Assembly (NCBI GenBank): GCA_020433455.1
Contig: JAGRCP010000043.1
Coordinates: 1 to 64,000 of the forward strand
Source of the DNA: Caldilineaceae bacterium
GTDB lineage: Bacteria; Chloroflexota; Anaerolineae; Caldilineales; Caldilineaceae
Direction of reading: 5' to 3'
Length of the DNA: 64,000 nucleotides
Positions 1-64,000 of this stretch are shown piece by piece (position 1 is the first letter of the stretch; every line of letters starts with the position of its first letter). Made by a program: the position numbers and the translations under genes. The notes beneath the pieces were generated by a model. It saw only the letters and a program-made list of their open reading frames with translations, was not told where the DNA came from and did no database searches.

Positions 1-26
1 GGACAACCCGACGTCGGCCGAAACCC

Positions 27-56
27 GTAGGGGAGGGCCCCCGTGCCCTCCCGCCG
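27..56 (+). repeat. REP-like dispersed repeat, copy 1
   Basis: A G+C-rich stretch beginning GTAGGGGAGGG and ending CCCTCCCGCCG. Its reverse complement matches, with a few changes, the stretch at 15821-15849 (CGGCGGGAGGGC...CTCCCCTAC) and partly 15882-15902. All copies are intergenic. I infer a repetitive extragenic element; its function is unknown. Confidence 0.5.
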
Positions 57-310
57 CCGATCAGCGCGACATCGGCCGGATTACCCAAGCCCGGTTCAGC
101 GGGCGTTGTTCAATAGCCCGGCCGTTTGACGGCCGGGCGGACCACGCGCACAGAAGTCGGCGGGATCATCCACCTAGTCACTTGCCTGCCAGAGCCGGGC
201 GATATTTTCCACAGCAATGCTGAGGCTGTGCTGATCCTTGAACTCGGCAAAGCGGGATCCAGGGCGACGAGGCAACGCATGGCTATGTTCCTGTGTGAGT
301 GTGAAAAAGC

Positions 311-443
311 GAGTCCGGCGGATCTCAAATGGTTGACATGGCAACACAACCCGCGTAGGTCGGTGCATCCCTGCCCGACCGGTTGCTGAACCGAGTCTGT
401 CGGGCCGGAGGCGCCGACCTACCACATGAGATCCCGTTGAGCT
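311..443. mobile_element. MITE derived from an ISL3-family element
   Basis: About 133 bp bounded by inverted ends that resemble the ends of the ISL3 element at 23656-25051. The left end contains GGATCTCA (320-327) followed by ATGGTTGACA. The right end, read on the minus strand, contains GGATCTCATGTGGT and matches the IS left terminus at about 19 of 22 positions. The exact direct repeat AAAAGCGA flanks it (305-312 and 444-451), as expected for the 8-bp target duplication of ISL3 transposition. The true left edge may be 313, because the repeat overlaps by two bases. No transposase is encoded, so movement would need a transposase in trans. Confidence 0.7.
355..422. repeat. Palindromic repeat inside the MITE
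   Basis: The outer arms GTAGGTCGGTGC (355-366) and GCGCCGACCTAC (411-422) are nearly perfect reverse complements. The interior has a second weaker pair, CTGCCCGACCGGTT and GAACC...GTCGGGC. The whole can fold into a long hairpin. A related half-unit, CCGGCCCGACCTAC, sits at 2477-2490. This looks like a REP-type unit carried within the MITE. Confidence 0.55.
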
Positions 444-522
444 AAAAGCGAATCTGGTGGATACGCGGGTCAGTGCAGCAAAATTGGCTCAGGTGTCAAT
501 GCTGGGGAAAACAAATATTCAC

Positions 523-552
523 TTGACCAGATCGTATTCTATGAAATATAAT
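523..552 (+). promoter_or_regulatory. Sigma-70-type promoter of the TA operon
   Basis: TTGACC (523-528) and a consensus TATAAT (547-552) are separated by 18 bp. The expected transcription start, about seven bases past the -10 box, falls at about 559, the A of the antitoxin ATG. The ATG at 541 would lie inside the promoter and is therefore not the start. The layout implies a leaderless mRNA. Confidence 0.75.
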
Positions 553-558
553 CTACCC

Positions 559-807
559 ATGATTACTACAGTTACCAAGAAAAATATGATTACCATACCA
601 GCAAGCATTGCGCGTGAGTATGGCATAAAGCCCGGCTTCCGCTTCGAATGGCAGAAGATCGATGGGGAGGACGAGATTCTGATTCGCGTAATTCCCAGCC
701 GGGCGGAACTGGCGCGTCGCCTGCTGGGGCAGGGCCATCAATACGCACCGGAACGGGATGCGGTTCAGGAGCTAATCGAAGCGCGCAGGGCGGAAGAGGA
801 AGAGTAA
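559..807 (+). CDS. AbrB/MazE-type antitoxin
   Basis: 82 residues. The N-terminal half (MITTVTKKNMITIPASIARE) is a typical AbrB/MazE/SpoVT swapped-hairpin DNA-binding domain with the 'V..K..ITIPA.IA..YGI.PG' pattern. The C-terminal half is charged and ends in an acidic Glu-rich tail, the part that usually wraps the toxin. It would neutralise the PIN ribonuclease encoded three bases downstream and repress the shared promoter. I chose the ATG at 559 because a strong -10 box lies directly before it and covers the upstream ATG at 541. There is no Shine-Dalgarno sequence, consistent with leaderless translation. Confidence 0.85.
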   Translation: MITTVTKKNMITIPASIAREYGIKPGFRFEWQKIDGEDEILIRVIPSRAELARRLLGQGHQYAPERDAVQELIEARRAEEEE

Positions 808-810
808 CCT

Positions 811-1239
811 GTGCGCTATTTGCTTGATACCTCAGCCATTCTTGCCCACTATCGTCAAGAGGCAGGCTGGCAAGAGGTCCAGACCCTGTTTGAAACGGAA
901 GATGCAGAGATTTTTTGGTCCGTTGTTTCCCTGGCGGAGTTTGGGCGTCGTCTCAAGACGCTGGGGGCGAAAGAGGCGGATATCCTTTTCGTCATGGATA
1001 CCTATGCGCTTCTTTTCACCGAAATTATTGAGGTCGATCCCGCCATCGCCAAGCTGGCTTTTGTAATGGGCTGTCGCACTCCCCAACGCTTGCCGTTGAT
1101 TGATGCGTTCATTGCGGCAACGGCCGCCGGCCAGCAGGCGATTCTCGTTCATCGGGATGACCATATGACGGCAATTCCGGCTGAGTTACTGCAACAGCGG
1201 ATTCTGGCGGCAAAACAGAACGATGGGCATACCGCCTGA
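811..1239 (+). CDS. vapC: PIN-domain ribonuclease toxin (VapC type)
   Basis: 142 residues from a GTG start, three bases after the antitoxin stop, preceded by a purine-rich stretch. PIN-domain acidic residues are visible: Asp6 in LLDTSAIL, Glu43 in SLAEFGRR, Asp98 in LIDAFIAA, and the Asp116/117 pair in VHRDDHM. Members of the family cleave RNA (often tRNA or rRNA) with Mg2+ held by these residues. Together with the AbrB-type antitoxin it forms a type II toxin-antitoxin module. All catalytic positions are present, so the toxin looks intact. Confidence 0.88.
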   Translation: MRYLLDTSAILAHYRQEAGWQEVQTLFETEDAEIFWSVVSLAEFGRRLKTLGAKEADILFVMDTYALLFTEIIEVDPAIAKLAFVMGCRTPQRLPLIDAFIAATAAGQQAILVHRDDHMTAIPAELLQQRILAAKQNDGHTA

Positions 1240-1270
1240 CTCCCCCGCTTGTCCAACAAAGGAGCACCCC

Positions 1271-2461
1271 ATGTCCCAGGTTTACATTGTGGCCGCCGTG
1301 CGCACGCCCATCGGCAAATTCGGCGGCAGCCTCATGCGCCATTCCCCCACTGACCTGGGCGCAATCGCCCTGCGCGGCGCGCTGAGCCGGGCCGGCCTCA
1401 GCGGAAAAGACCTCGACCTCTACATTCTGGGCAACATCCTGCGCACAAACCACGGGCAACTCATCGCGCGCCAGGCCGCGCTCAAGGCCGGCGTGCCCGC
1501 GTACGTGGACGGCTATACGCTGGACATGGTCTGCTCGTCGGGCATGATGGCGGTCATGAACGGGGCCATGGCCATCAAGGCGGGCGAGGCGGACATCGTC
1601 CTGGCGGGCGGCGCGGAGTCTATGTCCCAGGCCGCATTCGCCCTCTCTCATCAGGCCCGCTGGGGCTACAAGATGGTCCCGTCCGGCTCCGCCCCCCTGT
1701 TCGACACCCTCACAACCGACGGCCTGACCGATCCCGCAACGGAAGAAGGAATGGGCGTAGAGACGGAGCGCCTGGCCGCGGCCTACGGCGTCACCCGGGA
1801 GGAGATGGACCAGGTAGCCGCCCTCTCCCATCAGCGCGCCGAAGCCGCGACCGCGGCGGGCGCTTTTACCCAGGAGATCGTGCCGGTGGAAATTACCGCG
1901 CGCGGCGAGACGCGCATGATGACCGACGACGAAGGCATCCGTCCCGGCACGACGCAGGCGACGCTGGCCAAGCTGCGCCCGGCCTTCACTGACGACGGAA
2001 CCATCACCGCGGGCAATGCCAGCCAGATCAGCGACGGCGCGGCCGCGCTCATCCTGGCCGGCGAAGAGGCGGTGACGCGCCACAGCCTGACGCCCCTGGC
2101 CCGTTATTTGGGCGGCGTCTGGTCAGCGGGCGAGACGTGGCGCTTTGCCGAGGCGCCCGTCCCCGCGGTGCAGAAGCTCAGCAAGAAGCTGGGCGTGGGT
2201 GTGGAAGATTTTGATTTGGTGGAGAACAACGAGGCGTTTGCCGTCAACAGCGTGCTCTTCAACCGGGAGTTGGGCATTCCGTATGAAAAGCTCAACGTGC
2301 GGGGCGGGGCGATTGCCCTGGGCCATCCCATCGGGTGCAGCGGTGCGCGCATCGTCGTGACGCTGATTCACGCGCTGCGGGAGACCAACGGCAAGCTGGG
2401 CCTGGCCGCGCTCTGCCACGGCATGGGCGGGGCCACGGCGTTGGCCATCGAGGCGTTGTGA
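1271..2461 (+). CDS. Acetyl-CoA acyltransferase (thiolase)
   Basis: 396 residues, the normal size for a thiolase. The ATG at 1271 follows AAAGGAGC at a good distance. The catalytic Cys88 sits in MVCSSGMMA, His352 in GHPIGCSGA and the second Cys382 in LCHGMGGA; the NEAFA motif is also present. The enzyme either condenses two acetyl-CoA to acetoacetyl-CoA or cleaves 3-ketoacyl-CoA in beta-oxidation. The sequence alone does not say which, and no other fatty-acid gene is nearby. The usual C-terminal CxGGGxG motif is here CHGMGG, a modest deviation. It may be read from its own promoter or through from the toxin gene, 31 bases upstream. Confidence 0.93.
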   Translation: MSQVYIVAAVRTPIGKFGGSLMRHSPTDLGAIALRGALSRAGLSGKDLDLYILGNILRTNHGQLIARQAALKAGVPAYVDGYTLDMVCSSGMMAVMNGAMAIKAGEADIVLAGGAESMSQAAFALSHQARWGYKMVPSGSAPLFDTLTTDGLTDPATEEGMGVETERLAAAYGVTREEMDQVAALSHQRAEAATAAGAFTQEIVPVEITARGETRMMTDDEGIRPGTTQATLAKLRPAFTDDGTITAGNASQISDGAAALILAGEEAVTRHSLTPLARYLGGVWSAGETWRFAEAPVPAVQKLSKKLGVGVEDFDLVENNEAFAVNSVLFNRELGIPYEKLNVRGGAIALGHPIGCSGARIVVTLIHALRETNGKLGLAALCHGMGGATALAIEAL

Positions 2462-2468
2462 ATTGACG

Positions 2469-2490
2469 GCGGGCCTCCGGCCCGACCTAC
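2469..2490. repeat. REP half-unit between convergent genes
   Basis: Between the convergent thiolase and HAD genes lies CGGGCCTCCGGCCCG followed by ACCTAC. It is self-complementary and shares CCCGACCTAC-type bases with the palindrome at 355-422. It overlaps the HAD stop codon. It could act as a weak bidirectional transcription barrier, but there is no T-tract. Confidence 0.4.
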
Positions 2491-3554
2491 TGCCAGGCGC
2501 GGATTAATGCGGGCAAATGGTGCATATCCTCAATCTTTGCATCAGCCACGATGCGTTCCGCATCTTCCTGGTTTTGATGCGCGATCTGCGGCGTCGTGCC
2601 CATGTCAACGAACACGGTCTGCGCGCCGATCTCCACGCCGCCCGCGACGTCATGGCGCAGGCTGTCGCCCACGACGACCGTCTCGTAACCCAGCACGCCC
2701 CACCGTTCCAGAATGAGGTCAAAAATTTGGGGATCGGGCTTGCGGTATTCAACGCCGGCGCTGGTCAGCACCATGTCAAAGTAAGGGCGCAGGCCCAGGT
2801 AATCAACCGTGCGCTGAAAGACCCGGTCACAATTGTAGTTGGCCAATAGGGCCAACTTGTAACCGTCGCGGCGCAGCGCATCCAACATCTCGATCACGCC
2901 GGGACGGAGCGCCCAGGCCGTCATCTCGGGGGCGTAAAAGGTGTCCACGGCCCGGCGCAACACGGCCGGGTCCATTTTGCTTACGGGATAGCCGATAAAC
3001 TGGAGCAAAAAACTCATGGCGTCATCGGCAATGTGCTCCTCCTGCTCTTCCTCCGACTTCTCCTCGGCAAAGACCCGGGCGTCCACGATGTCCTGCGCAA
3101 CCTCATCCGGCAGCTCCATGCCCGTAGCGCGCATGTAGGCGGCGGCTTCCCGCGCGCCCGCGGTCATTAGCTCTTCGAGAGGGCGGGTGAGCGCGGCCAG
3201 CGTATAGTCAAAGTCAAAAATAATTCCCTGCACCAGACGTTGGGTCGGACGGTCGGCCAGCGGCAATTCGGGAAAAAAATTTGCCTCCAGCGCACTGAGC
3301 TGCGTACGGTCGAGGCGGGCCGGCTCCATCTCTTCCACATCCTCTATGGGCGCGGCAGGCGCCTCCGGTTCGGGCGGCGGACCAAAGAGCGCGTACTGTT
3401 CCGCCGATGTGAGGGAACGGCCCTCGGCCCGCACCCGGCGCAGGAAAGCCTCTTTTTCGTCCGGCGTCAACGGCTCCATGCCGGGAGCCAATTCGACTTC
3501 ATCCAGCTTTTTGCGCAGTTCCTCGTCCTTCAGATCGTCATCAGGCTTGGACAT
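2487..3554 (-). CDS. HAD-superfamily hydrolase
   Basis: 355 residues. An N-terminal charged, Pro-rich stretch of about 100 residues precedes a complete haloacid-dehalogenase fold. Motif I is [10 protein letters not shown] (nucleophile Asp in DxDxT), the motif III Lys is in [10 protein letters not shown], and motif IV is [14 protein letters not shown]. These enzymes usually remove phosphate from small molecules; the substrate is unknown. The ATG overlaps the stop of the upstream MFS gene as TAATG and is preceded by a very strong GGGGAGGAGG, so the two are translationally coupled. The N-terminal extension is unusual for a phosphoglycolate-phosphatase-like enzyme and may be disordered. Confidence 0.88.
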
Positions 3555-4765
3555 TATGCCCCTCCTCCCCGGTAGACCCGGGCGGCAGGCAGCCGGAAGA
3601 CCGCGGGAATGCTCAGCACCGCCAACACGCCGCTCCAAAAGAATGCCTGGGATAGGCCGCCCCGGTCCGCCATGAGCCCGACGACGGCAATTGCCCCGGC
3701 CCGCACCAAAAAAGTAAAGAACATGAAGATGCCATTGGCCGCGGCTCGGTTATCGGGAAATTCGTCCTGGACGACGGCCATGAGTACCGGCGTGGGTGAA
3801 ATAGCCGTCAGCCCCAAACCGATGAGCGCTGGCACGATGAGCCAGTCCGGTCCGAAAAGGAAGGCGGCCAGCAAGATGGGTGCCAGAATCAGCACGATGA
3901 GCAGCATCTGTGCACGGCCGATGCGGTCGCTCACCGTGCCGGTAAGGAGCGCGCCGACCACGCCCGCGCCTTCCAGGATGGTGAGCGCCGCGGCGGAAAT
4001 CCAGAGATCGGCATGCTGCACATCACGCATGAAGACGGGCAGATAGGTGGTCAACGCCACCACCATGAAGGCCTTGGGCAGCATGATCCAGAGCAGGACG
4101 GGAAAGACGCGCTGCATGCGAGGCAGCATGGTCTGTAGAGAAGGAGTCGCACGGTTGGGATCGGCTTTAACGTCATGCAGTCGCCACCAGAGCACAGCGC
4201 TGGTGAGCCAGCCCAGGGCCGCCAATCGCCAGATGCCGTCGATCCCCCACCAAACCACGGCGCTTGCCACCACAATGGGGCCTACGGTGCGGCCCAGCTC
4301 GCCGCCGGCCATAAACAAGCTCATGCCCGTCCCCACGCGCTTGCCCGACACCCGAGCGATCATGGCGGGCGCGGGCGCGTGGAATGCAGCGATGCTCACG
4401 CCCGCGGCCAACAGGATCAGCATGAGCGCGAAGTAGCTGTGGACCAGGCCGATGGCGCTCATGAGGGTGGCCGTGGCCGCCGGCGCCAGAATGACGAAGT
4501 AACGCAGGCTCATACGGTCGGCCAGGAAGCCGATAAAAGGATTGAGCACGCTGGGCAACTGGGTAAAGATGACCAGGCTGCCCGCGGCCGTGTAATTGGT
4601 CCCCAGCGTCGTCATGATCTCCTTGAGGAGAGGCGGCAGAAACGCTGAAAAGGTGTCGTGCATGAAGTGGCCGCCCGTTATGGTCATCACCTGGTCGGTG
4701 TGGAAGTTGTCTTCCTGGGACGGAGCGGAAGCGGATTTTGTTGGCGTTGCGGTTTGAGATGACAT
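3554..4765 (-). CDS. MFS transporter, FSR-like
   Basis: About 403 residues with some twelve hydrophobic segments. The early sequence [17 protein letters not shown] resembles the first helix of the fosmidomycin-resistance (FSR) branch of the major facilitator superfamily. The cytoplasmic loops carry [10 protein letters not shown] and SDRIGRAQ, typical MFS loop motifs. It probably exports a small molecule by proton antiport, substrate unknown. I chose the ATG at 4765 because the residues before it look non-coding, but its ribosome site is poor and a start at 4789 is possible. It is coupled to the HAD gene by a one-base overlap. Confidence 0.85.
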
Positions 4766-5089
4766 GGAAGGCCCGTTAGCGTAAATCATCGCCAAGGCGA
4801 TGGGGAGGATAGATTTTGATACGGTAATGCCAGGGTAATGTAAGAAGGTAACGCATTCACGATCTGAATGCAAGTATGCTGTCTGCGTGTCGGTACGCCG
4901 ACTTGCGGTTAGCCGCGATTTCAGGGGGACAAGTACATTATCAGCCGCAATTGTGCCGCTTGCCGTCTATGAGAATTGGAAAAAAAGTCAGGCGCGACTG
5001 CCGGAAATGATACGCGATTTTCGCGAGTCAAGCGGGAACAATAATCCGGATGAGATTATGGAAGCCGTCCTGCAGGCCCAGGCAAGCCG
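4766..5089. other. Intergenic gap, possible gene remnant
   Basis: No convincing gene. On the plus strand an open frame from about 4887 runs into the permease gene and encodes a short charged stretch (VPLAVYENWKKSQ...). It has a faint look of a degenerate antitoxin, but there is no partner, no ribosome site, and its end overlaps the permease gene. I see no terminator hairpin of note here. Confidence 0.4.
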
Positions 5090-6097
5090 TCAGCGCCAGG
5101 GCATGATGCGCCGCTCCAGCCACTGAAGGCTAAACGTGAGGAGAACGCCCAGGGCCATAACCACGAAGAGCCCCGCGTACATCTTTTCAGTGACCAGCAC
5201 TTCCCAATAGTAGAAGGTGACGAAGCCCACGCCCTTACGCGCGCGCACAAACTCGATGGCCACAATGACGATAAGCGCGGTGCCCAGCGCCAGGCGCAGC
5301 CCGGCAAAGATAACCGGCAACGCGCCGGGCAGAATCACGTGGCGAAAGAGTTGCAGCCGGTTTGCGCCGTAGTTCCTTCCGGCCTGAATGTAGACGGGAT
5401 CGATGTCCCGCACGCCGGCCATGGTGTTGATGGCCACCAGAAAGAAAGCCGAAATCGCCACCACAGCGATTTTGGGCCCCTCGCCGAAGGGATTGGCGAA
5501 GACCAGCATCATGATGGGAAAAATGGCGATCTTGGGCAGGACGTAGATGGCCGACATGACGCCGTCCAGCATGGTGCGTACGGTGCGGTTCATGCCCATG
5601 ATCATGCCTACGAAGATGCCGGGAATCACGCCGATGATAAAGCCGGCAAAGACGCGCCAGAGCGTGGTCAGCACGTGGCTTTCGGTGAAGAGACTCCACG
5701 CGGCGGGCCAGCCTTCGGCGGCCAGCGTCTGGGGAAAGAGCCAGGGCCGCCCGAACATACTCGTCTTGTTGAAGGTGTCGTAGTGGATGGTCAGGTCCCA
5801 CAGCGCGGCCGCGATGCGCGTCGGAGGCGGGAACCAGCGGGGATTCAGGATTTCGTTACGCGCAATCAGCTCCCAAGCCAGCAGCAGCAGCACGGGAAAG
5901 GCCACGGCTAATCCCACTTCGTAGGTGCGCTGATAACGCAGGGGCGCCGTCTTGCCCGCCTCATCGGCCAGCCAGATAAAGAGAGCGAAGCCCACGCCCA
6001 GCCCCAACCACCAGAGGGGCTGCCACCACCCCGCGATGAAAAAGAGCAGGTTCCAGGCAATGAGCGTTAAAGCGATAAGAAGCGTGTTGCGGGTCAT
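5090..6097 (-). CDS. ABC permease, SsuC/TauC/NrtB-like
   Basis: 335 residues. The first ~110 residues add extra hydrophobic helices, and the rest is a binding-protein-dependent permease domain. The EAA loop that docks the ATPase is visible around YIQAGRNYGANRLQLFRHV. The closest families move nitrate, sulfonates, taurine or thiamin precursors; the substrate cannot be told. The start at 6097 is favoured over 6109 because GAGG lies six bases before it. The matching ATPase is upstream at 6207-7010, but no solute-binding protein gene is in the window. Confidence 0.88.
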   Translation of the reverse strand: MTRNTLLIALTLIAWNLLFFIAGWWQPLWWLGLGVGFALFIWLADEAGKTAPLRYQRTYEVGLAVAFPVLLLLAWELIARNEILNPRWFPPPTRIAAALWDLTIHYDTFNKTSMFGRPWLFPQTLAAEGWPAAWSLFTESHVLTTLWRVFAGFIIGVIPGIFVGMIMGMNRTVRTMLDGVMSAIYVLPKIAIFPIMMLVFANPFGEGPKIAVVAISAFFLVAINTMAGVRDIDPVYIQAGRNYGANRLQLFRHVILPGALPVIFAGLRLALGTALIVIVAIEFVRARKGVGFVTFYYWEVLVTEKMYAGLFVVMALGVLLTFSLQWLERRIMPWR

Positions 6098-6124
6098 GAG
6101 GTTCCTCATAAGTGAAGATTGAAA

Positions 6125-6225
6125 AATAAAGATTGGAGATTCGGAACGCCGGATATTGTCGTGTCCGGCATCTGTTTGACAACTCGAAACGTTCTCTTAC
6201 CAATTTTCACTCTTCAATCTTTATT
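6125..6225. repeat. Intercistronic inverted repeat
   Basis: The ~110-bp gap between the ATPase and permease genes contains AATAAAGATTG (6125-6135) and its exact complement CAATCTTTATT (6215-6225). Between them is a smaller stem, GCCGGA (6148-6153) with TCCGGC (6164-6169). The AT-rich arms also hold repeated GTGAA.ATTG motifs. It could be an mRNA-stabilising or processing hairpin, or an inserted small repeat. Confidence 0.55.
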
Positions 6226-7010
6226 TGCCCCTCTTCCCCCATAGCCCTCACCACCTCTCCCTCCAACTCTTGCCAGATGCGATAGGTCAGGTCGCTGAAG
6301 GCGGGCAGGGCCGTGGATTCAACCGAGCGGGGGCGCGGGATATCCACCGCAAAAACGGCCTTGGTGCGCCCCGGATGGGCGGTCATGAGGATGACCCGGT
6401 CACCCAAGAGAACCGCTTCATCAATGCTGTGGGTGATGTAGACCACGGTCTTGCGCGTCTCTTCCCAAATGCGCATAAACTCCTGCTGCAAGACCTTGCG
6501 CGTCTGAGCGTCCAGCGCGCCCAATGGTTCGTCCATGAGCAGCACTTCGGGGTCATTGGCCAGGGCCCGGGCGATGCTCACCCGCTGCTTCATGCCGCCG
6601 GAAATCTGATGGGGATAGTAGCCGGCGAACTTGGTCAGCCCGACCCGCTCGATCCATTCTCGGGCAGTGGCCTCCCGCTCGGCTTTGCCCACGCCCCGCA
6701 TCTCCAACCCAAAGGCTACGTTATCCAGCACCGTCTTCCAGGGAAAGATGGCGTACTCCTGAAAAACCACGTTGTTCAGCGGCTTGCGGGGGTCGGCGCC
6801 CGGCGTGATCGTCACGCTGCCCGCGCTGGCTGTGTCCAGCCCGGCCAGGATGCGCAAAAACGTGGACTTGCCGCAGCCTGACGGGCCCACAATGCAGACA
6901 AACTCGCCGTCGGCCACATCCAGGCTAAAGTCCTCCAGCGCGGTAATCTCACCGCCGTCAACAGATGGGTACCGCTTGTAAACCTGACGCGCGGTGATTT
7001 TGGCGTCCAT
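6207..7010 (-). CDS. ABC ATPase, SsuB/TauB/NrtD-like
   Basis: 267 residues. All ATPase motifs are present in order: Walker A GPSGCGKST, Q-loop near VVFQEYAIFPW, signature ISGGMKQRVSIARAL, Walker B VLLMDEPLGALD, and H-loop YITHSIDEAV. It energises uptake with the permease at 5090-6097. The ATG at 7010 lies four bases after the stop of the upstream phosphodiesterase gene, so these genes form one transcription unit. The closest relatives serve nitrate/sulfonate/taurine-type importers. Confidence 0.92.
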   Translation of the reverse strand: MDAKITARQVYKRYPSVDGGEITALEDFSLDVADGEFVCIVGPSGCGKSTFLRILAGLDTASAGSVTITPGADPRKPLNNVVFQEYAIFPWKTVLDNVAFGLEMRGVGKAEREATAREWIERVGLTKFAGYYPHQISGGMKQRVSIARALANDPEVLLMDEPLGALDAQTRKVLQQEFMRIWEETRKTVVYITHSIDEAVLLGDRVILMTAHPGRTKAVFAVDIPRPRSVESTALPAFSDLTYRIWQELEGEVVRAMGEEGQIKIEE

Positions 7011-7014
7011 ACAA

Positions 7015-7770
7015 TTATCCGTTCGTAGAGGTGAGCGCCCGAACCACCGGGCCGGGTTCATCGGCCAGGAGCGCATCCACGCCCAGCGCCCGATAGAGGG
7101 CCAGTCGGGGCAGAGGATTGGGATCCAGGGGCGCAATGATGCTGCCCCGACGATGGACGGTGCGCACGTAGAGAGGGTTGAGCAGCAGCAGGGGCCAGAA
7201 CGGTCCGGCCAGTTGCGCATCCCGGGGCGGGCGCGGGTTGCTCAAGGTCACGTAGCCGGCAATGAGGGGCGGATATAGCTGCCGGACTGCATGTACCAGG
7301 GCCGGTTGAAAGGAGATCACCGCCGCCCGATCCAGCATACCGTAGCCGGCCAGGGTATCGATAAAGCGGCGCGCATAGCGTTCCTCAATAAAGCGTTCGT
7401 CCTTCAGCTCCAACAGCAGCGGCGTCTGTGCGCCGGTCATGGCCAGGAGTTCCACCAGGGTAGGAATCCGTTCGGCCGTAAGCGTACCGTTGGGCCGGCG
7501 CGTCTCCAGGCGTTTGAGCCGGGCCAGGCTCTGCTCGCTCACGGTTCCCGCGCCGTCGGTCATACGCTCCAGCGTGGCGTCGTGAAAGAGAACGATCTCG
7601 CCGTCGCGGGAAAAGCGCAGGTCCGTCTCCAGCACGTCGGCGCCTTGCTTCAACGCGCGGGCGAAGGAGGCGAGGGTATTCTCCGGCTCCTCTTTGGGCG
7701 CGCCCCGGTGGGCAATCACAAAAGGGCGCCCCAGGCGCGCCCGTTCTCGTTCTAAATCTGACCATTTCAT
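7015..7770 (-). CDS. Glycerophosphodiester phosphodiesterase
   Basis: 251 residues with a GDPD TIM barrel. Early catalytic elements are visible: [13 protein letters not shown] (HRG and PENT motifs), [11 protein letters not shown] (metal-binding E-x-D) and [13 protein letters not shown] (catalytic His). Such enzymes hydrolyse glycerophosphodiesters from phospholipid turnover to glycerol-3-phosphate and an alcohol. There is no signal peptide, so it is probably cytosolic. It is the first gene of the operon with the ABC ATPase and permease, which may hint at a phosphorus- or amine-containing substrate for that importer (inference only). Confidence 0.9.
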
Positions 7771-7803
7771 GCTGATACTTTAGCATAGCCGGGGGAAATT
7801 GTC

Positions 7804-7855
7804 GGAATACGAAAAAAGCGACCGATGAATTCGTCGGTCGCTTTTTTCGTATTCC
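7804..7855. terminator. Bidirectional rho-independent terminator
   Basis: A perfect inverted repeat with 22-base arms (7804-7825 and 7834-7855) around an 8-base loop. The core stem GCGACCGA/TCGGTCGC is flanked by A6 and T6, so it has a U-run in both directions. It lies 25 bases past the malG-type stop and ends the sugar ABC operon. It also insulates the downstream phosphodiesterase operon. Confidence 0.92.
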
Positions 7856-7880
7856 GGTTGTTAATTCCGGCGCGGATTTT

Positions 7881-8774
7881 CTAACCCTTGACCGAGCCGG
7901 CCGTCAAACCGCCGACCAGATAACGCTGGAAGAACATGAAGAGCAGGACCGTGGGCAGCGCGGCCAGAAGCGCACCGGCGGAGAAGACGCCCCAACTGCT
8001 GGCAAACTGCTCCGCGACCATCTGGTTCAAGCCCACGGAAAGCGTGTACATTTGCTTGTTGGTGAGCAGGACCCGGGCCAGCACGTACTCGGAGTATGTG
8101 CCGATGAAGGTGAGCAGACCGACCACGACCAGAATCGGCCGCACCAACGGCAGCAAGACCTGGGTAAAGACCTGCCACCCGGAAGCCCCGTCAACGATGG
8201 CCGCTTCGTCCAAATCCCGGGGCAGTGAATCGAAATACCCCTTGGTAAGCCAGGTGTTGGCCCCCAATGTGCCGCCGAGATAGACCAGGAAAAGGCCGCC
8301 GTACGTGTTGAGGCCAAAGGGCGGGAGGTACCGTCCCAACTGTTGCAGGATAAGGAAGATGGCCACCATGTTGAGAAAGTTAGGAAAAACCTGAATCAAC
8401 AGGATTGCCTGCAACAAGCCCCTGCGCCCGCTGAAGTTAAAGCGGGAAAAGGCGTAGGCCGCCAGCGTCGTAATGGCCGTCCCGATGACCGTTACGATAG
8501 AGGAGATCATAAGCGAGTTGAGATACCAGCGCCCGTAAGGATTGGTTGAATTGTTGAAAAGCTCGCGATAGTTATCAAGCGTCGGATTGGGCGGGATCAA
8601 GGGCTGACCGACCAGGGAATTGGTCGGGTTGAAGGATGCCGAGACAATCCACACCACGGGGAAGAGCGCGAAAAAGAGCATGATGATGGCCAGAATGATG
8701 CGGAAAGCCAACGTGATGCGCTTGCCCCGTCGGATAGAGCCCACCGACTGGGTAAGACGTCCGCTGCTAGACAT
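7881..8774 (-). CDS. malG: Sugar ABC permease, MalG-type
   Basis: 297 residues, six predicted helices. The EAA loop is [20 protein letters not shown], and the C-terminus ([17 protein letters not shown]) is the classic MalG ending that inserts into the ATPase dimer. It pairs with the MalF-type subunit encoded just upstream, overlapping it by eight bases. The maltose/maltodextrin/trehalose family is likely; the exact sugar is not decidable. No MalK ATPase gene is in the operon, so a shared ATPase encoded elsewhere probably serves it. Confidence 0.92.
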
Positions 8775-10356
8775 TGCGCCCCCTTTCTTCCAGCATGTTC
8801 GTATAGCGGAACTGAAGCTGGGTAATAAAGAAAAGGATGATGAAAATCATCATGGTGATGGCCGACGCATAGCCGTAATCCGAACGCCCGGTAGAGCCGA
8901 ACGCGATGCGGTAGGTGTACGTGGCAAGAATATCGGTATGGCCCACCGGCGTTGAAACGCCCGTCATGGGCGGACCTCCCCGTGCGTACAGGTCGATCAC
9001 CGTAAAGTTGTTGAAGTTAAACGCAAATGACGCAACCAGCAGCGGCCCCACCGTCACCAGAAGCAGCGGCAGGGTCATAGAGCGGAACTTGTTCCAGGCG
9101 TTGGCCCCGTCGATGTCGGCCGCTTCGTAGATATCCTTGGGCAACGTCTGCAGGGCGCCCGTCACCACGACGAACATGTAGGGAAACCCCAGCCAGAGCT
9201 GAACCAGCAGCACGCCTACCTTGGCCCAGAAGGGATCCGAGAACCAGGGCGGGGCCCAGCCGATTAACGTATACATCGTTTCGGAAATAATGCCGAACTG
9301 GGGATTCAGCAGGCCCACCCAAACCGGCACGGCCACAAAGGCGGGAATCGTATACGGAATGAGGAGGAGCGAGCGCAGGGGCGCGCGCAGGGGCATCTCC
9401 GGCACGTCGAACATGATGGCCAGGAACATGCCCAGGGCAAAGGTAAACAGGACCGACAGTGCAGCAAAAATCAGCGTCCAGAGAAAGACGAGCAGGAAGG
9501 ACGAGCGCAGGGCCGGATCGCCGAAGAGGCGCTGGTAATTGTTGACGCCCACGGGCGTTGCAAAGCCGGGCGAAAGCTGCTGTCCGCTCTCACTGGCGTA
9601 GACGCCGTTGACGTTGCGATAGAGTTCGCCCGTCTGCTGATTCAGCATGGCGTCCTGGGCCGCATCATACGTGTAGAGGGACTCATATTGGGCCGCCTGG
9701 CCGAGACGGGTTTGGCTGACCTGAAAGACCTGATCCGGCGGCAGGCCAAAGCTGATCGCCGCGATTTCGGTTAATTTGGAAAAGAGCTGATTTTGCGGCA
9801 CCTGCACAAAATCATCGATTTGTGCGGGCGCTTCTCCGCTGCGGGCCACAGGCGCTTCCCCTTCGGTGACGGTGAAGCTCTCGCCCGTGTCTGGATTCGT
9901 CATCCACAGCATGTAGGCATTGGTGGCCGGATTCTGATAGGCCGTCCAGCTATAGACGGCGGCATCTTCCGGCAGATAGGTCTGGGATTCAATCTGTCCG
10001 ATAGCATCCTGCTTGCTCACCAGATGGCCTTGTCCGTAATTGGTAAACGAGACGTAAACGGTAAACAAAATCGGATAGAGCACCATGATAATCATCAGCG
10101 CCAGGCCGGGTGCGATATAGCGCAAGGGATACATGCGTCCCGAAAGGAAGACGATGTTCAAGCCGATGGTGATAAAGATCAGCACCGCGGCAAGGGGCCA
10201 ATAGCCGTCACCTACCATCCGATAGACGATCCAGATGGCCATGGCGTCGATGACAGCGAGCAGGACAATACGGAAGAGGAGTGCAGTGAGGCTGTTGGGC
10301 GCCGCATCAGGGGGCGCTTGCGCGCCCCCCGGCGCACCCTGGAGTCGGGTGCTCAT
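8767..10356 (-). CDS. malF: Sugar ABC permease, MalF-type
   Basis: 529 residues, the long form of the subunit. Three N-terminal helices are followed by a large extracytoplasmic loop (about residues 110-260, rich in Gln, Tyr and Thr) like the P2 loop of MalF that grips the binding protein. The permease domain follows, with EAA loop [20 protein letters not shown]. It forms the membrane channel with the MalG-type subunit. The start is seven bases from the stop of the binding-protein gene, so the three genes are a single operon. Confidence 0.92.
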
Positions 10357-10362
10357 GGTCAG

Positions 10363-11712
10363 TTATTCACCCGCGATTGCGGACGAGACTTGCTCCTGCG
10401 CCTGATCGGCGGCTTCCTGCGGCGTGGCAGTGCCATTGGCGATGAGCGTAATCGCGTCGCCCCAACCGCCCCAGACAGCGTTCATCTCGGGGATGTTGGG
10501 CATGGGATCGGCATTGGCGCCGGCGGCCAGGAAGGCCTGAAGATCCGGGTCCTCGATGCTGTCAGCCGTGGGTTTCCAGGCGGGCAAGCGCGGATCGGTA
10601 TCGTAGAAAGCCTGCATGGACTCGTCGGTGGCGATCACGTTCTGCAGGAACGCCTGGGCCAGCAGCTGATTTTCGCTGAAGGAATTGATCATCAGACCCT
10701 GAACGCCCAGGAACGGACGACCCGGCTCGGTGCCGCTGGGGATGTTGGCGATGGCATAGGGCACGCCGGCTTCCCGGATGCCGGCCAGCGTCCACGGGCC
10801 GCCGATAAACATGGCGGCTTCGCCGTTCTGGAAGGCGGAGGTCATGAGATCGTGATCGATATTGGCGCCGACGTCCAGCAGACCGTCTTCAAAGAGGCTG
10901 TTGTACCACTCCAGCGACGCGACGGAGCCTTCATTGTTCAGGCCCAGGTCCTCGGCGTTGTAGGAGCCGTCATCATTCTTGCCGAAGATGTAGCCGCCGA
11001 AGGCCGTCTGGATGGGATAGAAATGATACGGATCGCCCGCCATGCGCAGGAACCCGTACTTGGCGCCGCCGTCCTTGAGTTCCTGCGAAATGGTCGCCAC
11101 TTCGTCAAAGGTAGCGGGCGCTTCGGGAACCATATCGGTGTTGTAGATGAGGGCGATATTTTCCACGGCCAAGGGCATGCCGTAGAGATTTCCGTCAGGG
11201 TAGGTGAACGCGGCCACGGCATTCTCGGCAAAGTTATCGGCGTTATCGCCCAGATCAATGGGAGACAAAAGACCGCTGGCATTCAATTCGCCGATCCAGT
11301 CATGCGCGCCCAGCAGGATATCGGGACCTTCCCCCGTGGGGGCAGCCACGATGAAGTCGCCGCGCAAATCGCCGAAGCCCTTCTGCACGATATCCAGGGT
11401 GACGCCGTTCTCCTCGGCAAAAGCGGCGCCGATTTCTTCCAGCACCGGCGCGCGGTTGCTGTCGGTCCAGATGGTCAGCGTAGGACCGTCCGTAGCAGCC
11501 GCCGCATCGCTTCCGGCCTCTTCAGCCGGGGCCTCGGTTGCTTCAGCGGGCGCTTCCTCTTCAGCGGGCGCTTCTTCAGCCGGGGCTTCGGTCGCTTCAG
11601 CGACAGTCGCTTCTTCAGCCGGCGCAGCCGGGGTCGCAGCGCCGCCGCAGGCAGCCAGCACCATGGCGGAGATGACCAGTAGGGACAGCAAAATCAACAG
11701 TCTATTGCGCAT
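10363..11712 (-). CDS. malE: Sugar-binding lipoprotein, MalE-type
   Basis: 449 residues. The lipoprotein signal peptide ends in the lipobox VLAACGG. After it comes a low-complexity Ala/Glu/Pro linker of about 55 residues, then a type 1 extracellular solute-binding domain starting at PTLTIWTDSNRAPVLEE. FGDLRGDFIVAAPTGEGPDI and GEAAMFIGGPW are typical of the MalE family. The linker probably holds the binding domain away from the lipid anchor of a cell without an outer membrane. The ATG at 11712 is preceded by AAAGGAG; an earlier ATG would add an unlikely N-terminus. Confidence 0.93.
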   Translation of the reverse strand: MRNRLLILLSLLVISAMVLAACGGAATPAAPAEEATVAEATEAPAEEAPAEEEAPAEATEAPAEEAGSDAAAATDGPTLTIWTDSNRAPVLEEIGAAFAEENGVTLDIVQKGFGDLRGDFIVAAPTGEGPDILLGAHDWIGELNASGLLSPIDLGDNADNFAENAVAAFTYPDGNLYGMPLAVENIALIYNTDMVPEAPATFDEVATISQELKDGGAKYGFLRMAGDPYHFYPIQTAFGGYIFGKNDDGSYNAEDLGLNNEGSVASLEWYNSLFEDGLLDVGANIDHDLMTSAFQNGEAAMFIGGPWTLAGIREAGVPYAIANIPSGTEPGRPFLGVQGLMINSFSENQLLAQAFLQNVIATDESMQAFYDTDPRLPAWKPTADSIEDPDLQAFLAAGANADPMPNIPEMNAVWGGWGDAITLIANGTATPQEAADQAQEQVSSAIAGE

Positions 11713-12193
11713 GTTTTTCTCCTTTTGCAATAGGTTACGATAGGTAGATAAACAAACAAAAGTTGCAACCGTTAGAATCCAACGGATCTGCACATCAGTA
11801 GGTTTTTGCTAAAGGTTAGAGTGATGTCTCATCTCCGCCAGGGAGAGCGATCCAACCCGGACCATCCAAGCATAACATCCGATGCCAATTCGGGGCTGCA
11901 CACCGGATCATGGGGGCGAATTGAATCGCAAGAGAAAAAATTCTGCCGTATGGGGAGCGCCCAACACATTTATCTGCTCACGCCTATCTGCTTATGTGTC
12001 GTACAGCGAAGCGACAGAAGGTTAAAAAAACGCATAAAGAATGGACAAGCAGGTCACGGAAATCCGCAATCTTTCAGTCCTCATCATCCTATTGTATCCG
12101 GGCCTTTGTTTAAAAAAGCATGCGTGATTTTACACGCAACATTATACCAGAAAAGCCGAAGATGCAATATTTCGCTTTTCTCTCACTTTCTTT
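11713..12193. promoter_or_regulatory. Upstream region of the sugar ABC operon
   Basis: About 480 bases without a gene. On the minus strand a TATAAT box lies at 12146-12141, far upstream of the binding-protein gene. A short dyad CCGTT-N7-AACGG (11769-11785) sits just upstream of the gene and could be an operator, though no regulator gene is nearby to support this. Past the tricorn stop, weak hairpins (for example GCGTG-TAAAAT-CACGC, on the minus strand followed shortly by T6) near 12110-12138 may end that transcript. Confidence 0.35.
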
Positions 12194-15100
12194 TTAACGC
12201 GGCGGCAAAGTCGGCAAGCCCAGATTGGGGCGTTGCGTCAAATCGGGCGTCTGAACCGGCGACTCCGCCAAGAGGCGCAGGCACTCGGCCACGGCCCGGG
12301 CCAGTTGCGGATCCTGACCCTGAGCATAGTCCTGGGGACTGATTTCGACTTCAATATCCGGGTCCGTGCCGTAATTTTCCACCCGCCACCCCACGTCCTC
12401 AAACCAGAAACTGAATTCGGGCTGGGTCGTCACCGTGCCGTCCACCAGCGAATGGCGCGGGTGGATGCCGATGACGCCCCCCCAGGTGCGCTTACCGACC
12501 AGCGGCCCCAATCCCATGAGCTTGAAGCTATGACAGAAAATGTCGCCGTCGCTGCCTGCGTGTTCATTGGTCAACGCCACCAGCGGACCGGCCACCGACT
12601 CCTGCGGGTACGGCATCATGCCGCCCCAACGGGAGAGATCATACCCGATACGGCGACGGGCCAACTTCTCCAGCAGGAGCTGGCTTACGTGACCGCCGCT
12701 GTTGTAGCGCACGTCGATGACCAGGCCCTGACGATCCACCTCAGCCAGATAGCCGCGATGAAATTCAGCATAGCCAGCCGGCCCCATGTCGGGGATATGA
12801 ACGTAGCCCACCTGGCCGTCGGACAACTCATGCACCCGGCGGCGATTCTCTTCCACCCAGGCGCGATAGCGGGCGGGCGTTTCATCGGCCAGCGTACGCA
12901 CGACCAAATTCCGCCGGCTGCCATTGCGGCTTTCGTCGTTTTTTCCTTCATCACGCTGGGCGAATGTGAGCAGCACCTCCTCATTCGCCAGATTGACCAG
13001 CAGTTGGCCCGGTCCGGTCACTTCATCCAGCCGCTGACCGTTGATCGCGACCAACAGGTCCCCTTCGCGAATATCCACGCCCGACCCGGCCAGGGGCGAG
13101 GTCGCCTTGCGGTTCCAGGCATCGCCCTGGACGATGTCGCTGACCCGATAGCCGCCGGCAGCGCCGTCCCACGCGAAATTCGCCCCCAGATAGCCCTGTC
13201 GATAATAAGGACGGGCGCGATAGTCGCCGCCGTATTCGTAGGCGTGGCTGGTGCCCAGCTCACCCTGCATTTCCCACATGAGATCGCTGAACTCGGCCCG
13301 GGAGCTGACGCGCTGAATGAGGGGAAAGTAGCGACGATAGACTTCCTGCCAGTTCACGCTGCTCATGTCCGCGGTCCAGAATTGGTCCCGCTGGAGCCGC
13401 CACGCCTCCCGAAACATCTGCTCCCATTCGCTCTGGGGATCGATGGAGACCTTGACGCGCCCGGTGTCCAGCCAGCCGGTTTTACGGGGATGGCCGCCGC
13501 CCGAAGGCGGCTTCTCGCCCGCCTTGACCACCCGCAACCGGCTGCCCTGTCCATAGAGGAGCTTCTCCCGATTGCGCGCAAGGCGGAACCAGCTCATGTT
13601 GTCAACCAGCGTCTCAGTTTTATATTCCTTGAAGAGGTATGCGCGCAGCGCGCCCCGCTCCGGCTCATCTTCATCCGCGGTTTCGTATTCATCATCCAGC
13701 GTGCCGTGGATGGGGAACTCGCTGAAGAGGGCCTTGTCCTTGACGCCCACAATCTTTGCATAGCGCGCATCCTGTACCGGAAAGGCGAAGATGCGCTGTT
13801 CGATGCCGTCCAGATCGATGCGAAGCGCGGGCAACTTCTGGGCCGGATTTTCGTCCGCACCATCCTCCCCGGCGTCAACCGAGGGATCGGCAGCCGCATC
13901 GGCAGATGGCTCCTCCGGGGTCGGGCCATCGGCAGGCGACTCAGAGGCGATCAGCTCGGCCGCGGCGATTGCTTCCTCATCGCCCTCATCGCCTTCGCCC
14001 TCCTCATCATCCCCGTCCATGTCGTCATCGCCGTCATCGGCGTCGTCGTCATCGGCGTCGTCGTCATCGGTCCCGCTCTGGCCCATCTCAGGATGGGGCG
14101 TAAAGGGATTGGGCAGATCGTCCCGCAGGGTGAGCAGGTAAGGCCGCATTCCCCAGGGAAAGCCAAGATCGAAGTGGAGCGCATCGTACACCGGATTAAA
14201 TTCCCGCTCGCTCAGAAAATAAAGATAGCGGCCGCCGGGATCAAAGGCGGGACGTACATCATGCAGCACGGGTTGGGTAACGGTCACGGGATTGGGCTGC
14301 GGCGTTTCCTCCGCCGAGTCAGACGCGTTTTCTTCCTGCCCCGGATCGACCCGATAAAGGCGAATCTCCGTCGTTTGCAGGGAACGGCTGAAGCCGTAGG
14401 CCAGCCAGCGACCGTCCGGCGACCAGTCCACGCCGGCAACGCGGCGGAACGGGCTGCGATCGGCAATGGTCAGGCTTTGGGTTTCCAGGTCAACGACCAA
14501 AAGCTCCTGGCGGTGATTGGTCAGCGCAACCTTATCGGCTGTAGGCGAAACGTTGAGCGTGGTAACCCGGCCGATATCCAGCCCCTCCAGGCGCACGATC
14601 TCGCCGCCGGGCATGGTGTCATGAATTTCCAATGTCTCTTCGCCCGGATCGTCGCTAATCATGACCAGACGACGGCCGTCGTTAAGCCAGTCGGCCAGAC
14701 GATAGCGCACGCCGTCCCGCTTGCCGTGCTGCACCACAGGACCGTCAAAATTGAAGAAGGTGAAGGCCTTTCCCCGGCTGGTGAGGGCCACCGCTTCCCC
14801 CGAAGGATGAAGCCGCGCGCCCTGGAGATAGCGGCTCGCCGAGACAAACTTGCGATCCCGCTGCCCCCGGGGACTGTTGCACGTGATGATCAGCGCCTGG
14901 GTTGCGTCGGTTTCCGGCGTAAAGAGGAAGAGATCGGCCCCGGCGTGATAGACGATACGGCGGCCGTCGGTGGCGGGATGACGCACATAAAAGTCGTCAT
15001 GGTCCGTATGGCGGCGCAGATCGCTGCCGTCCGGCGCGACGCTGTAGAGATTGCCCACGCCCTGGTGATCGCTCACAAAATAGATGCGCGACGCGCCCGC

Positions 15101-15700
15101 CGCATCCAGCCACATGGGCGCGGCAATGTTGCCGTCCAGATCAGTCAGGAAGCGCTCGAATTCGCCGTCGCCGTTGCGGTCGATCCAGAGGTGGCCGGCC
15201 GTGCCGCCCCGATAGCGCTTGCGCCGTGCGGGGTCATCGGTATTGCGCCCCAGCACGGCCGCGCCCTGGGGTCCATAGGCGATGGCCCGGGCCGGCCCCA
15301 CAGGCAGCGGCTCGATCTGTCCGTTGTCCGCGGCCGCCGCGATGCGAAATAGGCCCATCTCCCGGCTGTCCATCTGGCCGTAAGCGGAGGCAAAAAGAAT
15401 GTGGGTTCCCTGGGGATCCCAGCCGATAAGCTGCATGGCCGCGCCCGCATACGTCAGGCGGCGTTGGGGGCCGCCTTCAGCCGGCATTATATAGATGTCG
15501 GGCGCGCCCTCTTCCCGCCCCACAAAGGCCAACTGTGCGCCATCGGGCGAAAGGCGAGGATAGGTGGTCAGCCCCCGATTGGCGGTCAGACGACGAGCCA
15601 CGCCGCCTTGGGCCGCAACGGTCCACAGATCATCTTCCGAGACAAAAACGATAACGTCATCATGGATGGCGGGATAACGATAGTAGCCGGCATTGCTCAT
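12194..15700 (-). CDS. Tricorn-type protease (S41 family)
   Basis: 1168 residues, close to archaeal tricorn in size and order. An N-terminal beta-propeller with repeats such as YPRLSPDGAQLAFVGREEG feeds a second propeller. Then come the C1 domain, a PDZ domain (VDIREGDLLVAINGQRLD) and the C2 protease domain. The likely catalytic His819 is in GTSHAYEYGGD and the nucleophile Ser1050 in NEHAGSDGDIF. Tricorn degrades peptides released by proteasome or ATP-dependent proteases into short products. There is no signal peptide, so it is cytosolic. Odd feature: an Asp/Glu-rich insertion at about residues 545-580 that is absent from the archaeal enzyme. Confidence 0.93.
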   Translation of the reverse strand: MSNAGYYRYPAIHDDVIVFVSEDDLWTVAAQGGVARRLTANRGLTTYPRLSPDGAQLAFVGREEGAPDIYIMPAEGGPQRRLTYAGAAMQLIGWDPQGTHILFASAYGQMDSREMGLFRIAAAADNGQIEPLPVGPARAIAYGPQGAAVLGRNTDDPARRKRYRGGTAGHLWIDRNGDGEFERFLTDLDGNIAAPMWLDAAGASRIYFVSDHQGVGNLYSVAPDGSDLRRHTDHDDFYVRHPATDGRRIVYHAGADLFLFTPETDATQALIITCNSPRGQRDRKFVSASRYLQGARLHPSGEAVALTSRGKAFTFFNFDGPVVQHGKRDGVRYRLADWLNDGRRLVMISDDPGEETLEIHDTMPGGEIVRLEGLDIGRVTTLNVSPTADKVALTNHRQELLVVDLETQSLTIADRSPFRRVAGVDWSPDGRWLAYGFSRSLQTTEIRLYRVDPGQEENASDSAEETPQPNPVTVTQPVLHDVRPAFDPGGRYLYFLSEREFNPVYDALHFDLGFPWGMRPYLLTLRDDLPNPFTPHPEMGQSGTDDDDADDDDADDGDDDMDGDDEEGEGDEGDEEAIAAAELIASESPADGPTPEEPSADAAADPSVDAGEDGADENPAQKLPALRIDLDGIEQRIFAFPVQDARYAKIVGVKDKALFSEFPIHGTLDDEYETADEDEPERGALRAYLFKEYKTETLVDNMSWFRLARNREKLLYGQGSRLRVVKAGEKPPSGGGHPRKTGWLDTGRVKVSIDPQSEWEQMFREAWRLQRDQFWTADMSSVNWQEVYRRYFPLIQRVSSRAEFSDLMWEMQGELGTSHAYEYGGDYRARPYYRQGYLGANFAWDGAAGGYRVSDIVQGDAWNRKATSPLAGSGVDIREGDLLVAINGQRLDEVTGPGQLLVNLANEEVLLTFAQRDEGKNDESRNGSRRNLVVRTLADETPARYRAWVEENRRRVHELSDGQVGYVHIPDMGPAGYAEFHRGYLAEVDRQGLVIDVRYNSGGHVSQLLLEKLARRRIGYDLSRWGGMMPYPQESVAGPLVALTNEHAGSDGDIFCHSFKLMGLGPLVGKRTWGGVIGIHPRHSLVDGTVTTQPEFSFWFEDVGWRVENYGTDPDIEVEISPQDYAQGQDPQLARAVAECLRLLAESPVQTPDLTQRPNLGLPTLPPR

Positions 15701-15820
15701 GGCGAAGGTTCACTCCGAATGTAAATCCAAATGTGAATAGGTGCAGTCAAGCGTACGCGAAGCGGATATTATATCGCGAGCGCAAAATGAGGGCCAACCC
15801 AGGTTTGTTGCACCAGCCCA

Positions 15821-15902
15821 CGGCGGGAGGGCGCGGCGGTCTCCCCTACCGCACAACCGCGCCCGCGGCCCGCAGCGAGAAGGCACGGAGACTTTCCCCT
15901 AC
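15821..15902 (-). repeat. REP-like dispersed repeat, copies 2 and 3
   Basis: CGGCGGGAGGGC...CTCCCCTAC (15821-15849) is the reverse complement of the stretch at 27-56 with few changes. GGCACGGAG...TTCCCCTAC (15882-15902) is a shorter relative. Both lie between the divergent tricorn and lipoprotein genes. The rest of this 264-base gap holds no gene. Confidence 0.5.
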
Positions 15903-15947
15903 CCTGCCACTCCGCATCTCCGCCGCCTGCCGCCTGCCCAAATTACA

Positions 15948-15956
15948 TGCTATAAT
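15948..15956 (+). promoter_or_regulatory. Extended -10 promoter of the lipoprotein gene
   Basis: TGCTATAAT (15948-15956) is a perfect extended -10 element with no clear -35 box. The expected start of transcription, about 15963, is within two bases of the ATG at 15965. The transcript would be leaderless or nearly so, as for the toxin-antitoxin pair. Confidence 0.6.
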
Positions 15957-15964
15957 CGCCTGTC

Positions 15965-17305
15965 ATGAAATCCGCACTCAGCCCCATGAAAATACGCCGT
16001 AGCGGGAAGCAAGTCCCTGCGGCAATGGCCTTGCTCAGCTTGCTGTTGCTCACCGGCTGCCGGGCCATGCCAGCGTTCAACGTGCTGCGCTACGAAGTCG
16101 CACGGCGGACCGGCGTTTATGACCGGACGCCGACCGGAGGCGCAACCGGCACGCTGGCGGGCCGGGTCATGGCTGATGATGGTCCCGTGGCCCATGCGCT
16201 GGTCGTCGCAGCCGATCCACGGGGGAAGGCGTATACGGATCGCACCGACGCCGCCGGTTACTACCGCATCGACGGCCTGCCGCCGGGCTGGTATACGCCC
16301 GCCGCAGCCGCGACCGGCTACGCTGACGGCGATCCGCGAAATGAAGCCGGCTATCCCGTCGCCCTGCACGTCACCGCGGACGCGCTAACCCAGGGGCCGC
16401 CCATCCGCCTCGAGCCGGTCCGCGTCGAAGCGCTGCCGCAGGATGCGGCGGCAGCTGTCGCCCTCACCCAAACCGCGGCATTCTCGGCCGCCACGACCTT
16501 TCCGCCCGGTTCCGCCGCCCAGGTGCTGAGCTATCGTTTCGTCCGCGACGGCGTTACGGTGGACTCCCTGCGCGTCTACCTGCCCGGACATCTTGCGCCG
16601 GACGCGCGCCTGCCCCTCCTCTTTTTCAGCTATCCCGGCGATGTAGACGGCTGGCAGGACGTAAGCGTGGCCTTCGCCGCGCAGGGCTATGCATTGGTTG
16701 CGCTTTCGCCCGCGGGGGAACGGGGGCTGGACGTACGCGCCCACGCCGAAGACGCCCGCATTGCGCTGGCTCTGGCGCGACAGGGCGCGCTCACGCCGCA
16801 CATTGCCACGGACGAACCCATCATCGTCATGGGCGGCAGCTTCACCAGTGCGATTCTCTATCGCCTGATCCTGATGCAACCCGACTGCTATTCGGCCTGG
16901 GTGACGCTGGGCGGCATTGCCGACGCCTTCAGCGGAGCGGAGGCTTTCTATGCCGGCAAGCTTGAACTGCCGCCCGCATACGCCTACGTCATCCCGGCCA
17001 TGGGACCGCCCAATCTGGCCGCGCGGGAGCTCCTGGACTACTCGCCCGTCGCCCATGCCGGCGAATTGCCGCCCACGCTCATCATCCACACCACAGCCGA
17101 CCGCATTCTGCCCGTTGCGCAAGCCCATGCCCTGGCCGGGGCCTTGTCCGACGCGGGCGTACCCGTGGAGACCTTCTACTACGAAGACGTGAGCCACTAC
17201 CTCCAGATCGGCGCTGACCTGACGCCAGCAGGTGAGGAAATGTTCTACCGTATTCTCGATTTCGTACAGCGTTACCAACCGACCGGGAATTCTGATGTAC
17301 AATAG
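15965..17305 (+). CDS. Lipoprotein alpha/beta hydrolase
   Basis: 446 residues. A lipoprotein signal (LLSLLLLTGCRAM) is followed by a carboxypeptidase-regulatory-like beta-sandwich (about residues 60-150: GTLAGRVMADDGPVAHALVV...GYYRIDGLPPGWY). The rest is an alpha/beta-hydrolase domain. The likely nucleophile Ser is in MGGSFTSAILY (GxSxx rather than GxSxG), the acid in TTADRILPV and the His in EDVSHYLQ. This suggests a surface-anchored peptidase or esterase of the prolyl-oligopeptidase/dienelactone-hydrolase type; the substrate is unknown. The second Met (15986) is an alternative start, but the promoter position favours 15965. Confidence 0.8.
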   Translation: MKSALSPMKIRRSGKQVPAAMALLSLLLLTGCRAMPAFNVLRYEVARRTGVYDRTPTGGATGTLAGRVMADDGPVAHALVVAADPRGKAYTDRTDAAGYYRIDGLPPGWYTPAAAATGYADGDPRNEAGYPVALHVTADALTQGPPIRLEPVRVEALPQDAAAAVALTQTAAFSAATTFPPGSAAQVLSYRFVRDGVTVDSLRVYLPGHLAPDARLPLLFFSYPGDVDGWQDVSVAFAAQGYALVALSPAGERGLDVRAHAEDARIALALARQGALTPHIATDEPIIVMGGSFTSAILYRLILMQPDCYSAWVTLGGIADAFSGAEAFYAGKLELPPAYAYVIPAMGPPNLAARELLDYSPVAHAGELPPTLIIHTTADRILPVAQAHALAGALSDAGVPVETFYYEDVSHYLQIGADLTPAGEEMFYRILDFVQRYQPTGNSDVQ

Positions 17306-17456
17306 GTGGTGGATTCGGCAATTATTCAGGAATCCACGCGGTTTTCTGATGCGTAACGAATAACGCGTAGCGACTGGCGAGCGCAGTTCTGCGCATTGCC
17401 CATGCAACAGCTACATGCCATTCGCTTGAACCAAAAATGCAATTGAGGATGACTTT

Positions 17457-18437
17457 ATGCCCATCGCTCTATCGGATGAATTTCACCCCGACTACGCCGC
17501 TCTGACCGCAAGCGCGGCGGTCCAGGTGCGGTCGGACTACGGCGTACTGCTATTGGCCGGGCCGGACCGCAGCGCTTTTTTACAGCGCATGACAACCAAC
17601 GACATCGCGGCATTGGTCCCGGGCCAATCGGCCGTCACAATTCTCACCAGCGACACGGCCCGCAATCGCTTCGCCTTTACCGTCGTCTGCCGGGACGAAG
17701 ACTTTCTCCTCTTACCGGGCCCGGGCGAGGCCGCCGCCCTGGCGCAGGAGTTGCAGAGCAAAATATTTTTCATGGACAAGGTGACGGTCGCCAACATCAG
17801 CGCACCGGTTAAGCGCCTGCGCCTCATGGGGCCGGAAGCGGATGGAATTCTGGCCCAAGCAGGCGTGGAGTTGACCGACACGCCCGACGGTGGATGGCAA
17901 CGGGCGGGCGAACTGACCGTAATCAAGCAGTTCGCCTATGACGTGCCCGGCTATGTTTTGCTTCAGCCCGCGGCGGGTGTTGATGACCTGATTAGGCGCT
18001 TGCAGACCATAGGCGCGCACGTGCTCCAGCGCAACGAAGCTTACGAAGCCCGACGCATCGAATTGGGGCGTCCTCGCCCGGGCGCAGAGATCGTGAATGC
18101 GTACACGCCGTTGGAAACGGGCATGGCCTGGGTCTGTGCAGAGAACAAGGGCTGTTATACCGGTCAGGAAATCATCGCCCGCCAGATCACCTACGACAAA
18201 GTGACAAAGTATCTGGTCACCCTGCGCAGCGCCGAACCGCTTGCACCCGGCGCAAGCGTCACGGCAGGCGACAAGAACGCGGGCGCCATTACCAGCGCGG
18301 CCTACAGTCCGGCACTCAATGCGTATCTGGCCCTGGCCGTGCTCAAGCGCGCCTACGCAGAAGCGGACGCGGTGGTGCTGGTTGACGGCGTCACCGCCCA
18401 GGTCATCCCGCCGGCCGAAAGAGAGGCGGCAACATGA
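17457..18437 (+). CDS. ygfZ: YgfZ/GcvT-like folate-binding protein
   Basis: 326 residues, the fold of the glycine-cleavage T protein. The family hallmark K-G-C-Y-x-G-Q-E is present as [14 protein letters not shown]. YgfZ proteins use folate to help build or repair certain Fe-S enzymes, such as the radical-SAM lipoyl synthase and MiaB. GAGGA lies seven bases before the ATG. The stop overlaps the next gene's start (ATGA), linking it to a lipoate-type octanoyltransferase. That fits the known dependence of lipoate synthesis on Fe-S enzymes. Confidence 0.9.
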
Positions 18438-19327
18438 GCAGCCCCGCCACGGACGTCTTTACCGAAGGCGATGCCTTGACCCGGGAACGGTTCGAGCCTG
18501 CCATCTGGCGCATCATCGTGGACGACGCGCCCCGCTCGGGCGCGGCCAATATGGCCCTGGATCAGGCTTTGGCCGAAGCCGCGGCCGCGGGTGAAAGCCT
18601 GCCTACGCTGCGCTTCTATCGCTGGCAGCCGCCCGCGGTCAGCCTGGGACGACATCAGCCTCTGGCGGACCTGAATCAAGCCGCCATTACTGCCGCCGGC
18701 TACGAAATTGTGCGGCGCCCCACCGGCGGGCGGGCCATCCTCCACACCGATGAGCTGACCTATTCGGTCGCCGCGCCCGCCGACGAACCGCGGGTGCGGG
18801 GGGGCGTCATGGACGCGTACCTGCGCCTGAGCAATGCGCTGGTGGCGGGGTTGCGCAATGCGGGCGCGCGGGATGTGGCCAAAGCGCCGGGCAGTGCGCG
18901 CACGGGCAAGGACGTTTCGGCGGCCTGTTTTGAAGTGCCCAGCGCCTATGAAATCACCAGCCGGGAACGCAAGCTCATGGGCAGCGCCCAGAGCCGCCGG
19001 GCAGGGTATGTGCTTCAGCACGGCAGCCTGCCCCTCACCGGCGATATCACCCGCCTCATTGACGTGCTGCTGCTGGAGCCGGACGCGGCCGCGGCCTTGC
19101 GCGCGGACCTGTCCCAACGCGCCTGTACCCTGGCCGCGGCGCTGGGCGTAGCGGACGAAGACGACGCGGTCCGCTACGACCGCGTTCAGGCCGCCCTGGC
19201 CCAGGGGTTTGCGGAAATGCTGGACCTGGAATTTAAGCCTGCCCAGCCCATGCCGAATGAAATGCGTCGGGCCGCCGACCTCATCCGAACCCAATTTACC
19301 CGCCCCGACTGGATTGGGGCGCGGTAG
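18434..19327 (+). CDS. lipM: Octanoyl/lipoyl transferase, LipM-like
   Basis: 297 residues of the biotin/lipoate A/B ligase fold. [11 protein letters not shown] is the substrate-binding loop, [10 protein letters not shown] holds the conserved Lys, and QHGSLPL follows. A Cys in [14 protein letters not shown] stands where LipM enzymes have their catalytic Cys. That favours octanoyl-ACP:protein transfer over ATP-dependent LplA ligation. The product would prime lipoate on dehydrogenase E2 or glycine-cleavage H proteins. It is coupled to the YgfZ-like gene by a four-base overlap. Confidence 0.85.
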
Positions 19328-19354
19328 CGCGCCGGCAGGAACTCTGTTCTGACC

Positions 19355-19642
19355 ATGGCGATTGGACTTCTCACACTCGAACTCTATCTGCCCTTGAATC
19401 ACAGCCTCAAGGGCAAGCGCGGGATTCTCAAGCCGCTGATTGTCCGGCTGCGGCGCGAGTATAACGTCTCCGTTTGCGAGTCTGACGCCCAGGATGTTCT
19501 CTCCCGCGCCGTGCTGGAAGTAGTCTGCGTCAGTCAAAATGGTGCGCTGGCCCATCGACAGCTGCAAAACGTCGCGACCCGCGTCGAGGGCTGGCGCATG
19601 GATGCCCAACTTGTGGATTATTGGATCGAAATGGTGGGGTAA
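19355..19642 (+). CDS. DUF503 (YlxP-like) protein
   Basis: 95 residues, matching DUF503 along its whole length: an N-terminal [21 protein letters not shown] with the family's S-LK-KR pattern, then a ferredoxin-like alpha-beta core. In many bacteria the gene sits beside infB/rbfA and is linked to ribosome maturation. Here it is last in the YgfZ-LipM operon, 27 bases after the octanoyltransferase. A terminator follows. Confidence 0.88.
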
Positions 19643-19670
19643 ATCAGATAAGCGACAACGCGTCCCAATC

Positions 19671-19712
19671 AAAAAATGCGGGCGTCGGATCAATCCGACG
19701 CCCGCATTTTTT
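19671..19712. terminator. Bidirectional terminator
   Basis: A perfect inverted repeat with 20-base arms (19671-19690, 19693-19712) and a two-base centre. The G+C-rich core TGCGGGCGTCGGAT is flanked by A6 on one side and T6 on the other. It separates the convergent DUF503 (+) and DUF1269-like (-) genes and can serve both. Confidence 0.92.
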
Positions 19713-19829
19713 GCATGCGTATCAATTGTTCGTAAATGACATAGCGGCGGCAGGCCGTTTCAGGAGCGCCAAGCCGCAGCCTGGCCTTACTGCCGGGCGG
19801 CGACCAAAACAGCAAGCCGCGCAACAGGC

Positions 19830-20405
19830 TTAGGCATCGCTGTCATCTGATGAATCACCGTCATCCGACGCATTGCCGTCGTCCGCCGGTCCAACCGCGG
19901 CGGCGACATACTGAGCCAGTTCGCCGGAGACGGCGTCGCCCACGGTCAGCGTAATGGCGTTCGCATTGATACCGCCCAGGTCCTTGATGGCCTGCTCACT
20001 CACGGAATCTTCCACGATCATCATAAACATAGAGGTATTGGGCTGCATTGCCGCACCGACCTGTTCCAGATCTTCCGGGGGAATCATCTGGCCGAGGTAC
20101 TTGCCCGAGACGCCGCCGATTACCGCGCCGGCAACGGTCCAGGCCAACAGGCCGGCGGGACCGCCGATGAGGCCCAACAGACCGCCCGTCACCGCGCCGA
20201 TGCTCGTGCCCAGCACACCGTGTCCAGGCTCGGAGATGTGGCTTTTCCCGTTTTCATCAACGGAGACAATCGCCTGTGCCACAACGTCAACATCCGCCAG
20301 CATGTCTGAATCTTTGATGGTTTCGACTATTTCGGCTGCCTTGTTCTTGCCGGGGAAGGCATAGGCAACAATGTTGTAAACCGCAGAAGTGTCTTGGCTA
20401 GCCAT
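19830..20405 (-). CDS. DUF1269-like membrane protein
   Basis: 191 residues. A soluble N-terminal domain (VYNIVAYAFPGKNKAAEIVETIKD) precedes a Gly-rich double hydrophobic hairpin (about residues 70-115, GGLLGLIGGPAGLLAWTVAG). A second soluble domain and an Asp/Ser-rich acidic tail follow. This is the layout of DUF1269 proteins, thought to sit in the membrane; their role is unknown. AAGGAGC lies before the ATG at 20405, making it a better start than the upstream one. Confidence 0.8.
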   Translation of the reverse strand: MASQDTSAVYNIVAYAFPGKNKAAEIVETIKDSDMLADVDVVAQAIVSVDENGKSHISEPGHGVLGTSIGAVTGGLLGLIGGPAGLLAWTVAGAVIGGVSGKYLGQMIPPEDLEQVGAAMQPNTSMFMMIVEDSVSEQAIKDLGGINANAITLTVGDAVSGELAQYVAAAVGPADDGNASDDGDSSDDSDA

Positions 20406-20911
20406 TTTAATGCTCCTTGAATTGTGGTGGATTGCAATGAAATACGGCACAGCTCAATACCAATAAACGGCAGACATTCGGTTTCGCTGGTGATCTATAC
20501 CTGAAAATTTCAGCGGTAAGATCCGGTGAGAGGATATATAAAACGAGGAAATAAGCCCGGAAACGCATGCAGAATTCCTGAACATTATTTCTTACAAAAA
20601 GTTACCAATGATATTTTGATATGTCAAATTCATGTTGGATTAAGGGACGCTTTTCACTCAGCTTGTTGGCGCTTTGCGCCGACTGTGCAGGTAAAGAGGC
20701 AGAGGCACGCATCTGCCGGCCCACAGGCTGCCAACCATTTTTGTTGATGTAGCAGAAGCCTGTTTCCATACACAAAATCTTATTTTTATCTTCAAATTTT
20801 CTAAACAATTCGCCGTTATACTGCCCAACGTCGGTCATTCGAGATCGACAACGGCAGACGGCAGCAACGCCCCGCGGGGCCTGCTGCGAAGAATAGAAAT
20901 GGAGAAACATT
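20406..20911. promoter_or_regulatory. Divergent intergenic region
   Basis: About 500 bases between the DUF1269-like (-) and DUF4405 (+) genes with no gene I can support. It is AT-richer than its surroundings. A TATACT box (20817-20822) is a possible -10 for the redox operon, without a good -35. A G+C-rich stem (GCCCC/GGGGC, inside GCAGC...GCTGC) near 20862-20886 lies in the expected mRNA leader. I could not match it to a riboswitch. Confidence 0.35.
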
Positions 20912-21514
20912 ATGGCAGCATTGAATCCGGTGCGCCAAAGGCAAACGCAACCACAGCGGACCGGTAAAGTGAGTCGCAATAAGGTCAATCTGTTTTTGGA
21001 CATTTTTCTGCTGGCGCTGTTCGTGGCTGAGATGGAGGAACATTTTACCGGATTACGCCTCCACGAACTGCTTGGCTTGCTCTTTACCGGGTTATTGGTT
21101 ATTCACATTGTGCTCCACTGGCAGTGGATCGTCAGCCTTACCCGCACCTTTTTTCACCGGCTCCTGCATGAATCGCGGCTTAACTACGTCATCAACCTGC
21201 TCCTGTTCATCGATATGGTCGTGGTTGCGGTGACGGGCATCTTTATCTCGCGCACGCTGGGGGTAACCATTCCCTTTGCCCAAAATGCGATGCAGTTTTG
21301 GAAGATGGCCCATATCTTTTCCGCCCAACTGGTATTGGCGCTGGTTGCGCTTCATGTCGCCATGCATTGGAAGTGGATCATCAACGCGTGCAAGCGCTAT
21401 CTCTTCCGCGTGCCCAGCCTGTCACGCGGCACGGAGAGAAAACCCCTGATCGGCTCGCCGGCGCCCGTTTTTGTTATGGAAAAGGAGGATTCTCATGTCC
21501 GCATCCCGCGATAG
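20912..21514 (+). CDS. DUF4405 haem-type membrane protein
   Basis: 200 residues, four predicted helices. Paired His residues occur in membrane segments: HELLGLLF, HIVLHWQWIV, HIFSAQ and HVAMHWKWII. This is the DUF4405 pattern, resembling cytochrome b-type proteins that hold haem between helices. I infer that it passes electrons across the membrane. TGGAG lies before the ATG. The following genes encode a small membrane protein, an FMN-binding lipoprotein and the flavin-attaching enzyme ApbE, so it probably feeds or drains a covalently bound flavin outside the membrane. Confidence 0.85.
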   Translation: MAALNPVRQRQTQPQRTGKVSRNKVNLFLDIFLLALFVAEMEEHFTGLRLHELLGLLFTGLLVIHIVLHWQWIVSLTRTFFHRLLHESRLNYVINLLLFIDMVVVAVTGIFISRTLGVTIPFAQNAMQFWKMAHIFSAQLVLALVALHVAMHWKWIINACKRYLFRVPSLSRGTERKPLIGSPAPVFVMEKEDSHVRIPR

Positions 21515-21911
21515 GTATGGTCGTCGCTACATCTTGGGGACAGCTCTGTTCATTCTTTTCGTAGCGGTGAGCGGCTATTGGCTCAACACCCAGGGTTTGA
21601 CCGACAACCCCTTCACCGCCATTAGCAGCACGCTGGCCTTTCAGCGGGCAAGCGAAGACCAGGGCTTCACGTTGGTATCTCCGGACGCCGAAGGGCAGTC
21701 CGCTCCCACCAGACCGGCCGAGGGCGCGGAGCCGCCGGGCGATCGCAATCAGGCCGCCATTGATATCCGCTGGGACGAGGCAAACACCATGCTTTACGAT
21801 CTCTGGTTTTGCCTGGCTGCCACCGCGATCGTGTTAGTCGCCGGGCCTCTGCTCAAGCTCATGCTGGACCGCAACAAGTCCCAGGGGAGGCGCGTCCACA
21901 GGGTGGCTTAA
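21495..21911 (+). CDS. Small two-helix membrane protein
   Basis: 138 residues; no family recognised. One helix near the N-terminus (LGTALFILFVAVSGYWL) and one near the C-terminus (LWFCLAATAIVLVAGPLL) flank an extracytoplasmic stretch of about 60 residues. The short cytosolic ends are basic. AAAGGAGGA precedes the ATG, and the gene overlaps the end of the DUF4405 gene by 20 bases. The tight fit implies a subunit or assembly factor of the same redox complex. Confidence 0.75.
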   Translation: MSASRDRYGRRYILGTALFILFVAVSGYWLNTQGLTDNPFTAISSTLAFQRASEDQGFTLVSPDAEGQSAPTRPAEGAEPPGDRNQAAIDIRWDEANTMLYDLWFCLAATAIVLVAGPLLKLMLDRNKSQGRRVHRVA

Positions 21912-21960
21912 CGGAAGAGGCTGTACAGGGTAACATTTCTTTTGACAACGAGGAACTATC

Positions 21961-22566
21961 ATGAACGACAAAAAAACCGGACAGCGCAATCTGCGCGCCA
22001 CGTTACAGGGCCTGGGAGCAATCGCCGCCATCAGCGGAACGCTCTACGGGTGCACGCTACCTTCAGCCAATCAAAACGCCAATCAGTCATCGGCTGCCGC
22101 AGATGCCGCCGCTGCAGCCGATGACAGTCTGCTCCGGGCCACGCTCACGCCGGAGTTAGCGGCGCTGGTGACGGCGACGCCGGCAACAGCAGTCATCCCC
22201 GCGCCGACCTTTACGCCCACAGCTGTGCCGCCTACTGCGACCCCCGAACCGGCAATCGCATCAAGCGCCTATTACCAGGACGGCGTCTATGTGGGCAGCA
22301 GCGAGAGAGCCGATCGCTGGGGTAATATGCAGGTGCGGGCAATCATCGAAAACGGCGATCTGACCGCCATCGAAATTCTGGATTATCCGCGCAGCACGGG
22401 CCGTTCGGACATTATCAGCCGGGGTGCGATCCCCAGCCTCATCAGCGAAGCCATTACCAATCAGGATGCCGATATCAACATCGTCTCCCGGGCCACCGAT
22501 ACCAGCGTTGCGTTTATCCGTTCGCTGGAGACGGCTCTGGAAGCAGCTCATATCGGCGGAGCATAA
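21961..22566 (+). CDS. FMN-binding-domain lipoprotein
   Basis: 201 residues. A lipoprotein-like signal ends at GTLYGC. A Thr/Pro-rich linker runs to about residue 98. The FMN-binding domain (RnfG/NqrC C-terminal type) follows: DGVYVGSSERADRWGNMQV... then VSRATDTSVAF. This last piece corresponds to the S-x-A-T-x-T/S motif in which a Thr is joined to FMN by a phosphoester bond. It should work outside the membrane as an electron carrier. The ApbE gene five bases downstream supplies the attaching enzyme. GAGGAAC precedes the ATG. Confidence 0.88.
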   Translation: MNDKKTGQRNLRATLQGLGAIAAISGTLYGCTLPSANQNANQSSAAADAAAAADDSLLRATLTPELAALVTATPATAVIPAPTFTPTAVPPTATPEPAIASSAYYQDGVYVGSSERADRWGNMQVRAIIENGDLTAIEILDYPRSTGRSDIISRGAIPSLISEAITNQDADINIVSRATDTSVAFIRSLETALEAAHIGGA

Positions 22567-22571
22567 TCATC

Positions 22572-23339
22572 ATGCGCAAGCACGCGCTGATCATGGGCAT
22601 GCCCATTCTGGTGGAGATCGCGGGCGCGATCGAAGACGATGCCGTCTTCGACCGGGTCTTCACCCTCTTCCGTAACGTGGATGAGCAGTTCAGCCCCTTC
22701 AAGCCCCAAAGCGAGGTCGCCCGTCTCAATCTCCGGGAACTGGATTGGGATGCGCTCTCTCCAGAGATGCGTGAAGTGCTGGCCCTGGCGAGCGAGACCA
22801 CGCGCCAGACTGACGGCTACTTCAGCGTCATGCATGACGGCGTTTTCAACCCCAGCGGCCTGGTAAAAGGATGGGCCATTCACCGAGCCGCCTCTCTGCT
22901 CAGCAATGAAGGGTGGCGGGATTTCTACGTGGATGCGGGCGGCGACGTAGCCGTTGCCGGCCGCAATGGAGAGGGAGAAGCGTGGCGCATCGGCATTCGC
23001 AACCCCTTCGAGCCGGACCGCATCGTCAAGGTGTTGACGCTGACGACAGGCGGCGTGGCGACCTCCGCCCTCTATGAGCGAGGCCGCCACATCTACAACC
23101 CCCATCAAGCCGACGATCTCCTGAATCAGGTGGCCAGCCTCACCGTGGTGGGGGAGAATATCTTTGAAGCCGACCGTTTCGCTACCGCCGCCTTCGCCAT
23201 GGGGCGGGCCGGCATCGACTTCATCGAGACGCGCACCGCGTGCGAAGGCTACCAAATCAACAGCGACGGCCGCGCCGTCATGACCAGCGGATTGGGGGCG
23301 TATGTGAGTAAGGGCGAAGCTTCACCACAACCCGCCTGA
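22572..23339 (+). CDS. apbE: FAD:protein FMN transferase
   Basis: 255 residues, shorter than many ApbE proteins and without a clear signal peptide. Family motifs are present: FNPSGLVKGWA (DPSGLVKG type), FYVDAGGDVAV, TGGVATSALYERG and HIYNPHQ. ApbE cleaves FAD with Mg2+ and attaches FMN to a Thr in partners such as the FMN-binding lipoprotein encoded just upstream. The lack of an export signal raises the question of how it meets an exported substrate; flavinylation before export is one option. Confidence 0.9.
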   Translation: MRKHALIMGMPILVEIAGAIEDDAVFDRVFTLFRNVDEQFSPFKPQSEVARLNLRELDWDALSPEMREVLALASETTRQTDGYFSVMHDGVFNPSGLVKGWAIHRAASLLSNEGWRDFYVDAGGDVAVAGRNGEGEAWRIGIRNPFEPDRIVKVLTLTTGGVATSALYERGRHIYNPHQADDLLNQVASLTVVGENIFEADRFATAAFAMGRAGIDFIETRTACEGYQINSDGRAVMTSGLGAYVSKGEASPQPA

Positions 23340-23655
23340 ATTAACATACCAACCAAGCCTCGGCACGATACAGATTTTGATATCGAAAAGAGATCGCAAG
23401 TAAAGCCTAGCCGCACGTAAACAGGCGGGTTGCCATTCGTTAGCAGACGGATGACAATCCGCTTTGCGTTTTGCCGTCCGATTGATATGAGGCGCCCCTC
23501 ATAAGCACCAAAAATCATCTGTTGACAACAAATTTGATATGTGAAATACTATGTGCACTAATGATTGTCAATCGTTAACAGTTGATTCTTAACCCCTGAA
23601 TAGGCGTCAAAGATACGGCAATTGTGTCTATAAAAATTGCTTCCCCGATTTGTAT
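23340..23655. other. Gap left of the IS with orphan promoter
   Basis: About 315 bases without a gene. A rightward promoter-like pair, TTGACA (23522-23527) and AATACT (23545-23550) with 17 bp between, points towards the insertion sequence. It may be the old promoter of the polysaccharide operon, now cut off by the IS (inference). No part of the missing MBOAT gene front is found here. Confidence 0.4.
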
Positions 23656-25051
23656 GGCTCTTCCGGATCTCATGTGGTTGACAAGGCAAAAGGGCCATTG
23701 GGCATGAAACTTTTGTAACCAGCCAGGTCGAGCCAGAGACGCTGGAAGAGCGTCGATGTCTTGCCGATGCCATAGCATCGACGTTTGATGGTCTTAATTT
23801 TGTTGTTGAGTCCTTCAACGAAGCCGCTATTGACTCGGTCCTCAAAATAGCTGACGATGGGAGACCAATAGCGGGTTAATGTCTTGATAAAAGGACGGAA
23901 GCAAGCAACGTCAAGCCGTTCGGCTTTTTGAATCCATTGGTTAAGTCGGTGTTCGGCTTCATCGACGGTTTTCGCTTGATTGAAAATAACGGTCAGTTCA
24001 GTACGCAAAGTGTAGGCTTGATGGAGTAGCGGCGTATGGCGAAAGAGTTGGCGTAGCCGTTTGCGCTCATCATCATTCAGGTCCTCATGGTTTTTGCGTA
24101 ATGTCCAAAGCATGCCTTTGCACTCTTGCTCGTAGGTCTCTTCATGCAGTTCTTTTTTGAGACGCTTCATCTCCGTTTTGCGCAAGGAGTCGAAATCATC
24201 CCGATAATTTTCGGCCACATGGAAACGGTCGACAACCAGATAGGCGGTAACATCCTCATGGGCTTGGATATACTCCTCGATCGCATTCAGGTATCCGTCC
24301 CACATATCGGTGGTAAAGGCGCGAATCGTGGGACGTAGCCGGGCGGGAATCTGGTCCAGAAAGGCGCTCACTGTCGTTTTTTTCGGTCTGGGAGCACAGC
24401 CAGCACCTGAACCTTGCCGTTGTGCTGGCGGGCTGTGATGATGGCGGCGTAGTTGTTGCGCCCTTTGCGCATGGCGATTTCATCAATGCCCACCGTGTTC
24501 AAGTCGTCTACTTCGTCCCAGTTGACTGCGTCATCAACCTGACGATTGAGTGCGCCGACTATGGCGTCGTAGCCCACATTTTCGCTCAGGCTCACGTCTT
24601 CGATGGTGCTGTTAACCAGTTGCTTGAGCAGATAGCGGTCGTAGGCTTTCGTGTCGGGACTTCGCTGCTCATACCAGGGTAGAACCTGCGTTGTTGTTGG
24701 CTCTGTCTCACATTCATAACAACGACATCGACGTGGCCGGATACAGATATAGGTTTCCAGTCCCAAGACCGATAGGTGACGCAATTGAATCTCTTGACCA
24801 TGGCCAAAGGTGCAGCGCACATCCTGGCCGCAGACACCGCAAGGCGTTGTTTCAACTTGACTTTCCACTCGAATCAGCAACTTCCCGCCCGGTTGGATTT
24901 CTGTGCTCAACACCTCCACCTGCGGAATGTCCAGCGGAATTTGAATCATTGCTGTCTTTTGCGATGTCATCATGCCCTCCTTATTGGCTTTTGACATCAC
25001 AGTTTACATCAACTCAATTCATGTCGATACCACATCGATTCCGAAAGAACC
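23656..25051 (-). mobile_element. ISL3-family insertion sequence
   Basis: About 1396 bp. The left terminus reads GGCTCTTCCGGATCTCATGT inward. The right terminus, read on the minus strand, is GGTTCTTTCGGA....ATGTGGT; the ends agree at 17 of 23 positions. The transposase fills the element. The flanking eight bases differ (ATTTGTAT on the left, GGGCCTAT on the right), so there is no target duplication. That suggests a deletion or recombination beside the element. It abuts a truncated MBOAT gene on the right. Confidence 0.88.
23670..25000 (-). CDS. ISL3 transposase, in two frames
   Basis: Two overlapping frames. The first (25000-24368, about 210 residues) holds the ISL3 zinc finger (TPCGVCGQ ... 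RCRCYECE) and the first catalytic Asp in TVGIDEIAMRKG. The second (24371-23670) holds TTDMWDGYL with the second Asp and GFVEGLNNKIKTIKR with the Glu. The join overlaps as GTGA. Just upstream the frame-zero codons read CGA AAA AAA CGA, giving the slippery heptamer A-AAA-AAA. A -1 shift there yields RKKTTVSAFLDQI, which restores the family sequence. It is either programmed frameshifting or a one-base loss; in-frame starts 30-33 bases downstream are also possible. Confidence 0.88.
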
Positions 25052-25052
25052 G

Positions 25053-25508
25053 GGCCTATTTCATGGAGCCTTTCTAGCGCTTGAACGTGCAGGCCTTGGG
25101 GCAAAACTGGCCGGGTGGTCAAGATTCTTTCGCCATACCTATACGTTGCTGATTGTGATGATGGGGTGGGTTCTTTTTCGTGCCGAAACCCTGTCCAGCG
25201 CAGGTGCTTACATCGCTGCCATGTTCGGATTTTCTCGGATAGATGACTTGCAGATCAGTGCTGACAGTTACCTGAGCCCAGGATTGGTTTTGGTCATGAT
25301 TGTCGGTTTCATTGGATCGACCCCAATTCTCCCGTATTTACTCTCTTCGTACAGGCCGCAATGGATAGAACGTCGGCGTATTGAATCAACTCTTGTATCA
25401 TCAGCCTCAGTAGCGATGGAAGTGATTTCAATCTTTCTCATCCTTGTTCTCTCATTGATTCAAGTCGCAGCCGATACCTACAACCCTTTCATCTACTTCC
25501 GGTTTTAA
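25053..25508 (+). pseudogene. MBOAT O-acyltransferase, 3' fragment
   Basis: The reading frame GLFHGAFLALERAGLG, then HTYTLLIVMMGWVLFRAETL, is the C-terminal third of an AlgI-type membrane-bound O-acyltransferase. Three hydrophobic segments remain. The preceding ~300 residues, with the catalytic His region, are missing. Homology begins one base after the IS right end, so the gene was cut by the IS and the front part lost. The frame is open through the IS end to 24972, so a short fusion could be made, but it should be inactive. Intact AlgI proteins pass acetyl groups across the membrane to polysaccharides. Confidence 0.88.
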
Positions 25509-25517
25509 ACGTATATA

Positions 25518-26708
25518 GTGCTACCCCATTTCATTCATAATCGCATTCGCAACGTTCTACTGGCTCTGATGTTCTTAGGATGCATATATTTACCCATGGT
25601 CGATCATTTTTTTCAATTCGATGCAACTGCTTCGTTAACGGAAAACCGCACGTTGAATCAGGCGCCCAATCTCATATTGCCAACAGTTTCCGTCATGGAA
25701 AATCCGGCGGATATTGACGCCTGGTATGAGCTTCTACAAACTGTAGCCAGGTATCCGTCCAACTTCAACCGTTATTACAATGATCATTTTGGTTTTCGGA
25801 AGAGTCTCGTGCGTATGCATAGCCATATGGCCTTATCTGGTTGGCCGGCCAAAGGCAATGTAATCATCGGTCGGAATGGCTATCTATTCTTAGGGGAAGC
25901 AAGAACGAGAGAGTCGTACCAGGCCAGTACGTCTTTCAGCACAGATGAACTGGTGAGTTGGAAAGCAGAACTTGAGCGCCGTCGCGATTGGCTTGCCGCG
26001 CAAGGAATTGATTATTTGCTGGTGATTGCCCCTGAAAAATCGACAATCTACCCAGAGTTTATGCCCGCAAACATACCCAGAATTGGAACCCAGACGCGTA
26101 TGGACCAATTGATGACCTATTTTGCCGAGAACTCTAACCTACAAGTAATCGATCTCCGCCCTGTACTCGTGCGTGGGCGTACAGAACATCCGACATATTA
26201 TCGCACCGACACTCACTGGAATGATTGGGGAGCTTTTTTGGTCTCTCAGAGCATCATAGTTGAGCTAACCAAAAACTTCCCGGATATGCAGCCTCCCAAC
26301 ATTGGGGACTATACATTTAACGAGGAGAAAATGCCTGGCGGCGATCTTGCACGTATGATGGCGCTCGGCGACTCGCTTAGTGACGACGGAATCGTGGTGG
26401 AGGCGTTAAGGTCTAACAGCGCATACCCAGCCGATACAGATATTACTCTGCCGCCCGATGTGCCTGATTGGAATCAGCCGGAGGCAAGAGAAATGTCTGA
26501 TATCGAGTTGCCGGCGCTCATTATGTTTCGAGATTCGTTCGGTAAATCACTCATTCCTTTTCTCTCAGAGCACTTTCGTCGGAGTTTATACCTCCATCAA
26601 TACAGCTTTGATGAATCAACGATCCTTCTTGAGTCTCCTGATATCGTCATACAGGAAATCGCGGAGCGTGAGCTTCAAGGCTCCGCTCCGCCGGAATCGA
26701 ATTATTAA
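25518..26708 (+). CDS. AlgJ/AlgX-like acetylation protein
   Basis: 396 residues from a GTG start (an ATG at 25569 is the alternative). An N-terminal signal anchor precedes an SGNH-like domain with TDTHWNDWGA (the D-x-H motif) and FRDSFGKSL (nucleophile Ser), as in the AlgJ/AlgX group. Such proteins take acetyl groups from an MBOAT partner and place them on exopolysaccharide outside the membrane. The partner gene directly upstream is truncated. This protein may be stranded unless another MBOAT exists elsewhere. The G+C content is visibly lower than in the first 23 kb. Confidence 0.82.
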   Translation: MLPHFIHNRIRNVLLALMFLGCIYLPMVDHFFQFDATASLTENRTLNQAPNLILPTVSVMENPADIDAWYELLQTVARYPSNFNRYYNDHFGFRKSLVRMHSHMALSGWPAKGNVIIGRNGYLFLGEARTRESYQASTSFSTDELVSWKAELERRRDWLAAQGIDYLLVIAPEKSTIYPEFMPANIPRIGTQTRMDQLMTYFAENSNLQVIDLRPVLVRGRTEHPTYYRTDTHWNDWGAFLVSQSIIVELTKNFPDMQPPNIGDYTFNEEKMPGGDLARMMALGDSLSDDGIVVEALRSNSAYPADTDITLPPDVPDWNQPEAREMSDIELPALIMFRDSFGKSLIPFLSEHFRRSLYLHQYSFDESTILLESPDIVIQEIAERELQGSAPPESNY

Positions 26709-26711
26709 TCC

Positions 26712-27941
26712 ATGAACATCGCCCTGTACCATAACCTGCCTTCCGGCGGCGCACGACGCGCCATGGTTGAAATGGTTAGGGGCCTGGCCGCACGCGGTCA
26801 CAGCATAGATGAATACTGCCCGGAAACAGCCGATCAGTCCTTTCTTCCGCTGAATGGCATTGTACGGCGAACAACAGTGCTACCCTTTGAAGCACGCGGC
26901 GTCGCTAAGGACAGGGTTCCTTTATTAACACCCTATATCACCACAGTCCGACTAATTAGCGATCTGCGTGCTATGGCCGCAGTCGGTGAAGAGGCTGCCC
27001 GGCGTATCGATCAACAAGGCTATGACGTAGCCTTTACCCATGACTGTCAGCTTACGCTGGTTCCAGACGTACTTCGATTCCTGCATCTGCCGTCCATACA
27101 CTACTTCCACGTCGGGGGCCGTGGGCTAGAAGAAATTAAGCGAGGGTATTCAAAACCGAAAACGGTATTATCGGCAAAGATAAAAACCGCATACTACGCT
27201 CCAGCCCACCGAATTTATCCCTGTCTGCGCTTTCGCCAGGCTAAGCGCAACCTGCGTGCCGTTGGGCGCGTGTTGACCAACTCCCGCTTCGCTGCGGCTG
27301 AGTTATACAATGCCTTTCATGTCACAGCTGAGGTCTGCATCCTCGGTGTAGACATAACGGTCTTCCGGCCGCTGGGCTTGTCGCGCGAACGTTTTGTGCT
27401 GAGTGTCGGCGCCGTGCATCCGTATAAGGGCTATCGATTCCTACTCCAGTCGTTGGCCAAGCTATCACAGGACAAACGTCCAACACTAATCATCGCCGCT
27501 AACAGCGCTGAACCAGATGAATTACGCACGCTGCAAGCGTTAGCAGCGGAGCTGAATGTAGCGCTTAATGTACACAATGTAGCCGATGCAGCAGAGATGG
27601 CCAGCCTGTACAACCGGGCTGCGGCCTTCGTCTATGCGCCGATTCGAGAGCCATGGGGACTGGCCGCGATAGAGGCCATGGCCTGTGGCACGCCGGTTGT
27701 GGCAGTAGGTGAAGGCGGTGTGGCTGAGTCAGTAGAAGATGGAAGGACGGGACTTTTGACGAAGCGTGACCCACACGAATTTGCAACAGCTTTAGGTCGT
27801 ATCCTCACGGATCCTGCCTTAGCCGCTTGCTTGGGCACGGGAGGCGTTACCAACGCACGCAATAATTTTACCTGGGGAAGCACTGTGGACAGTATAGAGC
27901 GACACTTGTACGAAGCGGCCAAGATAGGTGCATCGTCGTGA
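26712..27941 (+). CDS. Glycosyltransferase family 4
   Basis: 409 residues with two Rossmann-like domains. N-terminal MNIALYHNLPSGGARRAMVE is the usual GT4 acceptor-side start. The C-terminal donor site shows VGAVHPYKGYRFLL and the E-x7-E motif EPWGLAAIE (Glu313 and Glu321). These are retaining enzymes using nucleotide sugars; the sugar is unknown. It lies three bases after the AlgJ/X-like gene and overlaps the next glycosyltransferase by four bases (GTGA), so it belongs to the same operon. Confidence 0.9.
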   Translation: MNIALYHNLPSGGARRAMVEMVRGLAARGHSIDEYCPETADQSFLPLNGIVRRTTVLPFEARGVAKDRVPLLTPYITTVRLISDLRAMAAVGEEAARRIDQQGYDVAFTHDCQLTLVPDVLRFLHLPSIHYFHVGGRGLEEIKRGYSKPKTVLSAKIKTAYYAPAHRIYPCLRFRQAKRNLRAVGRVLTNSRFAAAELYNAFHVTAEVCILGVDITVFRPLGLSRERFVLSVGAVHPYKGYRFLLQSLAKLSQDKRPTLIIAANSAEPDELRTLQALAAELNVALNVHNVADAAEMASLYNRAAAFVYAPIREPWGLAAIEAMACGTPVVAVGEGGVAESVEDGRTGLLTKRDPHEFATALGRILTDPALAACLGTGGVTNARNNFTWGSTVDSIERHLYEAAKIGASS

Positions 27942-28864
27942 CTCCGGTTATTAAACGCTTCCCCAGTGTCCTTGTGATTATCATCAACTGGAATGGTCTA
28001 CGGCATCTTATTGACGGCTTACCTAGCCTGCTGGCAACGGAATATCCAAACTTTCGCGTCACGATTTACGACAACGGCTCGAACGATGACTCCGTGGCCT
28101 GGCTGCGAGGCGCCTATCCCAACGTTGACGTTGTAGCCTTGGGCCACAACCTAGGTTTTGCTGCGGCAAACAATGTCGGTCTGCGCCAAGCCATGACAGC
28201 AGGCATGGACTACGCTGTATTACTCAACAACGATACCCGTGTAGAGCCGGGCTGGCTGGCGGCACTGGTTTCTGCGGCAGAGACCGATTCCGATATCGCT
28301 ATTTGTCAGGCCCGTCAACGTACTTGGGACGGCAGCCATGCAATCCGCTTCCGCTTCATCCCCGAGTGGGCCGAGGCAGAGCAAGAACGCACCCCAGCAA
28401 TGCCGGTCGATCTCGCTGAGCCTACGCCCTTTGCTTCGGGCTGCGCAATGCTGGTGCGCTGCAGCGCACTACAGCATATTGGTCTGTTTGATGAGCGCTA
28501 CTTTATGTACGTGGAGGATGTGGACCTATCATTGCGAGCCTGGATTGCCGGTTATCGCGTACTGGACGTGCCGACGGCAATTGTCTATCACCGCATGACC
28601 GGCTCCGATAGTCATGCAGAGCAGCGCATGTTCTGGGGCTATCGCAATCAGTTAACAACTCTGCTCAAGCTCTATCAACCACGAACGCTGCGTACTTATG
28701 CCGCCCCCATTATCCGACGCTGGTTTCTTACCCGCAACCGCTACGCCTTGCGCGCCACGCTGGCAGCCTTAATCATGTTACCGGGCAGTTTGGCATGGCG
28801 GCGGCGGATACAAAAAACAAGGCGGGTAGCCGATAGCGCCTTTTTGGAACTCTGTACTTCATGA
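27938..28864 (+). CDS. Glycosyltransferase family 2, WbbL-like
   Basis: 308 residues from a GTG that overlaps the previous stop. GT-A fold: VIIINWNGLRHL, the N-V-G-like NLGFAAANNVGL, the metal-binding LLNNDTRVEPGWL, and FDERYFMYVEDVDLSLRAW near the catalytic base. This set is typical of rhamnosyltransferase-like GT2 enzymes. Two similar proteins are encoded at 34572 and 57916. It probably adds one residue of the exopolysaccharide repeat unit at the inner face of the membrane. Confidence 0.9.
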   Translation: MTPVIKRFPSVLVIIINWNGLRHLIDGLPSLLATEYPNFRVTIYDNGSNDDSVAWLRGAYPNVDVVALGHNLGFAAANNVGLRQAMTAGMDYAVLLNNDTRVEPGWLAALVSAAETDSDIAICQARQRTWDGSHAIRFRFIPEWAEAEQERTPAMPVDLAEPTPFASGCAMLVRCSALQHIGLFDERYFMYVEDVDLSLRAWIAGYRVLDVPTAIVYHRMTGSDSHAEQRMFWGYRNQLTTLLKLYQPRTLRTYAAPIIRRWFLTRNRYALRATLAALIMLPGSLAWRRRIQKTRRVADSAFLELCTS

Positions 28865-30045
28865 AAATCCTGCACGTCAACGACACCTACGATCATCGCG
28901 GCGGCGTACAACAATATCTCGTGGCCGTGGCCGGATTGCTGGCTTCCGGCGGTCATTCAAACGCTATCGCCTATCATCAACAATCGGCACATACGGTTCA
29001 GGATGGCCCATGGCCTGCCTATCACGTGGAAGGTGGTGATGAGGCGATGCTAGTACGCAGATTACAGGACGCGATTGCGCAGGAGCAGCCAGATGTGGCC
29101 TATATCCATCATGTCGCCTCATCCACTCTGGTAGCAGCTGTGGCAGATGTGCTTCCGGCGGTCGCTTACGTACATGGTTTTACGGCAGTTTGTCCTGGCC
29201 TGGCCAAGTACTTCCGCCGCGGAGATCAGGTATGCGGACGACCTTTTGGCTGGGGTTGCGTGCCTATGCACTATCTGCGCCGCTGTTCATCCGCGCGACG
29301 CCCTTCTACGTTAGCCCGGCTGATGCAGAGCACGGAAGCGTTACGTCAAGCGTTTCTGCAACTGCCTCGTGTCCTGGTCGGGTCGCGCTATATGGCCGAT
29401 TTATTGGCGCAGAACAGCTTCTCGCCTGAGAAGATCACTATTCTGCCGCCCCATTTTTTGCAAAATGATATTCAATTAAACTACTGCCCGCCGGAAGAAC
29501 CCAATAGCATTCTCTATGCGGGTCGTCTTGAGGTTGAGAAGGGCGTCCCTTACCTGCTGCAAGCCTTAAGCTTGCTTCCGGATCATGTGCGCCTGGTGGT
29601 GGCAGGCGACGGTACGTTACGCTCGCAGTATGAGCGTCTGAGCGCCGAGTTAGGCTTAGCCGACCGGACTGAGTTTCTCGGCTGGATTGATGCGGAAGAA
29701 ATGGAACATTGCTACCAGCGCTGTGCTCTGCTTGTAATGCCCTCCATTTGCCCCGAGTCCTTCGGTAAAGCAGGCGTCGAGGCAATGGCTCATGGCCGTC
29801 CCGTAGTAGCCTTTGCTGTGGGAGGTATCCCGGATTGGGTAGAAGAGAGTGTTACCGGTCTATTGGCTAAACCCACAGATAGTACTCATTTAGCGACAAA
29901 GATAAGAACCCTACTCGAGGATCCTGCTCGTCAGCAAATCATGGGGCTAACTGGCCAGCACGCTGTTGTGGAACGGTATGGAGCGAAACGCCATCTGTCT
30001 ACTTTGGAAGCTATTTTCAATGATGTCATCGTTGAAATCAAATAA
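28861..30045 (+). CDS. Glycosyltransferase family 4
   Basis: 394 residues. MKILHVNDTYDHRGGVQQY starts the acceptor domain. The donor domain has YAGRLEVEKGVPYLL and E-x7-E as ESFGKAGVE (Glu299/Glu307). An internal stretch with several Cys (VCPGLAKYFRRGDQVCGRPF...) is a known insertion in a subset of GT4 enzymes. The start overlaps the upstream GT2 stop by ATGA. Confidence 0.9.
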   Translation: MKILHVNDTYDHRGGVQQYLVAVAGLLASGGHSNAIAYHQQSAHTVQDGPWPAYHVEGGDEAMLVRRLQDAIAQEQPDVAYIHHVASSTLVAAVADVLPAVAYVHGFTAVCPGLAKYFRRGDQVCGRPFGWGCVPMHYLRRCSSARRPSTLARLMQSTEALRQAFLQLPRVLVGSRYMADLLAQNSFSPEKITILPPHFLQNDIQLNYCPPEEPNSILYAGRLEVEKGVPYLLQALSLLPDHVRLVVAGDGTLRSQYERLSAELGLADRTEFLGWIDAEEMEHCYQRCALLVMPSICPESFGKAGVEAMAHGRPVVAFAVGGIPDWVEESVTGLLAKPTDSTHLATKIRTLLEDPARQQIMGLTGQHAVVERYGAKRHLSTLEAIFNDVIVEIK

Positions 30046-30049
30046 CTCT

Positions 30050-31042
30050 ATGCCACTTTCGATCAGCGTTATTATTCCAACCTATAATCGAAAAAAATCA
30101 CTCCGGCGCACCTTGGATTCTCTCAGCCGGCAATCCTATCCTGTCAAGGACTTTGAGGTAATCGTTGTAGATGATGGCGGAAATGATGGAACAGATGCGA
30201 TTACGCAGCAAACCTACCCTTATGCTCTCCACTATATCCGGCAGGAGAATCAGGGGGAGATTGTGGCACGTAACACAGGCGCCGACCGCAGTACAGGAAA
30301 ACTGCTGGTATTCTTAGATGATGATATTGAGGTTAATCCGGATTATCTGGCAATGTTGGCAGCAGCCCATAAAAAGCATGGCCAAGCCGTGGTGTTGGGA
30401 ACGCTAGTGGAAATTTTGGCGAATGCAAAGGGCTTAACTTTACATACAATTCAAGAAACGCATCATGCTCGTTCATCGGATGCCGAAGCTGAATCTGTAA
30501 CCTTTATTGACTGTATGAGCGGGATCATCAGCATCTCTCGTTGCGAATTCTTCGAGATCGGCGCGATGCAGCCCTTGCGCTCTGGCGAAGGACGTAACAT
30601 TTGGGGCGGAATCGACATTGGCTACCGGGCACACCAGCATAGGCTCGGTTTCTGGCGCGCTCCCAATGCCATCGCACTTCATCATGATAGCGCGCTCGCT
30701 TCATTGGGGACTCGCTGTCAACGCAACTATCGAGTTTCCTATGCAGTACAAGATCTCTTCGCTAAGTATCCGGCCTTGCAGGGGCAGATCCCGATGTTCC
30801 GCGACAAAGAGCCTGTCGCTTGGCGGCAGGATCCGTTTCCGCTCATCATCCAGAAACTTGCTCGACAGAGCGCTTCATCGCAAGTTGTCATGCGAGGGCT
30901 CGAGGCGGCAACCCCTGTCGTAGAGCGCTATGCACCGACGTCCAAAATGCTGGTGCGACTTTACCGTTGGGTTATCAGTGGGTATATCTTCCGCGGTTAC
31001 CAGGAGGGGCTGATGCAGCACCGGCATGAGGTAAAGGCATGA
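30050..31042 (+). CDS. Glycosyltransferase family 2
   Basis: 330 residues from the ATG at 30050, four bases past the preceding stop; an in-frame ATG at 30020 would overlap that gene. The GT-A start is SVIIPTYNRKKSLRRTLDSL, followed by EVIVVDDGGNDGTD, NTGADRSTGKLLVFLDDD and the metal-binding DDD. It lacks the rhamnosyltransferase-type VEDVDL motif of its neighbours and so belongs to a different GT2 branch. The next gene overlaps its stop (ATGA). Confidence 0.88.
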   Translation: MPLSISVIIPTYNRKKSLRRTLDSLSRQSYPVKDFEVIVVDDGGNDGTDAITQQTYPYALHYIRQENQGEIVARNTGADRSTGKLLVFLDDDIEVNPDYLAMLAAAHKKHGQAVVLGTLVEILANAKGLTLHTIQETHHARSSDAEAESVTFIDCMSGIISISRCEFFEIGAMQPLRSGEGRNIWGGIDIGYRAHQHRLGFWRAPNAIALHHDSALASLGTRCQRNYRVSYAVQDLFAKYPALQGQIPMFRDKEPVAWRQDPFPLIIQKLARQSASSQVVMRGLEAATPVVERYAPTSKMLVRLYRWVISGYIFRGYQEGLMQHRHEVKA

Positions 31043-32097
31043 CATCGGATCTGAATCGTACCGCTGAACACTGGGCAAAACCCCAAAACGCACAGCTTGG
31101 CCTATATTGGACAGATTTGACGTCGGTGCAAAGTCGTCTCAATCACAAGGTGTCAGGCAATGATTGCCAAGATTGGCTTAATTACACCTTGCATCGCTAC
31201 TTCACCGGAAAATTGCCTTTGGCACGGTGTTACAGCCTGGGTTGTGGACACGGTGAGGTTGAACGCCAATTGGCCCGTTCAGAAGCATTTATTCTTTGTG
31301 AGGCATCGGATATCTCTGACGGTGCTATCGCTGAAGCTCAACGTGCTGCAATTGCCGAAGGGCTGACAAATATCATCTATACAGTTAAAAACGCCAATGC
31401 TCTCACCCTACAGCCCCAAACATACGATGCTGTTTGGGCTCATGCATCAATTCACCATTTTGAGTGTCTGGATCACGTCTTTGCGACAGTCGCTACTGCA
31501 CTCAAGCCGAATGGACTTTTTATCCTCAATGAATACATAGGTCCGAGCCGCTTTCAGTTTCCACTTGCCCAGCGTCAGGCTATCCAGGCTTGTCTCGACC
31601 TGCTACCTGCTGCCTACCGTCAAATGGCGCCGGATGTGGTAAATAGCAAAACATCCGGTTGGAGCGATATTTTACCATCCAGACTGCCTCAGCGGCTGCT
31701 CAATAAATGGCGAGATGGTGACCTATTAACCGCCATAGGGCGCCGGCTGCGTTTTTTGTTTGCTGCCAATAGTGGGACGGGGCTAGAGAAGAGCTGCGCC
31801 TTCTTACCTACTGAACGTTCTGTTATTTCCGTCGATCCCTCTGAGGCAGTGCATTCAGCAGAGATAGTTCCCGTTCTGAAAGATTATTTTGAGATTGTGG
31901 AATACAAGTCTTTGGGCGGGACAATTTTGCAATTTTTGCTTGCCGATATCGCGGGCAACTTTGAACAGAATGAAGCCAGTGAGTCTCTTTTGCAAATGCT
32001 ATATACTATTGAGGATACGCTCATCGAGACGGGATATCTGGATAGCGATTTTGCCTATATTGTGGCTACGCCCAAGAGGGGTAAACTTGCCGGATGA
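31039..32097 (+). CDS. SAM-dependent methyltransferase
   Basis: 352 residues. Class I methyltransferase motif I is YSLGCGHGEVERQL. DAVWAHASIHHFECLDHVF is motif II/III territory, and the core is followed by a long C-terminal extension. It may methylate a sugar or lipid-linked intermediate of the polysaccharide; the substrate is not visible. It is tied by four-base overlaps to the glycosyltransferase before it and the polymerase-like gene after it. Confidence 0.87.
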   Translation: MTSDLNRTAEHWAKPQNAQLGLYWTDLTSVQSRLNHKVSGNDCQDWLNYTLHRYFTGKLPLARCYSLGCGHGEVERQLARSEAFILCEASDISDGAIAEAQRAAIAEGLTNIIYTVKNANALTLQPQTYDAVWAHASIHHFECLDHVFATVATALKPNGLFILNEYIGPSRFQFPLAQRQAIQACLDLLPAAYRQMAPDVVNSKTSGWSDILPSRLPQRLLNKWRDGDLLTAIGRRLRFLFAANSGTGLEKSCAFLPTERSVISVDPSEAVHSAEIVPVLKDYFEIVEYKSLGGTILQFLLADIAGNFEQNEASESLLQMLYTIEDTLIETGYLDSDFAYIVATPKRGKLAG

Positions 32098-33563
32098 ATT
32101 TCGCTTGGAGCTTAGCTTCTGTTATTAACAGCCGATGTTGGTTCACGACTTTTGCAGTCACAATTGTTGTATTAGCTCTAACATCTCTGTTAGGCCAACA
32201 ACCGTCTGTTCATCTGTTAATGCTTTTGATTGGGGTGGCAGCCAGCCTGTTTCTAATCCGTCAACCTGTTCTAGGCACTATTGGAATTGTAATCGCCGGG
32301 CTCACATTGCGATTGGATATCGAAACAGGTACAGCGGTGATACTCAATCCTGTAACCTTGCTAATTCCAGCCGTACTGACCTTCTGGCTGTTGAATATGG
32401 TCCTGAATCAGGATCGGCGTATGACTCCATCACCTGCCAATCTACCTCTTTTTTTGTTCCTCGTTGCCAGCCTGTTTTCTCTTTTTGTCGGCCGCGCAAC
32501 CTGGGATCCGGCTGTGCCCGTGCATAACAGTTTCTATCTCGTTCAAACGGCACAGTGGGCCATCTTCGCCTTCTCGGCAGGCGCTTTTTGGTTAACGGCT
32601 AACTTGGTGCAGGATAAAGTTTTCCTCTGGCGTATGACAGCAACTTTCCTGACTGTTGGAGGCACACTAGCCATCTTGCGCTTGCTTCCCGGATTGGACG
32701 GCCAGATGGGGCGTTTTACGACCATCGCTTTTATCCGCGCACCTCTTTGGGCGTTACTGACGGCAGTAGCCGGCGGACAGTTGCTCTGGAATCACCGATT
32801 ATCCATACTGTGGAAGCTCTTCTTAGCTACAGTGCTGTTGACGGGACTTTATTATGCATTCTTCGTAAATCGTGAATCCTCCTCGACCTGGATTGGTGTG
32901 GGTGCAGCGTTAGGTGTCCTGATCTGGCTACGTTTTCCGGGCCTGCGTTTACCGCTTATAGCTGCAATAGTGATTCTTTCTTTAACGGGCGTATTATTCC
33001 CGACGGTTTATGATTTCGCCGGCGGCGATGATGATTGGTTTCGTACCGGCGGCTCACGCTGGGCGCTTATCAGCCGGGTTGTCGAGGTGACCATGCGCAA
33101 CCCCGTCACTGGCCTGGGCCCTGCTGCCTATCGTCTCTACGCTAATATGGAACCATTGGTCTATGCACATATCTTCTGGGTTGACCCTCGGGTCAACTCT
33201 CATAACAATTATGTGGATTTATTCTCCCATGGCGGCCTGTTAGGAGTGACTCTTTTCTTCTGGTTCGCAATTGAAGTAATGCGGCTGGGGCTGGGGCTGC
33301 GGTTACGTAAGCAGTACCAACACGGTTTTGCCGGCGGCTATATCAACGGCATACTCGCTGCCGGCGCGGCATCGCTCATCCTGATGTTATTCGCCGATTG
33401 GATTCTGCCTTTTGTTTACAATATCGGCTTTCCGGGATTCCAGGCAAGCGTATTGGTTTGGCTTTTTCTGGGTGGCCTGGTCTCACTTGACAGGATAGAT
33501 AAAGAAGCCGAGTTTAGAAACGCTGATTGTTTGACGCCTGAGTTGCCGGCAGAACGTCAATAA
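32094..33563 (+). CDS. O-antigen ligase/Wzy-like polymerase
   Basis: 489 residues with about twelve hydrophobic helices. The conserved extracytoplasmic region is GLGPAAYRLY ... VNSHNNYVDLFSHGGLLG, the Wzy_C/WaaL signature with an H-N-x-Y motif. In this locus, with an initiating transferase, flippase and chain-length kinase, the role of repeat-unit polymerase is more likely than lipid A ligation. No lipopolysaccharide genes are present. It overlaps the sulfotransferase gene by one base (TAATG). Confidence 0.87.
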   Translation: MNFAWSLASVINSRCWFTTFAVTIVVLALTSLLGQQPSVHLLMLLIGVAASLFLIRQPVLGTIGIVIAGLTLRLDIETGTAVILNPVTLLIPAVLTFWLLNMVLNQDRRMTPSPANLPLFLFLVASLFSLFVGRATWDPAVPVHNSFYLVQTAQWAIFAFSAGAFWLTANLVQDKVFLWRMTATFLTVGGTLAILRLLPGLDGQMGRFTTIAFIRAPLWALLTAVAGGQLLWNHRLSILWKLFLATVLLTGLYYAFFVNRESSSTWIGVGAALGVLIWLRFPGLRLPLIAAIVILSLTGVLFPTVYDFAGGDDDWFRTGGSRWALISRVVEVTMRNPVTGLGPAAYRLYANMEPLVYAHIFWVDPRVNSHNNYVDLFSHGGLLGVTLFFWFAIEVMRLGLGLRLRKQYQHGFAGGYINGILAAGAASLILMLFADWILPFVYNIGFPGFQASVLVWLFLGGLVSLDRIDKEAEFRNADCLTPELPAERQ

Positions 33564-34528
33564 TGGGCTCCCACCGAGTTGCAGTACGTTCACGCCGAGA
33601 AGTGCTCTGGCAAGACGCAAAAAAATATTTTCACTATTTATTTGACCGAAAGCCCTTCGACGCTCATTTTAGCGATACGATGCCCTCCGCACGTTCACTT
33701 GCTGCGGCGCATCGCATTCGGGGCGAAACGCATGGCGCAGCATTGTTCGTCCACGGCCTGATGCCTCGATCCGGCACGGTATATGTAGGTGAGCTGTTAC
33801 GCAAACATCTGGATATCCATGCGTTTCCCTACAATATATGGGAGCTGCCTTTTCTGCAACATGCCGCCGATATTCAACAATTAGAAGATCGCTTTCTGTG
33901 GTCTTATGAGCAGAATATGGACAAGATACAAGACGGCGATTTCCTCCCTGTTTTTGGCGCCGCTATCGTCAACTATTTATATGGGGATGCGCCACAGGGC
34001 AAGCGAATCATGCTCAAAGTGCCGAGTGTGGAATATTTACATCTCTTTTCGGCAACTTTCCCGGCGGAACATCTACTCGTATTGGTTCGTGACGGACGTG
34101 ATGTTGTTGCTTCGACAGTAAAAACCTGGCCGCAGATCGGGTTTTCTATGGCTTGTCGTCGCTGGCAACGTTCAGCCCGGATGGCACTGGACTATGACCG
34201 TGAGATGTCCTGCAAGCAACACGGATATTGGTTGGGGAAATTTGAAGATGCCGTAGCCGCACCGGACGCGTTTGCCCGAGAGGCATGTAAACGATTTGAT
34301 TTGGAACCGACCCGTTTCCCCTATGAAGATAGTCTGTCCGTACCCGTACATGGCTCTTCTGAGTTATTCTCATCCGGTGCTATTGAATGGGCGGCTGTCG
34401 CAAAACCGGAGGGCTTTGATCCCAGAGGACGTTGGCGTGACTGGTCGAGACGCCGCAAGAGTATCTTCAAACGTATTGCGGGCCGGGAATTGATAGAACT
34501 CGGGTATTGTAAGGATTTGAATTGGTGA
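33563..34528 (+). CDS. Sulfotransferase
   Basis: 321 residues. The 5'-phosphosulfate loop is GLMPRSGTVYVG (Pro68-Thr72) and the 3'-phosphate-binding motif is VLVRDGRDVVAST, at about residue 172. These identify a PAPS-dependent sulfotransferase. Embedded between the polymerase-like gene and glycosyltransferases, it probably sulfates the exopolysaccharide or its lipid-linked precursor in the cytosol. No PAPS synthesis genes are in the window. A sulfated polymer would be strongly anionic. Its coupling to the upstream gene (TAATG) supports a shared operon. Confidence 0.88.
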   Translation: MGSHRVAVRSRREVLWQDAKKYFHYLFDRKPFDAHFSDTMPSARSLAAAHRIRGETHGAALFVHGLMPRSGTVYVGELLRKHLDIHAFPYNIWELPFLQHAADIQQLEDRFLWSYEQNMDKIQDGDFLPVFGAAIVNYLYGDAPQGKRIMLKVPSVEYLHLFSATFPAEHLLVLVRDGRDVVASTVKTWPQIGFSMACRRWQRSARMALDYDREMSCKQHGYWLGKFEDAVAAPDAFAREACKRFDLEPTRFPYEDSLSVPVHGSSELFSSGAIEWAAVAKPEGFDPRGRWRDWSRRRKSIFKRIAGRELIELGYCKDLNW

Positions 34529-34571
34529 TGTTATCGGGGATGTACCCACTCCACAACCTTCAACGCATTAG

Positions 34572-35522
34572 ATGAACACAGTCGACCTTTCAATTCTAGT
34601 CGTCAATTGGAATACGCGTGATCTTCTATGCACATGCCTGACATCTCTGGAAGATGAGCGAATCAATATCTGTGGCCATCCAATGATGCAGAAATGTCAA
34701 ACCGCTCCGTCATGCGAGGTGATTGTCGTTGACAACGCATCCCAGGACGGCAGTATTGATATGGTGCATCGAAAATTTCCCTGGGTTCGACTGATCGAAA
34801 ACGATCACAACGTCGGCTTTGCCCTCGCTAATAATCAAGCTATCGTCCAAAGTCGCGGCCGGTATGTGCTCCTGCTCAACAGCGATACCATAGTCCACCC
34901 TGGGGCGCTGGAGGAATTGGTCACGTTTATGGATGGACATCCCTTGGCGGGAGCTTGCGGCGCTCGATTGCTAAATGGGGACGGCACATTGCAGCACGCT
35001 TGCCATCCTATGCTGTCGCCGCAGCGGGAAGTTTGGCGTCTGCTCTTCCTTGACCATCTCTATCCGCGGGCAACCTATCCCATGGCACGCTGGAACGGTG
35101 TTGAGCCGCGCCGTGTTGAGACAATTAAAGGGGCTTGCCTGCTTTTACGCCGTCAAGCGCTAGACGAAATTGGACTCTTGGATGACCGCTATTTTATGTA
35201 TACGGAAGAGGTCGATCTCTGCTATCGATTGGCGCTGGTCGACCGGCAGCTCTGGTATGTACCAATTGCGGTTGTCACGCATTGGGGCGGCCAGAGCAGC
35301 GCGCTGGCGGCTGAAGAGATGTACATGCAGCTCTATCGCAGCAAGATCCAGTTTTTTTATAAGTTTGGCGGGCGTCCTCTGGTGTGGCGGGCAAAACTTT
35401 CCTTTGCCTTTGCCTATCTTCTGCGTTGGACTTTGGCGTTGGCCCTTTCCCTGATCCGACCAGGCTGGCATACTCGTTCTCGGACATATCGTCGCCTGTT
35501 GGCTCAACTACCGGGCATGTGA
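34572..35522 (+). CDS. Glycosyltransferase family 2, WbbL-like
   Basis: 316 residues. Motifs: LSILVVNWNTRDLL, VIVVDNASQDGSIDMV, HNVGFALANNQAI, LLLNSDTIVHPGAL and DDRYFMYTEEVDLCYR. It is the same subfamily as the enzymes at 27938 and 57916 (rhamnosyltransferase-like). A hydrophobic stretch near the C-terminus may touch the membrane. Compared with its sisters it carries an insertion of about ten residues with two Cys and Met-rich sequence (HPMMQKCQ) before the second strand. Confidence 0.9.
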   Translation: MNTVDLSILVVNWNTRDLLCTCLTSLEDERINICGHPMMQKCQTAPSCEVIVVDNASQDGSIDMVHRKFPWVRLIENDHNVGFALANNQAIVQSRGRYVLLLNSDTIVHPGALEELVTFMDGHPLAGACGARLLNGDGTLQHACHPMLSPQREVWRLLFLDHLYPRATYPMARWNGVEPRRVETIKGACLLLRRQALDEIGLLDDRYFMYTEEVDLCYRLALVDRQLWYVPIAVVTHWGGQSSALAAEEMYMQLYRSKIQFFYKFGGRPLVWRAKLSFAFAYLLRWTLALALSLIRPGWHTRSRTYRRLLAQLPGM

Positions 35523-35540
35523 GGCTATATCATCCCCAAT

Positions 35541-36899
35541 TTGGCCGGCAAGCAACGCAGCTTGATTTTATTCGCCATTATTGGCATAGCCGTGTTTCTG
35601 CGGGTAAGCGCTGCCTTCTATCTGGGAGACGCCACGCCGCCGGCCAAGGATGAGACTTCCTACTCCACACTGGCGTTCCGCTTGGCCGAAGGTAACGGAT
35701 TCAGCTTCTCACAAGCTTGGTATCCATTTACGCTGCCCGACGTACACACCGCCCACTGGTCCTTCTTTTTTACGCTCTACGTGGCCGCTGTCTACAGACT
35801 GGTTGGTCTACATCCGCTAGCCGTGCGTCTGCTCACTGCTGTGATCGGCGGTGCGCTGTTACCGGTAGTGGTGTATGTGTTGTCCAGTCGATTCTATGCC
35901 GCCAATTCACGGTCTGCACTGAAAACTGATCGCGTGGTGATATCACGGCAAGCTGTCACGCCGTTGGTTGCCGCTTTCCTGGCCGCGATCTACGCCTACT
36001 TCATTTTGTTCAGCGCCCAATTGATGACCGAGACATTCTTCATCATCGCATTACTCTGGTCGTTGGAGAGGACAATCGCGTTATCTCAGAAAATAGATAG
36101 AGACTTTCGGTTCCAAGACGCCTTTTGGCTCGGCATTGCTTTTGGCTTGGCCACGCTCTTGCGCCAATCGATCCTTCCCTGGATCGTTGCGGTACTAGTG
36201 TGGTTGCTCTGGGTTGGTCTACGCAAGCGGGTATTTAAGCCTACCTTCTTGGCAGCGTTGGTTATTGTAGCGTTGGTTGCTCTCTTTATTCTGCCCTTCA
36301 GTCTGTTGAACTATCGTGCTTACGGCGATTTTCTATTGCTCAATTCCAATGCCGGCTACGCCATGTATTCGGCCCAGCATCCCATGCACGGCACAAGTTT
36401 CCAAGCGTATGCCGCCGCGCCGCTGCCCGCCGATCTGGATCCCATACCGCAGAACGAGGCCCAGTGGGATCGGACGTTGATGCGCCTGGGCATTCAATTT
36501 GTGCTGGACGAGCCGATTCGTTATCTGCGTTTGTCGCTTTCGCGTATCGCCGACTATTTTGAATTCTGGCCGACCAGTGACAGCGGCCTGATTTTCAACT
36601 TGGGACGCCTGCTTTCGTTTACCCTCTTCCTGCCTTTTATGGTTGCGGGCATTGGGCTAGCGCTGCGTGAGAATCAACAGCTTTCGCAGCGACGCTGGTT
36701 GGATTTTACGATGACGCCGCTGGCGCTGTTGCTGATCTTTATCTTTTTCTACAGCTTATTGCATATCCTGACCTGGGCAATGACTCGATATCGTCTGCCA
36801 GTCGATGCTGTGCTGTTGATCTTCGCTGCCCGCTCCTTGGTTTTATTATCGAGCTATACCGCAAAACGTGTTGTAAACGCCAGCTTTCACAGGAAGTAG
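35541..36899 (+). CDS. GT-C (ArnT/PMT-like) glycosyltransferase
   Basis: 452 residues with about eleven hydrophobic helices, starting at TTG (no nearby ATG in frame). The first loop has DATPPAKDETSYSTLA, with the acidic pair (DE) expected of GT39/GT83-type enzymes that use polyprenyl-phosphate sugars outside the membrane. It may add a side sugar to the polymer or glycosylate a protein. The TTG start and the weak ribosome site suggest modest expression. Confidence 0.82.
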   Translation: MAGKQRSLILFAIIGIAVFLRVSAAFYLGDATPPAKDETSYSTLAFRLAEGNGFSFSQAWYPFTLPDVHTAHWSFFFTLYVAAVYRLVGLHPLAVRLLTAVIGGALLPVVVYVLSSRFYAANSRSALKTDRVVISRQAVTPLVAAFLAAIYAYFILFSAQLMTETFFIIALLWSLERTIALSQKIDRDFRFQDAFWLGIAFGLATLLRQSILPWIVAVLVWLLWVGLRKRVFKPTFLAALVIVALVALFILPFSLLNYRAYGDFLLLNSNAGYAMYSAQHPMHGTSFQAYAAAPLPADLDPIPQNEAQWDRTLMRLGIQFVLDEPIRYLRLSLSRIADYFEFWPTSDSGLIFNLGRLLSFTLFLPFMVAGIGLALRENQQLSQRRWLDFTMTPLALLLIFIFFYSLLHILTWAMTRYRLPVDAVLLIFAARSLVLLSSYTAKRVVNASFHRK

Positions 36900-36974
36900 A
36901 TAGCCGCGTTTGTACTTTGTACACGTGTTTGATTTGAAATCACCTGCTGTTCGAAACGAAGAGATGAATATTCC

Positions 36975-38156
36975 ATGCGTATCACTTACGTCTTACTTTC
37001 ACCAACTTATGGTATGCATCTTTATACAGCGGACCTGGCTGCAGACATGCTGCGCATCGGGCATACGGTTCATTTGGTGACGACTGCCACGGCGCCCTTG
37101 CACTGCTATCCGCCGGCCGTGGATGTCAGCACACCGGTGACCACGAACGGTACCGGTTTTGCGCCTGAAGGTCTGAACCCGGTATCCGTTCGCGAAGTCT
37201 ATCGTGCCGTTGTGGCCGGCAGACCGGATGTCGTCCATGTGACGGGCGTCCATCTCTGGAATATTTCCTTGCTTGATTTGTTACACCGCCGGAATATTCT
37301 TGTGGTGCACACGTTACACGACCTGGATCCCCATATGGGCGTTCGGTTTGCCCGTCTGATTCGCTTTTGGAATCGTCTGGTGCTACATCGCGCCGATCAC
37401 ATCCTCGTACATGGCTGTTGTTATCGAGAGCGGTTGGTGCAAGCGGGTGTAGATCCAAATCGCGTCTCCTTTTTACCCCTGGTTCACAGCTTTCTGGGAT
37501 ACGAAAAAGCTGAGACGCTCAGACAGGCGCTTCCCTCCGTTGCATATGAACCGTTGATACTCTTTTTTGGTCGTCTGTTACCGTACAAAGGGCTACCCAA
37601 CTTGCTTTTAGCTGTGGAACAGCAGATCTGGAGCGATGGGCCATCCGGTGAGGTTATTCTTGCCGGCCCGGGCGAACTGGGGAAAATATGGCCCGGATTG
37701 CTCCCCTATGGCGTCTCCGTTCGAGACCATCTTATTGATGACACAGAGGGAGATGAGCTTTTTTCACGGGCAGCATTGCTGGTCTTGCCCTATGTGGATG
37801 CGTCTCAATCGGCGCTGATCGCGGCAGCATACGCCTATGCAAAACCAGTCATTGTCACCAACAGCGGCGCGTTGGCTGAATATGTTACTCCGAAAGAAAC
37901 CGGTTGGGTCGTACCTGTCAATGATGAAACGGCATTGGCAAACGTTCTGACTGAGGCATTGAATAATAGAGAACAGCTCACCGTAATGGGACTTGCCGGC
38001 CGCCGGCGTTATGAAAAAGAACGGGCTGCGCAACCCCAGTTACTGCAAGGGATTTATCAGGGGCTTCTTCGCACGCAAGCGGATTTGCCCAAAGTCGCTA
38101 CCGTAGGACAAAAGCTGATGGACGAACCCATTCATCAGAGGAATTGGAGCAGGTGA
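36975..38156 (+). CDS. Glycosyltransferase family 4
   Basis: 393 residues. MRITYVLLSPTYGMHLYTAD opens the acceptor domain; LFFGRLLPYKGLPNLL and YAKPVIVTNSGALAEYV mark the donor domain. The usual E-x7-E is altered: DASQSALIAAAYAYAKPV lacks both Glu. This occurs in some GT4 subgroups but could also mean changed donor use. The gene is preceded by a 75-base gap after the GT-C gene. It ends three bases before the initiating transferase. Confidence 0.87.
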   Translation: MRITYVLLSPTYGMHLYTADLAADMLRIGHTVHLVTTATAPLHCYPPAVDVSTPVTTNGTGFAPEGLNPVSVREVYRAVVAGRPDVVHVTGVHLWNISLLDLLHRRNILVVHTLHDLDPHMGVRFARLIRFWNRLVLHRADHILVHGCCYRERLVQAGVDPNRVSFLPLVHSFLGYEKAETLRQALPSVAYEPLILFFGRLLPYKGLPNLLLAVEQQIWSDGPSGEVILAGPGELGKIWPGLLPYGVSVRDHLIDDTEGDELFSRAALLVLPYVDASQSALIAAAYAYAKPVIVTNSGALAEYVTPKETGWVVPVNDETALANVLTEALNNREQLTVMGLAGRRRYEKERAAQPQLLQGIYQGLLRTQADLPKVATVGQKLMDEPIHQRNWSR

Positions 38157-38159
38157 GCC

Positions 38160-39656
38160 ATGATTCGCAGCTTTGATCAGGAACAGTATCGGCATTTACC
38201 CCCCTCACACCCACTCACAAATCGTGGAGTGCAAGCGCATATACATCGACCTCGACTGCGCGTCTCTGAACGCAGACTTTTGTTATTGATTGCAGATTTG
38301 ATATTGATCAACGGCGCGTTAGTGATGTCCTTACAATGGCGTGCCGGGTATCCGACGTCGCCGGCCTTTTACGGAGCAGTAAGTAAGTGGTTTTTTACAC
38401 TAACCATCCTTTGGCTCGGCGTTGCCGTCTTTTTTGATGTCTATAATCTGCCGCGTGCCTCCAACCTGCCGGAGACGTTCCGTGCTACTGGTGGCGCCGT
38501 CCTGGTCACGGTTCTGCTTTACACCTTTATCCCCGTGGTAACGCCGCCGCTCCAGTCGCGCGGTCAACTTTTTCTCTTTTGGGGAGCGGCTTTGATAGGC
38601 GTGCTGGCCTGGCGCGGTTTTTACGCCGGCATTTTGGGCCAGCCTTGGTATATCCAGCGGGCGCTGTTGGTCGGTGCGGGTGCATCCGGCCGCGAACTGG
38701 CTATGGCCCTGCGTGAACGAGTCGAAACCCCCAATCCCTTCAAAGCAACCGGAACTCAGGTTGTCGCCTTTATCGATCCGAATCCTGCGTACGTAGGGCG
38801 AACCGTCTACGGCATCCCCGTCCTGGGCGGCTACACTGAATTGACCGACGTAGCCCAAACCTTGGACACGGATGAGGTGGTATTAGTTCAGGATGGAAAT
38901 GTGCCGTTGTCGGACGCTATGGTCGATGCAGTGTTACGTTGTAGCGAATTGGGCATGCATGTCTGTTCGTTAGCTGAACTTTACGAGCGGATTCTGGGAC
39001 GAGTACCGGTTCTTCTGGTGGGCAATAATCTGGCGAACGTGCTCGATACGCGAGAGAATCCCGGCGAACGTTTGACTTTGGCCGCCAAGCGCCTCATCGA
39101 TCTGATGGCTGGCGGGCTTGGCTTGCTGGTCGTGGCCCTGTTGGCGCCGCTATTTTGGATAATCAACCGTGTCACATCGCCGGGTCCGCTCTTCTACCGA
39201 CAACAACGCGTCGGCCGAGCCGGTGAATCCTTTTTGATCTTCAAATTCCGCACCATGATTCCCGATGCCGAGCAGCAGAGCGGTGCAGTCTGGTCGCAGG
39301 AGAACGATCCGCGCGTGACGCCGCTTGGCCGCTGGCTGCGACGTCTTCGCCTGGATGAGTTGCCCCAATGTCTCAATATGGTGCGGGGCGAGATGAGCCT
39401 GGTTGGCCCGCGCCCCGAACGACCGGAATTCGTCGACCAGCTCGTGATTGAGGTGCCCTTCTATCGAGCCCGCCACGCGGTCAAGCCGGGGCTGACCGGT
39501 TGGGCGCAAGTTCACTATTCCTACGGCAATTCAGTAGATGATGCTCGGATCAAGCTGGAATATGATCTCTACTATGTGAAGCATCTTTCGCTTTTTCTGG
39601 ACCTGCGCATCCTGGTGCGTACAGCCAATGTGGTCCTGCGCATGAAGGGCTTGTAG
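38160..39656 (+). CDS. Polyprenyl glycosylphosphotransferase
   Basis: 498 residues, WbaP/WcaJ type. Four N-terminal helices, then a CoA-binding-like Rossmann domain (LLVGAGASGRELAMAL), then the catalytic bacterial sugar-transferase domain from about residue 300: LIDLMAGGLGLL, FRTMIPDAEQQSG, LRRLRLDELPQ, MSLVGPRPERPEF and PGLTGWAQVHY. It starts synthesis by moving a sugar phosphate (often glucose or galactose) to undecaprenyl phosphate. It is the committing step of this exopolysaccharide pathway. Confidence 0.94.
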   Translation: MIRSFDQEQYRHLPPSHPLTNRGVQAHIHRPRLRVSERRLLLLIADLILINGALVMSLQWRAGYPTSPAFYGAVSKWFFTLTILWLGVAVFFDVYNLPRASNLPETFRATGGAVLVTVLLYTFIPVVTPPLQSRGQLFLFWGAALIGVLAWRGFYAGILGQPWYIQRALLVGAGASGRELAMALRERVETPNPFKATGTQVVAFIDPNPAYVGRTVYGIPVLGGYTELTDVAQTLDTDEVVLVQDGNVPLSDAMVDAVLRCSELGMHVCSLAELYERILGRVPVLLVGNNLANVLDTRENPGERLTLAAKRLIDLMAGGLGLLVVALLAPLFWIINRVTSPGPLFYRQQRVGRAGESFLIFKFRTMIPDAEQQSGAVWSQENDPRVTPLGRWLRRLRLDELPQCLNMVRGEMSLVGPRPERPEFVDQLVIEVPFYRARHAVKPGLTGWAQVHYSYGNSVDDARIKLEYDLYYVKHLSLFLDLRILVRTANVVLRMKGL

Positions 39657-39659
39657 CCC

Positions 39660-40901
39660 ATGGCGCGCATCCTGTTTTTGACGCAGGTATTGCCTTATCC
39701 GCTCAATTCGGGGGCCAAGGTGAGGGCTTATTACGTATTGCGCTATTTGACGCAACACCATACGGTGAGCCTGGTTTCTTTTATTCGGGCGAACGATAGC
39801 GAAGATGCAGTGGCGCATTTGCGCCAATTTTGCGCCTCGGTGCAGACCGCGCCCATGCACCGCTCACGTCGCCTAACGGCAACAGCGGCACTGCGTTCAT
39901 TGGGCACGGGGCTGCCGCTGTTGATCGAGCGCGATGAGACGGCAGCCATGTATCAACTATTAGAGCAAGTTGTTGCTGAGGGCGAATATGATTATATCCA
40001 TGCCGATCAGACCTCCATGGTGCGCTATGCACGATGGGTGCAGGACCGGCTCGTCGGCCCAGGAATAAAGCCTGTACTCGTGCTCGATGCCCACAACGCC
40101 CTTTTTAAAGTCGTCACGCGTTTGGCCGAAGCGCAACGGAATCCGGTGATGCACCGCCTTTTGCAGCGTGAGGCAAAGCGATTGGCCCGCTATGAAAAGG
40201 AGGCCTATGCGCGATTCGACCACGTGGTCTTTGTCACTGAAGAGGATCGGGCGGATTTTGATCTCCCTTCCGCCGCAGTAATCCCGATTTGTCGCGAACC
40301 CGCTGCGCAACCGGTGGTGCAAACCATCGACCGACCGTTCCGCGTCACGTTCATCGGGCCGCTGCATTGGCCGCCCAACGCGGATGGCGTCCGCTGGATG
40401 TTGCATGAAATCTGGCCGCGGATCGTCGCGCACAAACCGCATGCACGCCTGACCATCATCGGCGCAGATCCCCCAGCCGACCTGATCGAAGCGAGTGAAA
40501 GCGCGCTTAATGTCGAAGTGACAGGTTATGTGGATGATCTGCTGCCGTATCTAGCGGAAACCGCAGCCTTCATCGTTCCCCTCCGTGCCGGAGGAGGAAT
40601 GCGCGTTAAGATCATTGATGGATGGACGTGGGGCTTGCCAATTGTCTCCACGTCCGTCGGAGCGGAAGGAATTGAGACACAGCAGGGCCGAAATATATTG
40701 CTTGCCGACGGACCGGTGGAGTTTGCGGACAGGGTCCTCGACCTTTTCTCTGCGCCCGCTTTGGCGGACTCGCTTGGGGCTTCTGGACGAGCTACGGTGG
40801 AAGAACAGTACGATTGGCTGCGTGTCTATCCGGCTTGGGCGGACGTGTATGGAGAAGATGAGGCTCCGCTGGTGATAGCGGAGATGATGATTCATGCCTG
40901 A
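39660..40901 (+). CDS. Glycosyltransferase family 4
   Basis: 413 residues. MARILFLTQVLPYPLNSGAK begins the acceptor domain. The donor domain has FIGPLHWPPNADGVRWML and LRAGGGMRVKIIDGWTWGLP, then STSVGAEGI. This belongs to the branch where GGGxRxKxxEA replaces the classical E-x7-E region, here with Asp in place of Glu. It starts three bases after the initiating transferase and may add the second sugar. Its last eight bases overlap the next gene. Confidence 0.9.
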   Translation: MARILFLTQVLPYPLNSGAKVRAYYVLRYLTQHHTVSLVSFIRANDSEDAVAHLRQFCASVQTAPMHRSRRLTATAALRSLGTGLPLLIERDETAAMYQLLEQVVAEGEYDYIHADQTSMVRYARWVQDRLVGPGIKPVLVLDAHNALFKVVTRLAEAQRNPVMHRLLQREAKRLARYEKEAYARFDHVVFVTEEDRADFDLPSAAVIPICREPAAQPVVQTIDRPFRVTFIGPLHWPPNADGVRWMLHEIWPRIVAHKPHARLTIIGADPPADLIEASESALNVEVTGYVDDLLPYLAETAAFIVPLRAGGGMRVKIIDGWTWGLPIVSTSVGAEGIETQQGRNILLADGPVEFADRVLDLFSAPALADSLGASGRATVEEQYDWLRVYPAWADVYGEDEAPLVIAEMMIHA

Positions 40902-43251
40902 ACAGCCTGTACGCGCGGTTGTCATTCCCTGTCCTTTTCTGGGCCTCTTTGATGACAGCAGCATTGTGCGCACAGTAGAAACCCAAGGACACCGCTGCTA
41001 TGCACAGCGTCCGCCGGCGTCGATTGGCGGTGAGCACCAGAATGAGTATTGCCTGAGCGGCGAATATGCTTCCTGCCCCCACTTCACCATGCCCAAAGAG
41101 GGCGGCCTGGAAGGCGCCTATCAGACGTCCTCGGCGGTCCGCCAGAGGCAGCATCGGCGCAATTGGCTTGCAACCGGACTGGCCGCCCTGATAATGACGC
41201 TGCTGGCCGGAGTAGTCTATATCTACGGTCTCGACTGGCTGCATGTACCTGACATGGGGGAAGCGCCCATTGCATTTGCGCCAACGGAGCAGACGGCAGC
41301 AACCATCCGGCCCACGCCATCGGTAACACCGACGCCGTCTACGTCAACTCCTCAATCGGCGGCTGTGGCCGACACAACGACAGCGTCTGTTAATTTGCTG
41401 CAGCCGTCTCCTGTGCCGACGGATCGGGTAATCAACCTTTCTCCTCAGACAGGCATCGCGGGTTGGTGGACCAGCCGGGACGACCGGCGCAATCACTTGG
41501 ATGATTCTTTTCTGTATGTCGGATCCCTCGCAGATCAGACCTACATCTCGGCGGCTCAGTTCAGTTTATCCGGTGTGGCGCGGGGCGCGCCGATCCACGC
41601 GGCGACGTTACGCTTAACCGGTTTACGAGATGATCGCTTCGATCCTGCGGTGGAAGCAACCTGGCTGGTGCAACTAGTGGCCCAGGAATCACTCGATGCA
41701 CTGAATGAGGCCGACTTCCTGACCGCATACAGCGCGCCCGCGTCCATCACCCTGGCTTTGCTCAGCAGCGAGGAATTGGCGGCCGGCAAGGCCAACGCAT
41801 TTGAATTTGAACCGGCCGTGCTGCTTTGGCTGGAACAGCAACTGCTCAATGGCGCCCAGTCGATGAGCGTGCGCCTGCTGGCCGACACCGATGGCGAGAC
41901 GCTCTTCGCCTGGGACAGCGGCGTCGGCCCCGAAACCGCAGGCAACGCGCCCACACTGACGTTGAGCATCGGTGAGCCGCCGCCCACACCGCCGCCGTTA
42001 CCCACCAAGCCCTTTGTGGTGGCAACACTGACGCCGGTGCCGGAGAATCTGGTCACAGTCGTCGCCCAGGCCAATACAGCAACCGCGGTTGCTGAAACCG
42101 TCGGCACTTACACGCCGCTACCCTATGATGTGCAGACGCCGACGCCTTTCCCGGAAAATTTGGCCACCGTACAAGCTGTGGCATTGTTCCTCGGCCTGCC
42201 GCCCATAGTACCGGATACGCCGACCCCGGCCAATGCAGCTGAGGCCAAAACCCAATCTGAGTTGGCAACCGCGGTCGCCCTGACAACCGGTACCTATACG
42301 CCGGTGCCGACCAATGCAGTGACGCCCGCCCTCATCCTGCCCTCGCCGCCGGCCGAGAATGTCGCCACCGCAGCAGCCCGCGTGCTCAAAGCGACGGAAG
42401 CGGCTTCGGTACTGCTCCGTCCGACATCAACGCCGTTACCGTACAATGCTGTCCTGGCCCAATATGTGTATGCAACGCCCCGCCCGACCAACGCTGAAGC
42501 AGCGGCGACCATGCAGCAGGCGGCCATCGACAAGGCTCAGGTGGACGGTACGTCAACGCCGTTGCCCTGGAATGCCGTCGTCATCACCAAAGTCCCTGAT
42601 GTAAAAAAGGAACCTACGCCGATTCCGCTCTTCATTTCCAGCAATGAGTTTACGCCGACGCCGACGCCGACGGAACTTCCGCCGGATGTGTTGCCGGATT
42701 TTGTACACGGAAAAATCCTTTTCAAGTCAAACCGCAGCGGGAGCGAAGGAGTTTATGTCCTTGACCTTGCCACCGGCGACGTCAGCCTGGTTACCCAGCC
42801 TTGGGTTTATCCTCTTGCGGCCAGGGACTTGGCCTATTCGCCCGATAGAAAACGGATGGCGCAGGTCGGCGCAGATGACCGGGGACGCCTTCAAATTCAG
42901 GTGCATTCTTTTGAATACAATACAACGAAAGAGATCACTTATCTGGAGAACATGACCTATGATCCTGCCTGGTCGCCAAACGGAGATCGCATTGTGTTTG
43001 TTAGTACCGGTAGCGGCAACGATGAAATCTACACCATTTCTCCCGAAGGTGAGGGCATGACGATGTTGACCCACAATCAGTGGGAATGGGACAAACATCC
43101 AACCTGGTCGCCTGACGGCAGCCGGATTGTCTTCTACTCGAATCGGGATACAGGACGTCGCCAGCTCTGGCTCATGAATAGTGATGGCAGCAATCAGACC
43201 AACATCAGCGGAAATGAGTACGAAGATTGGGACCCAATTTGGGTATGGTAA
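40894..43251 (+). CDS. Membrane protein: Cys head, TPLP repeats, PD40
   Basis: 785 residues; no characterised homologue known to me. An N-terminal cytosolic head has four Cys (13, 35, 53, 61) in the pattern CPFLGLFDD...RC...HQNEYCL...CPHF. One helix follows (about residues 92-112). The outside part has a Thr/Pro linker, a beta-sandwich like CBM96/DNRLRE modules (about 165-360, with AQFSLSGVARGAPIHAATLRL), then degenerate repeats of about 40 residues starting G-T-x-TPLP. At the end are three to four PD40/TolB-like repeats (AWSPNGDRIVFVSTG, TWSPDGSRIVFYSN). The gene sits between a glycosyltransferase and the chain-length kinase. It may sense or bind the polymer at the wall. Confidence 0.8.
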   Translation: MPEQPVRAVVIPCPFLGLFDDSSIVRTVETQGHRCYAQRPPASIGGEHQNEYCLSGEYASCPHFTMPKEGGLEGAYQTSSAVRQRQHRRNWLATGLAALIMTLLAGVVYIYGLDWLHVPDMGEAPIAFAPTEQTAATIRPTPSVTPTPSTSTPQSAAVADTTTASVNLLQPSPVPTDRVINLSPQTGIAGWWTSRDDRRNHLDDSFLYVGSLADQTYISAAQFSLSGVARGAPIHAATLRLTGLRDDRFDPAVEATWLVQLVAQESLDALNEADFLTAYSAPASITLALLSSEELAAGKANAFEFEPAVLLWLEQQLLNGAQSMSVRLLADTDGETLFAWDSGVGPETAGNAPTLTLSIGEPPPTPPPLPTKPFVVATLTPVPENLVTVVAQANTATAVAETVGTYTPLPYDVQTPTPFPENLATVQAVALFLGLPPIVPDTPTPANAAEAKTQSELATAVALTTGTYTPVPTNAVTPALILPSPPAENVATAAARVLKATEAASVLLRPTSTPLPYNAVLAQYVYATPRPTNAEAAATMQQAAIDKAQVDGTSTPLPWNAVVITKVPDVKKEPTPIPLFISSNEFTPTPTPTELPPDVLPDFVHGKILFKSNRSGSEGVYVLDLATGDVSLVTQPWVYPLAARDLAYSPDRKRMAQVGADDRGRLQIQVHSFEYNTTKEITYLENMTYDPAWSPNGDRIVFVSTGSGNDEIYTISPEGEGMTMLTHNQWEWDKHPTWSPDGSRIVFYSNRDTGRRQLWLMNSDGSNQTNISGNEYEDWDPIWVW

Positions 43252-43291
43252 ATCGTCAAAACTAACCAGAAAGTTTTCGGACAGATATTCA

Positions 43292-44983
43292 ATGGAAACG
43301 ACTGAACTTCGTGACTATATCAAGCCGCTGCTGCGCTGGTGGTGGTTATTGGCGCTCTCCGTGCTGGTGGCTGTGGCATCGAGCGCCTTCTTTGCTGTAT
43401 CGCAGCCGGAACAGTATCAATCACGCGCGACAATCATGGTCGGCGGGTCGATTCGCGATCCGAATCCCGACAACTCCGGACTCTACATTGCACAGCAATT
43501 GATTACCACGTACACAGATCTGATCGTGCGTGACACCATTCGCCAACCGACTATGGAGGCTTTGGGGTTGACCTGGTTGCCCGAGTATACAGCGCGTGCA
43601 GTACCCAATACCCAGCTCATGGAACTATCGGTGATCGATACGGATCCGATGCGTGCGCAGGCGGTGGCCAATGAACTCATCCGGCAGCTTATCCTGGCCA
43701 GCCCCGCGGGCAGCGACAAGCAGCACCGCGAGGATTTCATCAATGCGCAGTTGGATGAATTGCAGGCTGGAATCGAACAGAACAAGGAGGAAATCGCACG
43801 CAAGCAAGATGAGTTAGTCGATCTTTTCAGCGCTCGTCAAATCGCGGATACGCAGAGTCAGATCCAGGCATTGGAAGATAAAGTCGCAATCATGCAGACC
43901 AACTTTACGAATCTTCTGGCCACGACCCAAAAGGGTGCGGTAAACACGATTTCAGTGATCGAAGCGCCACGGGCAGGTACGCCTATTGCCGGCAAAATCT
44001 GGTTGACCCTACTGACTGCGGCTGCAATCGGTTTTGTACTGGCCGCGATGGGGGCTTATCTCATCGAATATCTGGATGACACTCTGAAAAATTCGGATGA
44101 CGTACAAAAAAAATTGGGCATTGCTGCGGTCGGTGCGATTCCCATCCTGGACGGGAAAGAGGATGAGAATCTAATTATGTTAGAGCGGACTCATTCGCCG
44201 GCGGCTGAAGCCTACCGCGTGCTGCGCACCAATCTTCAGTATGCATCAGTGGCTAACAAGCTGGATATTCTTATGATCACCAGCCCATCGCCTCGCGAGG
44301 GGAAATCCACAACAGCAGCCAATTTAGCCGTTGCTCTGGGGCAATCCGGTCGGAACGTTGTACTCATCGATGCGGATATGCACCGGCCACGTCAACATCG
44401 GCTTTTTCAACTTGTCAATAACATTGGGCTAACCTCTGTGCTCCTGGGCGATCCTAAAGAGTTCAACTCGTTTTTGCAGCCGACCAAAGTCCCCACTTTA
44501 CGCGTACTCACAACCGGTCCGCTGGCCCCCAATCCGGCTGAACTATTGGGTTCCCAGCGCATGTACGAACTGCTAAACCGGGTGAAAGAGCAAGCTGACA
44601 TCGTCATTGTGGACAGCCCTCCGGCCACCGCAGTGGCTGACACGGCCGTGTTATCGACCCAGGTTGATGGGGTGCTGCTGGTGCTGTATGCCGGCCGGAC
44701 GAGCGGGGAAATGGCCAAACGGGCCAAGGCTGCATTGGATCAAGTGGGGGGACGCCTGGTTGGAGTCGTCCTCAACCGTATGCCTACGCGTGGATCATCG
44801 TATTATTATTACTACTACAACTACTACCGTCGCTACTATCGTCGCGATGATGAAATCTCCAGCTCATCGGCACAGGCAACGCCGCCCAAACCGTTTACCA
44901 AGAACAGACAAAAGGACAGCTATACTAACGGCAATGGAACGGATGTGATATTATCACATCTCAGTGTAAAAGATCCTGAATAG
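43292..44983 (+). CDS. Chain-length regulator with tyrosine kinase
   Basis: 563 residues, a Wzc/CpsCD fusion. The Wzz domain with its first helix is at the N-terminus (LRWWWLLALSVLVAVASS), a coiled-coil stretch lies at about 145-200 and a second helix at about 230-255. The BY-kinase domain follows: Walker A SPSPREGKSTTAANL, Walker A' VVLIDADMHRP and Walker B IVIVDSPPAT. The C-terminus has a cluster of ten Tyr (SSYYYYYYNYYRRYYRR, from residue 504), the autophosphorylation tail. It controls polymer length and export. No cognate phosphatase gene is in the window. The ATG at 43292 has a weak ribosome site. Confidence 0.93.
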   Translation: METTELRDYIKPLLRWWWLLALSVLVAVASSAFFAVSQPEQYQSRATIMVGGSIRDPNPDNSGLYIAQQLITTYTDLIVRDTIRQPTMEALGLTWLPEYTARAVPNTQLMELSVIDTDPMRAQAVANELIRQLILASPAGSDKQHREDFINAQLDELQAGIEQNKEEIARKQDELVDLFSARQIADTQSQIQALEDKVAIMQTNFTNLLATTQKGAVNTISVIEAPRAGTPIAGKIWLTLLTAAAIGFVLAAMGAYLIEYLDDTLKNSDDVQKKLGIAAVGAIPILDGKEDENLIMLERTHSPAAEAYRVLRTNLQYASVANKLDILMITSPSPREGKSTTAANLAVALGQSGRNVVLIDADMHRPRQHRLFQLVNNIGLTSVLLGDPKEFNSFLQPTKVPTLRVLTTGPLAPNPAELLGSQRMYELLNRVKEQADIVIVDSPPATAVADTAVLSTQVDGVLLVLYAGRTSGEMAKRAKAALDQVGGRLVGVVLNRMPTRGSSYYYYYYNYYRRYYRRDDEISSSSAQATPPKPFTKNRQKDSYTNGNGTDVILSHLSVKDPE

Positions 44984-45149
44984 CTATACGGCCTGTCCGG
45001 AGTCCGCTTGATCCGTCTATAAATTTTGCACGTTCAACTGATAGCAAAGCCTTGAACGGATGCTGCAACACTCATCTCGGCTGACCTATAACGCTGACCG
45101 AAACAGCACCGTAGGCTGCCCAATATGGCCCTAAAATTGATCCTGTACC

Positions 45150-45188
45150 AATCGCCAAATGCAACCAACAGCGTTTGGCGATTTTTTT
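45150..45188 (+). terminator. Terminator of the EPS operon
   Basis: The stem AATCGCCAAATGC (45150-45162) pairs with GCGTTTGGCGATT (45171-45183) with one G-U pair and an eight-base loop, followed by T7. It lies 167 bases past the kinase gene, with no gene between. It marks the end of the long plus-strand polysaccharide operon. Confidence 0.88.
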
Positions 45189-45248
45189 ATTTTTGGGTTG
45201 CTTTACGCTGTCAACGTCGAATTCCGCACGTTGCATTTCGCTTACATC

Positions 45249-46715
45249 TCACACATCAACGACTGGTGATCGTTGGGCTACACGCAGCGTACGGCGAAGA
45301 AGATCCCGATCCGAAACGGCAAAAACGCCCGTCACCCCAATTATGACGAGATAAGCCAATGCGCTGATGACCGTACGCACAAGCCACGACCCAGGCAAGA
45401 AATAGTTAAGAAGACCGCCTACACCAGTCGCGATCAGAAGGAAGCCGAGTTTACTCACGTGAATAGGCAGACCGCGCCGGTGGAGAAGCCCAAGGCCCGC
45501 TGCCGCACCGAATGCGGAGGCCACGACCATAGCCGCGGCCGCACCGGGCGCGCCCCAGCCGCGCGTCAGCCACGGCAAGAGAAGGATCACAGCGGCGATG
45601 TGCAGACAGGTAAGGAAGAGGCTGCGGCCGGGCGCATGGTCAGCCATGAGTAACGTAATTGCGTAGGTTTCCAGCAGAAAGAAGGGCGTCATCCAGACCA
45701 ATATTTGCAGCGTTGCGCCGGAAGCTTCGGCATCCACGCCGTAGAGCAGCGTGAGAACCGGCGCGGCTACGCCCACGGTCAGGGCCGCGCCGGGCAACAC
45801 CACCATGAGGCCGTAGCGCAGGCTTAAATCAGCCAGGCGGCGGTAGTGGCGAGCTGATTCATGGCGCAGGCGACTCAGGGTTGGATAGAGAGCCTTCCAG
45901 TAGCTTTGAATCAACTTAACCACGACCCGCACCAGGCTATAGGCAATAGAATAAAGGCCGGTAAGATAATCGCCCGTAACCACGTTGAGCAGCAGAATAT
46001 CCAAACGATGGAGCAGTACATCAGCCAGAGAGAGCCAATAAAAAGGCCGCGCCTCGCGCCATAATTGGGCCAAATTTATGGACAATTTGCCATTGCCGGT
46101 CAGGAGATGCGTGCGCCAGGTCAGATAGAGGCAGAGTACGGCGGAGACGGCCTGCGTGATCACCATGACGCCGATGAGATGCTCCACCTGACCGCCCTGA
46201 AAAAGTACGGCAATGCTCAACCCGGCAATAAGCAGATTGATCATCCCCTCGACCAGCATCACCAATTCCATCCGCTCACCGGCCTGGAAGAGGGTCTGAC
46301 AGACGGACGTGACGGCATAAAAAGGCAGGGAAGCGCCGGCCAGCCGAAGTGCGACGCGCAGTCCCGGCGACAAGGGCAACACAAAACTGAGGAGAATCAG
46401 AACGGCCCAGGTGGCCAGCGCTGACAGCAGCTGAATCGCCAGAGCGACCTGGAAGTAACTGCGTCGTTCGGTAGGATTCTGGGCCAAATCGCGCACGAGC
46501 AGGTTAGGCAGCCCTAACTCAGATGCAATCTGGGCTACGTTCAGAAAGGCCAGCGCACTCACGTATTGACCAAACTGCGCCACCCCCAACACTCGGGTAA
46601 TAAGCACCTGGAGCACAAAGCTGATCAAAATGCGCCAGATGCTGGAGCCGGCTAATGCGCCCGTATTAACCAGGACACGACGGCCGGTGATAGGAGAAGT
46701 ATGGGACTCAGACAT
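45249..46715 (-). CDS. wzx: Polysaccharide flippase, Wzx-like
   Basis: 488 residues, about fourteen hydrophobic helices. The start RVLVNTGALAGSSIWRILI followed by ITRVLGVAQFGQYVSALAF is the typical MATE/MOP Wzx opening. It should flip undecaprenyl-linked repeat units outward, serving the EPS operon that converges on it. It is on the minus strand, 26 bases after cdsA, and so appears attached to the end of the ribosomal/lipid operon. The ribosome binding site is poor. Confidence 0.9.
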   Translation of the reverse strand: MSESHTSPITGRRVLVNTGALAGSSIWRILISFVLQVLITRVLGVAQFGQYVSALAFLNVAQIASELGLPNLLVRDLAQNPTERRSYFQVALAIQLLSALATWAVLILLSFVLPLSPGLRVALRLAGASLPFYAVTSVCQTLFQAGERMELVMLVEGMINLLIAGLSIAVLFQGGQVEHLIGVMVITQAVSAVLCLYLTWRTHLLTGNGKLSINLAQLWREARPFYWLSLADVLLHRLDILLLNVVTGDYLTGLYSIAYSLVRVVVKLIQSYWKALYPTLSRLRHESARHYRRLADLSLRYGLMVVLPGAALTVGVAAPVLTLLYGVDAEASGATLQILVWMTPFFLLETYAITLLMADHAPGRSLFLTCLHIAAVILLLPWLTRGWGAPGAAAAMVVASAFGAAAGLGLLHRRGLPIHVSKLGFLLIATGVGGLLNYFLPGSWLVRTVISALAYLVIIGVTGVFAVSDRDLLRRTLRVAQRSPVVDV

Positions 46716-46741
46716 TCAAAAAGCGCACCAATAAAAAGCGG

Positions 46742-47572
46742 TTAAAAAAATGTTGCCACGATCATGTAGACGACCGGCACGACAAACAAGAGGCTGTCCA
46801 TCCGATCCAATACGCCGCCGTGGCCAGGGAAGATGCGCCCCGAGTCCTTAACGCCTACCTGGCGTTTCAACATGCTAATGGTGAGATCGCCGATGAGGGC
46901 GAGCACGCCGACCAGCACGCCGATGATAAGCGCAGGGAGCGGACGCAAGGGAATAGGCGAAAACCAGGCGAACAGAAGCGCCATCAACGCGGCGCCGACC
47001 CAACCGCCGATGGAACCTTCCCAGGTTTTTTTGGGGCTGACGCGGGGCCAGAGCTTATGAGCGCCCCAAAAAACGCCGACGAAGTAGGCCATGGTGTCGT
47101 TTGCCCATGCGGTGAGGAGGGCGAAGTAGAGCCACCACATGCCATAGGCGGATGTGCGCAGCAGCGCAGTCATCCCCAGGGCAATCCCCAGGTAAATCGA
47201 GCCGGTGACGGTGGAGAACCAGGTATCTGCAGGACGATTACGGGTAAAGAGAGAGATAGCCATGGTGCCGATGAGGCCGATAGCCAACACGAACGAAAGG
47301 GGCATCAAATTGGGGCGAAGCAGGCTTAGCCAGATAGCTGTAAGCCAGGGCAACCCCGCCCAGCGCGCCGGGTGATAGCCTCCCACCGTCATCATGTGGA
47401 AAAACTCCCATCCCGCCACGAGTCCTAAAATCAGCAGCAAGAGCGCACCCCACGCGCCGCCCAAATAGACAAAGAGCAGGGCGAAGGGTAACGCGATCAG
47501 CGCCGCTATGAGGCGAAGCGACAGATCGGGCAGAGCAGAGGCAATCGATTTGGTCCAGCGCGGAGGGCTCAC
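46742..47572 (-). CDS. cdsA: Phosphatidate cytidylyltransferase
   Basis: 276 residues from GTG, eight bases after the uppS stop. Several helices, and the C-terminal family signature GDLTISMLKRQVGVKDSGR followed by FPGHGGVLDRMDS, with Asp residues that bind Mg2+. It converts phosphatidate and CTP to CDP-diacylglycerol, the precursor of acidic phospholipids. The order frr-uppS-cdsA is highly conserved in bacteria. Confidence 0.95.
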   Translation of the reverse strand: MSPPRWTKSIASALPDLSLRLIAALIALPFALLFVYLGGAWGALLLLILGLVAGWEFFHMMTVGGYHPARWAGLPWLTAIWLSLLRPNLMPLSFVLAIGLIGTMAISLFTRNRPADTWFSTVTGSIYLGIALGMTALLRTSAYGMWWLYFALLTAWANDTMAYFVGVFWGAHKLWPRVSPKKTWEGSIGGWVGAALMALLFAWFSPIPLRPLPALIIGVLVGVLALIGDLTISMLKRQVGVKDSGRIFPGHGGVLDRMDSLLFVVPVVYMIVATFF

Positions 47573-47580
47573 CGCAGGCT

Positions 47581-48309
47581 TTACGGATTCAGGACGCGAC
47601 CGAAACGGCGTTCGCGCAGGTTAAACTCCTCCAAGGCCTTACGCAACTCGGTTTCGTCAAAGTCAGGCCAATAGGTAGGAGTAGTGTAGTACTCGGCATA
47701 AGCCGCCTGCCAAATAAGAAAATTGCTCAGGCGCCACTCGCCGCCGGTGCGAATGATAAGATCGGGGTCCGGCAGATCATGGTACATATACTGACTAAAG
47801 CGCTCTTCCGTGAGGGCGGCCGGGTCCAGGCCATCCTCAATAATGCGGCGGGTTGCGTCCAGAATCTCGGCCCGTCCACCATAGTTGAAAGCGACGTTGA
47901 GGATGATGGTGTCGTTTTGGGCCGTGAATTCGACGGCATGGCGGATCTGTTTTTGCAGGTGGCGGTTAATGCCGTCCATACGCCCGCTGTGCAGAATGCG
48001 CACGCCGTTCCGATCCAGCTCCTTTAACTGACGTTGGATCGTCAGCCCCAAAAGCCGCATGAGACCGCTTACCTCGTCGGGGGGACGATGCCAATTCTCC
48101 GTGGAAAAGGCGTAGATGGTAAGCACCTTGATCCCATGGCGAACAGATTCCTCTAGAATCCGCTTGATGTTGTCCACGCCCGCCTGATGGCCGGCCAAAC
48201 GAGGCAACCCCCGGGCCTGGGCCCAGCGACCATTGCCGTCCATAATAATGCCAATGTGGTGCGGAACGGATTGAAATAGATTATCGTCGCCGTAATCTTC
48301 GCTGCTCAC
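47581..48309 (-). CDS. uppS: Undecaprenyl diphosphate synthase
   Basis: 242 residues from GTG with AAGGAGA upstream. The cis-prenyltransferase signature is [20 protein letters not shown] with catalytic Asp24; [15 protein letters not shown] and [16 protein letters not shown] follow. It makes the C55 carrier lipid used by peptidoglycan and by the EPS pathway encoded nearby. Confidence 0.96.
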
Positions 48310-48377
48310 CCTGGTCTCTCCTTACCTGCCCGCACGTCGCTTGCCGCCCGGCAGCCGTCATACCCGCCATGTAAAAG

Positions 48378-48402
48378 ACGGGGTGAGCGCACCTCACCCC
48401 GT
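48378..48402 (-). terminator. Hairpin after frr
   Basis: A perfect 10-bp stem, ACGGGGTGAG (48378-48387) with CTCACCCCGT (48393-48402). On the minus strand it is followed by CTTTTAC, a short T-tract. It may be a partial terminator that lowers transcription into uppS-cdsA. Confidence 0.6.
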
Positions 48403-48441
48403 ACAGAGATATCGACTCTTCTAATCCCCGACAAGTACGGG

Positions 48442-48999
48442 TTAAAGCGTCATGATTTCTTTTTCTTTTTCCTTCGCGAGGTCGTCAATGTGCTTAATAT
48501 GCTCATCAGTCTTGTCTTGGATGCGATCCTGGCCCCGATGGAGATCGTCCTCGGAGATCATGCTCTCCCGTTCCATCTCACGCAGATCGTTGATTTCATC
48601 CCGACGGATATTGCGCACGGCCACCCGTGCCTCTTCCGCTCGCTTATGGACCACCTTGGAGAGATCGCGCCGACGCTCTTCGGTCAGGGGCGGAATGATC
48701 AAGCGAATATTCTGGCCGTCATTGTTGGGCGTAAGGCCCAGATCCGAAAGGGCAATGGCCCGTTCGATAGCGGGGATATCATTAGCCGTGTAAGGGCGAA
48801 TCTGAATCGTCTGCGCGTCGGGAATCGAAATAGCGGCCAGCTGTTGCAGAGGCGTAGGCATATTATAATAATCGACCGTCAGGCGCTCGACCAGAGAAGG
48901 CGAAGCCCGACCGGTACGAATGGCCATGAGGTCATTCTCCATGGCTTCCACCGCTTTGTCCATGCGTTTCTCAGCATTAGCTAATATATCTTTGATCAT
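48442..48999 (-). CDS. frr: Ribosome recycling factor
   Basis: 185 residues, full length. Typical segments are visible: [53 protein letters not shown] (as separate parts) and the basic/acidic C-terminal helix. It splits post-termination ribosomes with EF-G. The ATG at 48999 follows GGAGGTTAGAG, a strong ribosome site. Confidence 0.97.
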
Positions 49000-49124
49000 C
49001 TCTAACCTCCGGCTCATATGATGAGGAACCCGCACCGCCGCTCAATGCCGGCGTCTGCTTATGCAGGCGCATATTTCAATGCAGCGTTGGGGTCTGAATC
49101 GGAACGACTCGATCGAGCGGATCT

Positions 49125-49133
49125 ATTTTAGCA
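49125..49133 (-). promoter_or_regulatory. Possible frr promoter
   Basis: On the minus strand TGCTAAAAT is an extended -10-like element in the 155-base gap between pyrH and frr. No good -35 box is seen. It could allow frr-uppS-cdsA-wzx to be transcribed separately from the ribosomal genes. Confidence 0.35.
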
Positions 49134-49154
49134 AATTCATCTGAGAGGCGGAAA

Positions 49155-49874
49155 TCAAGCCGAAATGAGAGTGCCCACCGGCTCGCCCAGAACCACCTTC
49201 TCCAGGCTGCCTTCCTGCCACAGATTGACGACGTGAATGGGCAGATCATTATCCATGCACATGGCCATAGCCGTGCTGTCCATGACGCCGACGCGCATAT
49301 TTAGGGCATCAATGTAGGTCAAATGCTCAAAACGCTTAGCGTCGGCATAGACCTTGGGATCCTTATCATAAACTGCATCTACCTTGGTCGCCTTGATCAG
49401 GGTTTCGGCGTCAATCTCCATGGCGCGCAGGGAAGCCGCGGTGTCGGTGGTAAAGTAGGGGTTACCCGTTCCCGCACCGAAGATGACGACGCGCCCCTTT
49501 TCCAGATGACGCACGGCGCGCCGCTGAATATAGGGTTCAGCGACAGCGCGCACTTCAATTCCGGTAAGAACCCGGGTGGGAACGCCCCGGCGCTCCAGCG
49601 CATCCTGCACGGCCAGTGAATTCATCACAGTGGCCAACATGCCCATGTGATCGGCGGTTACCCGCTCCATGCCGTGGTCCAGGCCGTCCTGCTTACCGCG
49701 CCACAAATTGCCCGCGCCGATGACTACGGCGATCTGGACGCCCATATTGACCACATCCAGTACGCGCCGGGCCACAAAGTCGGCTCGGCTGGGGTTGATA
49801 CCGAACCCGCCTTCGCCGGCCAATGCCTCGCCGCCCAGCTTGAGCAGCACGCGCCGAAATCGCAAATCCGCCAT
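49155..49874 (-). CDS. pyrH: UMP kinase
   Basis: 239 residues. Amino-acid-kinase fold: [46 protein letters not shown] and [12 protein letters not shown]. It phosphorylates UMP to UDP for RNA and nucleotide-sugar synthesis. The ATG at 49874 has GGGAG upstream; an earlier in-frame start is weaker. It lies between tsf and frr, as in most bacteria. Confidence 0.96.
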
Positions 49875-49917
49875 ACGTTTTCTCCCATTTTCCTCTGACA
49901 AACTTATGCAGACACAA

Positions 49918-49947
49918 GAATGCCCAGTCGAATTCGACTGGGCATTC
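49918..49947. repeat. Perfect 30-bp palindrome between tsf and pyrH
   Basis: GAATGCCCAGTCGAA (49918-49932) is followed directly by its exact reverse complement. It can form a 13-bp-plus hairpin in the mRNA without a following U-run. It may be an RNA processing or stability element, or a partial terminator, in the 89-base tsf-pyrH gap. Confidence 0.75.
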
Positions 49948-49963
49948 AGTGTAGCGGATGAGC

Positions 49964-50560
49964 TTACCCGCCGATTTCCAGACGGGCAAAGTCGTTCACC
50001 TTGATGTTTTCACCAAGGGCTGCGATGCTCTCCTTGAGCATGGCGTCGATGGTGATATCGGGATTCTTGATAAAGGGCTGCTCCAGCAAGCAATTCTCGC
50101 TGTACCACTTATCCAGCTTGCCTTCGACAATTGTGCCGATGACATGCTCCGGCTTGCCGCTGTTGGCCATCTGTTCAGCGTAGATAGCCTTCTCCGCTTC
50201 CACCGCTTGGACGGGCACGTCTTCGCGGCTGACGTACTCGGGTCGCGCGGCCACAACGTGCATGGCCAAATCATAGGCGAGCTGCTGGAATTGCTCGGTG
50301 CGGGCGACAAAATCCGTCTCACAGGCCAAAGAAACCATGCCGGCCATCTTGGCCCCGGGATGAACATAGACCCCGATCAGCCCGTCCTTGGCATCCCGCT
50401 CGGCCTTCTTAGCCGCTGCCGAAAGGCCCTTCTTGCGCAGGGCCTCGACTGCCAGCTCAAAATTCCCGTCGGACTCGGCCAAAGCCTTTTTACAATCCAG
50501 CACACCGGCGTTTGTCGCCTCGCGTAATTCTTTTACCATTTGTGCAGTAATTTCTGCCAT
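49964..50560 (-). CDS. tsf: Elongation factor Ts
   Basis: 198 residues, the short form found in several phyla. It begins [19 protein letters not shown] and has [11 protein letters not shown] and [12 protein letters not shown] (the TDFV motif that opens EF-Tu). It recharges EF-Tu with GTP. The ATG at 50560 follows a G-rich stretch. Confidence 0.97.
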
Positions 50561-50607
50561 AGGGATACCCCCCAATCATTTATTCTGGTTTATAGTTATT
50601 CGACATA

Positions 50608-50634
50608 GACGAAGCGCCTTAACAGCGCTTCGTC
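50608..50634. repeat. Hairpin in the rpsB-tsf gap
   Basis: GACGAAGCGC (50608-50617) pairs perfectly with GCGCTTCGTC (50625-50634) around a seven-base loop. No U-run follows on the minus strand. It may be an attenuation or processing element between the two genes. Confidence 0.55.
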
Positions 50635-50695
50635 TTCCTTACATATTTGATGATAGATGGCTGCCTTTAAAGTAAAGAGCATGCCCGAGCACACG

Positions 50696-51649
50696 TTAGG
50701 CGGCTTCCTCTTGGGAAGCGCTCGCAGTTTCATCATCGGCATCATCTCCGCCGAGATCGACTTCCTCAACAACAATGACTTCCTCAGGGACGACCTCCTC
50801 AAGGACGACTTCCTCAAGGACGACTTCTTCAACGGCGACTTCCTCTTCACCGTCCGCCTCATCAGACTCGAATTGGAGCTTGGCCAGGGTGCTCGGTCCA
50901 AGATACTGCTCATTGTCAGCAAAGTCCCGCTCATTGAGCTTGCCAGTATCCACCATGTCCACCTCACGGATGCGGGCGCCTTCCTCGGCGGCATCAGCGA
51001 TAGTTGACACGATCAGCTTCACAGAACGAATGGCGTCATCGTTACACGGAATGACATAATCCACATCATCGGGATCGCAGTTCGTATCCACCATGCCCAA
51101 TAAGGGAATTTTGAGCTTATTGGCTTCCTTAACCGCCAGATCTTCCATATTGGTATCGACGACAAAGACCATGCCGGGCAGATCACGCAGGACCTTAAGG
51201 CCACCCAATCGACGATTCAGTTTCTCAATTTCCCGATCGATCTCCAACTGTTCCTTCTTGGAGAGATTGCGAAATTCACCGGCATCCCGACGACGTTCCA
51301 TCCTGAGCAGATAATCAATACGCTGCTTAATCGTCTGCCAGTTAGTCAGCGTACCGCCCAACCAGCGAACATTGACGTAAGGCATCCCGCTGCGCTCAGC
51401 TTCTTTGGCGATGGTGGCCTGAGCCTGGCGCTTGGTGCCCACAAAGAGCACCGTACCGCCTTTGGCCACATGATTGCGCACCATATCGGCGTATTCATTG
51501 AGGCGCAACATAGTCTGCTGCAGGTCAATAATGTGGATGCCGCTGCGCTCGGTAAAAATGTACGGGCGCATCTTGGGATTCCAGCGTCGGGTCCGGTGAC
51601 CAAAATGAACGCCGGCCTCCAAAAGCTGCTTCATCGTTACTTTTGCCAT
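50696..51649 (-). CDS. rpsB: Ribosomal protein S2
   Basis: 317 residues, longer than the usual 230-260. The S2 core is clear: [41 protein letters not shown] and [19 protein letters not shown]. After about residue 250 there is an acidic tail with Val/Glu repeats ([19 protein letters not shown]). The ATG at 51649 follows GAGGAG. It is first in the rpsB-tsf-pyrH-frr-uppS-cdsA group. Confidence 0.96.
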
Positions 51650-51806
51650 GATCTGACTCCTCTTTGGGTTCGACTTCCGCTTCATTCATCCCGGCAACAC
51701 ACCGGCGATCGTCTCGCATTCCCTCCGGCAGCTTCAAGACGAAAGGAGCGAAACGCCGTCGGCACCCGGCTGACCGGTCCCGAAGCGTGTAAGATAAAAA
51801 ATAATC

Positions 51807-51839
51807 AGCAATTGACGCTTTGTATATACGCCAATTGCT
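51807..51839 (-). promoter_or_regulatory. Dyad at the rpsB transcription start
   Basis: AGCAATTGACG (51807-51817) and CGCCAATTGCT (51829-51839) are inverted repeats with one mismatch. The dyad covers the expected start of transcription (about 51834) for the promoter just upstream. On the minus strand a T6 run follows shortly. It could be an operator or a short leader attenuator for S2 autoregulation. Confidence 0.5.
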
Positions 51840-51840
51840 A

Positions 51841-51870
51841 ATTATAACACAGCCGACAACATATAATCAA
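51841..51870 (-). promoter_or_regulatory. rpsB-tsf promoter
   Basis: On the minus strand TTGATT (51870-51865) and a consensus TATAAT (51846-51841) are 18 bp apart. The leader to the rpsB ATG is about 185 bases. The rest of the gap to 51951 shows no gene. Confidence 0.7.
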
Positions 51871-51951
51871 AAAACCCTCCGCTTTTTACACTACGTTTTC
51901 GGACGCAGTTCTCTGACGCACAAGGGAAATAAGGAGTTCCGAAAGACGCCC

Positions 51952-52671
51952 TCACCCCCCTCCTTGATACTTCTTATAGTCGAGAAAACGGTAGCCTAGT
52001 CCTCGCTCAGTAAAGATATAATGGGGATTGGAGGGTTCCTCTTCAATTTTCTTACGCAGATAAGTAATGTAGAGACGCAATAGATGATTGTCGTTGATAT
52101 ACTCATGACCCCAGACTTTGGTCAGTAGCGTCTCATGGGGGACAACCCAGCCCGCATTTTGAATCAAGTGATAGAGCAGACGATATTCGGTAGGACGCAG
52201 GCTAATGCGCTCGCCATTAACAATAACGTCACGCCGTTGCAGGTCTACCTGCAAGCGATCATCGATCTTGATAATCTGCTCCTCCGGCCGGCCCGGCGTT
52301 TCAAAGCGCCGGAGGACAGCGCGGATGCGGCTGGAAAGCTCGCGGGGACTAAAGGGCTTGGTCACATAGTCGTCCGCACCCAGGTCCAGTCCCTTGATGC
52401 GATCCTCTTCATCCCCGCGCACGGTCAACATAATGACGGCCGCATCGCTCATCTCGCGCAGACGACGGAGCGTTTCAAATCCATCCAGGCCGGGCATTTC
52501 CACATCCAACAAGACCAGGTCAGGGTTATGGTCGCGCACTTTCTCCAGCGCCTGTAAGCCGTTATTGGCCTCTAATGTCAGGTAACCCTCCAAGTCCAGG
52601 TTCATTTTGATGAAGCGCACCATACGCGGTTCATCATCCACAACCAGAATAGTCTGTTTGGGTGACGACAT
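51952..52671 (-). CDS. OmpR/PhoB-type response regulator
   Basis: 239 residues. The receiver domain has Asp12/Asp13, the phospho-acceptor Asp56 in [12 protein letters not shown], Thr83 and Lys105 ([10 protein letters not shown]). The C-terminal winged helix has [17 protein letters not shown] and [16 protein letters not shown], then GLGYRF. No histidine kinase gene is in the window, so the partner is elsewhere. It lies 25 bases after a lipoprotein gene and is probably co-transcribed with it. Confidence 0.93.
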
Positions 52672-52696
52672 AATTTACCCCTGCAACTGGAAGATT

Positions 52697-53380
52697 TTAT
52701 TCAAGATATCCCGGCAAGGCAAGAGATTCGTAATCAACGCGTCCCAAATCGGTCACATCGCCTGCCGTAATTTCCAGCAGAATCGGATCGCCCATTTCCG
52801 GATCAGCTAAAAGAACGGAGGTCATGACCGCATCAAGAATAATGGCATAGTTACCCTCAGGCACATTATTCATGGCAAAGCGGCCCAATTCATCCGTAGC
52901 GGTTTTGTTCCTGGTGGTCGCGTCATAACCGGCAATGAGCGGCGTATCGCCGTCATACAGCACGTCAGCCAGCGCGACGATCATATTGGCCACCGGCCGC
53001 TCGCCGGCGCCATTCTTGATCATGATGCGGCCGGTAAAGGCGCCCGTCCCCTCCCCGGTTTCCGTAGGCAAGCTTGGCGGCTCTTCCACAAGGGGCAGAG
53101 GCGATTCCGGCGCATCTATCGGGGAAACAGGGGACTCCGAAGCGTCGGCGGCAACAGCATCGGCGGCCTCGCTTTCCATCGCTGCAGGCTCCGGGGTAGC
53201 GGTAGCATCCTCATCCGCGGCAGCATTTGCCGCAGCGGAATCGCCGGCTGCATCGCCCGCGTCAACTGCTGCGGCGGGAGTAGCCGTCGCGGGAACGACT
53301 TCGTCCCGATCGCGACCGCCGCACGCGGCCAATGCCGCAACGAGTAACATCAATGTAAAAATAAGGGATACGCGTTTCAT
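52697..53380 (-). CDS. Lipoprotein with carboxypeptidase-like fold
   Basis: 227 residues; function unknown. The lipobox is ALAACGG after a short signal peptide. A long Ala/Asp/Glu/Pro linker (about residues 22-110) leads to a small beta-sandwich resembling CarboxypepD_reg/Cna-B domains (FTGRIMIKNGAGERPVANM, GRFAMNNVPEGNYAIIL). It is probably a surface or wall-associated adaptor. It precedes the response regulator in the same transcript, so it could be part of its signal input or simply a neighbour. The ATG at 53380 is chosen to place the signal peptide at the N-terminus. Confidence 0.75.
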   Translation of the reverse strand: MKRVSLIFTLMLLVAALAACGGRDRDEVVPATATPAAAVDAGDAAGDSAAANAAADEDATATPEPAAMESEAADAVAADASESPVSPIDAPESPLPLVEEPPSLPTETGEGTGAFTGRIMIKNGAGERPVANMIVALADVLYDGDTPLIAGYDATTRNKTATDELGRFAMNNVPEGNYAIILDAVMTSVLLADPEMGDPILLEITAGDVTDLGRVDYESLALPGYLE

Positions 53381-53508
53381 TATTCTGCCCCACGTCTTGG
53401 TTTCAAAGGAATTTTTACTCAAACTTGCGCTCTATATTCTATTCGGTTCAATCTTATGAGCAAATTCGGACAGGAGTTCATATCAAAAACTGGTGATCAG
53501 CCTGCACA

Positions 53509-53538
53509 TAAAAAGGGGGTGGCGCAAGGCCACCCCCT
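53509..53538 (-). terminator. Terminator of the surface-protein gene
   Basis: The stem AGGGGGTGGC (53514-53523) pairs with GCCACCCCCT (53529-53538) around five bases. On the minus strand it is followed by TTTTT. It lies 26 bases after the stop of the secreted repeat protein. Confidence 0.92.
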
Positions 53539-53563
53539 CCGGGCGTTTAAGAGAATCGAACGG

Positions 53564-54892
53564 TTACTCTACGTTCACGCCCTCGTAGACCAGGAACTGG
53601 TCAGCGCCGGCAGCGCTGCCGAGCTGGTTCACGACGGCCACGATCTTGGCATTGGAATCACTGGCGGTACAGCGACCTGAGCCTACGTACCCGTCGGCGA
53701 TCTCATTGTTCTGAATTGCATTCAGCGCCGCGCGGGGGTCGATAGTGCCGGACACCGTATAGTCTGTGTTGGTGAACTCACAAGTAACGGTCGTGCGGGA
53801 ATCGCCAACATTCTGAATATTGAAGCCGGTAAAGTAACCGCTGTTGCGATCCATAATCAACGGCATCACAACCGTGCTGGTGGCCGCATCTGCATCAAAG
53901 GAAACGTATGCTTCACCATTGGTACCGGGCAACAACTGGTTGCCGATACCCACCAAGAGCTGGCCGGTGCTATTCCCGGTAACTTTGGCGGAGCCGACAA
54001 ATCTAGCACCTGCGGCACAATCAGAGTTCTGCCCGTTAGCAAACGCTGCCAAAGCAAAGGTATTCGAGCCACGGGCGGGAATGGTCTGAGTCTCCGTGCA
54101 ATTGGTCCCCACAGTGGCAGTGTAGGTAACTTCTACATCAGTCGCCTGATCCCCTGTATTCTGAATTTGCAGACCAGTAACATAGCCGGAATTATTGGCG
54201 TTGATCAGAGGAAAGACCGGGCTGGCTGCGCCGCCGGTGAAGCCAGTGTAGGAGAAGATAATGTCACTGCTCTCCTGGATGCCTGCGGCAACAATCGGCT
54301 TATCGCTGGTGACAATACCCGAGAAGACAGCGGAATTGTGGGTTTCATTATCCTGATAGAAGACAGACGCAGCGCCAGGCTGAATCGTAACCGGACCGGC
54401 ACTGGTGCCATCGCTATATTCGACATTGACGGTAGCCGGATCAGTGCTGGCATTCTGTACGCTATACCAGGTAGTGAAGCCGCTATTATTCTTGTTCAAG
54501 AGAGGCATCTGCACCTGCGTCGCGCCGCTGCTGCGGCCAACATAGGAGCCGCCAGCCGAGTAATCGGAAGACAGGATGTTAGAAATCGCGGCCACATTCT
54601 TATCAGAAGAGATGATGACCGAACCGCTAAAGCCCTGCGAAACATTGCTCAGCGGGAAGTAGGTCTTGGAGCCGCTGCCAGGAATGGTATCGACAATGTC
54701 GCTGCCATTCTTAGTACCGTCAGAGTTATAGGCGGCCAGCGTCACGGTCGCGGGCGAGGTCTCCAGGTTGGCAACCTGAATACCGGAAACATAGGCGCTG
54801 AATTTGGTCTGCGCCATTACAGAGCCGACAGCAGCCACGGCCAAAACCGCGACCAGCGCCAGCACAATCAAAAAACGCACTCGATTTTTCAT
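53564..54892 (-). CDS. Secreted four-module surface protein
   Basis: 442 residues. A Sec signal peptide (VLALVAVLAVAAVGSVMAQ) is followed by four modules of about 105 residues. The anchors FSAYVSGIQVANLE, MPLLNKNNSGFTTWYSVQN, FPLINANNSGYVTGLQIQN and MPLIMDRNSGYFTGFNIQN mark module starts, and each ends near a V-x-S-D-x-x-I-V-A-A-type strand. Ser, Thr, Asn and Gly are abundant, as in wall or sheath proteins. No enzymatic motif or wall anchor is seen. It has AAGGAG before the ATG and its own strong terminator, so it may be highly expressed. Function unknown; adhesin or sheath component is a guess. Confidence 0.82.
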   Translation of the reverse strand: MKNRVRFLIVLALVAVLAVAAVGSVMAQTKFSAYVSGIQVANLETSPATVTLAAYNSDGTKNGSDIVDTIPGSGSKTYFPLSNVSQGFSGSVIISSDKNVAAISNILSSDYSAGGSYVGRSSGATQVQMPLLNKNNSGFTTWYSVQNASTDPATVNVEYSDGTSAGPVTIQPGAASVFYQDNETHNSAVFSGIVTSDKPIVAAGIQESSDIIFSYTGFTGGAASPVFPLINANNSGYVTGLQIQNTGDQATDVEVTYTATVGTNCTETQTIPARGSNTFALAAFANGQNSDCAAGARFVGSAKVTGNSTGQLLVGIGNQLLPGTNGEAYVSFDADAATSTVVMPLIMDRNSGYFTGFNIQNVGDSRTTVTCEFTNTDYTVSGTIDPRAALNAIQNNEIADGYVGSGRCTASDSNAKIVAVVNQLGSAAGADQFLVYEGVNVE

Positions 54893-55188
54893 GAAACTTT
54901 CTCCTTAGTTCTACCTGCACATTAAAGTAAAAAAGTGAACACTAATGTTGTTGCAGCAGTCTGCACCCTGCTACGGGGCGCCGAATGAACGGCCGAGCAT
55001 ACTACTGCGCCCACAGAATAGTAGTAGGACGAAAAAATATCAATACATCGTTTGGGGTATCTTGCCGGATTAGATCAAATTTCCTCTCTGGCCACCCGGT
55101 GCATTGACGGTAAAACAGGCAAATACCCCCTACCCCATACGGGGTATTCCCTCTGGAAGCAACCCTATCCGCGCAAAGTACGGACTCC
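54893..55188. other. Gap with weak hairpin
   Basis: Nearly 300 bases with no gene. A hairpin-capable stretch, AATACCCC (55122-55129) with GGGGTATT (55141-55148), lies downstream of the 55189-56145 gene on the minus strand and may be a weak terminator. The rest should contain the promoter of the surface protein, but I see no clear boxes. Confidence 0.4.
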
Positions 55189-56145
55189 TCACATGACGGC
55201 AGGATCATCCGCCTGGATTGGCGGGGCGGATGATGAATCTGCGCCGTTTATGCGTCCGATCAACATGATCAGGCCAAGGCCGATCAACTCGTAAAGCATG
55301 ACCAGGATCCGATTTAGCACGGCAATGAGAACGGCGAAGGAGGAAGGAACCAATGCGCTGAGGAGCAGGCTTAACCCTACTTCGGTAAAACCGAAATTAC
55401 TGGGCAGAAAGAAGACCAAAACCGACAGCGTGCCCATCAAGCTGAAGCTGCCGGCCAGATAAGGGAGTGTGGAAAGGGGCAGGGGATAGACCGCGTCGGC
55501 AATCAGATAGAGAACAAAGCCCCCTACACACCAAAGCACGGCATAACCGACCAGCCAGCCGATTAGCCGCGGATAAGGTATGAACGGAGCATCTTCACGG
55601 CCGATACGAATCAGAAGATAGCGGATAAAGCGCGGATGCATGGCTGCAAGGCCCAGAAGCGCGGTCAAGATCAGTCCTCCACCATAGTAACGAGGCAGAC
55701 CAGCCAAAACGTACCCGGCCAGGGCCAGGGTAAAAAGAGCGCCCGACGCTACGCTGACAATCAACTCCAGGCCACTGGCCAACGTGACCAGACGCACGGA
55801 ATCACCGTGTCGGCGGTAGAGGTACCCCCGCCCTGCCACGTACCAAAGCGTACCCGGCAGGCGTCGGGCAAGCTGAGAGAGGGCATAGTAGCGCACGTGG
55901 AGGGACATGGGCGCCCGGCTGCCCACTGTCCGCATAATGTCGCCCCAGATATAGGCGGCCAGCAGCAATCCGCCAACCAGAACGGGCAAGGCCAGAGCGA
56001 GGTTACGCCACTTCAGGTCCCAGTCATAGGCAAGCAGCACCGCGCGTTCACGATAGAGTAACGCGCCCAAAATGGTGGCTGCCACGGCAAGGGTAATGAG
56101 CGTTAGCCCAATCCGACGCCACTGCCGCCCCAAACGCTTGATCAT
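55189..56145 (-). CDS. LPG-synthase-TM/UPF0104-like protein
   Basis: 318 residues, about eight hydrophobic helices. It resembles the lysylphosphatidylglycerol synthase transmembrane (AglD/UPF0104) family: ALSQLARRLPGTLWYVAGRG and FFLPSNFGFTEVGLSLLLS. Such proteins act as lipid flippases or glycan-transfer helpers; the role here is unknown. The start is ATG at 56145, overlapping the methyltransferase stop as ATGA. It is last in the minus-strand group of methyltransferases and GT2. Confidence 0.8.
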   Translation of the reverse strand: MIKRLGRQWRRIGLTLITLAVAATILGALLYRERAVLLAYDWDLKWRNLALALPVLVGGLLLAAYIWGDIMRTVGSRAPMSLHVRYYALSQLARRLPGTLWYVAGRGYLYRRHGDSVRLVTLASGLELIVSVASGALFTLALAGYVLAGLPRYYGGGLILTALLGLAAMHPRFIRYLLIRIGREDAPFIPYPRLIGWLVGYAVLWCVGGFVLYLIADAVYPLPLSTLPYLAGSFSLMGTLSVLVFFLPSNFGFTEVGLSLLLSALVPSSFAVLIAVLNRILVMLYELIGLGLIMLIGRINGADSSSAPPIQADDPAVM

Positions 56146-56915
56146 GACCAAGACAGCATAGGATAGTAAACAGGCGCAGTGGAGACGCGCCCTGGCCGAG
56201 CAAGAAAAATAAAGTGATTGGCCAGATTGAGCGGCGTGATTGCGGCAACGGCCCCGCGCAGCGCCTTCTGGGGCCGCAGCGCCGACCAGATCCAGTCGCT
56301 GGTTGTACGGGGTCGGGTGACCTCACCCCAGGGGACGACTTCATCGATCAACAGCCCCCCCATCTCCAGCATAGTCTGCCAAGTTGCACGAGTCGCGTAA
56401 CGCTGGCGCGGCTGCTCATCGTCAAACACCTCGCCGGTGCGACGTACGTAGCGAATATTGCCCATCAAACCGAACATATTGGGCAGCAGAATGCAGGCCC
56501 GACCATGGGGCTTAAGCACCCGAGCAATCTCCCGTACGCCTTGAAGGGGGTTATCATAATGCTCCAGGCTGCCGATGCTCATGACAAAATCAACCGAACC
56601 AGCGGGAAAGGGAATGATCTGACCATCCCCCACGATCCACTGAGCCGGGGAAGCATCCGCAGAGCCGTGGAGCAGACCCTCAAATGACAGGTCAACCCCC
56701 ATGGCACGGATTCCCTGCTCGGCGGCTAACTCTACCAGACGGCCGTTGCCGCAGGCCACATCCAGGAGGGTGCTGCCCGGCGGCGGGCCCAACAGCTCGA
56801 TAAGCCAGAGATAGAACGAATCACGCATGAGCAAGTCACGCGTCTGAAACAGATCGTCATATGCATCCTGGATAGACTGTCCGTCATGCAGTGCCCGATG
56901 GCGAATTTCCAACAT
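56142..56915 (-). CDS. SAM-dependent methyltransferase
   Basis: 257 residues from ATG at 56915 (TTG at 56939 is possible). Motif I is STLLDVACGNGRLVELA, with FVMSIGSLEHYDNPLQGVREI (methyltransferase 11 type) further on. The substrate is unknown; context points to a glycan or a lipid-linked sugar. It overlaps the following UPF0104-like gene by four bases. Confidence 0.87.
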   Translation of the reverse strand: MLEIRHRALHDGQSIQDAYDDLFQTRDLLMRDSFYLWLIELLGPPPGSTLLDVACGNGRLVELAAEQGIRAMGVDLSFEGLLHGSADASPAQWIVGDGQIIPFPAGSVDFVMSIGSLEHYDNPLQGVREIARVLKPHGRACILLPNMFGLMGNIRYVRRTGEVFDDEQPRQRYATRATWQTMLEMGGLLIDEVVPWGEVTRPRTTSDWIWSALRPQKALRGAVAAITPLNLANHFIFLARPGRVSTAPVYYPMLSWS

Positions 56916-56957
56916 AATCTCTATCTCGCTAATGTACAATGCTTACTTGCGCACCAA

Positions 56958-57881
56958 TTATTTACGCGCTGTGGTTACCAATAAAGGACCGCGGCCAGTC
57001 ATACTGGGCAGAAAAAAGAAGGGCGCACTCGCCAAACGAGTGGCGGGGTGATAGAGCAGGCGAGTTGTACGATATGCCTGCTCAGCCGTAGCCCGGTTAG
57101 CCGTCATGCGAAAGCGAACGCTCAGGGCAAAGGTGGGATATCCGCCGATGTTGGTGCTCTCGTCTATTACCTGGAAGCCCGCCCGACCCATGAGCCGGCT
57201 CAACGTCCCCGGCGTGAAGACGTAGAGATGGCGGGGGGCGTCCAACCCTGCCCAGTACTCGCTGAAGAGACGCGCATCCCAGCTTGCCAGATTGGGCACG
57301 CGCACCAGCAGCAGCCCGCCCGGGCGCAGGATGCGGCGAATCTCCCGCAAGGTGGCGGCAGGATCATGCACGTGCTCCAGCACGTCCCACATGGTCACGG
57401 CGTCAAAGGACTCATCCTCAAACCGGGCCTGCTCCAACGTGCCGGTATAAACGTTCAGGCCATGCCGACTGCGCGCCAGCGCCGCCACATCCTGGCTCAG
57501 CTCTACGCCTACCGTCTCCCAGCCGTTTTGCGCCATGCCCAGCATAAAGGTTCCTGCTGCGCAACCGATATCCAACAGCCGACCCGGCGGGCGATGGCGG
57601 GTAATAAAGCGGCAGCGCTTTTGGATGCCGTAGTTAATCGCACGCTGCAAGAGCCAACTCCGCTTGCCTTGAGTTATATCCGTATACGGCTCATACTCGG
57701 GCGGATAGTGTGCGCCAATCTCTTCGGGCGTAGGCCGCGGATTCTGATAGACCAGGCCGCACTCCGTACACTGGACCAGCGTGGCGCATACGTCCGGCCG
57801 ATCCAACAACAGATCCGGGATAACGCCATAAGGGCGACTGCGGTCAGACCCGCACAGGTTACAAGCTACGCTTTCGGGCAT
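56958..57881 (-). CDS. Methyltransferase with N-terminal zinc finger
   Basis: 307 residues. The N-terminus has paired Cys (VACNLCGSDRSRP and VQCTECGLVYQNPRP), a zinc knuckle found in sugar C-methyltransferase-like enzymes. The methyltransferase core follows: GRLLDIGCAAGTFMLGM and DAVTMWDVLEHVHDPAATL. It may methylate a nucleotide sugar or glycan. It lies 42 bases from the next methyltransferase gene, in the same orientation. Confidence 0.87.
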   Translation of the reverse strand: MPESVACNLCGSDRSRPYGVIPDLLLDRPDVCATLVQCTECGLVYQNPRPTPEEIGAHYPPEYEPYTDITQGKRSWLLQRAINYGIQKRCRFITRHRPPGRLLDIGCAAGTFMLGMAQNGWETVGVELSQDVAALARSRHGLNVYTGTLEQARFEDESFDAVTMWDVLEHVHDPAATLREIRRILRPGGLLLVRVPNLASWDARLFSEYWAGLDAPRHLYVFTPGTLSRLMGRAGFQVIDESTNIGGYPTFALSVRFRMTANRATAEQAYRTTRLLYHPATRLASAPFFFLPSMTGRGPLLVTTARK

Positions 57882-57915
57882 ACGTTCACACCATTCCCCT
57901 TATTAATCGTCATCA

Positions 57916-58824
57916 TTAATCGCCATCAAACCAGCCCTCCGCCCACGCTCGCCAGGTCGGCCCCAAAAGGCCGATGCGTCCATGGAGCAGATCACGCAAG
58001 CTCATGAGCGCTAGACGCGCCGCGGTAAAGAGCCAAAGCAGCATGCGCTCGCCGCCATGACTGTGACGGCGATAAAAGCGGATTTGGTTAGCCGTACGCC
58101 AAGACCGAGCCAGGGGATGATGGATGCCTGTGCTGCGGGATACCTTATGCCACATGCGCGCCCTGGTCACACAGGCAAGCCGGAAACCCGCATCATGCGC
58201 CCGGCGACAAAAATCCGCGTCTTCAGCATACATAAAAAATGCTTCATCCAGCAGACCGATTTTCGCAAAGACAGAGCGATGCACAAGCAGCCCGCACGCC
58301 GTCAGGTAATCAACCGGCAGAAGAGCCGGCAGATCGGGGGGTGCGGGCGCATCGCGTAACATGCTCCGGGTCAATAGCGTATTGCCTACGCTCCGATCGC
58401 CCAGTGACCAGATGCGGGTCGGCTCAGCGTGATAGAGAATCAGCGGCCCCAGCAGACGCAAGGCGGGCACGGCGGCGCCGACTTCCAGCAGGCGGCTGAG
58501 GCAATCAGAGGCCACAACCGTATCGTTATTGGCCAGAAAAACCCAATCAGAGCCGCCTGACAACCCACGTTGAATGCCCAGATTGTTCCCGCCGGCAAAG
58601 CCCAAATTTCGTCCGCTCTCGATAAGCGTGATGCGGTCGCCGAAGCGTGTGCGCAGTGTAGCGACGGAGTCATCTTCGGAGCCGTTATCGACCACAATGA
58701 TCTGATCCGGAAGGCGGTCGCCGGCCAGAAACGATTCTACACAAGCCGCGGTTTCATCGGCCAGATTCCAATTTAGAATGACCACCGCGATAGATGACAA
58801 GGGCTGAGGTACATACAAGCTCAT
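57916..58824 (-). CDS. Glycosyltransferase family 2, WbbL-like
   Basis: 302 residues. AVVILNWNLADETAACVESF, IIVVDNGSEDDSVATLR, GRNLGFAGGNNLGIQ, VFLANNDTVVASD and DEAFFMYAEDADFCRRA give the rhamnosyltransferase-like GT2 set, as in the enzymes at 27938 and 34572. It is the first gene of the second glycan locus on the minus strand. Confidence 0.9.
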   Translation of the reverse strand: MSLYVPQPLSSIAVVILNWNLADETAACVESFLAGDRLPDQIIVVDNGSEDDSVATLRTRFGDRITLIESGRNLGFAGGNNLGIQRGLSGGSDWVFLANNDTVVASDCLSRLLEVGAAVPALRLLGPLILYHAEPTRIWSLGDRSVGNTLLTRSMLRDAPAPPDLPALLPVDYLTACGLLVHRSVFAKIGLLDEAFFMYAEDADFCRRAHDAGFRLACVTRARMWHKVSRSTGIHHPLARSWRTANQIRFYRRHSHGGERMLLWLFTAARLALMSLRDLLHGRIGLLGPTWRAWAEGWFDGD

Positions 58825-59064
58825 CGTTCCAGTATACTGTGGCCGACGCGTATGGCGGAATTTTCCTATGCACGAAACGGGTAAGATTAATTCCGCATAT
58901 AGGTATATTTGATCCCTATGCGCACACTTGGCATACTACGCCTTTGAAATACAAATTCAAAGCGGGTTTCAACAGAAGTTTAAAGGATACAACGCCCTGA
59001 ATTACACTGACTGCGATATAAACAAGCATGCGAGTCTCATCAGGGCACAACTCTTTTTATTTCC
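58825..59064. other. Divergent gap of the second glycan locus
   Basis: About 240 bases between divergent GT2 (-) and GT4 (+) genes. No gene, terminator or clear promoter boxes. It is AT-richer than its surroundings, as promoter regions here tend to be. Confidence 0.4.
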
Positions 59065-60153
59065 ATGCACGTACTTTTTCTGGTCGGCCGGGAAATCGGA
59101 TATGCTCGCAATCAGGTGCTGCACAACGCCTTCAGCCGTTTCGCCCATGTCGATACGGTGGCAGCAGTCCATAAGCCTCAATCCCTGCTCGCTAATAGTC
59201 TGAGCATTGCAGCGCAAGCTACGCCCCTCCTTTTGCGTAACCGCTATGACCTGGTTTTTGTCGGTTTCTACGGTCACCTCATCCTGCGGATGATTGGGCC
59301 GCTGGTACGCAGCCCCCTGCTCTTCGACGCCTTCATCTCTACTTATGACACGCTCTGCTTTGATCGGGCCCTCTATGCGCCCGACTCGCCTATGGGCCGC
59401 GCGGCTTTTGCATTGGACAGCAGCGCGCTTCGACGCGCCGATCACGTATTGTTGGATACGCAAAGCCACATCGATTATTTCGTGGAGACGTTCGGCATAA
59501 CGCATGAAGGCTTCTCCGCCGTACCCGTAGGATGCAGCGATGACGTCTATCAGCCGGCACCCATCACCCAGAACAGCACGCAGCAACAAAAAAAGGCGCT
59601 GGATATCCTCTATTACAGCACTTTTTTGCCTCTCCACGGCATTGACGTCATCCTGCAGGCCGCGGCGCAACTGAATGGAGAGCCCTTGCACTTCCGCCTT
59701 ATCGGCGACGGTCCAGCCTTTGGCCAGATGCAGGCGCTGGCCGCTGAGCTGGCGCTGAGCAACGTAACGTTTGAGCCTCCCATCTCCCAGACGGAAGTGG
59801 CCTCAGCTATTGCCCGCGCGGATATCTGCCTGGGCGGCCACTTCTATGCCGGCGGCAAAGCGGGGCGGGTTATCCCCGGCAAAATTTACCAGATGCTGGC
59901 CGTGGGGCGTCCGGTCATCGCCGCGGACGCGCCGGGCAACCGGGAGCTGCTGACCCACGGGGAAAATGCATACCTCATTCCGCCCGCTGACCCGAATGCA
60001 CTGGCCGGCGCCATCCGTACCCTCGCCGCGGAACCGGCTTACCGAGAGAAACTGGCGCGAGCAGGCAGGCTTCACTATACGAATTATTGTAATGAGGAGC
60101 GAATTACGGCGCGGCTGCACGCCATTGTGACCGCCCTTACCGCCAATGGGTGA
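59065..60153 (+). CDS. Glycosyltransferase family 4-like
   Basis: 362 residues. The N-terminal half is divergent (MHVLFLVGREIGYARNQVLH). The donor half has LYYSTFLPLHGIDVILQAAA and IPGKIYQMLAVGRPVIAADA, then GNRELL, a GT4-like site with Lys-Ile in place of part of E-x7-E. The start has no Shine-Dalgarno sequence. It is divergent from the GT2-methyltransferase group and probably serves the same glycan. Confidence 0.83.
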   Translation: MHVLFLVGREIGYARNQVLHNAFSRFAHVDTVAAVHKPQSLLANSLSIAAQATPLLLRNRYDLVFVGFYGHLILRMIGPLVRSPLLFDAFISTYDTLCFDRALYAPDSPMGRAAFALDSSALRRADHVLLDTQSHIDYFVETFGITHEGFSAVPVGCSDDVYQPAPITQNSTQQQKKALDILYYSTFLPLHGIDVILQAAAQLNGEPLHFRLIGDGPAFGQMQALAAELALSNVTFEPPISQTEVASAIARADICLGGHFYAGGKAGRVIPGKIYQMLAVGRPVIAADAPGNRELLTHGENAYLIPPADPNALAGAIRTLAAEPAYREKLARAGRLHYTNYCNEERITARLHAIVTALTANG

Positions 60154-60184
60154 TCTGGAATTGATGACGGAAAACATTGCAAAC

Positions 60185-60214
60185 AAAGACCGCTCCCGAC
60201 AGAGAGCGGTCTTT
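60185..60214. terminator. Terminator between GT4 and tRNA-Lys
   Basis: AAAGACCGCTC (60185-60195) and GAGCGGTCTTT (60204-60214) form an 11-bp stem with an eight-base loop. A/T-rich tails on both sides let it serve both the plus-strand GT4 gene and the minus-strand tRNA-Lys. Confidence 0.8.
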
Positions 60215-60226
60215 ATAAAAAATAAA

Positions 60227-60299
<73 letters not shown>

Positions 60300-60381
60300 G
60301 AACAGTCAGGCAATCATAGCACAGGCCGGCATTGGCGGGCAAAAAGCCGCCTCGGTTTAGGCTGCATTCCAACTCAGCCGC

Positions 60382-60504
60382 TTAGGGCGTCCCCAAAGGC
60401 CCAAACAACGCGCCGGCTACCAATAGGCAAAAGAGCAAAAAGAGCAGCAGCACTTTCCAACGGTCCAAAGACCAAATAATGTAAGGCCGTCGAGCGGGAT
60501 CCAT
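60382..60504 (-). CDS. 40-residue membrane peptide
   Basis: 40 residues: a basic/aromatic start (MDPARRPYIIWSLDRWK), one strong hydrophobic helix (VLLLFLLFCLLVAGALF) and a short tail GPLGTP. Its ATG overlaps the stop of the upstream HhH-protein gene as TAATG, the coupling seen repeatedly in this window. The N-in orientation is predicted from the basic end. No family is known to me. The overlap and clean hydropathy make a real gene likely. Confidence 0.6.
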   Translation of the reverse strand: MDPARRPYIIWSLDRWKVLLLFLLFCLLVAGALFGPLGTP

Positions 60505-62066
60505 TAGCCGACCGCCTCCTTATCCTTGCCCAAAGCCGCAGCCCGGGCAATCCAGCGGGCAAGCGCGCTCTCCTCACGCTCGGGGATGAGGGTCGCCAGC
60601 GTAGCAGACGTCTGTCGGGCCAAATCAGCCAGGGTATAGATGCCGGCCCCGTAGAGGCGCTGAACAGATTCAGCGTCTATTCCGCGCAATTGCCGGAAAT
60701 TGTCGGGCGGCGGTCCGGCGTAAGCGGCGCCGGCCCGATCGTATTCGGCCGCCAGCGCACTTGCCTGCTTCGTCCAGTCGCCGGGTTTGGCCGTAGGCAA
60801 GGCCCGACTGAGGGACTGAAGCGTCTCATCGCTGGTCATAGCCAGCTGGTGGAACGTAAAGATGCCCCCGGCATTGAGCCGCGCCATATAAGCAGGGCCA
60901 ATGCCGTCGATCAGTTGCAGATTGTCCGGATGGGCCGACGACGAAACGGCAAGCGCGGGCTCGGACGCCGAGCGAGTCAGCGGCAGATCCTCGCCTTCTA
61001 CGACGGCATCCTCAATCCGGGATGCTTCTTCCTCGGCAATGACCATGAGCGGAGCCGGGTCATGCTCCGGCAGATGGGGCCCGTCGATCTCCGAAACGAA
61101 GGGCAACGAAGCGGCCGATTTCCCCGCGTCCGAATCCACGGCCAGGAGGACTTCCTCCTCACCCGCGGGGCCTGGTTCGCCTTCCCGCGTCGGGATAGAG
61201 CGGCGGGAAGATGCCAGCTCCCAGGCGAGAAGGGGCACGTCCAGCACCTCTGCCTCATCAACCAATGCAGCGACGCGCGCGTCGGCATTCGGCGCGTCTA
61301 CGGGCCTATCCTCCTCGGGCGAGGCATGGGTTGAGCCTGCATCGTCTCGTGCAGAGGCATCCAGGGGCGCGGGATCATGGTCTGCGTCCGTAATCGTAAT
61401 CCGCTGTGGCCGGTCTGTCTGCGGGGCGACGGTGCGGCTGTCATCCTCTGCGGCCGGGACAAAGGCAGTAAAGCGTTGCGCAACCGCCCGCTCATCCGCC
61501 GACTCTGTCTGCTGCCGAATTAGGCGTAGATCAGCTGCCCGGTCATCTTCAGGCTCCTGCCCACGGGGGCCTGCGTCAGCGCTTTCTGCGGACGGCCGGC
61601 TGGACACGTCTTCCTGCGCGTCATTCACATGGCGGACCGGGGACCGAGAGGTCACGCGGGGCGATTCGTCATCCGGCGTTTCGACCTGCGAACGGGCGGC
61701 GTAAACGGCGGCCGGCGGCAGGGGCTCGTAGGGCGCGGCGTCAGCGACGCCCCGCTCATGAAGCGCTTCCGCCTCCTCACTGTCCAGGAAAACGGGCGGG
61801 CTTTGATAGGCGGAAGAACGCTCGCTGCGGACATCACTGCGGACAGCATTGCGAATGTCAGTACGCAGGTCAGCCCGCAGTTCTGCATTGCGCAACTCGG
61901 CATTATGCAACTCAGCCTGGCGCAGCTCGCCTTGCAGCCGTTCGATCTCGGCGTCGTGCCATGCCAGCCGCCGCCCGCGAAAGTAAGCCCACTCCCAGAG
62001 CAGGGAAACGGCAAAACCCAGAATAAACCCGGCCAGCACATACCAAAGCAACGGCCATGGCGGCAT
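60504..62066 (-). CDS. Membrane-anchored helix-hairpin-helix protein
   Basis: 520 residues; function unknown. One N-terminal helix (residues 5-25) is followed by a coiled-coil stretch with five-residue Ala-Glu-Leu-Arg-type repeats (RQAELHNAELRNAELRADLR, about 50-70). Then comes a long acidic, disordered middle (about 90-375) and two C-terminal HhH-like domains: LQLIDGIGPAYMARLNAGGI (from about 382) and RQLRGIDAESVQRLYGAGIY (from about 457). Such HhH pairs bind DNA or proteins and occur in 'flap-endonuclease-like' DUF4332 proteins. AAGGAG precedes the ATG. It may tether DNA or a complex to the membrane. Confidence 0.75.
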   Translation of the reverse strand: MPPWPLLWYVLAGFILGFAVSLLWEWAYFRGRRLAWHDAEIERLQGELRQAELHNAELRNAELRADLRTDIRNAVRSDVRSERSSAYQSPPVFLDSEEAEALHERGVADAAPYEPLPPAAVYAARSQVETPDDESPRVTSRSPVRHVNDAQEDVSSRPSAESADAGPRGQEPEDDRAADLRLIRQQTESADERAVAQRFTAFVPAAEDDSRTVAPQTDRPQRITITDADHDPAPLDASARDDAGSTHASPEEDRPVDAPNADARVAALVDEAEVLDVPLLAWELASSRRSIPTREGEPGPAGEEEVLLAVDSDAGKSAASLPFVSEIDGPHLPEHDPAPLMVIAEEEASRIEDAVVEGEDLPLTRSASEPALAVSSSAHPDNLQLIDGIGPAYMARLNAGGIFTFHQLAMTSDETLQSLSRALPTAKPGDWTKQASALAAEYDRAGAAYAGPPPDNFRQLRGIDAESVQRLYGAGIYTLADLARQTSATLATLIPEREESALARWIARAAALGKDKEAVG

Positions 62067-62186
62067 AGGCCCAACTCCTTATGCGAAAATCGGTTCTGTT
62101 TCTGTACAGCCTCCAGGAGATTCCTCTCTGGACCCGGCGGATTTTCCGCGTACCCTCCCGGAGAAGCCTGTGCAGATACTCGGTCC

Positions 62187-63596
62187 TTAAAACGTAAACG
62201 AATTTGTACGCGACGGCGTAGCTACATTCAGGCCCAGCTCGCTGCGCAGCTTGGCGGCCAACACATCCATGGGCTCCGGTTCGCCATGGACCAGAAAGAC
62301 TTTTTCCAGGCGCTCCGGGTCAAAAGCGCCGGCCCACGCCATGAGTTCAGCCTGATCCCCATGCGCGCTGTAGCCGTCAATGGAATCCACCTCCGCGCGC
62401 ACATCATACATCTCGCCGAAGATGCGCACGGGGGAGACGCCGTCCTTAATCTTGCGGCCCAGGGTATGCTCGGCCATAAAGCTAACCAGCAGCACCGTGT
62501 TGGCCGGGCTTTCAATATTGTTCTTCAAATGGTGGAGAATGCGTCCGTTCTCCGCCATACCGCTGGCGCTGATGATGATGGCCGGTTCGGTCAGGGTGTT
62601 GAGCTGCTTGCTGCGCCGAACGCTGCGCACATACTCCACATATTCATAGTCGAAGGGGCTGCGCCGTTGGCCTTCTTCCACAAATTCCTTGACCTCTTCA
62701 TTCCACTCTTCCGGATGCATGCGAAAGATGTCCGTGGCATTGACGGCCAGGGGGCTGTCCACAAAAAGGGGCAGATGGGGCGGGATATCGCCCGCGGCGT
62801 CCAGTTGGTTCATAGCGTAGACCAGCTCCTGGGTGCGTCCTACAGCAAAGGCAGGGATGATGACCTTGCCCCGGCGCCTGGCCGTTTCGTTGATAACCTG
62901 ACGCAGGCGCTTACCGGCCGAAGCATAATCGCCGTGGAGCTTATCGCCGTAGGTGCTTTCCATGATGACGATGTCAGCTGCGGGAATGCGCTCCGGATTA
63001 TGCAGGATGGGAGAGCCGGTGCGCCCCAAATCGCCGCTGAAGACCAGCCGCCACGCCTTGCCCGTGCTGTGCTCCTTGATGTCCAGCTGCACAATGGCCG
63101 CGCCCAGGATGTGTCCGGCCTCGAAGAAGGTGCAGGTCACGCCGTCGGCCACGGGAAAGCTGCGATGCAGCCCCACGCTCATCATGCTCTCCAGGGCGCG
63201 CTGCGCGTCATCCTGGGTGTAGATGGGCTCCAGCAGGGGCTCGCCGGCTTTGCGTCGCTTACGGTTCAGGTACTCGACGTCCTTTTCCAGGATGTGGCCG
63301 CTGTCCATGAGCATGTAGGCGCAAAGATTCCGGGTGGCCGCGGTACACCAGATCGCGCCGCCAAAGCCCTGCTTGACCAGATTGGGCAGATTGCCCGAGT
63401 GGTCAATGTGCGCGTGGCTCAGCACGACTGCATCCACGCTTTGGGGGTCAAAGGCAAAGTTCAGGTTGCGCGCGTAGGTCTCATCGCGCCGTCCCTGGTA
63501 AAAGCCGCAGTCCAGCAGGATGCGCTGATCGTTCACCTCGAGCATGTGCATGCTGCCGGTGACTTCCCGGGCTGCACCGTAAAATGTCAGTTTCAT
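62187..63596 (-). CDS. Beta-CASP metallo-beta-lactamase RNase
   Basis: 469 residues. The metal-binding motif is [14 protein letters not shown], followed by [12 protein letters not shown] and [10 protein letters not shown]. The beta-CASP region has [26 protein letters not shown] and [15 protein letters not shown], and [13 protein letters not shown] follows. This is the CPSF73/Ysh1-like branch of RNA-cleaving enzymes, probably acting in mRNA processing or decay. The ATG at 63596 starts directly at the fold ([15 protein letters not shown]). Confidence 0.92.
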
Positions 63597-63839
63597 GAGT
63601 GAGAGCGTCCTCGTCTGCGCACCGGAGAAGGGGGAGCAGCGTCGCCGGCACGGAAATGGTTGTCGATGAATTAAAGGGAGCGTACACGCGCCGGGGCCAT
63701 TTGTCAATCAAAAACAGGCCGCGTACGGCAGAGACAGAGAAGATTGAACGGGGGGATTCCATTGGCGCGTCTGTGCTAATTCGCCGCCCGACATTATCCG
63801 CGGCTTATTCCTCTTTTCGGATTTTGCGCGCCCCTGTTG

Positions 63840-63845
63840 TACAAT
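63840..63845 (+). promoter_or_regulatory. -10 box of tRNA-Arg
   Basis: TACAAT lies 20 bases before the tRNA 5' end. A -35-like TTCGGA (63816-63821) is 18 bp upstream but weak. The rest of the 63597-63839 gap holds no gene. Confidence 0.45.
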
Positions 63846-63864
63846 CGGAACTATCAATAGACGT

Positions 63865-63941
63865 GCGCCCGTAGCTCAATGGATTAGAGCACTTGACTTC
63901 GGATCAAGGGGTTGTGGGTTCGAATCCTACCGGGCGTGCCA
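63865..63941 (+). tRNA. tRNA-Arg (TCG)
   Basis: Full cloverleaf: acceptor GCGCCCG with CGGGCGT (terminal G-U pair), D-arm TAGCTCAATGGATTAGAGCA, anticodon stem CTTGA/TCAAG with loop CTTCGGA (anticodon TCG, Arg CGA) and T-loop GTTCGAATC. The CCA end is encoded (63939-63941), unlike in the tRNA-Lys of this window. Confidence 0.95.
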
Positions 63942-63947
63942 AGGAAA

Positions 63948-63988
63948 AGGCGTTCTTTCCAGAATTTTCGGAGAGAACGCCTTTTTTT
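63948..63988 (+). terminator. Terminator of tRNA-Arg
   Basis: AGGCGTTCTTTCC (63948-63960) pairs with GGAGAGAACGCCT (63970-63982) with one G-U pair and a nine-base loop, followed by T7. It lies seven bases after the tRNA. Confidence 0.9.
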
Positions 63989-64000
63989 CATCGTCCGCCT

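Follow-up and report, generated by a model that had tools for sequence, protein, structure and literature searches.

BY-kinases are ParA-like in structure, and membrane partners encoded beside them are already known in general. The transmembrane modulators CpsC and CapA, whose genes neighbour those of BY-kinases, possess cytosolic activating segments (PMC4574921, PMC3795738). MinD, SalA and TkmA are activators of BY-kinases, and control over these kinases is exerted by MinD, SalA and DefA (PMC11194573). Here we analyse a window (the whole stretch of DNA under study, 64,000 nucleotides) in which a membrane protein with a small four-cysteine N-terminal domain, hereafter termed the head, is encoded next to a BY-kinase. 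The head is undescribed in the libraries and the literature searched.

The head-bearing protein and its locus

From its ATG start, the gene for the membrane protein overlaps with the last 8 bases of the glycosyltransferase gene before it, and we therefore regard it as a member of a polysaccharide operon. The BY-kinase gene begins 40 bases after it, and the Wzz part, the BY-kinase-type Walker A motif and the C-terminal Tyr cluster are all present in the encoded kinase. The relevant features are the following:

40894-43251, + strand: gene for the membrane protein (785 aa), with head, TM helix, Pro/Thr-rich linkers and PD40 beta-propeller
40918-41085, + strand: head domain of the unnamed Cys4 family, residues 9-64 (profile matches, AlphaFold2)
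40930-40932, + strand: codon of Cys13 (CP motif), invariant
40996-40998, + strand: codon of Cys35, invariant
41050-41052, + strand: codon of Cys53, invariant
41074-41076, + strand: codon of Cys61, invariant
41140-41232, + strand: basic stretch (residues 83-89) and single membrane helix (about residues 91-113), N-inside by the positive-inside rule
42832-43242, + strand: TolB-like/PD40 beta-propeller repeats, residues 647-783 (family profile matches), predicted extracytoplasmic
43292-44983, + strand: adjacent BY-kinase with Wzz domain, MinD/ParA-type P-loop kinase domain and C-terminal Tyr cluster, the proposed partner

Positions 40894-41140 correspond to residues 1-82 of the protein. An earlier note on this DNA had described cysteines 13, 35, 53 and 61 in the pattern DD-x13-C-x17-C-x7-C in front of a single membrane helix. 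Positions and spacings are exact in the translation, the distances between successive cysteines being x21, x17 and x7, and the basic run RQRQHRR at residues 83-89 is indeed followed by a hydrophobic helix. Pfam and NCBIfam scans of the complete protein returned PD40-type matches only and no Wzz (chain-length determinant) domain. Between linker and repeats, the orthologues show good conservation of a region (41416-41974, about residues 175-360) that has no family match and by eye looks like a beta-sandwich domain of the carbohydrate-binding type. The same genome encodes a second head (G000:C23:19923-20126) on a 526-aa TM protein, with insertions both between the first and second and between the second and third cysteine.

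A domain family restricted to Chloroflexota

With the head of the window protein alone as query, matches were obtained in 75 of 249 genomes of the class (best E 2.5e-15), while a profile built from 24 sequences found matches in 126 of 400 genomes of the phylum. The head thus represents a real, unnamed domain family of about 55 residues, very well conserved and present in roughly a third of the sampled Chloroflexota genomes. It is found on a large set of surface proteins whose annotation so far reads no more than 'LysM' or 'hypothetical'.

The family is confined to Chloroflexota, as judged from a species-wide DNA scan in which contigs of 84,980 species were searched with the pattern CP[YF]LGLxDD and hits were confirmed by tblastn. 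All 71 loci recovered stem from Chloroflexota (or untitled bacteria of that group) save one on a contig titled Steroidobacteraceae (L117:6581-8128). Horizontal spread to that family was considered and rejected, because a gene next to the head gene has 80% identity to one from Chloroflexota; the contig is probably misbinned. A search of viral contigs yielded no relatives of the head.

The four-cysteine pattern lies far beyond chance. Conservation of the cysteines in homologues, on which the earlier proposal had been made to depend, proved complete: among 165 distinct copies, which share about 30-40% identity, Cys occupies every aligned residue at the four positions (162/162, 162/162, 160/160 and 159/159), and Gln49 is kept in 160 of 161 aligned copies. 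Since the contig set was picked by CPxLGLxDD, conservation of that motif is partly a matter of selection; Cys35, Gln49, Cys53 and Cys61 are unaffected by it. His-for-Cys replacements, a signature of zinc sites, were sought in the 165 copies and none was found, nor was any replacement by Asp. Heads too divergent for the CPxLGL motif still keep the four cysteines and have long insertions between the second and the third. Two small proteins without TM helix (L166:6399-7079 and L167:5624-6178) carry two such diverged heads each, again with long insertions between the second and third cysteine, and their genes lie near rplI/dnaB genes.

Fold and searches for known families

Pfam and NCBIfam searches of 75 members at lax thresholds gave scattered insignificant matches and nothing recurrent, and a sequence profile search of the PDB with the head returned noise only (E 1.2), in agreement with the earlier judgement that the head matches no named family. 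Neither was a paper on the motif or the domain found in a literature search. AlphaFold2 modelled the window head with a pLDDT of 73 (81-85 in the core) and the homologous head from locus L109 confidently as a compact domain (pLDDT 89.5, pTM 0.76, core about 95). The predicted order of elements is strand, strand, helix, helix. Neither head model found a significant match to solved structures with Foldseek and VIA, and comparison of the head model with a viral structure library yielded noise. Because Foldseek is weak for domains so small, the lack of a structural match would not by itself prove a new fold.

Topology and attached domains

The head resides in the cytosol, as the earlier note had assumed. 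It is nearly always found directly before one TM helix, and basic residues precede this helix: across 115 distinct proteins in which a helix follows the head, Lys and Arg average 4.0 before and 1.1 after it, and 99 of the 115 have more basic residues on the head side. The domains beyond the helix are of extracytoplasmic types, comprising LysM (27), PD40 (9), SH3 (4), Germane (2) and PKD (1) in 73 proteins; in addition, one sortase carries a head. This bears out the mention in the earlier note of similar heads on LysM and other Chloroflexota membrane proteins, here recovered by profile search and domain scans. Domains on the same side as the head, in turn, are cytosolic, namely ParA, a receiver domain with a CpaE/MinD-like ATPase, and DUF4388. 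In the ParA case, a natural fusion (L111:6149-7231), a ParA-type ATPase bears the head at its C-terminus, and a TM helix is absent. The second protein (L120:4232-7366, identical to L018) has five heads in tandem besides the receiver domain and the ATPase, with a single TM helix at the C-terminus, and in the third (L180:3555-5216) the head stands behind a DUF4388 (PATAN-like) domain. The possibility of an extracellular disulfide domain was rejected on the grounds of topology and of the fusions to cytosolic domains.

Association with BY-kinase, ParA and MinD-type ATPases

Linkage was assessed in a set unselected for neighbours, i.e. the 48 loci among L061-L131 with enough flanking sequence. At 18 of these, the head is encoded beside or is fused with an ATPase of the BY-kinase/ParA/MinD type (16 BY-kinases, one ParA, one CpaE). 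Genomes contain about 1-6 BY-kinases, typically about three, and the chance expectation of such linkage is well under 1%. At 0.3% the binomial P is about 3e-33, a value that overstates the certainty of the association, not its direction, as the loci are not phylogenetically independent.

Two arrangements recur. Of about 25 loci encoding a PD40-head protein, 22 have this gene next to one for a BY-kinase, in nearly all cases as its immediate upstream neighbour; at L144 the kinase gene comes first, and no BY-kinase was seen beside the PD40-head gene at L207. Genes for LysM-head proteins directly follow a BY-kinase gene on the same strand, usually with no more than 150 bases between them. At least 20 loci show this second arrangement, some of them with heads in tandem. 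As partner order and exterior domain differ, the two arrangements look independent. Each of two genomes (G607 and G562) has more than one BY-kinase/head pair. A ParA gene precedes a gene for a soluble head in L146 and L147, and genes for LMW-PTP (Wzb-like) are close to some head loci. Upstream of the PD40-head/BY-kinase pair at three loci (L205, L206, L208) there are GDP-heptose-type genes (GmhA/GmhB/HddA-like by eye), which suggests a heptose-containing surface glycan there.

The earlier note had proposed that the head links the outside to the kinase encoded next. Circumstantial support for this link comes from two unrelated architectures in which head and BY-kinase genes are neighbours far more often than by chance, and from the ParA/MinD-type ATPases fused to heads. 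Several observations speak against an obligatory connection. About 60% of the head loci are without such an ATPase; none was within range at 30 of the 48 unselected loci, and the ATPase-free loci include conserved LysM-heads of Tepidiforma/Dehalococcoidia and Ig-type heads of Caldilineales. Within the family of the window protein, four PD40 orthologues (L201, L202, L203 and L204) are headless, with a short N-terminus and a TM segment; L201 and L204 still adjoin a BY-kinase gene and L203 adjoins an LMW-PTP gene. Viewed from the BY-kinase side, with 1.5 kb of flank on each side, a head occurs at 3 of 30 loci and a PD40 body beside 7. Most BY-kinases show no head in these flanks. Taken together, the operon association does not require the head, and some heads do not act on an ATPase encoded next to them.

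Possible functions of the head

The reading that we prefer, with a probability of about 0.42, is that the head is a cytosolic Cys4 metal- or cluster-binding module which docks on, or modulates, ATPases of the BY-kinase/ParA/MinD type. Its cytosolic fold would be built around a site made by the four invariant cysteines. This site probably holds an Fe-S cluster or zinc rather than disulfides, and the cytosolic location argues against structural disulfides. The four conserved cysteines and the cytosolic location agree with what is expected of Fe-S and zinc Cys4 domains in general; we lean weakly towards Fe-S because neither CxxC nor a His substitution occurs. In this putative role of docking on or regulating P-loop ATPases at the membrane, the head of the window protein may serve as the tether between an extracytoplasmic beta-propeller protein and the neighbouring Wzc-like BY-kinase, and polysaccharide assembly outside could thereby be coupled to the state of the kinase inside, the direction of signalling being putative. 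The BY-kinase of the window has a Wzz membrane part of its own and may need no adaptor.

A general role in anchoring or sorting is somewhat unlikely. The head would then be a metal-stabilised Cys4 plug that fixes the N-in topology and assigns a range of surface proteins to particular membrane sites, and its linkage with BY-kinases would merely mean that operons for surface glycans contain surface proteins of this kind. The very different exteriors listed above, the sortase included, accord with such a role, as do the nearly constant position immediately before one TM helix, the many copies (most of them) that are not beside an ATPase and the BY-kinase neighbourhood that outlasts loss of the head. 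Soluble heads without TM helix (L013/L014, L111, L166/L167) and the five-fold array of L120 would, however, be unneeded for anchoring, and the common link to one ATPase superfamily, in fusions as well as in operons, would be left unexplained. A stronger version of the docking proposal makes the head a phylum-specific Cys4 (possibly Fe-S) domain of new fold that serves as common cytosolic adaptor for the ParA/MinD/BY-kinase group and plugs LysM, propeller, sortase and SH3 exteriors into glycan-export kinases and positioning ATPases; this we consider doubtful.

A sensor of redox state, oxygen or metal, which would modulate the attached surface protein or the neighbouring kinase via an Fe-S cluster or reactive thiols and have no fixed partner, is improbable. 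It would explain why the four positions are always Cys and never His or Asp. The wide spacing of single cysteines without CxxC knuckle and the Pro after Cys13 and usually after Cys61 appear more like Fe-S ligation than structural zinc, and in Bacillus there is a connection between oxidative stress and signalling by BY-kinases (PMC11194573). On the other hand, direct signs of a cluster are lacking, heads occur in aerobes and anaerobes alike, and pure Cys4 sites are also common among zinc sites. That the head serves as a BY-kinase substrate, phosphorylated on Tyr at aromatic positions, is very improbable: Tyr is frequent at positions 15, 28, 36, 52 and 64 but conserved at none of them, with Phe or His instead; in the window head, positions 15 and 64 are both Phe. 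A conserved Tyr substrate was rejected, Tyr reaching at most 64% at any position.

For docking on ATPases, the neighbourhoods and fusions provide a first concrete class of candidate partners, the BY-kinase/ParA/MinD ATPases. If true, docking would show how Chloroflexota couple their unusual envelope and polysaccharide export to cytosolic control.

Comparison with known systems

The C-terminal part of the window protein is shared with TolB/PD40 propeller proteins. Its score of 100.6 bits falls well short of the 343 set as TolB equivalog cut-off, and the N-terminal head, the TM helix and the Pro/Thr linkers are foreign to TolB.

Zinc ribbons and zinc knuckles (e.g. Pfam Zn_ribbon_19) resemble the head as small Cys4 domains before a TM helix or linker. 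The head differs from them in that it has a single-Cys layout in 165 copies, without CxxC (or CxxH) knuckles. A characterised zinc ribbon, named in the earlier note as the finding that would speak against a new module, did not emerge: the best zinc-ribbon profile match (0.013, in 2 of 75 members) is not significant, and there is no fold match in the PDB. WhiB-like [4Fe-4S] proteins have about 20 residues between the first and the second Cys and an Asp-rich start, and the head is alike in both respects. WhiB proteins continue with C-x2-C-x5-C and a GVWGG motif, whereas the head has C-x17-C-x7-C; the C-x2-C-x5-C motif is missing from the head and Pfam gave no match for the 75 members.

CapA, CpsC and TkmA of Firmicutes have in common with the window protein that a membrane protein encoded next to a BY-kinase presents a small cytosolic segment on the kinase side. 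In these modulators a Wzz domain is combined with a short activating segment at the C-terminus, whereas the window protein has an N-terminal Cys4 domain and no Wzz domain, and it is the BY-kinase of the window that bears the Wzz part. The docking proposal is without precedent in the head domain itself but has one in kind, because outside this phylum BY-kinases are under the control of membrane proteins that reach into the cytosol with a small segment.
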